Of a DNA stretch of 44,900 nucleotides, positions 1 through 44,900 are shown piece after piece. Position 1 is the first letter of the stretch; each line of letters opens with the position of its first letter. A program made the position numbers and the translations under genes. A model generated the notes under the pieces. That model ran no database searches, was not told where the DNA came from, and saw only the letters and a list, made by a program, of their open reading frames with translations. The stretch covers positions 1 to 44,900 of IMG/VR virus record IMGVR_UViG_3300042898_002066, one strand, 5' to 3'. Origin of the DNA: a virus.

Positions 1-242
1 GGATTAACTTTTTTGCGGTAATGGGGCACCGGGTAAGAATGGCGCATGGGCATTGAGAGGCGGAATCGCTTGTGTTCCATGATGCCGGCCCGAACGGCAA
101 TGCTCAACATTCGGGCTGTTTGAGCGCGTTGAAGTCCCCACTCGGTCCCCCATTGAGCGACCGTTTTCCAGTCCTCGGTTGGGCTCTGGATTGTGTGTTG
201 GATCTCGTCCCGAATGAGTCTTAGAAGCTCGGCAGATTCCAT
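1..242 (-). CDS. Partial small basic protein, possible winged-helix DNA-binding protein
   Basis: Eighty codons are visible and the gene runs off the left edge, so its C-terminus is unknown. The ATG at 242 lies inside the last 22 nt of the metallophosphoesterase gene and has an AGGGGG ribosome site 7 nt upstream, which fixes the start and suggests coupled translation. Residues 24-43 (DWKTVAQWGTEWGLQRAQTA) followed by a basic strand (GIMEHKRFRL) look like a helix-turn-helix plus wing, and the tail is rich in Arg, Lys and His. A role in DNA binding is inferred from this pattern only; no family is recognised. Confidence 0.6.
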   Translation of the reverse strand, partial: MESAELLRLIRDEIQHTIQSPTEDWKTVAQWGTEWGLQRAQTARMLSIAVRAGIMEHKRFRLSMPMRHSYPVPHYRKKVN

Positions 243-940
243 GTCTTTTCCCCCTGCGGCCACTGATGAAGGTAAAGTTGCGCGGTTGTCTCGGTGTACT
301 CGCCAAAGACGATGCCGTGGGACCAAGCGAGGGTTCCCCGGCGTCGGAGCGCGTAGTCCATGCAGGGAGCGTCGGCCAGCGTCCCAGGCGATAGGCAGAC
401 CGGGTTGTCACTGCGTCGGCCAGTCGCGATCCCAGCGCGGTGGGCGTGGGCAACGACGGTGTTGCCCCAAGTCTCGGCGGTGTCCCTGAGGAAATTCTCG
501 GAATACAGCAGACCGTGCCCCCATTTATAGCCTCCGAGGGTGTACCAAGAGCGCGGCAGCACGTCGTGGTGTTTGATGAAAACCCGGGCATGGCGCTCGA
601 TGGGCTCACGCATTTTGTCCCAGATGGCCTCCGCAAAGCCCCGCACCACGGTGTTGTGGTGGTACAGATATTTGAGCGCCCGCTGGTCATGGTTGCCGAG
701 AATAAACACCGTCGGCCTAAGCGCGTTGAGAAACTCTCGGCCCTGCTCGATGTCGTCGAGGTAGTCGTCGGCATGGTCTGAGTCGTCAGGGTTGGCCAAC
801 GATCCAGCACGAAGGCTGGCAAGGTCATAAGCGTCCCCGAGGTGGATTACCTCGTCGGGCTGAAACTGTTCCCGGAACAGAATTGCAGCAGCCAACGCGT
901 CTTTGTTGGCTCGGTTGCCGTGACTGCACCCGATGGCCAT
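221..940 (-). CDS. Calcineurin-like metallophosphoesterase
   Basis: This 239-residue protein carries the motif series of the calcineurin-like metallophosphoesterase superfamily: GCSHGN (residues 4-9), HLGDAYD (33-39), LGNHDQR (81-87), GHG (141-143) and AHAH (164-167). These normally bind two metal ions and hydrolyse phosphomono- or diesters; the substrate is unknown. The first motif is usually DxH, but here Cys5 replaces the Asp, so the metal site may be atypical. I chose the ATG at 940 because it puts motif I right at the N-terminus, as is usual. A GTG at 970 and a TTG at 1006 would lengthen it, and none of the three has a good ribosome site. It ends the small-gene operon and overlaps the next gene by 22 nt. 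Family call is secure; the cellular role is not. Confidence 0.85.
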   Translation of the reverse strand: MAIGCSHGNRANKDALAAAILFREQFQPDEVIHLGDAYDLASLRAGSLANPDDSDHADDYLDDIEQGREFLNALRPTVFILGNHDQRALKYLYHHNTVVRGFAEAIWDKMREPIERHARVFIKHHDVLPRSWYTLGGYKWGHGLLYSENFLRDTAETWGNTVVAHAHRAGIATGRRSDNPVCLSPGTLADAPCMDYALRRRGTLAWSHGIVFGEYTETTAQLYLHQWPQGEKTWNLPSF

Positions 941-982
941 GACCCGTTTCCGGCCCGGTGTGATGTTCACACTGACCCGTGG

Positions 983-997
983 ACCACAAATTGTGGT
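983..997. promoter_or_regulatory. Short palindrome upstream of metallophosphoesterase
   Basis: ACCACAAATTGTGGT is an inverted repeat with 7-bp arms and one central base, lying upstream of the chosen metallophosphoesterase ATG. It could be an operator or a weak mRNA hairpin. No protein is known to bind it. Confidence 0.3.
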
Positions 998-1006
998 CGG
1001 CTGCAA

Positions 1007-1026
1007 GCCCGCGGTGACCAGCGGGC
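1007..1026. other. GC-rich stem-loop between HTH gene and metallophosphoesterase
   Basis: GCCCGC and GCGGGC form a 6-bp GC stem around an 8-nt loop, just after the stop of the HTH gene. There is no T-run on either strand, so it is not a classical terminator. It may slow ribosomes or stabilise mRNA between the two genes. Confidence 0.35.
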
Positions 1027-1036
1027 AGCGATGGGC

Positions 1037-1288
1037 TCACAAAACGTCCCTCCGGCGTTGGCCCGACCCGATGAGAGAGACTGCGGCCATGGTGATGCCG
1101 TGACGGCTGGCGATGCCTTTGAGCGGTTGCCCCGCGGACCAGCGTTTGCGGATGTCCCGGACCGTTTCGTCGGGCAACGGCGGATGCAGCAGAACTCCCC
1201 CTGTGAGTCGTTTTACTGGTGCGGTTTCGATGGGCTTAGGCACTCCTAACAGGCGGGCGATTTGTTCGGCGGATAGCTGGGCGCTCAT
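1037..1288 (-). CDS. Small helix-turn-helix protein
   Basis: An 83-residue protein. The ATG at 1288 overlaps the upstream stop as ATGA, the coupling used throughout this operon, so I prefer it to the GTG at 1387, which would overlap the upstream gene by about 100 nt. Residues ~48-80 (LPDETVRDIRKRWSAGQPLK, then IASRHGITMAAVSLI) fit a resolvase or homeodomain-like helix-turn-helix of the kind common in small phage and HNH-associated proteins. An N-terminal helix (LSAEQIARLLGVPKPIE) also looks HTH-like. It is probably DNA-binding; the target is unknown. Confidence 0.7.
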   Translation of the reverse strand: MSAQLSAEQIARLLGVPKPIETAPVKRLTGGVLLHPPLPDETVRDIRKRWSAGQPLKGIASRHGITMAAVSLIGSGQRRRDVL

Positions 1289-1488
1289 TTTAGCAAATGT
1301 TTGATAAGGAGGTTTCGGTCTTTGATTGAAGCCCGGAGAATCATCTCTAACCAAGCGTAAGGGTTGATTGTCGAAACGTGCTTCCACTCTGGACGGTCAT
1401 TTAGGCTCTTGGCTGTCCCTAGAGTTTCCACTCGGATTGATCCGTTCCATGCGTGGACATAGACAAAAGCAAAGTTGCTTTCGCTCAC
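1285..1488 (-). CDS. Small hypothetical protein, last member of the cassette-linked array
   Basis: A 67-residue protein. The start is GTG at 1488, set by AAGGAGG 7 nt upstream inside the preceding gene's 3' end; the stop of that gene and this start share GTGA. An upstream in-frame ATG at 1515 only reads the cassette in the wrong frame and is not used. The chain (NFAFVYVHAWNGSIRVETLG, later INPYAWLEMIL) is a short alpha/beta-looking protein without the coiled-coil motif of its neighbours. I recognise no family. It overlaps the following HTH gene by 4 nt. Confidence 0.65.
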   Translation of the reverse strand: MSESNFAFVYVHAWNGSIRVETLGTAKSLNDRPEWKHVSTINPYAWLEMILRASIKDRNLLIKHLLK

Positions 1489-1515
1489 GGCTTTGCCTCC
1501 TTGGCTTTGTGCCAT
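1485..1515 (-). repeat. Junction cassette copy 1 (stop/RBS/GTG start)
   Basis: A 31-bp element ending AAGGAGGCAAAGCCGTGA on the minus strand. It encodes the C-terminus WHKAKEAKP and stop of the gene at 1485-1790 and supplies the ribosome site and GTG start of the gene at 1285-1488. It is identical over 31 bp to the copy at 2427-2457. Confidence 0.85.
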
Positions 1516-1790
1516 CGGTTAATGTTTGCCATGTCGTCATTGTCATACATGAGTTCATTCCCCGCCTCCTCCAGCCTGCGAATTTGCTCCATGTAGTGCT
1601 TCCGCTCACCTTCGAGCTTGTCCCACAAAGCGCGGAGACGGTTTTCGAGTTCGGTGACGTGTTCATTCAACCTGTTAATCTCCTTACGCTGCTCGTAGCA
1701 TTGGAGCTGTAGGCTGTTGTATCTTGCGTTGGTCGGATCAGCCTCATACATCGGTTTCCCGAATGCTTCGTTTATTTCTAGGTCTGTCAT
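1485..1790 (-). CDS. Coiled-coil array protein with TDxEINEA N-terminus
   Basis: A 101-residue protein. The ATG at 1790 overlaps the upstream stop as ATGA and has AAAGGAG 9 nt upstream. It looks like a chimera: the N-terminus (MTDLEINEAF) matches the start of the ABA-sandwich-type gene at 2038-2430, while the rest (long helix from ~30, then IRRLEEAGN and WHKAKEAKP) matches the coiled-coil paralogues in the array. The middle (RLNEHVTELENRLRALWDKL) has clear heptads and should form a coiled coil. Function is unknown; a small homo- or hetero-oligomer is a reasonable guess. The C-terminal codons are junction cassette copy 1. Confidence 0.75.
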   Translation of the reverse strand: MTDLEINEAFGKPMYEADPTNARYNSLQLQCYEQRKEINRLNEHVTELENRLRALWDKLEGERKHYMEQIRRLEEAGNELMYDNDDMANINRWHKAKEAKP

Positions 1791-2041
1791 TGCTTGTTCT
1801 CCTTTGCTCGCTGCCATGCATTGGCCAGCAGCCGATAGTTTGAGTCGGAAATGGTGCCGTCCTTCAGCCACTCAAGCAGCTCGTCGCCGGTACTCTTGAG
1901 TAGATTGATGTGGTCGTTGAGCAATCCAATCTCGTTACGCAGACACTTCTCAGGCCGCTGAAACTCGTCCATATCAGTGCGTCTCCAGCACTCATAGGTC
2001 GTCTCTGTTCGCTTTGGTGAATGGCAGTATGGACAGTTCAC
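1787..2041 (-). CDS. Small protein with N-terminal zinc-knuckle and short coiled coil
   Basis: An 84-residue protein starting at GTG 2041, fixed by AAGGAGG in the preceding gene's 3' end with a GTGA overlap. The N-terminus has CPYC (residues 3-6) followed by Cys at ~18 and ~33, which could form a zinc-binding fold like small phage zinc proteins. The second half (INLLKSTGDELLEWL ... AWQRAKENKQ) is a degenerate version of the RIKRLEEAGD/WxKAKEAKP pattern in neighbouring genes, so this appears to be another mosaic member of the array. Function unknown. Confidence 0.7.
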   Translation of the reverse strand: MNCPYCHSPKRTETTYECWRRTDMDEFQRPEKCLRNEIGLLNDHINLLKSTGDELLEWLKDGTISDSNYRLLANAWQRAKENKQ

Positions 2042-2059
2042 GGCTTGGCCTCCTTCCAT
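2038..2059 (-). repeat. Junction cassette copy 2, shortened
   Basis: A 22-bp shortened form ending AAGGAGGCCAAGCCGTGA. It encodes WKEAKP-stop of the gene at 2038-2430 and gives the ribosome site and GTG start of the gene at 1787-2041. Confidence 0.8.
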
Positions 2060-2430
2060 TTTCCAATCGTGCGCAGGAATGCCTCGGCGCGTTGGGATGC
2101 GGTTGCGTGCCATAGATACTTTCGACCATCCATAATGTCCCACAAAATGCTGTTCATTATGTCTTCTTGCTTCTCATTCAACACCTTCTCAGCTTCGTGC
2201 ATGGCGTTGAGGTCGTTGACGAAATCAGGGACAGGTATTCTGACCACAGACATCGGCTCGCCTTTGCATAGCTCCTTCATTGCGTCATCCTTTGTGTACT
2301 TCCCAGCTTCCTCGATTCGATAGGTGTAACCATGCCCCCCTTTACGGTAGAACCACCCTCCCTTCTCGACCGCATACCATTTCCATCCGACATGATCCGC
2401 GATTGCTTCGTTGATTTCTTCGTCTGTCAC
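2038..2430 (-). CDS. Phage ABA-sandwich domain protein (DUF2591-like)
   Basis: A 130-residue protein starting at GTG 2430 behind AAGGAGG, sharing GTGA with the upstream stop. Its sequence has the signature I associate with the phage ABA-sandwich (DUF2591-type) family: MTDEEINEAIADHVGWKW at the start, VPDFVNDLNAMHEAEK near residues 75-92, and ATASQRAEAFLRTIGKW near the end. The family is widespread in phages and has no assigned function. It is the only array member with a recognisable globular domain, yet it ends with the same KEAKP tail encoded by the junction cassette. Its N-terminal module recurs in the gene at 1485-1790. Confidence 0.85.
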   Translation of the reverse strand: MTDEEINEAIADHVGWKWYAVEKGGWFYRKGGHGYTYRIEEAGKYTKDDAMKELCKGEPMSVVRIPVPDFVNDLNAMHEAEKVLNEKQEDIMNSILWDIMDGRKYLWHATASQRAEAFLRTIGKWKEAKP

Positions 2431-2457
2431 GGCTTTGCCTCCTTGGCTTTGTGCCAT
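2427..2457 (-). repeat. Junction cassette copy 3
   Basis: A 31-bp copy identical to the one at 1485-1515. It encodes WHKAKEAKP-stop of the gene at 2427-2648 and provides the ribosome site and GTG start of the ABA-sandwich gene. Confidence 0.85.
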
Positions 2458-2648
2458 TTCTCAATCTCTATGTGCCACCCAATAAAGGCGGCAGCAACGG
2501 ATAGCATATTTCCCGCCTCCTCCATCCGCTTGATGCGGGCCTTTGCTTCGTTCAACTCGTACTCCATCCGAGTGCATTCTTCCGCCATTGCCATGTGACG
2601 GCAGACATCTTTTAGACGGGCTGCGTCAGTCCTAGGGTATTTGCTCAC
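2427..2648 (-). CDS. Coiled-coil array protein with PRTDA N-terminus
   Basis: A 73-residue protein starting at GTG 2648 behind a cassette ribosome site, GTGA overlap. Layout: PRTDA motif at residues 5-9, a helical stretch (ECTRMEYELNEAKARIKRME) with heptads, EAGN turn, then a short helix ending WHKAKEAKP. The PRTDA start recurs in the gene at 3273-3554, and the RIKRxEEAG core recurs in at least four array genes. No enzymatic motif is visible. It is probably a small oligomeric protein whose partners could be its own paralogues. Confidence 0.75.
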   Translation of the reverse strand: MSKYPRTDAARLKDVCRHMAMAEECTRMEYELNEAKARIKRMEEAGNMLSVAAAFIGWHIEIEKWHKAKEAKP

Positions 2649-2668
2649 GGCTTGGCCTCCTTCTCCTC
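2645..2668 (-). repeat. Junction cassette copy 4, shortened
   Basis: A shortened copy ending AAGGAGGCCAAGCCGTGA. It encodes EEKEAKP-stop of the gene at 2645-3040 and the ribosome site and GTG start of the gene at 2427-2648. Confidence 0.8.
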
Positions 2669-3040
2669 CCACAGCAACAGATCAGCGCGGAGTGCATCGT
2701 TCTCGGATTCGAGTTGCTTGATCCGATCCTCCAGTTTTCGCACCTGAAAGGCGATTGCGCGGAGTTCGCGTGGATGGTTGCAATCGGGAGACTCCGCTAG
2801 GAAAAGGATTCGTTGTTCTTCTTCTGTAAGTTTGTGCGCTTTGGATTGATCATCGTTTTCCAGTTCTTTGGAACAATCGTCAGGAATCACGAAGTATTCC
2901 TTCTGTTCCCAATTCCATGTTGGGACGTACAGAATTTCCAACAACGGTTCCATTGATCTTGTAGGTCGAGTTCCGACCTTCTTTCCGTTTGCGTATGCAA
3001 TCATCACGTTTGCAGCGTTCAGCACTTCTTGTTTTGTCAT
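2645..3040 (-). CDS. Two-part array protein: YANGK-type phage domain plus coiled coil
   Basis: A 131-residue protein. The ATG at 3040 overlaps the upstream stop as ATGA with AAAGGAG upstream. Residues ~1-60 (MIAYANGKKVGTRP ... VPTWNWEQKEYFVIPDD) resemble a short domain I have seen in many phage hypothetical proteins with the pattern YADGK ... W ... PxWNW ... EYRI; its function is unknown. A linker rich in Glu and Lys follows, then a coiled coil (RKLEDRIKQLESENDALRAD) and the cassette-encoded tail EEKEAKP. It looks like an independent N-terminal domain fused to the array's recurring C-terminal half. Confidence 0.75.
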   Translation of the reverse strand: MTKQEVLNAANVMIAYANGKKVGTRPTRSMEPLLEILYVPTWNWEQKEYFVIPDDCSKELENDDQSKAHKLTEEEQRILFLAESPDCNHPRELRAIAFQVRKLEDRIKQLESENDALRADLLLWEEKEAKP

Positions 3041-3276
3041 TTCGTCTCCTTTGCTTTTGCCCACAGTTTAGCGGATTGTTCAGTAGCGTACGGCTCCATG
3101 ATGTCTCCTGCTGCCGTGAGCGTTTTGATTCTGTCGTTTGCTTGGTTCAGTTCGTTCTTAAGTTTTACAACAACATGATGCGTGTGCTTCATGTTCACTT
3201 CGTTTTCCAGCTCAATGATTCGCTTTTGAGCTTCGACCAATTGATCGAAAAGGCTTTTGCTGTTTTGATTTGTCAC
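3037..3276 (-). CDS. Coiled-coil array protein
   Basis: A 79-residue, almost fully helical protein starting at GTG 3276 behind cassette AAGGAGG, with GTGA overlap. Two heptad stretches (FDQLVEAQKRIIELENEV and KLKNELNQANDRIKTL) flank a His-rich link (KHTHHVVV). The AAGD turn and WAKAKETK tail are diverged versions of the EAGD and KAKEAKP motifs. The ribosome site for the next gene (AAAGGAG) again lies in its last codons. Function unknown. Confidence 0.7.
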   Translation of the reverse strand: MTNQNSKSLFDQLVEAQKRIIELENEVNMKHTHHVVVKLKNELNQANDRIKTLTAAGDIMEPYATEQSAKLWAKAKETK

Positions 3277-3303
3277 GGCTTGGCCTCCTTGGCTTTGTTC
3301 CAT
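3273..3303 (-). repeat. Junction cassette copy 5
   Basis: A 31-bp copy differing from copy 1 at two positions. It encodes WNKAKEAKP-stop of the gene at 3273-3554 and the ribosome site and GTG start of the gene at 3037-3276. Confidence 0.85.
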
Positions 3304-3554
3304 TTTGATTGGTCGATTATCTTTCGAGCAGCGGCTTCAGTCGAGTCCCAGCGTGATGGATTTGAGTTTTCGAATAGCGCATCCCCCGCCTCCTCCAACC
3401 GCTTGATGCGGTCGTTTGCTGCGTTGAGTTCACGTTCGAGTTGGCGGCTCCAATCCAAAACTTCATCGACTGATGTTGGATCAAACTCCAATTCGGCGTC
3501 CGTCCTCGGTGTATCGCTAACCATTTTGTTGGTGTCACCAATATGGTTGCTCAC
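3273..3554 (-). CDS. Coiled-coil array protein with SDTPRTDA motif
   Basis: A 93-residue protein starting at GTG 3554 behind the cassette ribosome site, GTGA overlap. An internal ATG before SDTPRTDA (residue ~11) lacks a ribosome site. Layout: SDTPRTDA (12-19), a Ser/Asp/Glu-rich link, then the clearest copy of the shared core (RQLERELNAANDRIKRLEEA, then GD), a variable 20-residue stretch and the tail WNKAKEAKP. This gene joins the PRTDA start and the core in one chain, and helps define the family. It is predicted helical; function unknown. Confidence 0.78.
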   Translation of the reverse strand: MSNHIGDTNKMVSDTPRTDAELEFDPTSVDEVLDWSRQLERELNAANDRIKRLEEAGDALFENSNPSRWDSTEAAARKIIDQSKWNKAKEAKP

Positions 3555-3581
3555 GGCTTTGCCTCCTTGGCTTTGTTCCAA
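3551..3581 (-). repeat. Junction cassette copy 6
   Basis: A copy ending AAGGAGGCAAAGCCGTGA on the minus strand. It encodes WNKAKEAKP-stop of the gene at 3551-3754 and the ribosome site and GTG start of the gene at 3273-3554. Confidence 0.85.
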
Positions 3582-3754
3582 TGCAACTCTCGGTCGAACA
3601 GGTTCGTTTTGTAAATCGCTTCATCACCAGCCTCCTCCAGCCGCTTGATGCGCTCCTGTAGCTCGCGGATCTTTTTCGGCGCATCACTGCCTCCGCTCGT
3701 TGTCCGTGCATTGTGTTTCCTGGAATGCTCGTTGGCTAATTCACGGGGTGTCAT
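3551..3754 (-). CDS. Short coiled-coil array protein
   Basis: A 67-residue protein. The ATG at 3754 overlaps the upstream stop as ATGA and has AAGGAGGA upstream. After a basic N-terminus (ELANEHSRKHNARTTSGG) comes the core KIRELQERIKRLEEAGDEA and the tail HWNKAKEAKP. It is the first full array member in transcription order. Function unknown. Confidence 0.75.
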   Translation of the reverse strand: MTPRELANEHSRKHNARTTSGGSDAPKKIRELQERIKRLEEAGDEAIYKTNLFDRELHWNKAKEAKP

Positions 3755-3999
3755 TTCTCCTCCTTCGCTTTCGATTTCCCCTCTTCAATAATTGCCATCA
3801 CGCACCGCTTCTTTACGCCGACAGCCTTCGCCACGTAGGCCAAGCTCTGGCCTTCGTTCCACAGTTTCCAGGCGCGTTGGGCGTTGTAGTCTGGTGAGTT
3901 GAGGCGTGCCTTGACCACGTCTGGATGTGCCGTCACCGCAGCTGGGTGGGGGAAACTAATCCAACCTCGTGCCACAGCGTTCGAGATGAGCGAGTTCAT
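3751..3999 (-). CDS. Small helix-turn-helix-like protein heading the mini-gene array
   Basis: An 82-residue protein with ATGA coupling at both ends. Residues ~44-72 (AWKLWNEGQSLAYVAKAVGV, then KKRCVMAIIEEG) fit a helix-turn-helix. The C-terminus SKAKEEK carries the next gene's ribosome site in the same way as the junction cassettes and may be an early relative of the KAKEAKP tail. DNA binding is inferred. The recurring order of HTH proteins around the array suggests local regulatory functions. Confidence 0.7.
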   Translation of the reverse strand: MNSLISNAVARGWISFPHPAAVTAHPDVVKARLNSPDYNAQRAWKLWNEGQSLAYVAKAVGVKKRCVMAIIEEGKSKAKEEK

Positions 4000-4250
4000 G
4001 GGCGTTTCTTTTGAATCTTCAATCCAGCTTTTTTACACAGACCACAGATCACGCTCGGAGCGCGGCCGAACTTCTTGGACAGTTCTTTGTAGGAAAATGT
4101 TGGGTTGTCTTTTACGAACCGCTCGATGGCCGCCTTCTCTTTCTCGGTCATCGGGCTCCAACCTTCTTTGGGTTTCTCGACTACAACGGTTTTTGTGATC
4201 GTGGGCTGTGGCCCCATCAGGCGTTCAATGGCTTCACGGGAGAGTTTCAT
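3996..4250 (-). CDS. Small helix-turn-helix protein
   Basis: An 84-residue Lys-rich protein; the ATG at 4250 overlaps the RecE-like gene's end by 17 nt. Residues ~38-72 (EKAAIERFVKDNPTFSYKEL, then SKKFGRAPSVICGLCKKAGL) have the spacing of a helix-turn-helix whose recognition helix is near RAPSVICGL. It is probably DNA-binding. No clear ribosome site is present, so coupling to the upstream gene is likely. Confidence 0.7.
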   Translation of the reverse strand: MKLSREAIERLMGPQPTITKTVVVEKPKEGWSPMTEKEKAAIERFVKDNPTFSYKELSKKFGRAPSVICGLCKKAGLKIQKKRP

Positions 4251-5028
4251 CTTTGAGAATCCAGGTGGGCGATTGAATGATTTGAATGGAGTCGCCGTTG
4301 TAACCCGGCCAGCTGTCGGTGTCCTCGCAGACCATCCACTGTCGGATCCACGACTGCCATGTGGTCGATCCTTTGTCTAGCGAATCAGTGTCCAGCTGGT
4401 AAACAGCGACCGCGTAGGGCGCCTGGTCTTCGACGCAAATCCACTGCCATGCGCGAGTCTCCCCGGTGATATCCCGATATAGGTCGCGGTAGTACGCTGC
4501 CTGCACGTCGTAGCGCAGCTGACCGATCTGCCGGCGGAACCCAGCCTTGCTAGCATCCCTCGTTTTCTTGAGATCGACGATTACCGGGGTCGTGTTGGGC
4601 AGCCAGTCGATCAAGCCCTTGCGTTCGCAGGACTCGAACTCACCGAACATCCCGACCTGGGCCTTACCCGGCTCGGCCAGTAGGCGGCCTGCAACTGGGT
4701 GCAATCGGACCGCCTCAACCATGCGTTCGACAGTCTCGATCGCGTCCTGCTTAAACACGGTGACCCGGCGGTACTCCTGGTCCTCTCGCCAGGCGCGTGC
4801 TTCCTTGGTTCTGAAGTCGTCGTAGGGAGATGTGGTCCAAAGGTACGGCGTCCCGAGGACCTTGTGATCCAGCAGGGAGCCGATAGCCATGGCCTCGGAC
4901 GGCTCGCGCTCTTCCTCGAAGCCGACCTTAGCGTGAGCCGGCGACCGGCTGAACGCCTTGAGACTGGAGATGTTGATCGCCGGGTGACTGCGGTAGGTGT
5001 TTACGTCGATAGGGTGGACTAACTTCAC
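4234..5028 (-). CDS. RecE-like PD-(D/E)XK exonuclease
   Basis: A 264-residue protein starting at GTG 5028, with GGAGGT upstream and a GTGA overlap with the recT stop. It has the features of RecE/exonuclease VIII-type nucleases: GSLLDHKVL (50-58), a catalytic core RKGLIDWL (Asp141) and VIVDLKKT (Asp152, Lys154), then a helix with QLRYDVQAAYY (170-180) typical of the family. The expected job is 5'-to-3' resection of double-strand ends to leave 3' single strands for the neighbouring RecT-type protein. It corresponds to the nuclease domain only, without the long N-terminal part of E. coli RecE. The pairing with recT strongly supports the call. Confidence 0.88.
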   Translation of the reverse strand: MKLVHPIDVNTYRSHPAINISSLKAFSRSPAHAKVGFEEEREPSEAMAIGSLLDHKVLGTPYLWTTSPYDDFRTKEARAWREDQEYRRVTVFKQDAIETVERMVEAVRLHPVAGRLLAEPGKAQVGMFGEFESCERKGLIDWLPNTTPVIVDLKKTRDASKAGFRRQIGQLRYDVQAAYYRDLYRDITGETRAWQWICVEDQAPYAVAVYQLDTDSLDKGSTTWQSWIRQWMVCEDTDSWPGYNGDSIQIIQSPTWILKDETLP

Positions 5029-6002
5029 AGCGCACCTCCCGCCTTCACCACTGCACGGCCGATACCCCGCTTGTTCCGGATGATCCAGTTGCAGATATCA
5101 GGAGGAAGGTCTGCCACCGTGGGATAGGCTTCAGGGTTTTCCCACCACTTCAGGTCTATGACCAGCTTCACCAGCTGCTCGTAGGTAATCCCAGCGGATG
5201 CTAGCGTCCCTTCGACGGTTTCAAGCTCAGGCTCCGGCGCGGGAACGGGTGCGACCGGGGCGGGTGCGGTCTCAACGATCTCCGGTGTGGGTTCAGGAGC
5301 GGGCGGCTCCACGATTGCAATAGCCTCGGCCTCCTTCTTCTTGCGCGGCTTGGGCTCAACAGGTGCAGGAGGCGTGGGTGTAACGTCCATGATGGATGAA
5401 CTCACGGTGACCGACTGGACCACCTGCTGGGCCGCAGGGGTGTCCTGGACCTCTTCCGAGGTGTGCATACCCAGTGCGATCTCGGGCGCGTAGGTGCGGC
5501 ACCAGAAGGCGCCGGCCCGGTACTGGAGCATCTGCTCCGGCATGGTCTTCCACTTGGAGCCAGACTTGCCGTACCAACCCTCGACCTTGGCCATATTGAT
5601 GTTCACGAGGGCGCCAACGAGTTCCAGGTTGGAGTCGCGCTCGACTGCGAAAGCGCGGCAGCCCCACTCATCTGTCCCCTCTTTTCCAACCCAGCGGAAA
5701 CGCATCGGACTGAACCGACCGCAGCTGTTGACGGTGGCGATCAGGAACGAGGCAGACCACGTTGGCTTGCCGTGAATGGGAACCATGGACTGCATAACAG
5801 CCATGACCGAGGCGCCAATGCGCTGGCTGAGTTCCAGAGCAATGATGCAGTTCCCGAGGTTAGCCTCGCCCCGGTAGGCGTCGGGAACGAGGGTGCTGGA
5901 CGCAAGGGCCTTGGCCATGCGTTGGACTGAAACGAACGCGTTCTCCGAAGAGAAGGCGCTGAGAGGTTGTGCTTGCTGTGTTGCGACTGTTAGGTTGCTC
6001 AT
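5025..6002 (-). CDS. recT: RecT-family single-strand annealing protein
   Basis: A 325-residue protein. Residues ~20-195 match the RecT family: a helical start (FVSVQRMAKALASSTLVPDA), GNCIIALELSQRIGASVMAV, then the diagnostic PTWSASFLIATVNSCGRFSP and the MPEQMLQYRAGAFWCRTYAP helix. It should bind single-stranded DNA and anneal homologous strands made by the adjacent RecE-like nuclease. A Pro/Glu/Ala-rich hinge (~215-265) leads to a small C-terminal domain (ITYEQLVKLVIDLKWWENPE onward) that may bind partners. No ribosome site precedes the ATG; instead the ATG sits in an inverted repeat (6000-6019). Confidence 0.9.
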   Translation of the reverse strand: MSNLTVATQQAQPLSAFSSENAFVSVQRMAKALASSTLVPDAYRGEANLGNCIIALELSQRIGASVMAVMQSMVPIHGKPTWSASFLIATVNSCGRFSPMRFRWVGKEGTDEWGCRAFAVERDSNLELVGALVNINMAKVEGWYGKSGSKWKTMPEQMLQYRAGAFWCRTYAPEIALGMHTSEEVQDTPAAQQVVQSVTVSSSIMDVTPTPPAPVEPKPRKKKEAEAIAIVEPPAPEPTPEIVETAPAPVAPVPAPEPELETVEGTLASAGITYEQLVKLVIDLKWWENPEAYPTVADLPPDICNWIIRNKRGIGRAVVKAGGAL

Positions 6003-6019
6003 ACGTCAGTCAACGTATG
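6000..6019 (-). promoter_or_regulatory. Inverted repeat containing the recT start codon
   Basis: CATACGT and ACGTATG form 7-bp perfect arms around 6 nt. On the mRNA the AUG of recT is inside the stem, and no Shine-Dalgarno sequence is visible upstream. It may be a translational switch or an operator. Confidence 0.5.
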
Positions 6020-6044
6020 GCAAGTGGCGTTAGGTGTCCAGCAA

Positions 6045-9000
6045 TTACCGAACGCTTCGGTCGATTTTTTCTCGGATTCTTGTCCGAATGCGTTCTGTGT
6101 CGCGGGAGATGGTCTTGATCGCCTCGTCCGGAGTTGAGGTGATTAGTTGCGGGCCTTTTCGGAGGACATATTCCCGATACTGCTGACCCACCTCTCGTTG
6201 ATAACGGTAAAATTCCTCGGGCGTCATCTGCCGGCGAGTGCCGTTTTCTTTGACCGAGGCAGCTGCGGACGGCGTCGGAAGAAAAACTCCGCGCTCAGAC
6301 AACGTCGCCAGCGTGTTCCAGGCGGGATCATCCTTCCGGGTTTTGATCCATCGGCTGAACGGATGCTTCATCAACTCGATAGGTTCACCGAGAACATTGA
6401 CCATCGGGCCGGCTCCAATGTCGCGGCGAAGCATGGGCACTTGCTGGAGGAAATACTCCGAACCGATTTTTGCCTGGTAATACTGCGGATCGAAGTACGT
6501 ATCGACCTGCTTCAGGACATTCGGGATGAACGATCCAGCGAGGCGTCCTGCCCATCGAGACAGGTCTTTGTTGACCAAGTCATCAGCGTTGTATTTGTAC
6601 GCGTTGCTCATGCCAACGAGTTCCGTGAACGCGGAGATTGCAGGTGAGTCGGTCAGCACAAACATACCGGCCTGAGCAGCGTCCTTGAACTTTCCGAGGA
6701 TCGCGTCGCGATTCCAGTCCTTAGGGTTGTGCAGCTGGTGATCGCGTAACTCGCCGATCGCAGCCAGGCCCATCGCGAATGGCATCTGGCGATAGCTGAT
6801 GAACGTGTCTCCGATTCGGATGGAGTATGGCTGGCGCCCTTGCGCGAGCAGCTGACGCTTCTTGTCAGGATCCAGTGATCGGTACGATCCGGTAATGTCG
6901 ATGTTGCGATCCTCTTCCTTGTCATCATCACCCAGGAAGGTTGCCGCCGCCATGGCCATGATCGCGGTTCCAATGGACGCCTTCATCAACAAGAGCTTCC
7001 GCTCGTTATCGCTGATCTGGTAACCGAACGGCCGGTCGATCCGGGTCGAGTTGCTCAGGTAGTACCGGGTGAAACCCCACGGAGTGTAGTCGATCGCGCC
7101 GTTAGTGGCATTGGCCGCAAACCGCAGAAACGCCAGACCAGTGACCATCTTGACGTAGGGATACTTCTTCTCGGCTTGATTCAGCCATTGATAGAACAGC
7201 CCGACAATTCCAGTCGGGTCCTGCTTGAAAGCGGCCTGCCGAGCAAGCTCCTTGGCATCGACTAGGATCTCGGACGGGATTCGGCTCTCAAGGATTTCCC
7301 GAACGCGCCGGTTGATTTCATTGGCAGGAATACCCTCAGACTCAGCCTTGTCTTTCGCCAGCTGAACATCTTCCGCAGTCGGAATGAGGAACTTTTTGAT
7401 CTGCTCCGCATCGCCACCGCGAGTAATGATCCACGCCTTCATGGCCTCGTAGTTTGAGGTCACAGCAATGTGATCCATGGCATCCATGAATCGCGAGACG
7501 AAGCGCAGATTGCTGATAGTCTTAAGAGCCTCGTTGTCGGATTTCTTGAGTGCTTCGAGTGTGCTGGTCGGGCGCTCTGGATCGAAGTTGATGCCACGGA
7601 ACATCTCACCTTTGCCGAGGATAGCCGGCAAATCCTGGGCTGAACGGCGCAAGCCATCGAGCCACGCCGACGCAATGTACGGAGCCGATCTCGGGCTTTG
7701 CACCGAAGCCAGTCCAGCTGTGATCATGCTGTTGATAATCCCGGTGCCCTGCTCGACCGCTGTGGTTAAGCCTGACAGGACGGATCCGTACCAGTAATCC
7801 ATGACGATGTTTCGAGCGCGGATACCTCCTTCTCGCTGCATCAGCTGGTACATCTCCTGGATGATCTTGTTTCGGGACGTGCCGCCAGTTCTCTGGGCAC
7901 GTTGCGCCATGTCAGAAATCTTCTGAGCAGTCTCTCCGTTGATCTGAGCGACTCCGAACTTCGGTGCGATGGCGTTTCGGAACGCATCAGCTGCTGCTTC
8001 AGGATTGGTAAGCAAACCCAGGTTCGCCCACTTGATGATCTCGGGAATCGAGTCGTAGATTTTCTTGCGAAACTTATCTTTAACCTCGGGCAGTTTGACC
8101 TGCTTACGGAACTCTTCGCGAACGATCTTGTTTCGCTCCTTCTCAAAGGCGTTGCCGAGCAGGTTGGCGAGTTCGATCTGACCCGCACGACTCAAGGTCT
8201 TAAGGATCGGATGTTCGCTGATCACGTCGAGCAGGATGCGCTTGTAGTTCCCCTGCTTGTCTAAGCTGGAGGTCATTATGTCCTCCCACGAAACACCAAG
8301 CTCCCGGCGAGCTTGCTTGAGTTCGCGTGACACGACGTTGTCGGCAATCGACAAAGTGGACCGGATATTTGCGATCGCCCGACGTGAGGAGTCGAGCAAC
8401 CAGCGGCGGATCTGATCGGATGAAACGTCAGGGAACGGAATCTCCTTCTGGCGCTCAGTGATCAGGTTGTAATAGGTCAGCGTAGGGGTCAGGTAGTCGA
8501 TGTCATTGATCATCGCCCGACGCGCTTGACCGGGCTGTGCGAAGTCCTGAGCACCGCTCTGCGCTGCTACTTCACCGATCTTACGAAGCAGATAGACCCA
8601 CCTCTGCTGGTCGATTGGGTTTCGGAACGACCCCTGGATTCGGGCGGCAGTGCGTTCGATAAGCTCCCCAAGAATGGTCTGCTGAAGAGCCGGCGTGATA
8701 CCGAACTGAGCGGCTCGATTGCCTCCAGTAGCCGCAGTGAAAGCCTCTTCGATGTCGTCGCCAAACTGATCGACCCATTCACGGGCAGCGGATTTACGCT
8801 CTGCGTTGGTCTCGCGAACGATGCGCCCCTGAAAGAACCCAGCAGACGGGCGGCGACGTTGACCAGCAGCAGCGCGAGGCTGCTTAATGTCTTCTCGGTC
8901 AAACGGACCATAGCCCGGAGTCTCAAATGCGCCTTCAATTATCTGGCCGATTTCGACCTCGGCAGCAGCGAAGTCCGTATTTGACGGTGCATTATCGCGC

Positions 9001-12000
9001 ACATACTCGAACGCCGCCTGACGCGCTTGCACGATGTCGCGGGTCTTAATGTAGACCGCACGCGCAGCTCGCAGCGCCAGATTGATAACCGCCAGCGGGA
9101 TTGCCGCAGTAGATTCGTATGAACCCTGCGGACGGGTAGCTTCGATGGCCCGGTTCAGCAGGTTCTCGACCTTGTCGTACATCAATCGGCCGAGATCGGA
9201 ATTGAGTTGTTCGGCCAAAGACAGCAGGGCGGGCGCGTCAGACGCGTCCATCGTGCCGACAAGGAATGATCCCTTTTGGATAAGATTGTCCGGGAACATC
9301 CGCTGGATGCTCGCGCTAGACCAGACTGGGCGTAACGCACTTCCGGCCCGGATGCGGACTTCGTACTTTCCGTTGCCAACAGGCTTGATGCGTAGGAGTT
9401 CGCTAGCCTTTCCTCCGTCGCTCTGACCCTTGGCAAAAATCTCGGTGCCGCTTTTCAGGAGCGATATAGCTTCTTCTCTGCCGATCCGGATGTCCTTCAC
9501 CATGCGCTCAGGTGTGAAACTGGCTGGCATCACAATACCAGTCTTCCGCTTGCCGGTGTTGGTCGTGTAGATGGTAATCTTTGGTCGAACCTCAGATGCG
9601 CCACGCGCTCCTTGAAAACCCTTCAGCAGGTTTCCAGTCACGATGTACCGCTGATCGGTCGTCTCCGTTGTGGTCTGCCATTCTTCAGCGGCATTGGATA
9701 CCTCTTGACCAAGAGACGAAGCGACCTCTGATCCCTCAGACATTGACAGCGGCATAGAGGCGCGTGAACGCACCATGTTGCGTATCAAAAGAATCTGATG
9801 ATCGGACGGACGAGTAAAGTTCCCAGGATCGTTTGACTTAAGTTTCAGTCCAATCGGAACTGCGACGTAGCCGAATTGATTTTTAAATGCTCTCCCGATC
9901 TTTTGATAAGCATTGATAACCATTTGTCTGGTTTCTTCAAAACCATCTTTAACTGATTGTATCTGCGATGGAGACATTTCTTTAGCCTGCATCGTAGCAA
10001 TACGTTGATCCTCAAATGCTCTGCTCTGTTGAAGCCATCCTTCCGCAATGTTCTTAGTTGAAGGTTTATTCTTAGCAGCTTCTTCGGTTGCAGTGCTGTA
10101 AGTTGGCGGTGCCTTCGGTGAATTGATTGAGACGCGCTCCATGATAGACGGGCCGTCAAATGGAGTAGTTCCAGTTCCAGGAGTAAATTCCGTAGACTCA
10201 AGAATTTTAGCTCTAAAATCATCGACGTTAGCCTTCAGCGGGTTCTCACCAACCTCATCGAGCGCCCGGATTCGGTCCGTGTAGAGTTCCGAGATGTCGC
10301 GCCAAAGCTTGGCAGCGTAGTCGTCCGGAAGGATTACGAAGTAACCCGTGGCCGATCTAGCGAAGTCGCCACCTTCGTCGATTCCTTCGTCGAGCGGAGG
10401 CAGACTGAAGTCCATCTGGTCAACGATCTCAGGATTGGATTTTAGGACGTTGTAGACCACGTCATCGCCAATCGAGTTGAAGATGTCAGCAACCAGACCT
10501 TCGTTTGCGGTCAGATCGGATTCAGTATCGGCAGATGTGTTGGCGTTCAACGAAGCCATCTTGCGCCGCAGCAACACCATGAACCGATTCTCAGCGGCCA
10601 GCGAAGAGGATAGAACCACGTAGCGCGGCAAGCTGGTCTGACCAAAACGCATGATGCGTCCGAGCATCTGCATGAAGTCGTTGATGTCTGGGGCAGCTTG
10701 GCCGACGATCATCACGCGGCGCCGCTGGTCTTTGAACTTTGGATCAGTATGCGCGCTGGTTCCAGTTGATCCCGACTTGTTGACTAGGATGGCATCAAGA
10801 CGGCCGTTGTTGAAGTCGTCCAAGACTACACGTCGATCGCGTTTCTTCCTAGAAGTAGGGGTCGCCTTCCCATCAGGCGTAGTGACGACCTCCGTGTTTC
10901 GTCCGGTAATTTCGTCGATGGAATAACCGGCCTGCTGAATGCGGTTCTTAATGAAGTCGATAGGCGAGATCGGCATATCGCCAAAATCAATACCTTCAAT
11001 TTCATTGCGAATACCCTCGTATTGTTCACGGGCATCATCCGGAAGTTCGTCCGGCGTGATTTTAACCGTGGTCTTCGTGTCGGCCGCTTTGTCGCGGACG
11101 GTGACCTCAAGCAGTTTGTCCAGCTGGCGAAGCAGCAACCCCTTGTACGAAACATCGTAACCCTCTTTCTTTAGGTTTTCGATCGGGCCTTCCAGCGTGT
11201 TGTTGATCGCGATGAACGGCTTTTCATTGCCTTTCAACGTTTCAATCGCTTTGTCAGCAATCGCTTGGGACTTGAGGGACAGAATGTACTGTGTCGAAAG
11301 CTGGAACAGAAGGCTTCCGAAATTCGTGGATGAAACGCTGACCTTTTCTTCCGATGCGCGGGTCTGGTTTTCCGCGTTCTCCATCTTCTTGGCGACCTTC
11401 GAGACCTTCTTGCTGAAGCGTAGGATCTGCTGGAGAAAGTCCGTGTACACATCGGCAAGCTCGCGCTCGCGCTCTGCGTTGTCGGTAGACGTGACGAAAT
11501 CAAACGGCACGCCTCCCCAGTTCTGCTCACGGCGCACAAACTCGCCGGATTCAGCGAGCATCGAGGTCAACGCCTGTTGGAGCGCCAAACCGCCGCTGTC
11601 CATCAACTCGGTCATTTCGGTCGGACGTAATCCAGCGCGCTGCATCAACGTCTTGAGCGCGTAGAGCCCGAGGTTATCCGGTCGCTTGGCAAACGTTGCA
11701 GATGCGAAGTATGAGCCCTTCGACTTGGGAAGAATCTGATCGAACCGAATGTTTGTGTCGGAATTTGCGCCAGCTGCAACGTGGGCTTCGTCCAACACGA
11801 AGATCGCGTTGGGAGCAATGCGAGAAAGCGCCTGCCAGATCGGACCAAACGGTTTGGCAACGCGCTTGGATTGGCGCTGACGTTTTTGCTTTGAAGTCTC
11901 TTTGAATCCTGGAGGAACGTCTGACTTCAGTTGGTCGTAGGTTGTGAATAACGCATTGGTTCCAGCGGGAAGTTCGGCCGTATCATTAACTTTCGCTAGT

Positions 12001-15000
12001 TCCTCGCGGGTCTTAGCAACAGTTCTTCGGATCTTCACTGTATCACCAGTAGAGGATAGGTAATCGACTTTGTTGTCTGTGATGTAAGGTCGAATGCTCG
12101 TATCTCCGATCGCCGGAAGATCCCGGCCGGCCATGTCAGAATACAGAGTGGGCTTGGCGGTGATGAACACCGGAGTCAGCCCGTTCAAGCGTGCATACCG
12201 CAACACGGCAGCCACAGTGCGGCCCTTACCCACACCAGTCTGATCCGAGTTAATTAACGCCGAACCGCGTTCGATGTTTCGGATTGCTAATCCAGCAGCG
12301 TCAATCTGGGCGGCGGACATTATCTTAAACAACTGGTCCTTGGTCATCTGCAACCGATTAGCGACGTAGTTGTCGATCGGCATCTTGACCTCGGCCTCCA
12401 ATTCGCGGAGGGCTCGCTCAGTGGCGTCAGCGATGTTTGAGGGGCTGACGAGTCCGGTTTCAGCGTTTTTGCTCTGGCTCTTGTAGGGCTTAGTACGCGC
12501 CTCAGACATGGCCTCCGGCTCTGACTCGATTTCGGGATCGACCGTAATCTCAGGCTCGGTGGGCACCGTGGTTTGGTCGATCGCATCAATGACGCCGGTC
12601 GCCTGGGTTCGATTGAGATCATCCAATCCCTCGACGGTATTGGCGGTCTCCTGCCAAATGGATAGAAGCGACCGCTTGAGCTTATCCCAGATTTCAGGGA
12701 GATCAGCACGCACTTGCGAAGCGAACTCGGCAAACGTGCGGATGCCGGCCTTGACGTACAAGGAAGCCATCTTGACGCCGATTACCAGAATCTCTGGGTC
12801 CACGCCCATGGCGGTGCCACCTAGCTTGTCGCGCAGCTGCTTCTTTAACGCCTCCAGTTGCGTTTGCTCATCCGTAGATAGCTTCGATGTTAACCCGGGC
12901 CTTGCGGCAGGCGGCTTAACCACAGGTTCAATCCGTCCTCCTGCCACGCCTCCAGCTGCTCCTGGTTCTTCGACTCTGGGCGCTGGCTCAACCACTGGTC
13001 CAGTTGCCGCCGGTTCACTTGGAGTAGGAGTTCGTTGTTCTGGAGCACTTGGTACAACTGCTCCGGGTCCAGGAACAGGCTGCTCGACAGGAACAGGTTC
13101 TGGCCGCTTTCCTTGAGATAAGAGTTCAGGACTCGCAGGCGCTCCTGGAACGCCTCCGGGTTGTCCTGCACCTCCTTCAACTGTCGGCTCCACAGCTGGG
13201 ACATTTCCCATGCTAGTTGCTGCTGGGACGACAGGGGTTGTGACTTTCGATTTGCGAGCTTCATTGATCAGCGGTTTGAGTTGTGCCCAGTTGTTGTAAA
13301 CGCGAGGTGCTGAAACCCACGGACGGACCAAACCTCCTTGGGCGGATGGAGAGGTTGATCGTTTTCCGTCGATTACCACAATATCGACCGGCCATCCTGC
13401 CCCCATCTTGGAGTACATACTGCCGTCGATGGTGAAGAAGTCGGTAACATTAAACCGATTGAACAGGTCAAGGTACTCAGCCCGTTCGTAGGATTTCAGC
13501 CGGTTTTCTGGAGTTCCCAGCTTGTTGGACTGCGATCCAGTCTTGGATCCCAAGATCAGCACGGCCTTTCCGTTGGGGGCCATGGCTTCGAGCGTGTTCA
13601 GCGCAATAGCGAGGTCGATGCTCGAAGTATCCGCCCGCTTGATACTGCTTCGGAAGAGCGGGAACGATTCCTTATAACCTTCAAGGAATCGAGCGCCAAA
13701 CGGAGGGTTGATAATGACGCGATCCGGTTGAGCAGAATCCAACAAGTCAAAGAACTCCTTGCTGACGGCATCAAGTCCGGTGGCAGGTTTTCCAATAAAG
13801 CGTTCCAGACGCGTGCGGCGGTTGGGATCCAACTCGTTAGCAAGAATCTCCTGCCTAGTCGGATCTGACGTGACAAGCAGCATTCCATTGCCGGCGGTCG
13901 TTTCGGCAATGCGTTGACCACCCTCTATGTCAGCAAGGATGCCGGCCAGATAAGCAAGCGGAGGCGGCGTGGAGTAGGCTTGCGCGGTTTTACTGGACGC
14001 AGTTCGAGTACGCAGATCCGGCCCTTGTTCGTACCGCTGAGTCAGCTTGTCGTAGGTCTCAGTCGGATCTACTCCAGCAGACCGATCTTCACGCACAGTC
14101 TGTGCGGTAGCTTGAATGATCTGCGATTCAAGTTCCTCTTCGACTTCTTTCTTGTTCGGTTCAACCAGTATTGGGCCGGGAACAGGTGTTGGTTTGGCAG
14201 GAGGAAGCACGGACGCCGCTAGAGAGATTTCCTCCGGAGGACGGATTAGCTCTTCTGGTACGATCGGCGCTTTGGGTGTAGGCTCCGCTGGCGGCGCAAT
14301 AGCCCCTTCAACAGCGGCAGGAATCGTGGGTTCCGGCTGGATTGAAATCGGTCCAGAGGGCGGCCCGCCTGCATTGATACCACCAAGCTCTTCAGTAATG
14401 TCGGGAGTGAGCGCATCCTCTATTCCAGATACAGTGGCAGCAGAGTTCGGAAGCGGGTTTGCGGGATCATCACCAATGGCTGCACGGCTAGCAGCCTCAC
14501 GATCAATGAATCCAGGAATGCCATCAACCACCGCACCTTTTCCAAGGCGCTCCTGCTGCAAGCTACGAAGCCTCTGTCCACGCGAAATCTTGCCAGCTCC
14601 ACCGGCAACGAGTCCGACCAGTGTTCCGACGCCCGCACCAACCTCTCCGGACTCAAGGATTCCTTGGCCTAGTTTCTGGTCAGGGTTGTAGATTTTCTGA
14701 GCGGCCAGATTCTGAAGGAACTGTTCCGACGATTCCTGTGCTGCTTCTTCAAGTCCAGTTTTGAAAGCGCCACGAACAACCCTTTTTCCAATAGCGCCAG
14801 TTACCAGACGCTTTACTGCTGGAACAGCACCTAACGCGCTTTCGGTGATCGCACCAATCGGTGCTGTAGCCATGAGCACCTTACGCTGTGCTTGTGGCTT
14901 TTCAGCGCGGAGCCGACTGGCTTCCGTCATGTCTCCTTTTGCCAACGCTTCCGCAATCTTGGTATCGTAGAATTGACCTGCCTCTTGGGCGGCATCTTCA

Positions 15001-15497
15001 CCAGAACTAAGGCCGTATGCCAGCTGTCCAACGCCGGGTATCGCTGCAACCGGAAGCGATCCAACGCCGCTCGCCAGCTGGGTAAGGTAATCTTCTTCCC
15101 GCAATGGATTGACCGGAAACGCTTCCGCCGCTCCTGCTTGAAGGTTCTGACCCAGCTTAAACGTCGGATCATTTTCAGTTCTCGCTTGGAGAACTTCAGG
15201 TGAAACTTCCCTAGTGCGTTGCTGCCATGCTTCGAGCCTACGGTTGTAAGCTTCCATTCCAGCGGGGCTTTCTGCTTGCGCCGCTGTCATCATCGGAGGC
15301 GGCTCTTCTGACGCTAAACGCGCAAGGCCCATCATGCTTCCACCAACCATGCGACCGCCTTCCCGCATGAAGGCTGATCCAGCGGAAGAAAGCGCACCTT
15401 GATCTAAGGTATCGACAAATTCTTGAAGTTCATTTTCACCAACATCATCAGGAACCTCGATTAGACCGATGTCTTGAATATCAATGAGCTTAGGCAT
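6045..15497 (-). CDS. Giant polyvalent protein: adenine methyltransferase + Strawberry-notch helicase + virion C-terminal region
   Basis: A 3150-residue protein. In order: a short N-terminal segment; Ala/Gly-rich helical region with hydrophobic stretches (~100-310) of the type seen in ejected virion proteins; Pro-rich linkers; an N6-adenine methyltransferase domain (~505-735) with AETTAGNGMLL and catalytic NPPF (597-600); a second Pro/Glu linker; an SF2 helicase of the Strawberry-notch type (~1040-1720) with Walker A GVGKGRT (1088-1094), DEAH (1236-1239) and GRIMRFGQ (~1613-1620); then about 1400 residues including an LPD38-like segment (~2770-2820) and a hydrophobic helix (~2835-2855). The methyltransferase plus helicase pair resembles P1 DarB, a packaged antirestriction protein. 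Location beside internal virion genes suggests it is injected with DNA. Its role here is inferred; catalytic motifs appear intact. Confidence 0.88.
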   Translation of the reverse strand: MPKLIDIQDIGLIEVPDDVGENELQEFVDTLDQGALSSAGSAFMREGGRMVGGSMMGLARLASEEPPPMMTAAQAESPAGMEAYNRRLEAWQQRTREVSPEVLQARTENDPTFKLGQNLQAGAAEAFPVNPLREEDYLTQLASGVGSLPVAAIPGVGQLAYGLSSGEDAAQEAGQFYDTKIAEALAKGDMTEASRLRAEKPQAQRKVLMATAPIGAITESALGAVPAVKRLVTGAIGKRVVRGAFKTGLEEAAQESSEQFLQNLAAQKIYNPDQKLGQGILESGEVGAGVGTLVGLVAGGAGKISRGQRLRSLQQERLGKGAVVDGIPGFIDREAASRAAIGDDPANPLPNSAATVSGIEDALTPDITEELGGINAGGPPSGPISIQPEPTIPAAVEGAIAPPAEPTPKAPIVPEELIRPPEEISLAASVLPPAKPTPVPGPILVEPNKKEVEEELESQIIQATAQTVREDRSAGVDPTETYDKLTQRYEQGPDLRTRTASSKTAQAYSTPPPLAYLAGILADIEGGQRIAETTAGNGMLLVTSDPTRQEILANELDPNRRTRLERFIGKPATGLDAVSKEFFDLLDSAQPDRVIINPPFGARFLEGYKESFPLFRSSIKRADTSSIDLAIALNTLEAMAPNGKAVLILGSKTGSQSNKLGTPENRLKSYERAEYLDLFNRFNVTDFFTIDGSMYSKMGAGWPVDIVVIDGKRSTSPSAQGGLVRPWVSAPRVYNNWAQLKPLINEARKSKVTTPVVPAATSMGNVPAVEPTVEGGAGQPGGVPGAPASPELLSQGKRPEPVPVEQPVPGPGAVVPSAPEQRTPTPSEPAATGPVVEPAPRVEEPGAAGGVAGGRIEPVVKPPAARPGLTSKLSTDEQTQLEALKKQLRDKLGGTAMGVDPEILVIGVKMASLYVKAGIRTFAEFASQVRADLPEIWDKLKRSLLSIWQETANTVEGLDDLNRTQATGVIDAIDQTTVPTEPEITVDPEIESEPEAMSEARTKPYKSQSKNAETGLVSPSNIADATERALRELEAEVKMPIDNYVANRLQMTKDQLFKIMSAAQIDAAGLAIRNIERGSALINSDQTGVGKGRTVAAVLRYARLNGLTPVFITAKPTLYSDMAGRDLPAIGDTSIRPYITDNKVDYLSSTGDTVKIRRTVAKTREELAKVNDTAELPAGTNALFTTYDQLKSDVPPGFKETSKQKRQRQSKRVAKPFGPIWQALSRIAPNAIFVLDEAHVAAGANSDTNIRFDQILPKSKGSYFASATFAKRPDNLGLYALKTLMQRAGLRPTEMTELMDSGGLALQQALTSMLAESGEFVRREQNWGGVPFDFVTSTDNAERERELADVYTDFLQQILRFSKKVSKVAKKMENAENQTRASEEKVSVSSTNFGSLLFQLSTQYILSLKSQAIADKAIETLKGNEKPFIAINNTLEGPIENLKKEGYDVSYKGLLLRQLDKLLEVTVRDKAADTKTTVKITPDELPDDAREQYEGIRNEIEGIDFGDMPISPIDFIKNRIQQAGYSIDEITGRNTEVVTTPDGKATPTSRKKRDRRVVLDDFNNGRLDAILVNKSGSTGTSAHTDPKFKDQRRRVMIVGQAAPDINDFMQMLGRIMRFGQTSLPRYVVLSSSLAAENRFMVLLRRKMASLNANTSADTESDLTANEGLVADIFNSIGDDVVYNVLKSNPEIVDQMDFSLPPLDEGIDEGGDFARSATGYFVILPDDYAAKLWRDISELYTDRIRALDEVGENPLKANVDDFRAKILESTEFTPGTGTTPFDGPSIMERVSINSPKAPPTYSTATEEAAKNKPSTKNIAEGWLQQSRAFEDQRIATMQAKEMSPSQIQSVKDGFEETRQMVINAYQKIGRAFKNQFGYVAVPIGLKLKSNDPGNFTRPSDHQILLIRNMVRSRASMPLSMSEGSEVASSLGQEVSNAAEEWQTTTETTDQRYIVTGNLLKGFQGARGASEVRPKITIYTTNTGKRKTGIVMPASFTPERMVKDIRIGREEAISLLKSGTEIFAKGQSDGGKASELLRIKPVGNGKYEVRIRAGSALRPVWSSASIQRMFPDNLIQKGSFLVGTMDASDAPALLSLAEQLNSDLGRLMYDKVENLLNRAIEATRPQGSYESTAAIPLAVINLALRAARAVYIKTRDIVQARQAAFEYVRDNAPSNTDFAAAEVEIGQIIEGAFETPGYGPFDREDIKQPRAAAGQRRRPSAGFFQGRIVRETNAERKSAAREWVDQFGDDIEEAFTAATGGNRAAQFGITPALQQTILGELIERTAARIQGSFRNPIDQQRWVYLLRKIGEVAAQSGAQDFAQPGQARRAMINDIDYLTPTLTYYNLITERQKEIPFPDVSSDQIRRWLLDSSRRAIANIRSTLSIADNVVSRELKQARRELGVSWEDIMTSSLDKQGNYKRILLDVISEHPILKTLSRAGQIELANLLGNAFEKERNKIVREEFRKQVKLPEVKDKFRKKIYDSIPEIIKWANLGLLTNPEAAADAFRNAIAPKFGVAQINGETAQKISDMAQRAQRTGGTSRNKIIQEMYQLMQREGGIRARNIVMDYWYGSVLSGLTTAVEQGTGIINSMITAGLASVQSPRSAPYIASAWLDGLRRSAQDLPAILGKGEMFRGINFDPERPTSTLEALKKSDNEALKTISNLRFVSRFMDAMDHIAVTSNYEAMKAWIITRGGDAEQIKKFLIPTAEDVQLAKDKAESEGIPANEINRRVREILESRIPSEILVDAKELARQAAFKQDPTGIVGLFYQWLNQAEKKYPYVKMVTGLAFLRFAANATNGAIDYTPWGFTRYYLSNSTRIDRPFGYQISDNERKLLLMKASIGTAIMAMAAATFLGDDDKEEDRNIDITGSYRSLDPDKKRQLLAQGRQPYSIRIGDTFISYRQMPFAMGLAAIGELRDHQLHNPKDWNRDAILGKFKDAAQAGMFVLTDSPAISAFTELVGMSNAYKYNADDLVNKDLSRWAGRLAGSFIPNVLKQVDTYFDPQYYQAKIGSEYFLQQVPMLRRDIGAGPMVNVLGEPIELMKHPFSRWIKTRKDDPAWNTLATLSERGVFLPTPSAAASVKENGTRRQMTPEEFYRYQREVGQQYREYVLRKGPQLITSTPDEAIKTISRDTERIRTRIREKIDRSVR

Positions 15498-15500
15498 GGT

Positions 15501-16445
15501 TTATTTGGCTAAGACTAGCTTGCCTGTAACCGGGTCTCGTTGAAAGCGCGCTTTTACGGGAGCATTGGTGGATTGCGCTGATTTTTGTTGGGCTAACTCG
15601 CTTGCAACCTGCTCTGCGGTCAGCTTGATTTTCATTGGACCTCTAGGGGTTTCGATTTCGATTTCTCCTGGAAATACAGGTTTCTCAGCTTTTTCAGCCT
15701 TGGGTTTCCTTACCAAGACATTTTTTCCATTGATTACACCGCGTGTGTAACCTTCAGGAATAGTTTGAGCAGGTGCTGTCCTCGTAGGAGCTTGCGCCAT
15801 CATTTGTGGCACATTATCTTGGGAGATCCCTTCTCCAAGCACGTCAAGCGTGGTCATAATTGGCTCAGATCCACCGCCCATAATACCAAATGTGTTGTCT
15901 CGGGGAGCGCCGCTGATGGTTGATTCCAAATCGGGAGGAATTGGCACACCTGCCGAATCGCCTCCTGGAAGAATTCCTTGCGAGGCCATGATGCGAGCCA
16001 TCTGTTGATCATTCGTCGCTTTCTGGATAATCCCCTGAACCTTTCCCTTCAGATACGACTTAGATTTTCTATCTTCGTCGGAAAGCGTGATTCCGCCCAT
16101 TTCGATTCCGCTTGTTTCCGCAAATCCAGCTGTCTCTAACAACTGATCTTTGTTTCCGCCCTCTTCCTGCGCTGTGGCAGATCCAACAATGTCTATCGAG
16201 CCGTCACGATTACGTTTCAAAAACCTACCAAACTTAATCGCTAGCCCTTCATCGCGCCCTGTTGCCGCCAACGCCGCCGCCTCTCGCCGCTGGTCAACCA
16301 GATCCTGGTAATACTGCCCGCGCATCCGCGTATCTTCAGCACGCTGCGCTGTTGCTTCCTCTCTGGCCTGGCGTTGATTCGCCAGCTGCACGCCTTGGAG
16401 GTACGACTGCCCGATGTTTTCGAGTCCTGAGAAGGGGTTTGCCAT
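15501..16445 (-). CDS. Putative internal virion protein
   Basis: A 314-residue protein just upstream of the polyvalent gene. The ATG at 16445 (MANPFSGLENIGQSYLQGV) is preferred to the upstream TTG because it sits right after the previous stop. The N-terminal third is a Gln/Arg/Ala-rich helix (GVQLANQRQAREEATAQRAE) of the kind seen in ejected or internal virion proteins; the middle is low-complexity with Gly and Asp, and the end is Lys/Pro-rich (KPKAEKAEKPVFPG) followed by a basic tail. No family is recognised. Context between the polyvalent protein and the Gly-rich membrane-type protein supports a virion role. Confidence 0.65.
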   Translation of the reverse strand: MANPFSGLENIGQSYLQGVQLANQRQAREEATAQRAEDTRMRGQYYQDLVDQRREAAALAATGRDEGLAIKFGRFLKRNRDGSIDIVGSATAQEEGGNKDQLLETAGFAETSGIEMGGITLSDEDRKSKSYLKGKVQGIIQKATNDQQMARIMASQGILPGGDSAGVPIPPDLESTISGAPRDNTFGIMGGGSEPIMTTLDVLGEGISQDNVPQMMAQAPTRTAPAQTIPEGYTRGVINGKNVLVRKPKAEKAEKPVFPGEIEIETPRGPMKIKLTAEQVASELAQQKSAQSTNAPVKARFQRDPVTGKLVLAK

Positions 16446-16449
16446 AAGA

Positions 16450-17202
16450 TTAGATCGTTTTCGGCATGATGCTCTGCTGCATTGCAACATTGCTGCTTAC
16501 AGGGCTTGCGGCACCTCCCATTTGTCCTAACGCACCAAATCCAACGCTGGTCAATCCGGACCCTAGCGATCCGAGGTACTGGCTGCCAACCCCGCCTGCG
16601 CTTGCCATGTTGTACGACCCAAGCAAAGCGGCTTGTTTTTTGGCGCGCTCTTCGGCCCTTAGGTTTGCAATCATCTGAGGCGTGAACTCGTAATTCGCCA
16701 AAGGAGACAGCGGCGTGGTTCCTAGAATGTTTGAAAACTGCTGAGCACCCGCCTGCTGAAGATCCAGTGACGTCCTGCCTAGGTCTCGTGCCGTTAGGTT
16801 GCGAGCCGCTTGGCTTCCAGCGTAACCGCCAGTTAAAGCCTTTGAGGCGGTGTTGCGTTGGATTTGGGAAGCAAGATCAGGCGGCAGCTCCCCGCGAAGC
16901 AATGACATTGCGTTCTGGGTGCGCTGAGCTTGGCCCTCCTGATAGCCGGGAATCTGGAGGCCAAGAGACTCAAGAAGCTGCGCCCGGTTGAAGGCGTTTC
17001 GTTGAGCTTCAAGCTCTCTGGTTTGAGGCGCCAGTTTCCCTGCCTCTCCCACTGCTGAGCCAACGTCGAGGCCAGGCATATTCGCGACGCCGCGAGCGCC
17101 AGCGCGGTCCTTGCTAGCTTGATTGGCTCCGACTGCTGCACCGATGCCTCCGACGGCAGCTCCGGCTCCGATTCCTATAACTGCTGTGGCTACGAATGAC
17201 AT
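16450..17202 (-). CDS. Gly/Ala-rich putative DNA-ejection protein
   Basis: A 250-residue protein. Residues 3-28 (VATAVIGIGAGAAVGGIGAA...) form a small-residue hydrophobic segment likely to enter membrane. The centre is a Gln/Arg-rich helix (TRELEAQRNAFNRAQLLESL) and the C-terminus is Gly/Ser-rich. This pattern, a glycine-zipper N-terminus plus helices, is typical of short-tailed phage ejection proteins that form a channel for DNA. Its neighbour downstream is another internal-type protein. It overlaps the cupin-like gene by 13 nt. Function is inferred from composition and place. Confidence 0.65.
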   Translation of the reverse strand: MSFVATAVIGIGAGAAVGGIGAAVGANQASKDRAGARGVANMPGLDVGSAVGEAGKLAPQTRELEAQRNAFNRAQLLESLGLQIPGYQEGQAQRTQNAMSLLRGELPPDLASQIQRNTASKALTGGYAGSQAARNLTARDLGRTSLDLQQAGAQQFSNILGTTPLSPLANYEFTPQMIANLRAEERAKKQAALLGSYNMASAGGVGSQYLGSLGSGLTSVGFGALGQMGGAASPVSSNVAMQQSIMPKTI

Positions 17203-17654
17203 AGTAAGTATTGGTTTTGACCCACGTAAGTGAGGTCGTTCAAAAGCTCTTCGTGATCCGTCTTGTTATCCAGATTCAAGTGAACCGTGGTCCAAATGGT
17301 GTCCTCATGGATCAACAGCACGCGGCGAGTTCCTGGCTTGGTGATGCCCGAATACGGCGCCGTGTAGGTCACCATACCCTCGTTATCGCTAACCACCGTG
17401 ACCCTGCCTTTGGTGATGAAGAACGGATTATCGAACTTATGGATGCGGCTGGTGACGACACATCCAGCCGGCATGAAGATTTCACGCACGTACATCCCCT
17501 CTGGGAACGTGTGCTTCAGCGGACACTCCTGCTGGGGAATATTCGCCACGAACGCTTCCCACCTGTCCAGACGATCATCGAACGTGACGGTCTCGTCCGT
17601 CAGGATATCGAGCCACGTAACGGGCTGCACGGCTACTGGAAGCTCCTCAGTCAT
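17190..17654 (-). CDS. Cupin-like small protein
   Basis: A 154-residue protein. Residues ~55-125 (VREIFMPAGCVVTSRIHKFD, then NPFFITKGRVTVVS, then TKPGTRRVLLIHEDTIWTTV) have the two-motif beta-strand pattern of a cupin barrel, with His72 and His ~116 as possible metal ligands. In a virion gene cluster it may be structural rather than enzymatic. Its ATG abuts the stop of the upstream gene by one base. Moderately confident in the fold, not in the role. Confidence 0.65.
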   Translation of the reverse strand: MTEELPVAVQPVTWLDILTDETVTFDDRLDRWEAFVANIPQQECPLKHTFPEGMYVREIFMPAGCVVTSRIHKFDNPFFITKGRVTVVSDNEGMVTYTAPYSGITKPGTRRVLLIHEDTIWTTVHLNLDNKTDHEELLNDLTYVGQNQYLLCHS

Positions 17655-18742
17655 CAGATGAATCCACCGAACCGATATTGAATCTTAGCAGACCCGAAAG
17701 GCTGCACGTTGATTACGCTGCGCTCGTTGGGGCTGTACGCCTCAAGCTCATTCCGAAGCGACCGCAGTGCTAGCTGGATCTCGCGCTCAGCCTCGGTGTA
17801 CTGATTCCGGTCTTCCTTCTGGATCGCTTTCATCATGTGCTTGATCGCCTGGAGGTTCCCGATAAACAGCCAGTCTGAATCAACGATCGCCGGTATGAAG
17901 TCCAGGCGAACGATCGCTTCCACGACCGTGTTGGTGCAAGTCTCGTCTGCTGGCACGCAGCCGTCTCCGTTGTCGATGCAGCAGTTGTCCTGGGTGGTGC
18001 TGCACGAATTAGCCCCACCGCACACCTCAGGCATCCCGACAAGGTAGGTGCGACGGTACTCAGGGTTCTGCTCGCTCGGACCCCAGACTGCGACTTGGGT
18101 TTGTAAAAGGGTTGTCGGGTTGTACGCCAGAATCGTCAGGCTTCCTTGAGTCAACGGCTTCTGGGCGCCAGTCAGACCTGGCTGCTTGAAGAGGTTGGTT
18201 GTCTGGACGTAGGCCGTGATGGAGGGGTTTGGAAGCGTGACGTACTCGCCCCAGACGTATTCTCCGCTGACCGAGTCCAACGTGCGGATTGGGATTCCAT
18301 TGGGATCGAGCCCCTGCAAGAGAACACGCTTACCAACGTCAGCTGACAGCTGTGGTGTCACCCTGATGTAGCAGTTACCAACCGAGTCTCGAAACTGCGT
18401 CACCATGCCGCGATCCAGCAGCTGGTCTTGCTCGCATCCTTCACGGCCACATCCGGTGCGCGGTGCCCGGGTGTCCGTCTGGAACTCGTACCACTGGTTC
18501 TGGATGGGAATGTTGTAGCCGCAGAGGTTCATCGCCTCGATCGTCTTGACCTCCCGAGGCCAGGTGATGCAGCCGGCAGTAACGCAGACGCGCAGCTTCT
18601 TGTACGTACCCCACCACTTGCCCATGTCCGCCAAACGAGCCTGAGCCTCGTTGAGCAGCTGGACGAAACGCTCGTCGCAGGTGGCCAGACCGACTGCCTG
18701 CGGGATCGTGGAGTTCTTGGCTTGGGCGAGGGTTTTTCTCAT
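17654..18742 (-). CDS. Putative head-tail connector or tail adaptor protein
   Basis: A 362-residue Cys-rich protein. The N-terminal helix (DERFVQLLNEAQARLADMGK) followed by WWGTYKKLRVCVTAGCITWP matches a protein type I recall from many uncultured short-tailed phages, always in the tail cluster. The NEAQxRL start resembles tail tubular A/adaptor proteins such as T7 gp11, but the likeness is short. The middle is beta-rich, and a Cys cluster (NSCSTTQDNCCIDNGDGC) near ~245-262 is unusual for a cytoplasm-assembled protein. The C-terminal helix (AIKHMMKAIQKEDRNQYTEA) may pack in a ring. Connector role is inferred. Confidence 0.6.
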   Translation of the reverse strand: MRKTLAQAKNSTIPQAVGLATCDERFVQLLNEAQARLADMGKWWGTYKKLRVCVTAGCITWPREVKTIEAMNLCGYNIPIQNQWYEFQTDTRAPRTGCGREGCEQDQLLDRGMVTQFRDSVGNCYIRVTPQLSADVGKRVLLQGLDPNGIPIRTLDSVSGEYVWGEYVTLPNPSITAYVQTTNLFKQPGLTGAQKPLTQGSLTILAYNPTTLLQTQVAVWGPSEQNPEYRRTYLVGMPEVCGGANSCSTTQDNCCIDNGDGCVPADETCTNTVVEAIVRLDFIPAIVDSDWLFIGNLQAIKHMMKAIQKEDRNQYTEAEREIQLALRSLRNELEAYSPNERSVINVQPFGSAKIQYRFGGFI

Positions 18743-18743
18743 G

Positions 18744-19703
18744 TTATCGGATGGCGCGGGCCATGACTTTCCAGTTTGCCTCAGTGATGGATACGATGGC
18801 GCCTGTGGTTTTATGGTAAACCGTTAATGCAAACACGGAATTAACACGCACCACGCCAATTACTGAGGCATTGGAAAACGACGTTGTTTGAACGCCGTTG
18901 TTTGATGCGTAAGTTAGCGACTTGGCCGATATGTAGTCTCCAACAATGTAGCCATTTACGGCAGAATCATCTGTAATGCAGATAATTCCAATGTCCCAAG
19001 TCAACGGATCAGCCCCTAACCCATGCGGGAATGTCACCGAATTACCCGCTGCTGGAATTGCCACATAGCTCGCCACCGGAGTCATGTACCCCGACTCCCA
19101 AACCGTTGCCGGAGTGGCGTTGGTCCGCAGGAACTGGCGGTCAATTCCAGGAGAGAAATTCGATGGACCCACATTGCCGGGATTCAGAAGCTGAAACCGA
19201 GTGCCGTCGTACACAACGACGCACACCTGCCCGGCTCGTATGTCGCCTGCAACCAATGGAACGGTACCAAACTTCGTGATTGCCTTAACCGCAAGGCCGT
19301 CAACCGACAGCGTGCTAGCTCCAGTGTTTACGATTGACCCAACAAAAACGTATGACACCCCTGTCCGGTACGCCTGATTTACACCAGGAGAGGCGGGCGT
19401 CAACGTAAGCGTGTAGGCGTTGGCAACGCCGGCTCCGACGCCATACGTAAACTGCGTCTGAACCCGCGACCATCCAGCCGGCGCCGTCGTGTTGTACTTC
19501 AGGACCTCGACCGGATTCTGGTTTGAGTCCAGTCGCAGCCAGTAGAGCGAAAGATCAGCTGGGGCAACTGCGCCTGCCGACCACTCTGGTGGCGCTGAAT
19601 ACTGGGCGATTATCGCCTCCGCGTAGGCGTCCAAACGATCCTGCTCGGATGCGTAGCAGGCGGGCGGAGGGAGTGTGCCGGCAGTTAGGTTGATTTCAGG
19701 CAT
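18744..19703 (-). CDS. Putative tail fibre protein
   Basis: A 319-residue beta-rich protein with many Gly, Thr, Ser and Ala and few charged residues. Residues ~70-170 (FTYGVGAGVANAYTLTLTPA, later STLSVDGLAVKAITKFGTVP) resemble tail-fibre segments with repeated TYxLTLxP and VDGxxxKxI turns. The C-terminal part (SVTFPHGLGADPLTWDIGII onward) resembles receptor-binding-like fibre tips. It lies between the spike and connector-like genes, separated from each by 1-2 nt. Host-binding role is inferred. Confidence 0.7.
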   Translation of the reverse strand: MPEINLTAGTLPPPACYASEQDRLDAYAEAIIAQYSAPPEWSAGAVAPADLSLYWLRLDSNQNPVEVLKYNTTAPAGWSRVQTQFTYGVGAGVANAYTLTLTPASPGVNQAYRTGVSYVFVGSIVNTGASTLSVDGLAVKAITKFGTVPLVAGDIRAGQVCVVVYDGTRFQLLNPGNVGPSNFSPGIDRQFLRTNATPATVWESGYMTPVASYVAIPAAGNSVTFPHGLGADPLTWDIGIICITDDSAVNGYIVGDYISAKSLTYASNNGVQTTSFSNASVIGVVRVNSVFALTVYHKTTGAIVSITEANWKVMARAIR

Positions 19704-19705
19704 GG

Positions 19706-22700
19706 CTAGATGCGGTAAAGGTAGTCGTTTGGCTTACACGGGCCTGGGTCGCATTCAAGCGCCAAACAGCCCTCGGGACAATCGAAATAGAAGAACTGCT
19801 CAAGAGGCGCAACGCAGCGTGTTGGGCGCCCTGTGAGAAATGCGTTACCGAACTGACCTCCGTTATTGCGTACCAACCCTTGTCCGCTGAGCCTTCGGAC
19901 GCTGTTGCATCCAATCTGGATGTTATCGACGTACCGGAAGAAGTTTCCGATCGAGGAGGTAAACGCTACGTCTGGCCCAGGACTCGCGCAGGTAAACGTT
20001 GTGGTCGTCGGGGTTCCGGTTACGATCACCTGGTCGTTGAACGAAGCGTTACTAAGCCCTTCAACGGTCACGTGGTATCCAAGGAGTATTTGGTGCGCCT
20101 TGTTCGTCGTGTACGTGGCCACTCCAGCGGTGCGCTGGAATCCGATGGGTTTGATTTCCCATGGGAAGTTGATCGGGCTGTTGATGCCGAGGAATCCGCC
20201 GGATGAACTTCCGCCTGTGCCTCCGTTAGTAACCGTGAACTGATTCGCAGCTGGAACGGAAAGGACCGTGAACACCCCGTTGAACGTGCCGTCTAACACG
20301 CTAATCGTCGAAATTTCCATTCCCACCTGAAGCTCATGAGCTGACGCCGTCGTAAACGTGGAAATTCCTGCCGCACGCGTTACGGTTGAGATCGGTATCT
20401 GGTAGTCCGTCGGATAGTACCAGGTAGACTTGTTGACATCGTGGTTGTTGACCAGAAAAACAGCATCTAACGGAAGAAATGCGGTCTGGTAGAACCATGA
20501 TCCTGGCCCCGTCAGGAGAACATCGTTGTTCTCGATCAACATATCCTTGTGCCCCGAAATCAAGGTTGAGTAGGTCTCAGGGTTCGTGACGCTGGGCACC
20601 CCTGAAATCAATGTAAACCAATCCTGCACAACCAAGGCGATAAACGCTGATATGTTTAGCGCCGAGTTGTGATGGATGTGGGTTCCCTTGTGTTGGTAGG
20701 AATCGACGTAGAAGCAGGTGCCACGGAACCCGTCGAAATTGTTGTAGCTGATATCGGCGCCGTTAGTTTCACGAACGGTGATAGCAGTAACCGGACTCTG
20801 CTGATTAACGGGGTCGGGTCCACCCTGAACCCGGTTGTATTTGAACTCACATCCTGAGGCAAAGATGCGCTGACTTCTGAGCATGATGACTTGGCCGTCG
20901 AGGTAGAGGCCGGGGAGTACATCTGGTCCACCTGTGTTGGCTGTAAATCGAAATGCGTCTGGGGTTGATATGACGGTGAGGCTTCCGTTGAAGGTGGGGT
21001 TTGAAAAAGAATTTACGATCACCACATCCCCCACCCTCAACGTGTGCTTCATCACGCAGGTGTAGGTCGCAACACCACCAACACGAGAAACCACATTGAT
21101 CGGGTTAATAAGACTTGAAAACCCGCCAACCACACATTGAGTGTTCGACTCTGCGCTACCGGGGTACAGGGTGCTTTGAATCGAGTTGCGTCCTTGGTAG
21201 CTAAAATCGTTGTTTAGAACCCTTGCTCCCTGAGTGTTGTCAGAAACATTCATCGGAAGAAACGACTTCACGATAAACGTCTCGGCATCTGCAATTCCAA
21301 CTCCGAAATCGTAGAATTGGTTGTTCTGAATGAGCGCGTTCTCGCCGACGTGGTTGATTCCAGCGACGGTGAATAACGAGTTTACACCAGCTTTGGTTTG
21401 CGGTGTAAGAGCTACATTTGGATAAGCCCAAGCGCGGGCGTTTTCGTTTACCAAAGTGTAAACGTATCCAACACTAGGAGTGGATCCAATATTTGTTCCT
21501 ACATTAACGCAAGTAAACTGAGTTGGGCTCGGTGGAGCCAATGTTACAAACGTACCGTTAAAAGACGCATTTGAAAGACCCTCAATAAGAACAGTTTCAC
21601 CGCCTACAAAGCCATGTGGAGTTGCAGTATCATATATAGCAACGTTTGTGTTTCGCTCGAATCCGTTAATTTGAGTTGCTGTAGTAGGCGCTGCATTTAG
21701 GCAGAATACCTCTTCAGTTGAAAGAAATCCGGCAACTACAAAAGTGCCATTGAAAGCCGCACTTGCAAATCCTGTGACATTTATTGAATCTCCGATTGTA
21801 AATCCAAAATTCCACTGCGGATGCTTAGTGTAGATAGCATAGCCAAACGGATTTATTCTTGCACGTAAAAGCACCACCCTTAGGTCGCGTTGAAAAGAAA
21901 ATGATGTTATGTTTGTAATACTTCCAAATCCTACAAATGAAAGATCGTTTCCTGTGCCTGCTGTGATTACGTTACTTATGTATTGCGAAATTGCGCTAAT
22001 GTTAGTGTATGGCGCAGGTGAAATAGGGGGGCTGTAGGCTGGAGGGGCAACTGCGTAAAATTGAGTGTTAGGTAAATTCGGTTCGTACAACGGTTGCAAT
22101 ACGTTGTAAGTATTTATACCATTTGTCCTTTGAACAGAAACTATCTTAATATCAGCCACCGAGTTGTTGGCGTAGTTTCCGTCGAAAGTAATTCCTTCAA
22201 TTATCGTGTTCTTGCAGTTGATGCTATCCAGAGGCGCGCCTGCGTAAGCGCCAGGTGCCCCAACAACTCCAAACCCTGTGTAATTTCCAAGGGTCTTCAG
22301 CATCTGAATGTTGAATCCAAAAGTGTCCCCTCTTTTCGTGGAAGTGTTATCGGCAAACTTCAGGATGGTCTTGCCGACGCCCTGGCCTGTGAATGCGACG
22401 TTGTTGATTACGCCTGTGAATGGTGGATATCCCATCACAAGTGACGAAGTGTAACCGCCGCCGATTAGGTTGATCCAACCGTCTTCTACGACGAGTGCTG
22501 AGTTTGGTCCAGGAACACTCGCATTAAATGTCGTAGGATTGATAACCGCATCGACTCGGAAGCCAAACTGTAACGGCCCGGTGCCGTTGAATGTGCTGTC
22601 GGTGAATCCGTACAGTGTGATTTTTTCTCCGACCACTAGCCCGTGCGGTGTAGCGGTGGTAAACGTTGCGACTCCGCCAAGTCGAAACCGGCTTGTAATC

Positions 22701-22846
22701 TTCGCCCCAGGACTCGATCCAAGCAGGAATGTCCCCACTGGAAAATCGCAGCGCAGCGCAGCGAATAGGCATTCATTGATCGCCCACGCGCTGTTTCTCA
22801 GTCCACAGGGATCGGCGCCGTAATCGACTGGGTTTGAAGAAGGCAT
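19706..22846 (-). CDS. Large tail spike with beta-helix and six inserted HGL/FNG modules
   Basis: A 1046-residue protein. The ATG at 22846 begins MPSSNPVDYGADPCGLRNSA, a typical pectate-lyase-like spike N-terminus (DYGADPxG); the longer frame would overlap the upstream gene. Parallel beta-helix cues include NNAFTGQ-like turns, IIEGITFDGNYANN and DISYNNFDGFRGTCFYVDSY. About six 55-70 residue modules with the pattern R..GVATYTT..PHGL.VG....V.G....FNG.F.V......F are inserted near residues 48-115, 315-385, 392-452, 580-643, 817-877 and 900-960. The protein probably recognises or degrades surface polysaccharide; no catalytic residues could be assigned. The DNA at about 21450-22200 is AT-richer than its flanks. 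Confidence 0.82.
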   Translation of the reverse strand: MPSSNPVDYGADPCGLRNSAWAINECLFAALRCDFPVGTFLLGSSPGAKITSRFRLGGVATFTTATPHGLVVGEKITLYGFTDSTFNGTGPLQFGFRVDAVINPTTFNASVPGPNSALVVEDGWINLIGGGYTSSLVMGYPPFTGVINNVAFTGQGVGKTILKFADNTSTKRGDTFGFNIQMLKTLGNYTGFGVVGAPGAYAGAPLDSINCKNTIIEGITFDGNYANNSVADIKIVSVQRTNGINTYNVLQPLYEPNLPNTQFYAVAPPAYSPPISPAPYTNISAISQYISNVITAGTGNDLSFVGFGSITNITSFSFQRDLRVVLLRARINPFGYAIYTKHPQWNFGFTIGDSINVTGFASAAFNGTFVVAGFLSTEEVFCLNAAPTTATQINGFERNTNVAIYDTATPHGFVGGETVLIEGLSNASFNGTFVTLAPPSPTQFTCVNVGTNIGSTPSVGYVYTLVNENARAWAYPNVALTPQTKAGVNSLFTVAGINHVGENALIQNNQFYDFGVGIADAETFIVKSFLPMNVSDNTQGARVLNNDFSYQGRNSIQSTLYPGSAESNTQCVVGGFSSLINPINVVSRVGGVATYTCVMKHTLRVGDVVIVNSFSNPTFNGSLTVISTPDAFRFTANTGGPDVLPGLYLDGQVIMLRSQRIFASGCEFKYNRVQGGPDPVNQQSPVTAITVRETNGADISYNNFDGFRGTCFYVDSYQHKGTHIHHNSALNISAFIALVVQDWFTLISGVPSVTNPETYSTLISGHKDMLIENNDVLLTGPGSWFYQTAFLPLDAVFLVNNHDVNKSTWYYPTDYQIPISTVTRAAGISTFTTASAHELQVGMEISTISVLDGTFNGVFTVLSVPAANQFTVTNGGTGGSSSGGFLGINSPINFPWEIKPIGFQRTAGVATYTTNKAHQILLGYHVTVEGLSNASFNDQVIVTGTPTTTTFTCASPGPDVAFTSSIGNFFRYVDNIQIGCNSVRRLSGQGLVRNNGGQFGNAFLTGRPTRCVAPLEQFFYFDCPEGCLALECDPGPCKPNDYLYRI

Positions 22847-22847
22847 A

Positions 22848-24887
22848 CTATTCGGAGAGTAACGGGCAGGCGACGCGGCTGAGATCGCCGTAAATATCCT
22901 CTTGAAGGCGTTGAGCAACCATCGCCACGCGCTTGAGTCGGAAGCGGCCGGTGTTCACGTAGCGCAACTGAAACTCGTAGCCATCACGAGTAAACCCTCC
23001 GGTCTGCACGTCACACTTGTCCGGAGGCTGCGGGAGGGCAATGCGCGATCTTGCAGGAGGCTGGTAGTATTTGACCTCTTGGCAGTTAATTACCGCAGGC
23101 GGGCATGAAATCTCGCCTGGCTCGCAGTTGCGGTACTTGGCGCAGTCTTTAATCTCGGCCCATGGTTGCCAGCACTCGCTCTCGTTAGCCTTGAAGTAGA
23201 CCTTAGCTTCGATATTGCCCATCACCTGGTCATACCACTGCTCGGCGCTGACTAGGCGCTTCTTGTTTGTGGGTTCACCAAACGTCAGCGAGCGGGTCTC
23301 AATGGTCCAGTCGATCGGTACATCATCAAACCCATCGAAGTCAAACTGGCCGTTCTTGGTGACCTCAAAGAGACCGATGTCCCCTTGATTCAGTCCAAAC
23401 ATGAAGCAGCGTTCTTGCTTCTGGATTCGGATCGTCAGCATCTGGAATACATCAACTCCAGTCCAGACCCCCTCCCATGCCGGCGGGAGTTTTCGGCCCA
23501 TGCCCGAGACAAGATCAAAGTCCAGCACTACGACCCCTCGGTGTATGATACCTCGGTTGTTGACCTTCTGGGGCTGAATAGTCATCAGCAACCGATTGTC
23601 AAAGTTCACGGAGCTAGCAGCCGTCAGGTAAAAATCCGTGTCGTAAGCTAGCGCACGGGTCACCTGCCGGCTGATCGGAGTATTTCCAAGCTCAGTAAAG
23701 TCGCGCCTGGCGTAGATCAACGAGCGAATACCGTCCTGAGCGCGAAAGAATAGATCACCGTTTACCGGCACGATGGATTCGTGGTTAAACGATCCGAAGT
23801 TCAGGAGTGCAAATCGCTGGATAGGATAACTGAGATCCTTCCAAACATCCCGGTCCACAGGCGCGTTAAACGCGTAAGTGGCGGTCGGGGTGAACACCAG
23901 CAGGTCGCCGTCGCCAAGGGACGTGTCCAGGTTGGCCGCGAATGCCAACCCTGTGATCGGGCCGCTTGAGACCGCAAAGGCGCCGCCTTCATTGATGAAT
24001 GTGTTCTCGGTAAATCGAATCACGCTGTCCCGGCCATAAGCGGGATCGCCGTAGACCAAGTCTCCGCCGTAGTATTCCGAACCGCTGGCAACCCAAAGGC
24101 GTCCTTTTCCGTATGCCATCGGGCCGCCTGTTGGCACTTCTTCTCCAGTTGCTCGACGCAATGTGGAACCGTCAAACAGATACGGTTGATTCTGAGTGTC
24201 TTGGACGATCATCCAATTCTCAGCCTGCTGAAAATAAACGTGTAAAATCTGAGGATTATTGGCCGCTAGCTGATAGGCATTGAATGTTGGGCCAAGCAAC
24301 GGACCTGCGTCAACTCCCGGTGAGTACGTGGTAAATGTCGTTAGGCTTGGGGTAGTCTGAACCAGAAAATCTCCGAAAAATCCCTGCGGAAAAGACGCAC
24401 CTGGAGGTTCAGGAAGCCGTACCACCATGCCTGGTGATAATCCGTGAGGCGCTCCGCAAACGTAGGTGGCGACGTTAGAAACTCGACCGCGAGTTTGAAT
24501 CTGAAACTGGAAATTTATTGGCGTTATGTCTGTAACGCTGAATCCGGCGTTGATGTCGATCTGGAAGACTTTGCCTCCGATCGACACAAAAATGTAAGGG
24601 TCTTCGTTGTCGGCAGTGTAGGTTCCGCATCCCTGAAAAAACCCCTCTTTGAACGCCGATTGCACCGCAGCGTTGTAGTAGCCGCCGTTGTAGAGAACGG
24701 TTGGATCGGCAAACTTTAGCAGCTTGGTCCAAATCCCCGGCCGCGCTTTCGGGAATCCTCCGCGAACCGTCGTGTTCACCGCCCATGCTAGCTGGTTGGG
24801 TTGAATGAGTGAGGGCGAAAAACCGCTATCCACCCCACCTTCAGCGGTGAGGAGGCCATCTACTATGCGATTTTTTTCTGCGACCAT
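22848..24887 (-). CDS. Putative tail nozzle protein (tail tubular B-like)
   Basis: A 679-residue protein beginning at ATG 24887 (MVAEKNRIVDGLLTAEGG). The start VDSGFSPSLIQPNQLAWAVN, then RGGFPKARPGIW, is the kind of N-terminus found in short-tailed phage nozzle proteins (tail tubular B/P22 gp10-like), which are beta-propellers lying below the adaptor. The body is beta-rich with many aromatic residues; one HGL-type module (VATYVCGAPHGLSPGMVVRL, nt ~24285-24525) is related to those in the spike. The C-terminal Cys cluster (CAKYRNCEPGEISCPPAVIN) is notable. Its start overlaps the start of terL on the opposite strand by 23 nt. Role inferred from sequence character and location. Confidence 0.65.
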   Translation of the reverse strand: MVAEKNRIVDGLLTAEGGVDSGFSPSLIQPNQLAWAVNTTVRGGFPKARPGIWTKLLKFADPTVLYNGGYYNAAVQSAFKEGFFQGCGTYTADNEDPYIFVSIGGKVFQIDINAGFSVTDITPINFQFQIQTRGRVSNVATYVCGAPHGLSPGMVVRLPEPPGASFPQGFFGDFLVQTTPSLTTFTTYSPGVDAGPLLGPTFNAYQLAANNPQILHVYFQQAENWMIVQDTQNQPYLFDGSTLRRATGEEVPTGGPMAYGKGRLWVASGSEYYGGDLVYGDPAYGRDSVIRFTENTFINEGGAFAVSSGPITGLAFAANLDTSLGDGDLLVFTPTATYAFNAPVDRDVWKDLSYPIQRFALLNFGSFNHESIVPVNGDLFFRAQDGIRSLIYARRDFTELGNTPISRQVTRALAYDTDFYLTAASSVNFDNRLLMTIQPQKVNNRGIIHRGVVVLDFDLVSGMGRKLPPAWEGVWTGVDVFQMLTIRIQKQERCFMFGLNQGDIGLFEVTKNGQFDFDGFDDVPIDWTIETRSLTFGEPTNKKRLVSAEQWYDQVMGNIEAKVYFKANESECWQPWAEIKDCAKYRNCEPGEISCPPAVINCQEVKYYQPPARSRIALPQPPDKCDVQTGGFTRDGYEFQLRYVNTGRFRLKRVAMVAQRLQEDIYGDLSRVACPLLSE

Positions 24888-26703
24888 GACGCTTGAACGT
24901 ATTGAAAGGCCGCAGCAGCATTCCCGCAAGATGAATGAAAGCCCAGATTACCTGTCTATACCGTGGCGTACAAAAGACCGCTTTCTCATCGAAGCCGAAA
25001 TGGTTCGTCGCGGCGGATACATAATGTCCGGCGGCGTCAAGTACGGATGTGGGAAATATCATCACTTCAAAGCAGCCATGACGGCGCTTTGGCCTCACTT
25101 CGATTGGCACATCTGGTCTGACCTGCTGATTAAGACTTTCGCGGAAAATCAAGAGGTTGGAATCATGGGCCCAGGATCATCTGGCAAGACCTACACCTCC
25201 GCAGCATTCGGGCTCTGCACGTTTTACATCTACCCTACCGGCACCTCGATTATCATGTCTTCAACGACGCGTGAGGGTCTCCAGCTGCGAATCTGGGGCT
25301 CTATCAAGGAGTTGCACAACAAGGCCAAGGCCCGCCGTGAATGGCTTCCTGGGCGCGTTATCGAGAGCCGGTTTATCCTGACCAGTTCTGACCAAGACGC
25401 CGAGGCGCAGGATTTCCGCGATGGAATCATCGGTGTAGCGTGCAAGGTTGGTGGTACGTTCGTTGGCCTCTCGAACTACGTCGGACTCAAGAACGACCGA
25501 GTGATGCTGATCGCAGACGAGGCGTCTCTAATGAGCCGGGGATTCCTCGATTCAGTCGCTAACCTTCGCAAGAATCCTGAGTTTAAGCTGATCGCGATGG
25601 GGAATCCCAAGGACCGCAACGACGCGCTTGGGGTAGTCTGCGAGCCGCACTCTACGATGGGTGGCTGGGAAGGCATTGAATACCTTGAGCAGACACGCAC
25701 CTGGAGAACGCGGGCGCCAGGAGGGGTTGCTGTCCAGCTGTGCGGGTACGACACGCCGAACGCGAAGTTCCCGAAAGGCACCAATCCGTACCGAGGCATC
25801 ATCACTCCGGAGCAGATTCAGGCGGACTTGGATTACTACGGCCGAGACTCGTTGCAGTTCTCGATGATGAACCTCGGGCTGCTGCCCCGAGACGGCGGTA
25901 CGCGGCGCGTGGTAACCATGTCGCTGTGCGAGCAGAACCAGGCGTTCGATGAAATTATTTGGCAGGGCGCCGACAAGATCACACGAATCATCGGGATCGA
26001 CGCGGCGTACTCAGGCATCGGTGGTGACCGATGCGTTATGATCGACCTTCAGTACGGCCCGGACAGCACTGGACGCATCGTGCTAGCATTTGCTGAGGCC
26101 CCGATCGTAATCCCTGTGACGGCCGTCAAAGCGCAGCAGGCGGAGGAGCAGATTGCCGAGTACGTGCTTCTCTACTGCAAGCAGCGCAACATCCCGCCTA
26201 ATCAGGTGGGATTCGATTCCACTGGACGCGGCACGCTGATGTCTGCGTTCGCCCGCCTGTGGTCACCCGAGGTGGTGCCGATCGAGTTTGGTGGTCGCCC
26301 GACGGATCGCCCTGTTCGGAAAGGTGATCCGAAGACTGAGCGTGAAGCCTACGGCAAGATGGTCACGGCCCTTTGGTATTCGTCGCGCCTGCTGATCGAA
26401 TCCAAGCAGCTGAGGAAACTTCCCCGGGAAGTCGCCGAGGAAGGGTCGATGCGCGAATGGGGAATCTCCCGCACTGGTTTGATCGACGTGGAGCCCAAGC
26501 ACAAAACCAAGGAACGCATGGGTCGATCCCCTGATTTATGGGACTCTTTCGTGGTCGCACTCGAAATGGCTCGCAGAACGGGATTTGAGATTGCAGGCGG
26601 GCAGGGGGTTGGTATTGTCAAGCGACAGACACCAAAGTGGCTGACACGTCTGTCAGATAAGCGTCGCACGATGGATACTGAACATTCGCTAACCTATTCC
26701 TAA
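24865..26703 (+). CDS. terL: Terminase large subunit
   Basis: A 612-residue protein. The start is ATG 24865, with GAGGAGG 9 nt upstream; ATG 24931 is an alternative without a good ribosome site. The ATPase half has Walker A GPGSSGKT (102-109), a helicase-like IIMSSTTREGLQLRIW, and Walker B VMLIADEA (~213-220) with the coupling motif in LIAMGNP. The nuclease half has IIGIDAAYSGIGGDRCV (~376), GFDSTGRG (~450) and SPDLWDSFVVALEMAR (~555-570), giving the expected three acidic positions of the RNase H-like fold. It packages DNA into the prohead through the portal encoded downstream. The gene is divergent to the nozzle-like gene and starts the plus-strand block. Confidence 0.95.
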   Translation: MRFFSATMTLERIERPQQHSRKMNESPDYLSIPWRTKDRFLIEAEMVRRGGYIMSGGVKYGCGKYHHFKAAMTALWPHFDWHIWSDLLIKTFAENQEVGIMGPGSSGKTYTSAAFGLCTFYIYPTGTSIIMSSTTREGLQLRIWGSIKELHNKAKARREWLPGRVIESRFILTSSDQDAEAQDFRDGIIGVACKVGGTFVGLSNYVGLKNDRVMLIADEASLMSRGFLDSVANLRKNPEFKLIAMGNPKDRNDALGVVCEPHSTMGGWEGIEYLEQTRTWRTRAPGGVAVQLCGYDTPNAKFPKGTNPYRGIITPEQIQADLDYYGRDSLQFSMMNLGLLPRDGGTRRVVTMSLCEQNQAFDEIIWQGADKITRIIGIDAAYSGIGGDRCVMIDLQYGPDSTGRIVLAFAEAPIVIPVTAVKAQQAEEQIAEYVLLYCKQRNIPPNQVGFDSTGRGTLMSAFARLWSPEVVPIEFGGRPTDRPVRKGDPKTEREAYGKMVTALWYSSRLLIESKQLRKLPREVAEEGSMREWGISRTGLIDVEPKHKTKERMGRSPDLWDSFVVALEMARRTGFEIAGGQGVGIVKRQTPKWLTRLSDKRRTMDTEHSLTYS

Positions 26704-26707
26704 CCTT

Positions 26708-27127
26708 ATGGCATCATTCAACAAAGTCATCCTAATCGGCAACCTCACCCGAGACGTAGAACTCAAACACCTTCCGAAAGGGACTGCCGTTTGCAACCTG
26801 AGCTTGGCGGTCAATCGCCGCTGGAAGAACGAGGCCGGTGAGGAAAAGGAAGATGTGTACTTTGCTGAGTGTAAGGCGTTCGGGAAGCAGGCTGAAACGC
26901 TCGCTCAATACGTCAGGAAAGGTAATCCGTTGATGATTGAAGGGCGCCTAACCCGGGAAGAGTGGGACGACAAGAAGACCGGAGACAAGCGGTCCACCAC
27001 TCGGATTATGATCGAAACATTTCAGTTTCTTAAGGAACGCAGCGAAGGTGCCGCGCCCGCGCCGCGCCAGGAGTCCGCGCCGACTGCGCCGAAGCCTGAT
27101 CTCGACGCCGATGATCTGCCGTTCTAA
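26708..27127 (+). CDS. ssb: Single-stranded DNA-binding protein
   Basis: A 139-residue SSB of bacterial type. The OB fold spans residues ~3-110 (FNKVILIGNLTRDVELKHLP, FAECKAFGKQAETLAQYV, NPLMIEGRLTREEWDDK), followed by a Pro/Ala-rich linker and the acidic tip DADDLPF that recruits replication and repair proteins. It coats single strands during replication and would supply the RecT/RecE system. It lies 4 nt after terL, which is an unusual place: most phages keep ssb with replication genes. Confidence 0.95.
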   Translation: MASFNKVILIGNLTRDVELKHLPKGTAVCNLSLAVNRRWKNEAGEEKEDVYFAECKAFGKQAETLAQYVRKGNPLMIEGRLTREEWDDKKTGDKRSTTRIMIETFQFLKERSEGAAPAPRQESAPTAPKPDLDADDLPF

Positions 27128-27139
27128 AAATCAGGCAGC

Positions 27140-27418
27140 ATGAATTACAACACGTTTCCAAACGGTGGATGGCAGTTCTACGAACCCGCAACCAAGTGGA
27201 CCGCGCCAAACCCGATGAATTACGATTTTCATTCGATGGCGCGATTGATCCAGCAGCACAGGATTGCCAACCACCTTCCATCGTCATTTGAACAAGCGGT
27301 GAGTGATCTGGAAGCCTACACAAAAGCTCGTTTTCCCCAGCAAACAACAACTCAATCCACTCAAACCAATGCTCAACCAAGGGTATCAGGCTGTCGCTCG
27401 TGCGGTGGAAAGGGTTAA
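27140..27418 (+). CDS. Small hypothetical protein with C-terminal CxxC
   Basis: A 92-residue protein between ssb and portal. It is rich in aromatic residues near the start (NGGWQFYEPATKWTAPNPMN), has a central helix (EQAVSDLEAYTKARF), a Gln/Thr-rich linker and a final CRSCGGKG that could be half of a zinc site. No family is recognised. The end overlaps the next gene by 50 nt in another frame. Confidence 0.6.
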   Translation: MNYNTFPNGGWQFYEPATKWTAPNPMNYDFHSMARLIQQHRIANHLPSSFEQAVSDLEAYTKARFPQQTTTQSTQTNAQPRVSGCRSCGGKG

Positions 27419-27761
27419 AAATACGGCGCAAGGGGTAAGGATTCTTGCGGAATGGCTGGGCGATGGCGGTATTCCCGTTGATCGCTCAGTAGCGCAGCAT
27501 CGTCTTGATACGTGTCTGCACTGCCTGCACAACAAACCCACCAAGCCAGACGCAATCGAGAAGACTGTCGCTGAGGTGATCATTGAGCAGGAGCAGCTGC
27601 GCCACGACATGGCTATGATCCTTCAAGGTGAGTCTAATGCTGGCACCTGCGAAGTCTGCGGCTGCTATCTTAAACTCAAGGTCTGGGTGCCACTGAGTTA
27701 TCTAGGCGATCGTGAAATGCCTGATAAATGCTGGATTTCGCAGGAACGAAAAGCAATCTGA
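27369..27761 (+). CDS. Zinc-ribbon-like small protein upstream of portal
   Basis: A 130-residue protein. I use ATG 27369 (MLNQGYQAVARAVERVKNTA); a GTG at 27303 would extend the overlap. Cys pairs at CLHC (~54-57) and CEVCGC (~97-102), plus a late Cys in MPDKCW, suggest one or two zinc sites; the spacing resembles a small protein I have seen near portal genes of uncultured phages. Helices rich in Glu and Gln lie between (EKTVAEVIIEQEQLRHDMAM). Its role is unknown, but its position suggests packaging or head assembly. Confidence 0.65.
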   Translation: MLNQGYQAVARAVERVKNTAQGVRILAEWLGDGGIPVDRSVAQHRLDTCLHCLHNKPTKPDAIEKTVAEVIIEQEQLRHDMAMILQGESNAGTCEVCGCYLKLKVWVPLSYLGDREMPDKCWISQERKAI

Positions 27762-27768
27762 GATCAAT

Positions 27769-30042
27769 ATGAGTTTCAAAGAACCAAGTAGAGTCTGGAA
27801 TGTTGTTAGTGCGATGCTAGAGGCTGAACAGCCTCGTTCTCGCAATCGCGCTCGCATTAACGCTACCTTTAACGGTAATCCTCCATACAGCGAAGAGGAG
27901 GCTCGCGACAATAAGATCCAGACAAACGTCAACTTTCTGGAAGGCACACGCATCATTCATGCGGCACGCCAGCAGTTTACGAACGCGTTCCTAAAGCCTC
28001 AGAATTACTTTTCTGTGGGCCTTGATACCGGCCCCCGGGATAAGCGCACCGAGTGGGGCAACATCATCACGAAGCAGTTGAACCGCGTGATGAAGCGGTC
28101 TCCTAAGTATTCCACGGTTCTGGAATCTCAGTTTGCTGCGACGGTTCTTCACGGCATTGGGCCGGTGACGTGGCTGCGTGACCGTGAATGGTGCCCGTCG
28201 GCCCGTGGAACTGAAGACATTCTGGTTCCTACGAACACGCTGACCACGATGGAGAATATGTCGCACTTCGCGATCTACACCTCCTTCACAGCTGCGGACC
28301 TAATCCGCATGACTCGCGGTGAGAACGTCGATCCCGGTTGGAACCTGAAGCTGGTGAACGAACTGCTGGCCGCGATGATTCAGCGCGAGGCTACGAGTCT
28401 TCAGGTCAACGACTGGTCTGGCCAATACTTCCCTGAAAAGATTGAGGAAGACTTCAAGGAGAACTCTGGTTACTGGGGTTCCGATGCGACTCCGGTGCTG
28501 CGGTGCTACGATTTTTACTTCCTAGACACGACCAGCGACGATCCTTCTTGGCGCCGCCGCATCATCGTTGACCAGTACAACAGCGGGATCGGTAATATGC
28601 AGACCGCTGGCCAATGGCTCTTCGATGCCGGCGACCGCTGCTACGGCCGGGATATCTTCGAGCTGATGCACATCCAGTTCGCTGACGGCGCTGTAGTTCC
28701 GCCGTTCCGCTGGCACTCGGTGCGTTCCCTTGGCTACCTGCTTTATGCGGTGTGCCACCTTCAAAATCGCCTGCGCTGTAAGTTCACCGACTCCGTTTTC
28801 GAGCAGATGCTCTGGCTCTTCCGTAATGTCGCTGATGGTGACATGGAACGGATGGAGAAGATCGACCTGGTGAACATGGGCGTGATTCCCGAGGGCCTCT
28901 CCTGGGTTCCGCAGTCTGAGCGTCACGTTGTCGATTACCCGATGCTGTCCGGCGCTATGGCGATGCACCGCCAGATCATGTCTGAATCAAGTGCTGCCTA
29001 CACGCAGGACGTGAATGACGGATCATCGAAGGAGCTGACCGCTACCGAGGTTATGGCTCGCGTGAACAACGCCAACGCGCTGATGGGCTCCATGCTAACA
29101 CGCGCCTACACTCAGCAGAATTTCCAGTACCGTGAGATCGCTCGCCGGTTCTGCACGATCGACCATCCCGACTGCAAACAGTTCCGTCGCAAGTGCGAGG
29201 CGGACGGAGTCGATCCCTCCGTCTGGAACAACCTCGACGCATGGGACATCATGCCCGAGCGCGTCATGGGTTCCGGCAACAAGATGCTGGAGATCGCTCA
29301 GGCTGACCGCCTGATGGCTATCCGGCCGCTGCTAGCTCCGGATTCTCAGGCCGAGGTCGTGCATATGTACGTCGAAGCTAACACTGATGATCCCCTCCTG
29401 GCGAATCGCTTGGCTCCGATCGACAACAAGCCGGTCTCCCCGGCTGTCGAACGCGCTACCTTGGCGTGGGGCACGCTTATCGACGGTCAACCTGTCGTTA
29501 TCGCAAGCGCACTCAATCGCCCTGAGTACATCCAGACTCTGCTTCAGATGCTTGGTGGCGCCATTGGCCGCATTGAAAAGGAAGGTGGCGGCATGACCAC
29601 GATGGATCGCGTGCTGGGATTGGCCAACGTGATACAGCATATCCAGGAGCAGATCCAGTTGATCTCTCAGGACCCGGGCCAGGAGCAGAACATCAAGCTC
29701 TACAACGACGGCATCGGCCAGGCTTCAAACTACATCAAGGGCTACGTGCAGCGCCTTCAAGAGCAGGCTCAAGCTCAGGCCGAAGCCGGCGCAGCTGGCA
29801 ACGGAATGGATCCCGAGACGGCTGCAAAGATCCAGGCGATGCTCATCACCGCGCAGTCCAAGTCGCAGATCGCTGCGGCAAACTCCGAACAGAAACGGAT
29901 TCAGAAGCAGGTCGCGTTCGATCAAGATCAGCAGCGCAAGAATGCTAGCACGATCGCTGAGGCTCAGCGTAAAGGCGCTCTGACTCGCGCAGACATTGCT
30001 GCCATGGATCTCAAGACTCAGGCCAATATTCTCAACCAATGA
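27769..30042 (+). CDS. Portal protein
   Basis: A 757-residue protein starting at ATG 27769 (MSFKEPSRVW). Its size, position after terL and before scaffold, and helical C-terminal clip/crown fit a short-tailed phage portal. Motifs include the N-terminal KIQTNVNFLEGTRI, a central VPTNTLTTMENMSHFAIYTS, and a long mixed core ending with LTATEVMARVNNANALMGSM, which in portals forms the stem and wing. The last ~110 residues are a Gln/Ala-rich helix (RLQEQAQAQAEAGAAGNG onward) typical of a barrel. It forms the dodecameric ring through which TerL pumps DNA. Confidence 0.85.
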   Translation: MSFKEPSRVWNVVSAMLEAEQPRSRNRARINATFNGNPPYSEEEARDNKIQTNVNFLEGTRIIHAARQQFTNAFLKPQNYFSVGLDTGPRDKRTEWGNIITKQLNRVMKRSPKYSTVLESQFAATVLHGIGPVTWLRDREWCPSARGTEDILVPTNTLTTMENMSHFAIYTSFTAADLIRMTRGENVDPGWNLKLVNELLAAMIQREATSLQVNDWSGQYFPEKIEEDFKENSGYWGSDATPVLRCYDFYFLDTTSDDPSWRRRIIVDQYNSGIGNMQTAGQWLFDAGDRCYGRDIFELMHIQFADGAVVPPFRWHSVRSLGYLLYAVCHLQNRLRCKFTDSVFEQMLWLFRNVADGDMERMEKIDLVNMGVIPEGLSWVPQSERHVVDYPMLSGAMAMHRQIMSESSAAYTQDVNDGSSKELTATEVMARVNNANALMGSMLTRAYTQQNFQYREIARRFCTIDHPDCKQFRRKCEADGVDPSVWNNLDAWDIMPERVMGSGNKMLEIAQADRLMAIRPLLAPDSQAEVVHMYVEANTDDPLLANRLAPIDNKPVSPAVERATLAWGTLIDGQPVVIASALNRPEYIQTLLQMLGGAIGRIEKEGGGMTTMDRVLGLANVIQHIQEQIQLISQDPGQEQNIKLYNDGIGQASNYIKGYVQRLQEQAQAQAEAGAAGNGMDPETAAKIQAMLITAQSKSQIAAANSEQKRIQKQVAFDQDQQRKNASTIAEAQRKGALTRADIAAMDLKTQANILNQ

Positions 30043-30302
30043 TACAATCCCCCAAGCAAGAGTTTCAAAAAAACCAACAGCGCCTCAACGAGCTTAAGCG
30101 CCTCCTGGATAATCAGGACTTACAAGCTGCCCTACTCGTTGCGTTCAATAATTTCTGCTGGAACCTGCCAGCCTCAGAGAATCCTCAACATGGATGGAAT
30201 GCAAACTGTCGCAGACAGGGCGCAAAGGCATTGATTGATGAACTCAACGGGCTTGCAGAGATGCGGAAAGAAAAACCGACCACCACTCAAAACCTCGAAT
30301 GA
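30039..30302 (+). CDS. Small helical protein between portal and scaffold
   Basis: An 87-residue protein with ATGA overlaps to portal and scaffold genes, so translation is coupled. It has an amphipathic helix (NQQRLNELKRLLDNQDLQAA) and a conserved-looking centre (FCWNLPASENPQHGWNANCR). No family is recognised. Small proteins in this place are often head assembly helpers; this is inference. Confidence 0.65.
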   Translation: MIQSPKQEFQKNQQRLNELKRLLDNQDLQAALLVAFNNFCWNLPASENPQHGWNANCRRQGAKALIDELNGLAEMRKEKPTTTQNLE

Positions 30303-31546
30303 GAATCCTATTATCACCTGATGCCCCAACTGATCGCGGGGCGGATTACGCTGACGCCTTTGCAGGAATCGACGCCATCGAAGGCAGCGGGCTAGACAAC
30401 CCGATGGGATCACCGTCCCAGCAGACTCCTCAAGAGGTAGCACCTGCGCCTGCGGTATCCGCTCCAGAGGTTCAGGCGGCTGCCCCCGCTGACCTTGCTA
30501 AGCCCAAGAACGAGGATTTCTTCAACCTCGATAAGTTCACCCCCAAGAAGGATGAACCGGCATCGACCGCTAAGGCTGAGCCCGCCAAGCCTGAGCCCAC
30601 GTCCATCAAGCAGTTCCGTGAGCAGTACGACTTGACTAAGAAGGAGCGCGATGATTTCGCGGCCAAGGTCTCTGAGCTTGAGCGTGCTAGGTCCGAAGGC
30701 ACTCGGAAGGAAGTCGAAGAGGCTACCAAGTCGCTGAAGGCCGAGATGGATTCCATCCGGAAAAACGCCGAGGAGCTGGACACCGAGGTGCGGTATCTGA
30801 ACTACACGCGTTCCGCTGAGTACAAGCAGAAGTACGAGACCCCTCTGCGCGAAGCGTGGCAGACCGCCCTAGGCGATATCGATGGCCTCCGCGTTACTGA
30901 TGCCGATGGCACTGAGCGTGAGGCTAATCACCATGACATTATGGCGGTCCTAAACGTGCCGGTCGCAAAGGCCGCAATCATCGCTCAGGAGACGTTCGGG
31001 CCAGCTGCGCCTGAGATGATGCATCACCGCCGTCGGTTACTCGAACTCACTCAGGCTCGCGACAAGTCCATCGCTGAATGGAAGGAGAAGGGAGCACAGC
31101 GTGAGGTTGAGCGATCGAAGCAGGTAGAGGGGCGTCAGTCTCGTTCGCGTGAGCTGTTTGAATCGCAGTTCTCGGATTACGAAAAGAGCCACCCGCAGCT
31201 GTTCGGCAGGGAAGATGGTGACGATGATGGCAACAAGCTCCTGGACGAAAGCGATCGGCTGATCCGAATCGCGCTGAAAGGCGAGGGCGTCGATGCTGAC
31301 ATGGGCTACGAGGACAAGGTTGACCTCATTACGAAGGCCCAGGCACAGGTTGCCCTACGTGCTCGGGCCTACGGCCGTGAGCGCCTGCGAGTAATCCGTC
31401 TCCAGCAAAAGGTGGCGGAGCTGGAAAAGAAAGTTGGAAAGGTCCGATCCTCGGAACCCGGTCAGGGTGAGGGGACTTCGACTGCGACGCGCATGGCTCC
31501 TAAGAGTGCTGAAGACGCGATCGACGAGTTGCCGTCGGCGTACTGA
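30299..31546 (+). CDS. Scaffold-like protein
   Basis: A 415-residue highly charged, helical protein directly after the portal. It has a disordered Pro/Ala-rich N-terminal part (~30-95), a long coiled coil (~100-165, KERDDFAAKVSELERARSEG), a charged centre, a second helix (LRVIRLQQKVAELEKKVGKV) and a short C-terminal tail (EDAIDELPSAY), the arrangement of tailed-phage scaffolding proteins that guide capsid assembly. In most short-tailed phages the capsid gene follows directly; here it is 4.5 kb away on the other strand. Its stop abuts the stop of the opposing gene. Confidence 0.75.
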   Translation: MRILLSPDAPTDRGADYADAFAGIDAIEGSGLDNPMGSPSQQTPQEVAPAPAVSAPEVQAAAPADLAKPKNEDFFNLDKFTPKKDEPASTAKAEPAKPEPTSIKQFREQYDLTKKERDDFAAKVSELERARSEGTRKEVEEATKSLKAEMDSIRKNAEELDTEVRYLNYTRSAEYKQKYETPLREAWQTALGDIDGLRVTDADGTEREANHHDIMAVLNVPVAKAAIIAQETFGPAAPEMMHHRRRLLELTQARDKSIAEWKEKGAQREVERSKQVEGRQSRSRELFESQFSDYEKSHPQLFGREDGDDDGNKLLDESDRLIRIALKGEGVDADMGYEDKVDLITKAQAQVALRARAYGRERLRVIRLQQKVAELEKKVGKVRSSEPGQGEGTSTATRMAPKSAEDAIDELPSAY

Positions 31547-31792
31547 TCACCAGGCGGCGCAACTCCAGTGCTTCGCAGAGAGCTTCGTGCCCGGTGTGTC
31601 ACAACCATGCCGGGCATGAAAACTTTTACGGTTCTTCGGGATGTGCTTTTTGATGGTCATGTTCGAATCACCGAAGCGCACGAGCTTCACTTGCCCGCCC
31701 TCCTTAGCCAAGACAGCGGACTTCTTAGAAGCTCCCGGGGTTGACTTCGGCTTGTTGTACCCGGCGAATTTCTGACCTCGGTAGGTAATCAT
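31547..31792 (-). CDS. DUF6321-like small basic protein
   Basis: An 81-residue protein. The ATG at 31792 overlaps the upstream stop as ATGA. The chain (FAGYNKPKSTPG, SAVLAKEGGQVKLVRFGDSN, KSFHARHGCDTPG, LSAKHWSCAAW) follows the pattern of a common small phage family (DUF6321: FNKPKxTP ... KxIRFGxxG ... FxARH ... SAxYWA). It is conserved in many phages and function is unknown; basic character suggests nucleic acid contact. It is last in this operon. Confidence 0.8.
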   Translation of the reverse strand: MITYRGQKFAGYNKPKSTPGASKKSAVLAKEGGQVKLVRFGDSNMTIKKHIPKNRKSFHARHGCDTPGTKLSAKHWSCAAW

Positions 31793-32007
31793 TTGGCTTT
31801 CGGCAGTACGTACCACCCAGCTGGAAGTGTAACCCGACTGGGCCCAGAGAGCTTTCCGTCCTTATCAAACGCGTAGACGCGAGCGCGGACGGGCTCTGCT
31901 AGCATCACTGGATCACCGCTAGGAACGAGGATCACCTTGGTCTGCTGGCAGCCCAGGCAGATTGGCAACACGAGCAGCCAGATCAGATTTGATAGGCTTT
32001 GGCGCAT
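31789..32007 (-). CDS. Small lipoprotein, possible outer-membrane spanin
   Basis: A 72-residue protein with a signal peptide (residues 1-18, NLIWLLVLPICLG) ending at a lipobox-like ICLGC followed by QQTK. The remaining 50 residues (VILVPSGDPVMLAEPVRARV, VTLPAGWYVLPKAK) are a short beta-rich domain. Its place among holin-like genes, and its overlap in a different frame with another small gene, is the layout of Rz/Rz1-type spanins, which disrupt the outer membrane. GGAAG lies 6 nt before ATG 32007; an ATG at 32013 is also possible. Spanin role is inferred. Confidence 0.65.
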   Translation of the reverse strand: MRQSLSNLIWLLVLPICLGCQQTKVILVPSGDPVMLAEPVRARVYAFDKDGKLSGPSRVTLPAGWYVLPKAK

Positions 32008-32086
32008 TTCCATCTTCCACTTTTGGTGCAGGCGTCTCTCGGAGGAAATCCAAGAGAGCCTTCACGAGTTGGTAGATCCAGTTCAA
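31919..32086 (-). CDS. Small overlapping protein, possible inner-membrane spanin partner
   Basis: A 55-residue frame from TTG 32086 (sharing TTGA with the holin-like stop) to a TAG at 31919, overlapping the lipoprotein gene in another frame. Residues 1-15 (MNWIYQLVKALLDFL) form an amphipathic or membrane helix, followed by a charged soluble tail (RETPAPKVEDGNAPKP). This fits a membrane-anchored Rz-like partner, although it is shorter than usual. The frame spans the 75 nt otherwise empty between the lipoprotein and holin-like genes, which supports it. The TTG start is weak; a GTG at residue 8 is possible. Confidence 0.45.
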   Translation of the reverse strand: MNWIYQLVKALLDFLRETPAPKVEDGNAPKPIKSDLAARVANLPGLPADQGDPRS

Positions 32087-32277
32087 ACCGGAGGAGCGAC
32101 TGGGGTCTTTTCGGCGTCCTTGGCCATTATAAGACCAATGCCGGCGGTCACCGCTGCGATGGTCGAAGCGATGTCGATGTTGGTGCTAGGATCAGCATCG
32201 AAGGCGGCCCGAAGGGCGCCACCGACAGCGATCAGGATTGCACCAAGACCAGCGAGAGTTGTTTTCGTGTTTTTCAT
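32083..32277 (-). CDS. Holin-like two-helix membrane protein
   Basis: A 64-residue protein with two hydrophobic helices, ~8-26 (LAGLGAILIAVGGALRAAF) and ~36-52 (IASTIAAVTAGIGLIMA), joined by an acidic loop (DADPSTNID), and a charged C-terminus (KDAEKTPVAPPV). This matches small phage membrane proteins often annotated as holin-like. It overlaps its upstream neighbour by 4 nt (ATGA). It may form lesions for lysis, but no endolysin is seen in the window. Confidence 0.65.
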   Translation of the reverse strand: MKNTKTTLAGLGAILIAVGGALRAAFDADPSTNIDIASTIAAVTAGIGLIMAKDAEKTPVAPPV

Positions 32278-32444
32278 TTGGATTTGAACAGCCTATAGGC
32301 TCCGTAACAGGCGCACAAGAGACCAACCACAGCGGTCACCAGTCGCACCCAATCGGTTAGGATTGGCAGGAATGATGCAGCGGTAGCACCTGCTGCTGCT
32401 GCTAGGCTGAGTCCAGGGCTGGTGCTGCTGTTCGTTGGTTCCAT
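32274..32444 (-). CDS. Small membrane protein, possible holin
   Basis: A 56-residue protein with an Ala-rich N-terminal part (LSLAAAAGATAASFLPIL) and a clear transmembrane helix (VRLVTAVVGLLCACYGAY) before a basic end (RLFKSK). The ATG shares one base with the preceding TAA (TAATG), and its stop overlaps the next start (ATGA). Its position with other membrane genes suggests a lysis cassette. Function inferred. Confidence 0.6.
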   Translation of the reverse strand: MEPTNSSTSPGLSLAAAAGATAASFLPILTDWVRLVTAVVGLLCACYGAYRLFKSK

Positions 32445-32617
32445 TACTCAGGTTTGGCTTGAGAGGCTTTGAACTCCGCATCCTGGCGCAGGAGTTCGTC
32501 GATGATCGGCACCGCAGTACGAGCTACTTCCCAGCCATTAACCTTGATCGCAACTTGAAGGTTCGCAATCAGGGCGTTGGCGGATACGGTGTCGAGTGTA
32601 AGCGTGAGGATTTGCAT
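32444..32617 (-). CDS. Small conserved-type hypothetical protein
   Basis: A 57-residue protein. ATG 32617 begins MQILTLTLDTVSANALIANL, then VAIKVNGWEVARTAVPIIDE and an acidic/Lys tail. A short protein with this look recurs in phage tail-lysis regions as far as I recall; no function is known. It is coupled to the following gene by TAATG. Confidence 0.6.
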   Translation of the reverse strand: MQILTLTLDTVSANALIANLQVAIKVNGWEVARTAVPIIDELLRQDAEFKASQAKPE

Positions 32618-32622
32618 GGGTG

Positions 32623-33081
32623 TTAGTTTGTCGGATCGGAATCCTCGATGACGACTGGAGACTCTGTCAAGCTGTCGCTTAACGGAGACACCTCAACAAC
32701 CGGCTCGGCAACCGGCGCTGAACGCTCGACTTGAGGAGGCTCAGGCGTAGGCCACGGCAACGGCAGCACTTCCGGCTCCTTCGGCGGATCAATCTGCCGC
32801 TCGACCTGAATAGCAAGGCTTCCATGAATCGCAGCAATCATATCAGGCCCGATGTGGTACTGTACCCAACCGATGACGATGTCATTGGTCAGGTCAGCGT
32901 ACGGGATGAACGGCACAGACGGGTCAATCGGCGTAAGCGCGAAGTTGGAATAGTCTGCCGTGTGGCCTTCGCCATCGTCAGCTAGGACGGTGTAGCAGGC
33001 GCGGGTAACGACATCAGTCTCACCGTCGATGACGGGGTAGCCGATGAGGCTGGTGGCGGTCCAAGTGTAGGTGATGGGCAT
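32623..33081 (-). CDS. Small tail-region protein (DUF7936-like)
   Basis: A 152-residue protein. Residues 1-100 (PITYTWTATSLIGYPVIDGE onward, FIPYADLTNDIVIGWVQYHI) resemble a phage family with a TYxW start and a mid ADLT...VIGWV motif (DUF7936-type, by recollection). The last 50 residues are Pro/Glu-rich and probably disordered. It follows the fibre gene by 11 nt and is probably a virion or chaperone-type protein. Confidence 0.65.
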   Translation of the reverse strand: MPITYTWTATSLIGYPVIDGETDVVTRACYTVLADDGEGHTADYSNFALTPIDPSVPFIPYADLTNDIVIGWVQYHIGPDMIAAIHGSLAIQVERQIDPPKEPEVLPLPWPTPEPPQVERSAPVAEPVVEVSPLSDSLTESPVVIEDSDPTN

Positions 33082-33092
33082 ATTGTTAGAGA

Positions 33093-35204
33093 TTAGTCAG
33101 CGTAGACAGCGATCTTGCGAGCGGTTCCGTTGATGATTACGCGCCAGAATCCAGTTGCACCAGCAGGAGGTAGCACGGTTCCGGTGACGGCGGTTGCGAA
33201 GTAGGTGTTGGCTGCGGCGTTAGTTCCAACCCATTGAGCGGAAGATCCAAGGCAAATTGAGTTGCTAGATCCTACGGCTTCAGTTCTGGCGTTTACACCA
33301 ATGCAAATGTTACTTCCACCAGAAGTTGTTGTTGCACCGGCACCAGATCCAATAAACGTATTAACTCCGCCTGAACTTAGTGCGTTTCCAGCGTTATCTC
33401 CAACAGCAGTGTTATCTCCTGTGGTTAGAATTCCTGCTCCCAAAGCTCCACTTCCGACAGCGGTGTTTGCATCTCCAGTGGTAGACAGTGCCATTGCATT
33501 GGCACCGATGGCGGTGACTCTTGTACCGGTAGTAGCATTACCCGCTTGATGTCCGAGAGCGGTGTTGTTGGCTCCGGTGACAGCCGTCGCCAATGCACTC
33601 CGCCCGACAGCGGTGTTGTTTAGGCCGGTGGTGTTTGCCCCAAGTGTACCTGCTCCAATCGCGATATTATCTGCAACAGTATTGTTTCTAAGTGCCGCTA
33701 TTCCAATTGCAATTGTGTAGTTGGATACAATGTTTTTTTCACCAGCAAGGTTTCCAATTGCTACGTTATCTACACCAGTGGTTAACAGATTAGAAGCATT
33801 TGGTCCAATAGCAATGTTATTTGCACCAGAACTTAAATTTCGGAATGTATCGTTTCCAATTCCAATATTACCACCCCCGGATATAGGGTTAGCACTATAT
33901 CCTGCATTAGTTCCAACATATATGTTATTATCAGCGGCTGTATGCCCGCGACCTGAATTAATTCCAATACCTATGTTGTATCTACCGCTCAGTGGAGTAA
34001 TAGTATTAGTAAGGAGAGCTTGCGATCCAATACCTATATTTTCTTCTCCAGTAACTGATTGTAATCCACTCAGTGAATTAATGCCAATCGCAACATTTCT
34101 AACACCTGTTGTGACTCTGTAACCAGCATATTCACCAATACCGACGTTATTGTTTCCAGTTGCAGTTAATCCTAATGCGTTTAAACTAATAGCAACATTA
34201 GTTACACCAGTGGATAGAGCGCGGAGTGTATCCGTTCCAATGCCGGTGTTGTTTGAGCCAGTAATATCATTTGCAGAACCACCTGAATTGGTTCCTACAA
34301 ATATGTTAGACTGACAGGTAGTCATCTTTCTGCCAGCACCAGTTCCTAGTACAATATTGAATGTACCACTAAAAGCAGCAGATCCATTAGCATACAGCGC
34401 ACCGTCTCCGATACCAATGTTGCTGTTACCTGTTACAATCTGACTTCCACCTAAACAATTAGGTCCAACAGCTACATTCGATGCGCCCACTGAAAGAGTA
34501 TTAAGCGTAGATCGACCAATGCCAACATTGTCACTACCAGAAATAATCTGACCAGAGAACAGCGCACTGTTACCAACTGCGACGTTGTTGCCTCCAGTAT
34601 GCAGAACACCGCCACCGGAGGTTGAAAGCGCATTGGAACCAACTGCGACATTGCTGGCACCAGTGCTTACCCCAGCACCTGCACTGATTCCAAGAAATGC
34701 ATTGTTTGATGCTGTAGTCAGATTGTTACCGGCTGCAAGTCCAACAGCAACATTGCTTGAACCTGTGGTCAGGCTACCAAATGCAGCCCGACCAACGCCT
34801 ACGTTGTCCGAACCAGAACCCGGTCCATCCCAGATTTCAACGGTGCCGCTGACCGTCAGCTTGTCGGTGGTCTTATTGAACAGCAACCCGGGGTCCCCTG
34901 CCAACACCCCCATGTCATTGAAGATCACCTGCTTATCCGCACCAGCGCCACCGGGAGCCGGCGGGGAGAACACCATCCGCATCATCTGATCGACGACGAT
35001 CGACATGATGTCGTCGCTTGGCTGGCGAACAATCTCGTAGAACTCGTCCCACAGCTGTTGCGTGGTCAGGTTCGGATTGAGCGGGGTGCCTACGTTTGCG
35101 TTAGCAAGTACGGCGGCAAGCGTGGCGCGGATCTCATTGGTAGACTTCAGGTTTAGAACCTGTTGAGCCTGCGTAATAAGGGTTTGGATCGAAGGAGTGG
35201 ACAT
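33093..35204 (-). CDS. Hep/Hag-repeat tail fibre
   Basis: A 703-residue protein. Residues 1-85 are helical (TPSIQTLITQAQQVLNL, LWDEFYEIVRQPSDDIMSIV), then a link (NKTTDKLTVSG), then roughly 25-30 tandem 13-17 residue repeats of the pattern NVAIGxxAL..TTG (about 125-650) as in YadA-head and Hep/Hag left-handed beta-rolls, and a C-terminal tip (TGFWRVIINGTARKIAVYAD). It should be a trimeric fibre for host attachment. The repeat DNA between about 33640 and 34560 is much more AT-rich than its ends, so it may have been exchanged or expanded separately. Confidence 0.85.
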   Translation of the reverse strand: MSTPSIQTLITQAQQVLNLKSTNEIRATLAAVLANANVGTPLNPNLTTQQLWDEFYEIVRQPSDDIMSIVVDQMMRMVFSPPAPGGAGADKQVIFNDMGVLAGDPGLLFNKTTDKLTVSGTVEIWDGPGSGSDNVGVGRAAFGSLTTGSSNVAVGLAAGNNLTTASNNAFLGISAGAGVSTGASNVAVGSNALSTSGGGVLHTGGNNVAVGNSALFSGQIISGSDNVGIGRSTLNTLSVGASNVAVGPNCLGGSQIVTGNSNIGIGDGALYANGSAAFSGTFNIVLGTGAGRKMTTCQSNIFVGTNSGGSANDITGSNNTGIGTDTLRALSTGVTNVAISLNALGLTATGNNNVGIGEYAGYRVTTGVRNVAIGINSLSGLQSVTGEENIGIGSQALLTNTITPLSGRYNIGIGINSGRGHTAADNNIYVGTNAGYSANPISGGGNIGIGNDTFRNLSSGANNIAIGPNASNLLTTGVDNVAIGNLAGEKNIVSNYTIAIGIAALRNNTVADNIAIGAGTLGANTTGLNNTAVGRSALATAVTGANNTALGHQAGNATTGTRVTAIGANAMALSTTGDANTAVGSGALGAGILTTGDNTAVGDNAGNALSSGGVNTFIGSGAGATTTSGGSNICIGVNARTEAVGSSNSICLGSSAQWVGTNAAANTYFATAVTGTVLPPAGATGFWRVIINGTARKIAVYAD

Positions 35205-35207
35205 AGG

Positions 35208-35615
35208 TCAGACAAATTCAGCAAAGGTGTAGGACGGGGTTCCGGTGGCAGTAGCGACGCTGATCGCGCCAGTGTAGCCTTCAAAAGTCAGGGATGATGC
35301 GTGGGCGCCAGCGGTTGCGGCGCTCAGCAAAGTGTAGTGGTAGTCAGTCGTTGTGCATCCAGTTCCAAATTTTAGGTGGAGATGCTCGGTAGTCTTCTGA
35401 TTCTGGATTACAAACCGACGGCGACCAGGATTGGCAGCGGCCGTTGCAGTCGCAGTCAGGAGTCCACTTGGGCTCGTTGTGATGCGGGCAGCGTCAGTTG
35501 AAGCGACCTGAATCTGCTGAAGCAACGACAGCAACATTGTTTGCTGCAAGACGGGCATCATGCAGTCGAAACAACCGCCCGTATCGGCGAGTTCTTGGGG
35601 GGTTAAGACTGGCAT
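35208..35615 (-). CDS. Small putative virion protein
   Basis: A 135-residue protein starting at ATG 35615 (MPVLTPQELADTGGCFDCMM). The N-terminal helix (VLQQTMLLSLLQQIQVAST) is followed by a beta-rich half (RRRFVIQNQKTTEHLHLKFG, ASSLTFEGYTGAISVATATG) that resembles small capsid-decorating or fibre-base proteins. It is two nt from the gene upstream. No family is recognised. Confidence 0.6.
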   Translation of the reverse strand: MPVLTPQELADTGGCFDCMMPVLQQTMLLSLLQQIQVASTDAARITTSPSGLLTATATAAANPGRRRFVIQNQKTTEHLHLKFGTGCTTTDYHYTLLSAATAGAHASSLTFEGYTGAISVATATGTPSYTFAEFV

Positions 35616-35616
35616 A

Positions 35617-35883
35617 TTAGGCTTCCTCCTCCATGTCATCCATCTCCATCTCGGCGCCTTCCATCTCTTCTACGTCCTGCCGGCCGGACTCACCAAGTGT
35701 GATGCCGTCAAACCCGATGATTTCGATGGTGCCACGCGCCGTGGTGCGCCAGTCAACCATTGCGGTTCCGGAGTCACCTTCGAGTCTCAGTTCCTTGGGC
35801 GGAGTGAACTCGACGGTCTCGACTTCGGGTTCCATACGGCCCATGCCGTCCATCTTTCGTTTACCCATCATTTGTCCGTACAT
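35617..35883 (-). CDS. Small acidic hypothetical protein
   Basis: An 88-residue protein starting at ATG 35883 with AAAGGA upstream. It has a Met-rich basic N-terminus (MYGQMMGKRKMDGMGRM), a beta-like centre (LRLEGDSGTAMVDWRTTARG) and a strongly acidic end (DVEEMEGAEMEMDDMEEEA). It comes after the capsid gene and its terminator. Role unknown; a head-assembly helper is possible. Confidence 0.6.
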   Translation of the reverse strand: MYGQMMGKRKMDGMGRMEPEVETVEFTPPKELRLEGDSGTAMVDWRTTARGTIEIIGFDGITLGESGRQDVEEMEGAEMEMDDMEEEA

Positions 35884-35904
35884 CGTAAAATCCTTTTCTT
35901 TGAA

Positions 35905-35930
35905 GTCTTGGTGAGAGGTCTTGGTGAGAG
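35905..35930. repeat. Perfect tandem repeat, 13 bp x 2
   Basis: GTCTTGGTGAGAG is repeated twice without spacing between the capsid terminator and the acidic gene. It could bind a dimeric regulator or be slippage debris. Confidence 0.6.
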
Positions 35931-35967
35931 GCTGCTAGCATCCCGGACGCTCCGGGCGGCTACCAGC
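35931..35967. other. Long imperfect stem-loop downstream of capsid gene
   Basis: CCCGGA-cgc-TCCGGG forms a 6-bp stem, flanked by GCTGcTAGC and GCTAcCAGC which pair outside it, giving 14 pairs in total. There is no T-run. It may act with the terminator at 35973-36001 or protect transcripts. Confidence 0.55.
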
Positions 35968-35972
35968 ACCTC

Positions 35973-36001
35973 AAAAGGGGGCTCCCCCGAAGGAGAGCCC
36001 C
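35973..36001 (-). terminator. Intrinsic terminator after the major capsid gene
   Basis: Minus-strand hairpin GGGGCTCTCC-TTCG-GGGGAGCCCC (one T-G wobble, UUCG-type loop) followed by C and TTTT, starting 17 nt after the capsid stop. It should end or reduce transcription so that downstream genes are made at lower level than capsid. Confidence 0.85.
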
Positions 36002-36017
36002 GTTGTTATCGACCCGA

Positions 36018-37613
36018 TTAAATAGAGAACTCCAACGTGACGCTATCGCAGGTAGTTCCGCTAATTTGGATCAAGTTGCCAGAGACAACGCTCCAGGTGC
36101 CCTTGCCAGCGCCGAACTCGGTATCCCAAGCCAGCTGCAAGGCAACAACCAAGGCCGCAACGTTGGCAGCATTGATAGCAACACTGGTGATGTAATTGTC
36201 GCTGCACAAGATGCTCGTATTTGCGTTCAACACGAAGTTTGTGCCGCCAACGGTAGTGGATGCTAAGAACTGAATCACTCGCGGGCAGACAGGGTCCGCA
36301 GAGTTGTAATCCTGAGCGGAATCGCCAGGATCCGCAGCGCAACCAGTAACAATCACAGGGCACGCACCTTGGACCTTGTGGAAGATTGCCTCAAGCCATT
36401 CCGGATGCTCAGGCTTCACGGCCAACTGGAAGTCGGCGATGAACTTACCTTTGTTTCCACGGCTGTTGTCGATCGGCTTGCCAGCGCAATCGGCGCCCAA
36501 GTCGTTGGTCGCGAACTTCCAGCGACCACCGTAATCCCGAACCAGGAACGGCATATTCGGGTTGACGGCCTCGGGGCGGAACGGCAACACGCGCAACGCA
36601 CGCGGGTTGTTGATGTAGCTGATCTGGTACTGGGCGTTGTTGTAGTCAGGGTTGAACTCAGACCGGATGCCCTGGGTAGCTACGACGTTCCGGTAGGGGA
36701 GAACCAATCGGTAATTACCAGCGGTGGCAGTCGAAACGAATCGCAACGGGAATTGCAGCACCTTCACCATGAAGTCGCCGACGTATCCCATGAAGCCGTA
36801 CTTGTAGAACTCCTTGGCAGCGGGAGCGAACTCACCGAAACGCCAGGAGCTAACAAGCAACGGATTATCCTTGGACAGGTAACGGAAGGTTTCCTTGTCG
36901 GTGTGCAGCTGGAGGCTGTCGTAACCGTCTTTACCGGCCTGAACAGCGCCCAGGAAGTATTGACGGGTCACGCGGCTACGGAGGATGTCCGGAGTCAACA
37001 GACCAAGAGACGCAGCGGTGATTGCAGCGGCAGCAGTGTCGGTTACACGCAGTACCGAGTAACCCGTGCCAACCCAAGAGAAAGCAATCGCCGGAAGACC
37101 GGCTTTGCAAGCGAAAGCGCCAGGTTGGGTGTTCGAGATAGCGTCGTAACCAGACAACTCCATCGCCTTACGCTGGAGGTAGTAGGTGGTGATCCAGTTC
37201 GTCGCAGGGCGAAGAACGTCGTCGATGATCTGACGGAAGTGCTCCTTGGCCTTCGTCTTCGTCATAATCTGGTCGAAGCACAACAGATCCGAACCCCACG
37301 CCTGTTTTTCAAGCGAGTAGGTGTTGCGGGTGAAACCCCAACCGATCTTGTTTTCTTCCGTGTCGCAAGGCGTTCCAGTACAGGCGGCGCCCGTAGGATT
37401 CTCCCAAGCGCCAGTCACATTCGGGAACACGCTGTTGAAGCGGTCAAACGTGTGAGTGGTGCCGGAATACGCGTCAAACGATCCGGTGTTGTAGTATCCG
37501 ATCAACCCGTCAAACGGGCGGATGTCCTTGAGGATCTCCTTGTCATACACAGGTTCCTGCGAGACGAGAAAAGACTGAAACTGCTTACAGCTGATTACAT
37601 TTCCACTGGCCAT
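36018..37613 (-). CDS. Major capsid protein (probable)
   Basis: A 531-residue protein; ATG 37613 has AGGAGAG upstream, a strong ribosome site, and a strong terminator follows, both fitting high expression. It begins ISCKQFQSFLVSQEPVYDKE, has mixed alpha/beta character with many aromatic residues (GDFMVKVLQFPLRFVSTATA), and DKETFRYLSKDNPLLVSSWR in the middle, consistent with a large HK97-fold capsid subunit with an insertion and a Cys-rich C-terminal region (CPVIVTGCAADPGDS). No sequence motif is diagnostic; the call rests on size, expression signals and lack of another candidate. It is apart from scaffold and portal, which is unusual. Confidence 0.72.
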   Translation of the reverse strand: MASGNVISCKQFQSFLVSQEPVYDKEILKDIRPFDGLIGYYNTGSFDAYSGTTHTFDRFNSVFPNVTGAWENPTGAACTGTPCDTEENKIGWGFTRNTYSLEKQAWGSDLLCFDQIMTKTKAKEHFRQIIDDVLRPATNWITTYYLQRKAMELSGYDAISNTQPGAFACKAGLPAIAFSWVGTGYSVLRVTDTAAAAITAASLGLLTPDILRSRVTRQYFLGAVQAGKDGYDSLQLHTDKETFRYLSKDNPLLVSSWRFGEFAPAAKEFYKYGFMGYVGDFMVKVLQFPLRFVSTATAGNYRLVLPYRNVVATQGIRSEFNPDYNNAQYQISYINNPRALRVLPFRPEAVNPNMPFLVRDYGGRWKFATNDLGADCAGKPIDNSRGNKGKFIADFQLAVKPEHPEWLEAIFHKVQGACPVIVTGCAADPGDSAQDYNSADPVCPRVIQFLASTTVGGTNFVLNANTSILCSDNYITSVAINAANVAALVVALQLAWDTEFGAGKGTWSVVSGNLIQISGTTCDSVTLEFSI

Positions 37614-37820
37614 ATTGGCTCTCCTGCCCGGGGTTTACTTGATCTACCCCTCCGAGACAACGAGGCAGATTGCAGGTCCTAAGACCATCAATCCAACCTC
37701 GGTGGCGAGCCCGAGCCGTGGAACCGGCGAGTGCTCTTCAGCACTCTTTGCCAACTGGAATTACGCGCCCAGTTCGCGCCTGGTTGACGAAACCAAGCTA
37801 TGCGTCGTGCAGGTATCGTT
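37614..37820 (-). promoter_or_regulatory. Capsid gene leader region
   Basis: This 207-bp noncoding stretch must contain the capsid 5' leader and probably its promoter. It includes the ribosome site AGGAGAG just before the capsid ATG and a perfect 7-bp hairpin (37729-37746, GAGTGCT-cttc-AGCACTC). I see no clear -35/-10 pair. Confidence 0.45.
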
Positions 37821-38012
37821 CTACCGCTTCTTCTTAGTGTCAACGGGTTTTTCGACCCAATCCGACCGTTCATCATCACACCGCAGAACGTGGTCCTCGA
37901 TTGCAATAATCAGCACCGCCGTCTTCGTGCGCCGGGCACGCACCGCTTCATCCTCAAGCATCTTCGCCACTTCGATCGGCAACCTGTAGCTCACTCGAAC
38001 CGTGTTTTTCAT
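37821..38012 (-). CDS. Ribbon-helix-helix (Arc/CopG-type) regulator
   Basis: A 63-residue protein. Residues 3-12 (NTVRVSYRLP) form the expected beta-strand, followed by two helices (EVAKMLEDEAVRARRTKTAV, LIIAIEDHV), the compact ribbon-helix-helix fold, and a basic tail. Such proteins bind operators as dimers. It lies upstream of the capsid gene and divergent to the helicase gene; the palindrome at 38033-38048 between the two is a likely operator. Its target genes are inferred. Confidence 0.8.
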   Translation of the reverse strand: MKNTVRVSYRLPIEVAKMLEDEAVRARRTKTAVLIIAIEDHVLRCDDERSDWVEKPVDTKKKR

Positions 38013-38032
38013 GCCGGCAGTGTGCAGCTTAT

Positions 38033-38048
38033 GCTTGACACGTCAAGC
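38033..38048. promoter_or_regulatory. Palindromic putative operator with TTGACA
   Basis: GCTTGAC-ac-GTCAAGC, 7-bp arms, in the divergent region between the ribbon-helix-helix gene and the helicase gene. It contains TTGACA in the plus direction, a perfect -35 sequence, and TTGACG in the minus direction, though no good -10 element is seen on either side. Confidence 0.55.
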
Positions 38049-38073
38049 CTCAGAACGCAGCCTACGGCTCACG

Positions 38074-39438
38074 ATGGAACTCCGACCTTACCAAAACCAG
38101 CTGGCAAACGATATCAGAGGGGCGTTCGGATCTGGAGCAAACCGCCCGCTGGCGGTCAGCCCGACCGGCTCCGGCAAGACAGTCCTCTTTTCCTACATCA
38201 CGTCTCAGGTCCTCAAGCGGGGGTCTCGCGTTATCATCATCGCGCATCGCCGCGAAATCCTCGATCAAATCAGCGCCACTCTGAAGCGCGTCGGCGTCCC
38301 TCATGGCTTCATTCAGGCGGGTAAATCCACGTCCACTCAGCCTGCTATGGTCGCTTCGATCCAGACCTTAGCCCGGCGCCTGGATACTATACCCGCTCCG
38401 GATCTCGTTATCATCGACGAAGCGCACCACTCGGTCTCCAAGTCCTACGTCCAGATGTTCGCAGCGTGGCCAACCGCCAAGTTTATCGGCGTCACTGCGA
38501 CCCCAGAGCGCCTCGACGGCAAGGGTCTTGGGGCCATGTTCGACCGCATGGTCATGGGCCCGTCTGTCCAGTGGCTTATCGACAACGGATTCCTGGCTCA
38601 GCCCGTGTACTACGCACCTCGCGAGGTGGTCGATCTATCTCAGGTCCACACGATTGCCGGCGACTTCGATCGTTCTGAGACCGAGGAGATCGTCGATACG
38701 CCACGGATTACGGGCGATGCCGTGACTCATTACGTAAGATTCTGTAACCGACAGCGGGCCGTCGCGTTCTGTATATCGGTCGCTCACGCTCAGCACGTCG
38801 CAGATACGTTTAACTCCTGCGGAATCCCATCTGCTAGCATCGACGGAACCCTAGATCCCGAGGTTCGAAAGCAGCGCGTGGATGATCTGACCGCTGGAAA
38901 AATCCTGGTCCTTACCTCCTGCGAACTCATCTCCGAGGGATTCGATCTTCCGGCCGTGAACGCGGCCATCCTGCTTCGGCCGACTCAGTCTCTTTCCATG
39001 CACCTTCAGCAGGTGGGACGGGCTCTGCGGCCGTACCCGGGCAAGGCTAACGCGATCATCCTCGACCACGTCGGGAACTGCCTTCGTCATGGACTCGCTG
39101 AGCAGGAGCGCGACTGGGACCTCAGTGGACGTGAAAAGCGATTGAAGAAATCCTCCCTCGTCGAAACCAAGCAGTGCTCTAAGTGCTTCGCGATTTTTGC
39201 AGGAACCGTTTGCCCTCAGTGCGGATCGCAGCGTGAGATAGCCGCTCGCGAAATTGAAGAGGTCGATGGTGAGCTTCAGCGCCTGTCGATCGAAGACATC
39301 TCCAAGAAACGCGAAGAACGCCGTGAAGAAGGCAAATGCAAAACGCTCGACGACTTCCGAGCACTCGCCAAGCAGCGGGGATATAAGCTAGGCTGGGCCT
39401 TCTTCCGCTGGCAAGCACGTCAACGCAAATCTCTATGA
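38074..39438 (+). CDS. SF2 DNA helicase with C-terminal zinc finger
   Basis: A 454-residue protein. ATG 38074 (MELRPYQNQLANDIRGAF) starts at the usual RPYQ helicase Q-like motif; an ATG at 38011 would overlap the divergent gene. Motifs: SPTGSGKT (29-36), DEAH (115-118), TATPERLDG (141-149), LVLTSCELISEGFDLPAVN (278-296) and QQVGRALRP (312-320). A zinc ribbon with Cys368, 371, 380 and 383 (CSKCFAIFAGTVCPQCG) follows, then a charged coiled coil. It is a ResIII-type ATP-dependent helicase likely working in DNA replication or recombination with its coupled VRR-NUC partner. Confidence 0.9.
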   Translation: MELRPYQNQLANDIRGAFGSGANRPLAVSPTGSGKTVLFSYITSQVLKRGSRVIIIAHRREILDQISATLKRVGVPHGFIQAGKSTSTQPAMVASIQTLARRLDTIPAPDLVIIDEAHHSVSKSYVQMFAAWPTAKFIGVTATPERLDGKGLGAMFDRMVMGPSVQWLIDNGFLAQPVYYAPREVVDLSQVHTIAGDFDRSETEEIVDTPRITGDAVTHYVRFCNRQRAVAFCISVAHAQHVADTFNSCGIPSASIDGTLDPEVRKQRVDDLTAGKILVLTSCELISEGFDLPAVNAAILLRPTQSLSMHLQQVGRALRPYPGKANAIILDHVGNCLRHGLAEQERDWDLSGREKRLKKSSLVETKQCSKCFAIFAGTVCPQCGSQREIAAREIEEVDGELQRLSIEDISKKREERREEGKCKTLDDFRALAKQRGYKLGWAFFRWQARQRKSL

Positions 39439-39806
39439 CCGAATCCGAACTCCAAGCCCTGATCCTCCGCGCCGCTGGATCTAAACCGCACGTCCGCGTC
39501 TTCCGTAATCAGGTCGGCGAGGGCTACGTCGGCCAGGCGCTACGCGATCCCGAGGGCGTCTTCCTGCGCGACGCACGTCACGTCCGCATGGGTCTGTTCC
39601 CCGGTTCCGGTGACCTCATCGGCTGGCGCACGCTCACGGTGACACCCGACATGGTCGGCAAGCCTATCGCCCAATTCCTCTCCATCGAAGTCAAAACCAA
39701 AATCGGCCGGGTCCGTCCTGACCAACAGAACTGGCTCGACCAAATCACCACAGCCGGCGGGCACGCCATCGTGGCGCGATCCGTTTCAGACACCGATAAC
39801 CTATGA
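39435..39806 (+). CDS. VRR-NUC domain nuclease
   Basis: A 123-residue protein overlapping helicase and the next gene as ATGA. It has the VRR-NUC pattern of the PD-(D/E)XK superfamily: an N-terminal helix, VFRNQVG, GSGDLIGW (Asp60), FLSIEVKTKIG (Glu85, Lys87) and RPDQQNWLDQI with Gln98, then a strand GGHAIVARS. The proteins cut branched or single-strand junction DNA; stand-alone phage copies are common beside helicases, with which they likely act. Confidence 0.9.
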   Translation: MTESELQALILRAAGSKPHVRVFRNQVGEGYVGQALRDPEGVFLRDARHVRMGLFPGSGDLIGWRTLTVTPDMVGKPIAQFLSIEVKTKIGRVRPDQQNWLDQITTAGGHAIVARSVSDTDNL

Positions 39807-40015
39807 GCCATCAACCACCAGAAATCCGCGCAGCTGCTATCACGCAGGCCCTACACGGCCAAAAAGCACCCGAGCACCTCTCGCCGGAAGGTAAGTACCG
39901 ATTCTACGAACGCCTCGGAATCATCTGCGGCACCGCGCAGGCGACCGAGAGCCAGCTTCGCATCGCGCTCCTGGAGGCGACGGAATACGATCTGAACAGC
40001 GACAGCGAACCCTGA
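39803..40015 (+). CDS. Small hypothetical protein
   Basis: A 70-residue protein coupled to the VRR-NUC gene by ATGA. It is mostly helical (PEIRAAAITQALHGQKAPEH, then ATESQLRIALLEATEYDLN). No family or motif is recognised. A helper of the helicase/nuclease pair is possible from its position only. Confidence 0.6.
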   Translation: MSHQPPEIRAAAITQALHGQKAPEHLSPEGKYRFYERLGIICGTAQATESQLRIALLEATEYDLNSDSEP

Positions 40016-40081
40016 AAGTGTCCCCTCTTTTTCAACTGCAACTTAATCCCACCATTTCCGTGCAGTACGCGACCTTCCCTT

Positions 40082-40330
40082 ATGACACCTGAGCAAATCG
40101 CAGACATAAACCCAGACCTCCTGCTGATGGATGGCTTCGACGACTGCATCCTCGGGGTCGCCAGCCGATTCGGATCGGAATCATTCGTGATCTACGACTA
40201 CGACCGCGTCATCGCTCAACTGGAATCCTACGGCATGACCTACGATGAAGCCGTCGAGTTCCACGAGTTCAACCAACTCGGTGCCTACGTCGGCGATCAC
40301 ACGCCAGCCTTTATGACAACCACTCCTTAA
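40082..40330 (+). CDS. Small conserved phage protein of unknown function
   Basis: An 82-residue acidic protein. The pattern MDGFDDCILGVASRFG, then FVIYDYDRVIAQL, then DEAVEFHEFNQLGAYVG is one I recognise as recurring in many phages, usually near replication genes, with no known function. The 66 bp upstream holds no gene. Confidence 0.8.
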   Translation: MTPEQIADINPDLLLMDGFDDCILGVASRFGSESFVIYDYDRVIAQLESYGMTYDEAVEFHEFNQLGAYVGDHTPAFMTTTP

Positions 40331-40351
40331 CCTCACTCACTCACTACAAGC

Positions 40352-42571
40352 ATGACCCTCACAGAACTCTCGGACGCCCTCTCCGTCCGAGTCGCAGAAC
40401 TCTGCTCTCAACTCCTACCCGCCGGCCGTCAGATCGGCCCCCAGTGGGTCGTCGGCAACGTCTTCGGCGACGCAGGCGACTCTCTGTATGTCGAACTCAC
40501 CGGCCCTAAGCAGGGCCTCTGGTACGACCACGCCGCTGGTCAGGGCGGTGATCTCCTCGAACTCATCGGCCAGCACCACGTCTATCCGAAATCCCGGGCC
40601 GCCCAGTGGGCCCGCGACTTCCTCGGCATCCGTGACGATTACCAACCCGAGCCCCGCCGCTTCGATCCCCTGAAACACGGCCACCGCAACGACGCCTCGC
40701 AGCCATACCGATACGGCTCCGCTGCCTGGCCATATCCCGACGCCGACGGTGCTATCTACGCCTACGTCGTGCGCTTCGACCTCCCCGACGGCTCTAAGGA
40801 CGTCCGGCCCCTCCGTTTCCTACCCCCTGAAAACCAACCTCCCGACCCCCTAAACCCACGCCACTGGCGCTGGAAGGGCTGGACCGCACCCGAAGACGTC
40901 CCCCTATTCAACCTCCACCTCCTCTCGCGGCGCCCAACCGACCCGGTTCTCATCGTCGAGGGTGAGAAAACCGCCATCGCGGCCTCGAAACTCTTCCCGT
41001 CCCACGTCGTTATCACCTGGCAGGGCGGATCCAAGCGTATCCAGCGGGCCGCTATCGACCCTCTCCTGACCCGCGATACCCCCGTAATCCTCTGGCCCGA
41101 CGCCGATAAACCCGGTCGCGACGCCATGATCTACCTTAAGGCCCGCCTCCCCGCCTCCCGCCTCGTCCACCTCCCCGCTACGCTCCCCGAGGGCTGGGAT
41201 CTCGCCGACCCGATCCCTCCTGACGTTTCCATCCAGGGCCTCCTCGACGCCGCTGGCGATCCACCGCGACCCGTTCAGGCTGAACCCGTACCGGCTGCGG
41301 CCAACCCGCTCGACGATCTCCACTACGATCCGAACTCCGGCCAGTGGTGGACCCGCAACGCGTGGGGCGATTACGCCCAGATCAACGGCGACCGCGCTCG
41401 CACGTTCCTCCTCGAATCCGGTGTGTCCCACGTTAAGGACGAAACCGGCACCTCCGAGGTCGATCGCCAGCTCCTGCGCCGCACCCGCGATACCCTCATC
41501 GAATACGCCGGCCCACTCGCCGGCCACCGCGCTGGCCTCTACGGCACGATCCTCGTTACCCGCTCTGTCGTCCCACTCCTGGGCGCCCCCGGCGACTGCG
41601 CCCGCATCCTGACCTACATCCATAACCTCCTGGACCAGAACGACGACCAATACTGGCGTATCATCTACTGGCTCGCGCTCCGCCGGCAGGCTGTCCTGAC
41701 AGGCACCTGGCGATCCAGTCAGGCCCTCGCCCTCGTAGGACCCGCCGCGTGCGGTAAGTCCTTCCTCCAGTCAGCCGTCATCACGCCCCTCCTCGGCGGC
41801 CGCATCGCCAAACCCTACCGCTATATGTCCGGCGCGACCGATTTCAACGGCGACCTCTTCGCCTCCGAGCACCTGGCAATCGAAGACGAGGCTCCCGGCC
41901 GCGACATCCACTCCCGCCGCGCTCTGGGTTCCAACATCAAATCCATGCTCTTCGCCCAGAATCAGTCCTGCCACCCCAAGAACCGCCAAGCCATAACCCT
42001 CCGCCCCATCTGGGCCATGTCCATCTCCCTGAACGACGAGCCCGAAAACCTCCAAGTCCTCCCCCCGCTCGACCCGTCTCTACTCGACAAGCTCATCATC
42101 CTCCGCTGCGTCCGCCATACCCTCCCCTGGCCCGGCGACGAAATCACCGTCCTTAAGGACATCCTCCAAACCGAACTCCAACCCTTCGCCCACTACCTCG
42201 ACGGCCTCGTCGTGCCTGAGCACCTCGTCGAACCCCGCTGCGGCCTGAAAGCCTACCAGCACCCGGCCATCCTTGAAGAACTCATGCAGCTCTCCCCCGA
42301 GCATCAACTCGTCGGTCTCATCGACACCGTGATCTTCGAGAAGGAGTTCCTCATCTGGCGAGGTACAGCTGCCGATCTGGAAACCGCCCTGCGCGATTCT
42401 AAGTACGCCAGGGAGGCTGACCGGCTCTTCCGGTTCAACACCGCGTGCGGCGTCTACCTCGCTCGACTGCACGAGCAGGATCCTGAGCGCATCTCGAAGA
42501 CGAAATCCAACGGGAAGGTCCGCTGGGCAATTTCTCCTCCAGCTGGGTCAGATGCTACGGCGTGGGTGTAA
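40352..42571 (+). CDS. Primase-helicase
   Basis: A 739-residue protein. The N-terminal part includes GLWYDHAAGQGGDLLELI (56-73), a CHC2-less primase-type motif, then a Toprim-like domain with LIVEGEKTAIAA (200-211) and ILWPDADKPG (246-255) carrying the expected Glu and Asp pair. The C-terminal part is a D5-like ATPase with Walker A VGPAACGKS near 462-470, an acidic LAIEDEAPG strand, and SISLNDEPENL as a likely sensor. It should start DNA synthesis and unwind DNA ahead of the fork. The coding strand is unusually C-rich at third positions compared with its neighbours. Confidence 0.88.
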   Translation: MTLTELSDALSVRVAELCSQLLPAGRQIGPQWVVGNVFGDAGDSLYVELTGPKQGLWYDHAAGQGGDLLELIGQHHVYPKSRAAQWARDFLGIRDDYQPEPRRFDPLKHGHRNDASQPYRYGSAAWPYPDADGAIYAYVVRFDLPDGSKDVRPLRFLPPENQPPDPLNPRHWRWKGWTAPEDVPLFNLHLLSRRPTDPVLIVEGEKTAIAASKLFPSHVVITWQGGSKRIQRAAIDPLLTRDTPVILWPDADKPGRDAMIYLKARLPASRLVHLPATLPEGWDLADPIPPDVSIQGLLDAAGDPPRPVQAEPVPAAANPLDDLHYDPNSGQWWTRNAWGDYAQINGDRARTFLLESGVSHVKDETGTSEVDRQLLRRTRDTLIEYAGPLAGHRAGLYGTILVTRSVVPLLGAPGDCARILTYIHNLLDQNDDQYWRIIYWLALRRQAVLTGTWRSSQALALVGPAACGKSFLQSAVITPLLGGRIAKPYRYMSGATDFNGDLFASEHLAIEDEAPGRDIHSRRALGSNIKSMLFAQNQSCHPKNRQAITLRPIWAMSISLNDEPENLQVLPPLDPSLLDKLIILRCVRHTLPWPGDEITVLKDILQTELQPFAHYLDGLVVPEHLVEPRCGLKAYQHPAILEELMQLSPEHQLVGLIDTVIFEKEFLIWRGTAADLETALRDSKYAREADRLFRFNTACGVYLARLHEQDPERISKTKSNGKVRWAISPPAGSDATAWV

Positions 42572-42586
42572 AAACTGAAGAATAGG

Positions 42587-42878
42587 GTGAGGGTGTGTTA
42601 GGGGTGCAGTGAGGGTTTGCTGGACCCTACTACTCCGTTTGACCCCTGTAAACAGGGCTCCGAATGAGTTCGACATGAAAATGGTAGGGGGGTGTGAGGG
42701 TATGCTCCAAATTCCTGGCGGCGGCGGGCGGCGGCTTCTGGAGGCTGGCGGACGGTCTGCGGCGCCACTGGAGAATTGTTCAACCATCAATATCAGTTAT
42801 ACCCCTCTACCCTCCCCTAGAAAGAACAGAATATTAAGAAAGGCCAATGAACAGGGGTCGAAAACGCAGGGTGAGGGT
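42587..42878 (+). repeat. Four direct GTGAGGGT iteron-like repeats
   Basis: Copies at 42587-42594, 42609-42616, 42694-42701 and 42871-42878, all in one orientation. The second and third share the longer GTGAGGGTwTGCT. Spacing is irregular (22, 85, 177 bp). Confidence 0.7.
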
Positions 42879-42887
42879 CGGGCTGTA

Positions 42888-42917
42888 CCCCTACTAGACC
42901 CCCCTACCCCCCTCCCC
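42888..42917 (-). other. Predicted G-quadruplex motif 1
   Basis: On the minus strand four G runs (4, 6, 6 and 4 G) are separated by loops of 1, 2 and 7 nt. This fits the canonical quadruplex rule. Confidence 0.6.
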
Positions 42918-42920
42918 TGG

Positions 42921-42932
42921 TAAAGCGGTTTA
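42921..42932. repeat. TAAAGCGGTTTA copy 1
   Basis: A 12-bp element repeated exactly at 43519-43530. The outer TAAA/TTTA arms are inverted around GCGG. It may be a regulatory or origin-linked site. Confidence 0.45.
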
Positions 42933-43001
42933 TGTGGGTTCGGAAAATGGCCTAGGTATTGGAGAGGGGGTCCCGTGATGGCCGGCCCGTAAACGCGGCC
43001 A

Positions 43002-43018
43002 CCCACCCCACCCACCCC
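43002..43018 (-). other. Predicted G-quadruplex motif 2, single-base loops
   Basis: The minus strand reads GGGGTGGGTGGGGTGGG: four G runs with single-T loops. Sequences of this GGGT type are known to form very stable parallel quadruplexes. Confidence 0.7.
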
Positions 43019-43088
43019 GTGGGGACGGTCCAGCCTTTAAGGTATCCTTTATTGATGCCGCAGGTCAGGCACGCCCGTCGAGTTATCG

Positions 43089-43421
43089 TTACGTCAGGTC
43101 AGGAGGAGTGGGGGACACGTCGAGCATCAGTGTGGACGGCTTTCCTTTTCCAGCGGCGGCAGGGCGACGGGGGATTGCGAGTAGATCGAGGAGTTGGTCC
43201 TGCACTGAGACCATAGCCTTCGCGGCGGAGATCCGATCTGGTGCAGGTGCGTTGGTGTCTTGGGCGATGTCACTGAGGTCACCAGCAACGCGACGTAGGC
43301 GAAGCACCATCTGAGCAGGTAGAGTAGCCCTCGCTACAGACAGTATCGTTCCCGTCCTCGCCTCCCTCATTGCCAGCGACTTCGGCGTGACTTCGGGAGT
43401 GGCTTTTTCGAGAGACGGCAT
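43089..43421 (-). CDS. Possible small terminase subunit
   Basis: A 110-residue protein. ATG 43421 starts MPSLEKATPEVTPKSLAMRE. The second half (RRVAGDLSDIAQDTNAPAPD, then RISAAKAMVSVQDQLLDLLA) resembles the oligomerisation core of small terminases (L..IA.D...P...R..AAK.LLD), with a Pro/Lys/Gly-rich tail (IPRRPAAAGKGKPS). If so, it recognises viral DNA for TerL. The N-terminus does not show a clear HTH. It is the lone minus-strand gene between plus-strand groups, and its start lies in a 10-bp tandem repeat. This is a weak, pattern-based call. Confidence 0.45.
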   Translation of the reverse strand: MPSLEKATPEVTPKSLAMREARTGTILSVARATLPAQMVLRLRRVAGDLSDIAQDTNAPAPDRISAAKAMVSVQDQLLDLLAIPRRPAAAGKGKPSTLMLDVSPTPPDLT

Positions 43422-43439
43422 GACCGACAATGACCGACA
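43420..43439. repeat. Tandem 10-bp repeat at a start codon
   Basis: ATGACCGACA occurs twice in direct contact. On the minus strand the start codon of the gene at 43089-43421 overlaps its edge. It could be a binding site that covers the start. Confidence 0.5.
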
Positions 43440-43518
43440 GCACCGCGATTTCAACCAATGTTTACGGGGGATTTCGGAAAAAATGCGTTGGAGAATGATT
43501 TTCGTGTTGCCATCGACA

Positions 43519-43530
43519 TAAAGCGGTTTA
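43519..43530. repeat. TAAAGCGGTTTA copy 2
   Basis: Exact second copy of the element at 42921-42932, ending 17 nt before the ATG of the gene at 43548. This position suits a regulatory site. Confidence 0.45.
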
Positions 43531-43547
43531 CGCTGTCGGTGTTGATT

Positions 43548-43748
43548 ATGAACAAACACTACCTCAGAAACGCAATCACAGGGCTCTACTTCGACGGACT
43601 TAGTTGGGCTTCATTGAAGCCGGTCAAATCATTCGACGGTGTGGACGTCGCATTCATCCGCTGCGTCTGGGAAAATGTCGTCGCGGTCCCTCTCACCCCA
43701 GAGCAGGAAGCAAACGAGCAGGGTTGGTCTCTGGAATGGTTTCGCTGA
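43548..43748 (+). CDS. Small hypothetical protein
   Basis: A 66-residue protein from ATG 43548 (MNKHYLRNAITGLYFDGLSW) to WSLEWFR. It is compact, with several Trp and Phe, and has VDVAFIRCVWENVVAVPLTP near the middle. No motif or family is recognised. An in-frame ATG at 43458 would extend it by 30 residues. No clear ribosome site. Confidence 0.55.
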   Translation: MNKHYLRNAITGLYFDGLSWASLKPVKSFDGVDVAFIRCVWENVVAVPLTPEQEANEQGWSLEWFR

Positions 43749-43806
43749 CCGTCGCTCCCTGCTTCTCCGCTGGGGAGGCAGTGGGCGGCGAGCCGCATAA
43801 CACACC

Positions 43807-44079
43807 ATGATAACCTACCGCTCACCTAAATTCTCCCTCCACAAACACGGACTCCGTGTGGACTTCGATGCCTCCGAAATCTTCCCTGAAGATCCGGGAC
43901 AAGGCACACCTGTGATGGTCTGGACCTGTGGCAACAGCGCCAGTTACAACTGCGCTCGCAATGAAGGCGAGGTCGATACGGTCCGCCTCACGCAAACCCA
44001 GATAGATTGGCTGTGGGAAATCGAGGAAGATGTCTGGGATTGGATGGAGAAGTACACGCTTGCCGGACCCTGTGCCTGA
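43807..44079 (+). CDS. Small acidic hypothetical protein
   Basis: A 90-residue acidic protein rich in Trp (VMVWTCGNSASYNCARNEGE, then IDWLWEIEEDVWDWMEKY). The C-terminal helix has many Trp and Glu residues, which may bind a host protein or basic surface. No family is recognised. It is followed by the hairpin at 44090-44109. Confidence 0.6.
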   Translation: MITYRSPKFSLHKHGLRVDFDASEIFPEDPGQGTPVMVWTCGNSASYNCARNEGEVDTVRLTQTQIDWLWEIEEDVWDWMEKYTLAGPCA

Positions 44080-44089
44080 TCGGATCCGG

Positions 44090-44109
44090 TGCCGTCCTTC
44101 GGGGCGGCA
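44090..44109. other. UUCG-loop hairpin
   Basis: TGCCGTCC-TTCG-GGGCGGCA forms an 8-bp stem with one wobble. Unlike the capsid terminator it has no T-run, so it is more likely an RNA stability or spacing element. Confidence 0.5.
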
Positions 44110-44142
44110 TCTGGTCCGGCCAGAACGGCTGGAGAAAACACC

Positions 44143-44367
44143 ATGAAAAACAACTACCGACTCACCAGCACTGAAATGATCTACACCCCCGGCATCATCC
44201 GCTTCGCGCAGTCGATGTTCCCGACTGATGCACCAGCGGCCGTCCGAATCCTCCGCGAAGGATACGGCCTTCCAAACGCGATCGCTGAGGCACTGGCCTC
44301 CGGTTATCTGTCGTATGAAGTCGAAGGTGAGGCCGTCGTGTTCAGTGCGCAGGAGGTGGCACTGTGA
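44143..44367 (+). CDS. Small hypothetical protein
   Basis: A 74-residue protein starting at ATG 44143 with GGAG 8 nt upstream. It has a helical centre (IIRFAQSMFPTDAPAAVRIL, then EGYGLPNAIAEALASGYLS) and a beta-like end. The C-terminal codons carry AGGAGGT, the ribosome site of the next small gene. No family recognised. Confidence 0.6.
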   Translation: MKNNYRLTSTEMIYTPGIIRFAQSMFPTDAPAAVRILREGYGLPNAIAEALASGYLSYEVEGEAVVFSAQEVAL

Positions 44368-44468
44368 AGCGCCTTCTCCGTGATGCCGCCCTCCTGTTCA
44401 TTGGCAGTGGCGTAGTGTTCCTGATCGTGTGGCTGCTGGTGGACGCACTGATCGGACCTATCGGATGA
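44364..44468 (+). CDS. Single-pass membrane peptide
   Basis: A 34-residue protein starting at GTG 44364, overlapping the previous stop as GTGA, with AGGAGGT 7-8 nt upstream. It has a basic N-terminus (MKRLLRD) and one hydrophobic helix (AALLFIGSGVVFLIVWLLV). It is likely an inner-membrane peptide; function unknown. The strong ribosome site is the main evidence that it is real. Confidence 0.6.
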   Translation: MKRLLRDAALLFIGSGVVFLIVWLLVDALIGPIG

Positions 44469-44501
44469 CCCGGCGAGCCTCCTGCGTGCAGGGGGTTCTG
44501 C

Positions 44502-44515
44502 GGATCAGCTGATCC
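44502..44515. promoter_or_regulatory. Perfect 14-bp palindrome
   Basis: GGATCAGCTGATCC is fully palindromic and lies 8 nt before the ATG of the gene at 44524. It could be an operator; it also contains two GATC sites. Confidence 0.4.
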
Positions 44516-44523
44516 ATACGAAT

Positions 44524-44766
44524 ATGACCACATACGAAATCAAACGCAGCGTGGACCTGTCCAATGCAGGTCGAGTGAAGGACATGGTCCTGTCGGACCA
44601 GAACAAGCAGGAGCTACGTGAGGCTGGCTACGTAGTGTCCGGATCGACTGTCTACGCCCCCGCTTGGGTAGGCGAGCGGTTCATCGAGTACCCGGTGCGG
44701 CAGACGGCCGTCGAGCATGACTACGAGGGCGCGATCCTCGCACGTCAGAACGGGGGTGGACTGTGA
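44524..44766 (+). CDS. Small hypothetical protein
   Basis: An 80-residue protein (MTTYEIKRSVDLSNAGRVKD, then ELREAGYVVSGSTVYAPAWV). It looks alpha/beta; no motif is recognised. No clear ribosome site is seen, and the palindrome at 44502-44515 occupies the leader. Its stop overlaps the next GTG. Confidence 0.6.
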   Translation: MTTYEIKRSVDLSNAGRVKDMVLSDQNKQELREAGYVVSGSTVYAPAWVGERFIEYPVRQTAVEHDYEGAILARQNGGGL

Positions 44767-44900
44767 GTCTAGGAGACTTCGTAACCTGCCCAGATGGCAT
44801 GACTGGCATGGTGATGGGTATCGACGGCGATCGACTGCTGGTCCGGTTCTTGGACGGCTGTCGTTCGTTCGCAGCGGCGGACTGTACGTTGGTGGAGGTG
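44763..44900 (+). CDS. Partial small protein with KOW/SH3-like start
   Basis: Forty-six codons are visible from GTG 44763 (overlapping the previous stop as GTGA) to the right edge. The pattern GDFVTCPDGMTGMVMGIDGD followed by RLLVRFLDG resembles a small KOW- or SH3-like barrel often found in short phage proteins. The C-terminus lies outside the window. Confidence 0.55.
   Translation, partial: MSLGDFVTCPDGMTGMVMGIDGDRLLVRFLDGCRSFAAADCTLVEV

What the first reader, a model, noticed from the sequence alone, without database searches (positions are those of the whole stretch)
43002..43018. Very strong minus-strand G-quadruplex with single-T loops
GGGGTGGGTGGGGTGGG matches the most stable quadruplex class. 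It lies downstream of the possible small terminase stop and in the putative origin region. It may stall polymerase, mark an origin, serve in packaging or regulate transcript ends.
Basis: partly seen in the sequence, partly recalled or inferred. Interest (0 to 1): 0.6.

Follow-up and report, generated by a model that had tools for sequence, protein, structure and literature searches.

The report
G4 in phage origin-like spacer
A very strong predicted four-stranded DNA motif sits in a rapidly changing but fixed-length gap inside a conserved, non-coding, origin-like control region of a family of uncultured phages that probably infect Verrucomicrobia; the motif is real, its exact sequence is not conserved, and its role is unproven.

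Summary
The motif GGGGTGGGTGGGGTGGG is exactly at 43002-43018 on the minus strand. It is the only single-base-loop quadruplex motif in this 44.9-kb phage contig and very unlikely by chance.

The real feature is larger. The motif fills part of a 43-44-nt spacer between two conserved non-coding blocks (42920-42974, 43019-43053), between a primase-helicase gene and a convergent small gene. All 23 relatives examined have the element. The spacer keeps its length while its sequence, and sometimes the G-rich strand, changes; canonical G4 potential recurs (14 of 20 distinct spacers, 2.3 expected).

Repeats before the element, its place after the primase-helicase gene, and a GC-skew minimum near it in six circular relatives fit a replication origin or origin-proximal site. 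The spacer's left edge is also a mosaic junction: the 5' block tracks upstream sequence, the G4 spacer tracks downstream sequence.

Small terminase, structured RNA, integration site and terminator are not. A conserved minus-strand G4 is not supported: relatives lose or strand-flip it. Origin activity, packaging and G4 folding need experiments.

The parts
40352..42571 (+). primase-helicase gene (739 aa; DUF6371, weak Toprim and DUF5906 matches), convergent towards the element
42572..42919 (.). non-coding region with repeats in both orientations (AGGGTGAGGGT and TAGGGG types), iteron-like
   Evidence: repeated 8-mers above shuffles in 16 of 19 members
42888..42917 (-). second, looser G4 motif GGGGAGGGGGGTAGGGGGGTCTAGTAGGGG
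42920..42974 (.). conserved 5' block of the element
   Evidence: mean pairwise identity 0.82 over about this block
42970..42975 (.). mosaic junction: left of it sequence tracks the upstream module, right of it the downstream module
42975..43018 (.). fixed-length (43-44 nt) hypervariable spacer
43002..43018 (-). the G4 motif GGGGTGGGTGGGGTGGG
43019..43053 (.). conserved 3' block GTGGGGACGGTCC...AAGGTATCC of the element
43089..43421 (-). small convergent gene (110 aa, predicted all-helical, unknown function), conserved in the family
   Evidence: no significant Pfam, PHROG or PDB match

Best explanation
The G4 lies in a cis-acting DNA control element, most likely the replication origin or an origin-proximal site used by the adjacent primase-helicase. 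Proposed mechanism: the protein binds repeats downstream of its own gene and assembles there; the two conserved blocks, held about four helical turns apart by the 43-44-bp spacer, are contacted together; the strongly G/C-asymmetric spacer, once opened, can fold on its G-rich strand (here a G4), which helps keep the duplex open or positions priming. Shown here: the motif, the conserved blocks, the fixed spacer length, the repeats, the gene context, the skew minimum and the mosaic junction. Inferred: origin activity, protein binding, and G4 formation in the cell.
For: Conserved non-coding element in all 23 members examined, present even when extra genes separate it from the primase. Spacer length 43-44 nt in all while its sequence varies. 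Repeats enriched in 16 of 19 members. Cumulative GC-skew minimum between -461 and +1788 nt of the element in six circular genomes of 46-50 kb. Primase with Toprim/DUF5906 matches next to a helicase and a resolvase-like gene. Five of 20 distant homologues have significant inverted repeats right after the primase stop. Published precedent: the region needed for pRN1 replication is downstream of its primase/SF3-helicase gene, with a non-conserved interior flanked by conserved sequence (PMC4234260). G4 potential in 14 of 20 distinct spacers versus 2.3 expected; element among the five strongest G4Hunter places in 12 of 13 genomes.
Against: The exact G4 and even the G-rich strand are not conserved. 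The skew signal is dominated by the C-rich coding strand of the primase itself. No conserved stem-loop: folding z-scores near zero and almost no covariation. Only a quarter of distant homologues show the downstream inverted repeat. Members are related, so counts are not independent. No binding or replication data exist.
Confidence: 0.45

Rival explanations
1. The element is mainly a recombination junction. The conserved 5' block is a short shared sequence at which related phages exchange the genes to its right, by the phage's own RecT-like and exonuclease VIII-like enzymes, perhaps stimulated by G4-induced stalling or breaks as proposed for the very similar pilE G4 of Neisseria.
For: Pairs 89-99% identical upstream fall to 24-50% identity downstream; alignments end at +99 to +103; 5' block tracks the upstream module and spacer, 3' block and tail track the downstream module, modules themselves uncorrelated. 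RecT-like and exonuclease VIII-like genes present. pilE G4 GGGTGGGTTGGGTGGG is required to start pilin recombination (PMC10094033).
Against: Does not explain the two conserved blocks, the fixed spacer or the repeats by itself; other mosaic boundaries exist without this element. Compatible with the origin reading, so not exclusive.
Confidence: 0.2
2. The element is a packaging site (cos or pac): conserved blocks are terminase contacts and the spacer lies between them.
For: Conserved non-coding blocks with fixed spacing, and module exchange at the site, would also be expected of a cos site (inference).
Against: The neighbouring ORF has no support as a small terminase; large terminase gene is about 18 kb away; contig break points differ between relatives and six assemblies close as circles through the site, which does not exclude cos.
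Confidence: 0.12
3. The conserved element matters but the G4 is incidental: a neutral by-product of a rapidly evolving G/C-rich spacer whose only constraint is length.
For: Motif lost or strand-flipped in close relatives; spacer sequence tracks the downstream module like ordinary flanking DNA.
Against: Canonical G4 in 14 of 20 distinct spacers versus 2.3 expected from the same base composition, though relatedness weakens this.
Confidence: 0.35
4. The element is a transcribed structured RNA or a bidirectional terminator between the convergent operons.
For: Convergent gene layout; a G-run/C-run hairpin can be drawn in many members.
Against: No Rfam match; no terminator-like site at the element; mean folding z about +0.6 on both strands; 1 of 18 consensus pairs covaries.
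Confidence: 0.07

Closest known systems
pRN1-family plasmid origin region (also proposed for phage BIP-1), PMC4234260
   Same: Directly downstream of a primase/SF3-helicase-type gene; conserved flanks around a non-conserved interior.
   Different: pRN1 interior is a conserved 100-nt stem-loop needed for replication and its primase is archaeal-eukaryal type; here no conserved stem-loop was found, repeats are present, and the primase is Toprim type.
Phage P4 origin with alpha primase-helicase (as described in PMC4234260)
   Same: Toprim-type primase joined to a helicase domain, and repeats near the gene.
   Different: Binding not shown; repeat sequence differs; the fixed-spacer element and G4 are not part of that description.
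pilE G-quadruplex of Neisseria gonorrhoeae (PMC10094033)
   Same: Nearly the same G4 sequence class with T loops, and a location at a recombination junction.
   Different: Here exchange is between phage genomes at a module edge, not gene conversion from silent copies, and the motif is not conserved.
(G3T)n quadruplex repeats (PMC7023247)
   Same: Single-T-loop G-run arrangement reported as very stable.
   Different: Natural phage sequence with mixed G3/G4 runs; stability not measured here.

Membership tests
Single-base-loop G-quadruplex motif | four runs of at least three G separated by one base | tested here: met
Single-base-loop G-quadruplex motif | folds in vitro (CD, melting) | not testable with these tools
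   only an energy model was run
Conserved functional G4 | G runs kept in relatives with conserved flanks | tested here: not met
   lost or strand-flipped in 10 or so of 23 members; potential recurs on either strand
P4-alpha-type iteron origin | primase-helicase with Toprim and SF3-type domain next to the site | tested here: inconclusive
   Toprim E 2e-4 and DUF5906 E 2e-4, both below curated cut-offs; P-loop motif GPAACGKS seen in the sequence; fold model too poor
P4-alpha-type iteron origin | repeated sites at the origin | tested here: met
   repeats enriched in 16 of 19 members
P4-alpha-type iteron origin | protein binds the repeats and replication starts there | not testable with these tools
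   needs binding and replication assays
pRN1-type origin | location just downstream of the primase-helicase gene, variable interior in conserved flanks | tested here: met
pRN1-type origin | conserved stem-loop in the interior | tested here: not met
Integration site (attP) | integrase in the same genome | tested here: not met
   no PF00589 or PF00239 match in 8 genomes, controls positive
Packaging site next to a small terminase gene | neighbouring gene is a small terminase | tested here: inconclusive
   one of 16 members matches a TerS PHROG at E 0.11 only; no fold match

The most novel reading that the evidence does not exclude
A new kind of phage replication or recombination element whose function depends on strand-asymmetric G tracts (G4 potential) inside a fixed-length spacer, whatever the sequence or strand, so that the spacer diversifies and is exchanged with the downstream genes while G4 potential is kept.
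Probability: 0.15. Interest if true: 0.75.

Novelty: new variant of a known kind. Interest (0 to 1): 0.42.

Why it matters
It turns an isolated G4 sighting into a testable locus: about 480 bp of non-coding DNA in an uncultured phage family that looks like an origin downstream of a primase-helicase gene. It offers about 20 natural spacer variants that keep length and G-richness but change sequence and strand. If G4 potential is under selection there, this is a natural experiment on whether quadruplexes act in phage replication or recombination.

Tried and rejected
Structured RNA: Rfam, alifold, shuffle z-scores and spacer-tail complementarity gave no support. Terminator: none at the element. 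Attachment site: no integrase or resolvase. Small terminase for the neighbouring gene: no significant match. Named phages: no nucleotide match in the phage collection. A 3'-block pattern scan gave one new contig, L092, a chance match in an unrelated coding sequence. The 5'-block scan found only this phage family. The primase model was too poor (mean pLDDT 38.6), so no fold search was made with it. The first version of the arm-pairing script failed on an indexing slip and was redone.

Full report
Observation. The + strand reads CCCACCCCACCCACCCC at 43002-43018, i.e. GGGGTGGGTGGGGTGGG on the minus strand. It is the only copy and the only single-base-loop G4 motif in this 44.9-kb IMG/VR virus record. 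Dinucleotide shuffles gave none in 60 whole-window trials and 0.13% in 3000 trials of the intergenic region. Allowing G-quadruplexes lowers the predicted folding energy of the minus strand from -23.0 to -37.0 kcal/mol. (G3T)n repeats are described as forming a very stable quadruplex (PMC7023247).

Context. The site lies in a non-coding gap between a + strand primase-helicase gene (40352-42571; DUF6371, with weak Toprim and DUF5906 matches) and a convergent minus-strand gene of 110 aa (43089-43421) that is 44-77% identical to its homologues in the family. That gene has no significant family or fold match, so calling it a small terminase is not supported. A DNA helicase and an endonuclease/resolvase-like gene lie upstream; SSB, RecT-like and exonuclease VIII-like genes lie elsewhere.

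Relatives. Twenty-nine IMG/VR loci carry a close primase (82-98% identity). An Akkermansiaceae MAG contig has a 97% copy followed by the same G4. More distant homologues occur in 42 of 289 genomes of that MAG's order. The host is therefore probably a verrucomicrobium (inference). Six relatives are assemblies of 46-50 kb with 123- or 127-base identical ends, as expected of circles.

The element. In the relatives whose sequence reaches past the primase there is a conserved 5' block of about 55 nt, a spacer, and a conserved 3' block of about 35 nt, even where extra genes intervene. A scan of IMG/VR with the 5' block returned 24 stretches, from this phage family. The spacer is 43-44 nt in all 23 members examined, although its sequence falls into several types. 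The G4 is part of this spacer. Its four runs are exact in L003, L004 and L055, and a four-run minus-strand motif is present in L006, L009, L025, L027 and L036. A run is broken in L015, the canonical motif is missing in L008, L013, L022, L023 and L026, and the G runs are on the + strand in L007, L010, L012 and L021. Even so, 14 of 20 distinct spacers hold a canonical G4 on one strand, against 2.3 expected from shuffled spacers, and the element is among the five strongest G4Hunter places in 12 of 13 genomes. Members are related, so this is suggestive of selection, not proof.

Why an origin-like locus. The 365 nt before the element are rich in short repeats in both orientations, above shuffles in 16 of 19 members. 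The cumulative GC-skew minimum lies between -461 and +1788 nt of the element in all six circular genomes, though the C-rich primase coding strand drives much of it. Five of 20 distant homologues have significant inverted repeats just after the primase stop. In plasmid pRN1 the sequence needed for replication is just downstream of the primase/SF3-helicase gene, and a conserved region there is interrupted by a non-conserved interior (PMC4234260). The same paper describes P4 alpha protein binding repeats at its origin. The present locus resembles both, but the pRN1 stem-loop feature was tested here and not met.

Mosaic junction. Phages 89-99% identical upstream drop to 24-50% identity after the element. 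Three long alignments stop at +99 to +103 (WIN/G003, WIN/G002, G009/G019); a fourth, G018/G005, also stops at +99 but contig G005 ends 24 bases later. Distance matrices over 20 members show the 5' block tracking upstream sequence (r 0.36, p 0.002), and both spacer halves, 3' block and tail tracking downstream sequence (r 0.40-0.46, p 0.002), while upstream and downstream are uncorrelated (r 0.03). The main exchange point is therefore near the left edge of the G4-bearing spacer, about 42970-42975. Within the window's own close group the picture is finer: the G4 half of the spacer and the 3' block are identical to L004 while the other half and the tail are not. The pilE G4 of Neisseria, a very similar sequence, is required to initiate recombination (PMC10094033), so a recombination role stays open. 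Ordinary homologous exchange at a short conserved sequence explains it as well, and other mosaic boundaries exist in these genomes.

Verdict. The best reading is a conserved origin-proximal control element with a fixed-length, rapidly evolving, G4-prone spacer (0.45). The specific minus-strand G4 is not conserved across the family, and no function of it is shown. The confidences of the rivals do not sum to one because the recombination and incidental-G4 readings are compatible with the origin reading.

Noticed in passing
window 6045-15497 (-): A 3150-aa ORF with Strawberry-notch helicase-type domains (Helicase_C_4, AAA_34).
   Followed up: no
window 4234-6002 (-): Adjacent exonuclease VIII-like and RecT-like genes, a phage recombination pair.
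   Followed up: partly
L005 7598-7640 versus L025 1981-2023: Two otherwise identical contigs differ only in the spacer: L005 has a run of 17 C where L025 has CCCCCACCCACCCCACCCC, possibly a sequencing artefact at a G4-prone tract.
   Followed up: no
   Followed up: no
L102, L105, L107, L099, L096 just after the primase stop: Distant verrucomicrobial primase homologues carry inverted repeats made of doubled short direct repeats, e.g. TGCGACACCATCGACACCCTTTTT in L105; candidate origins of other elements.
   Followed up: partly
window 40352-42571: The primase gene has a strongly C-rich coding strand (GC skew about -0.27), shared by its relatives.
   Followed up: no
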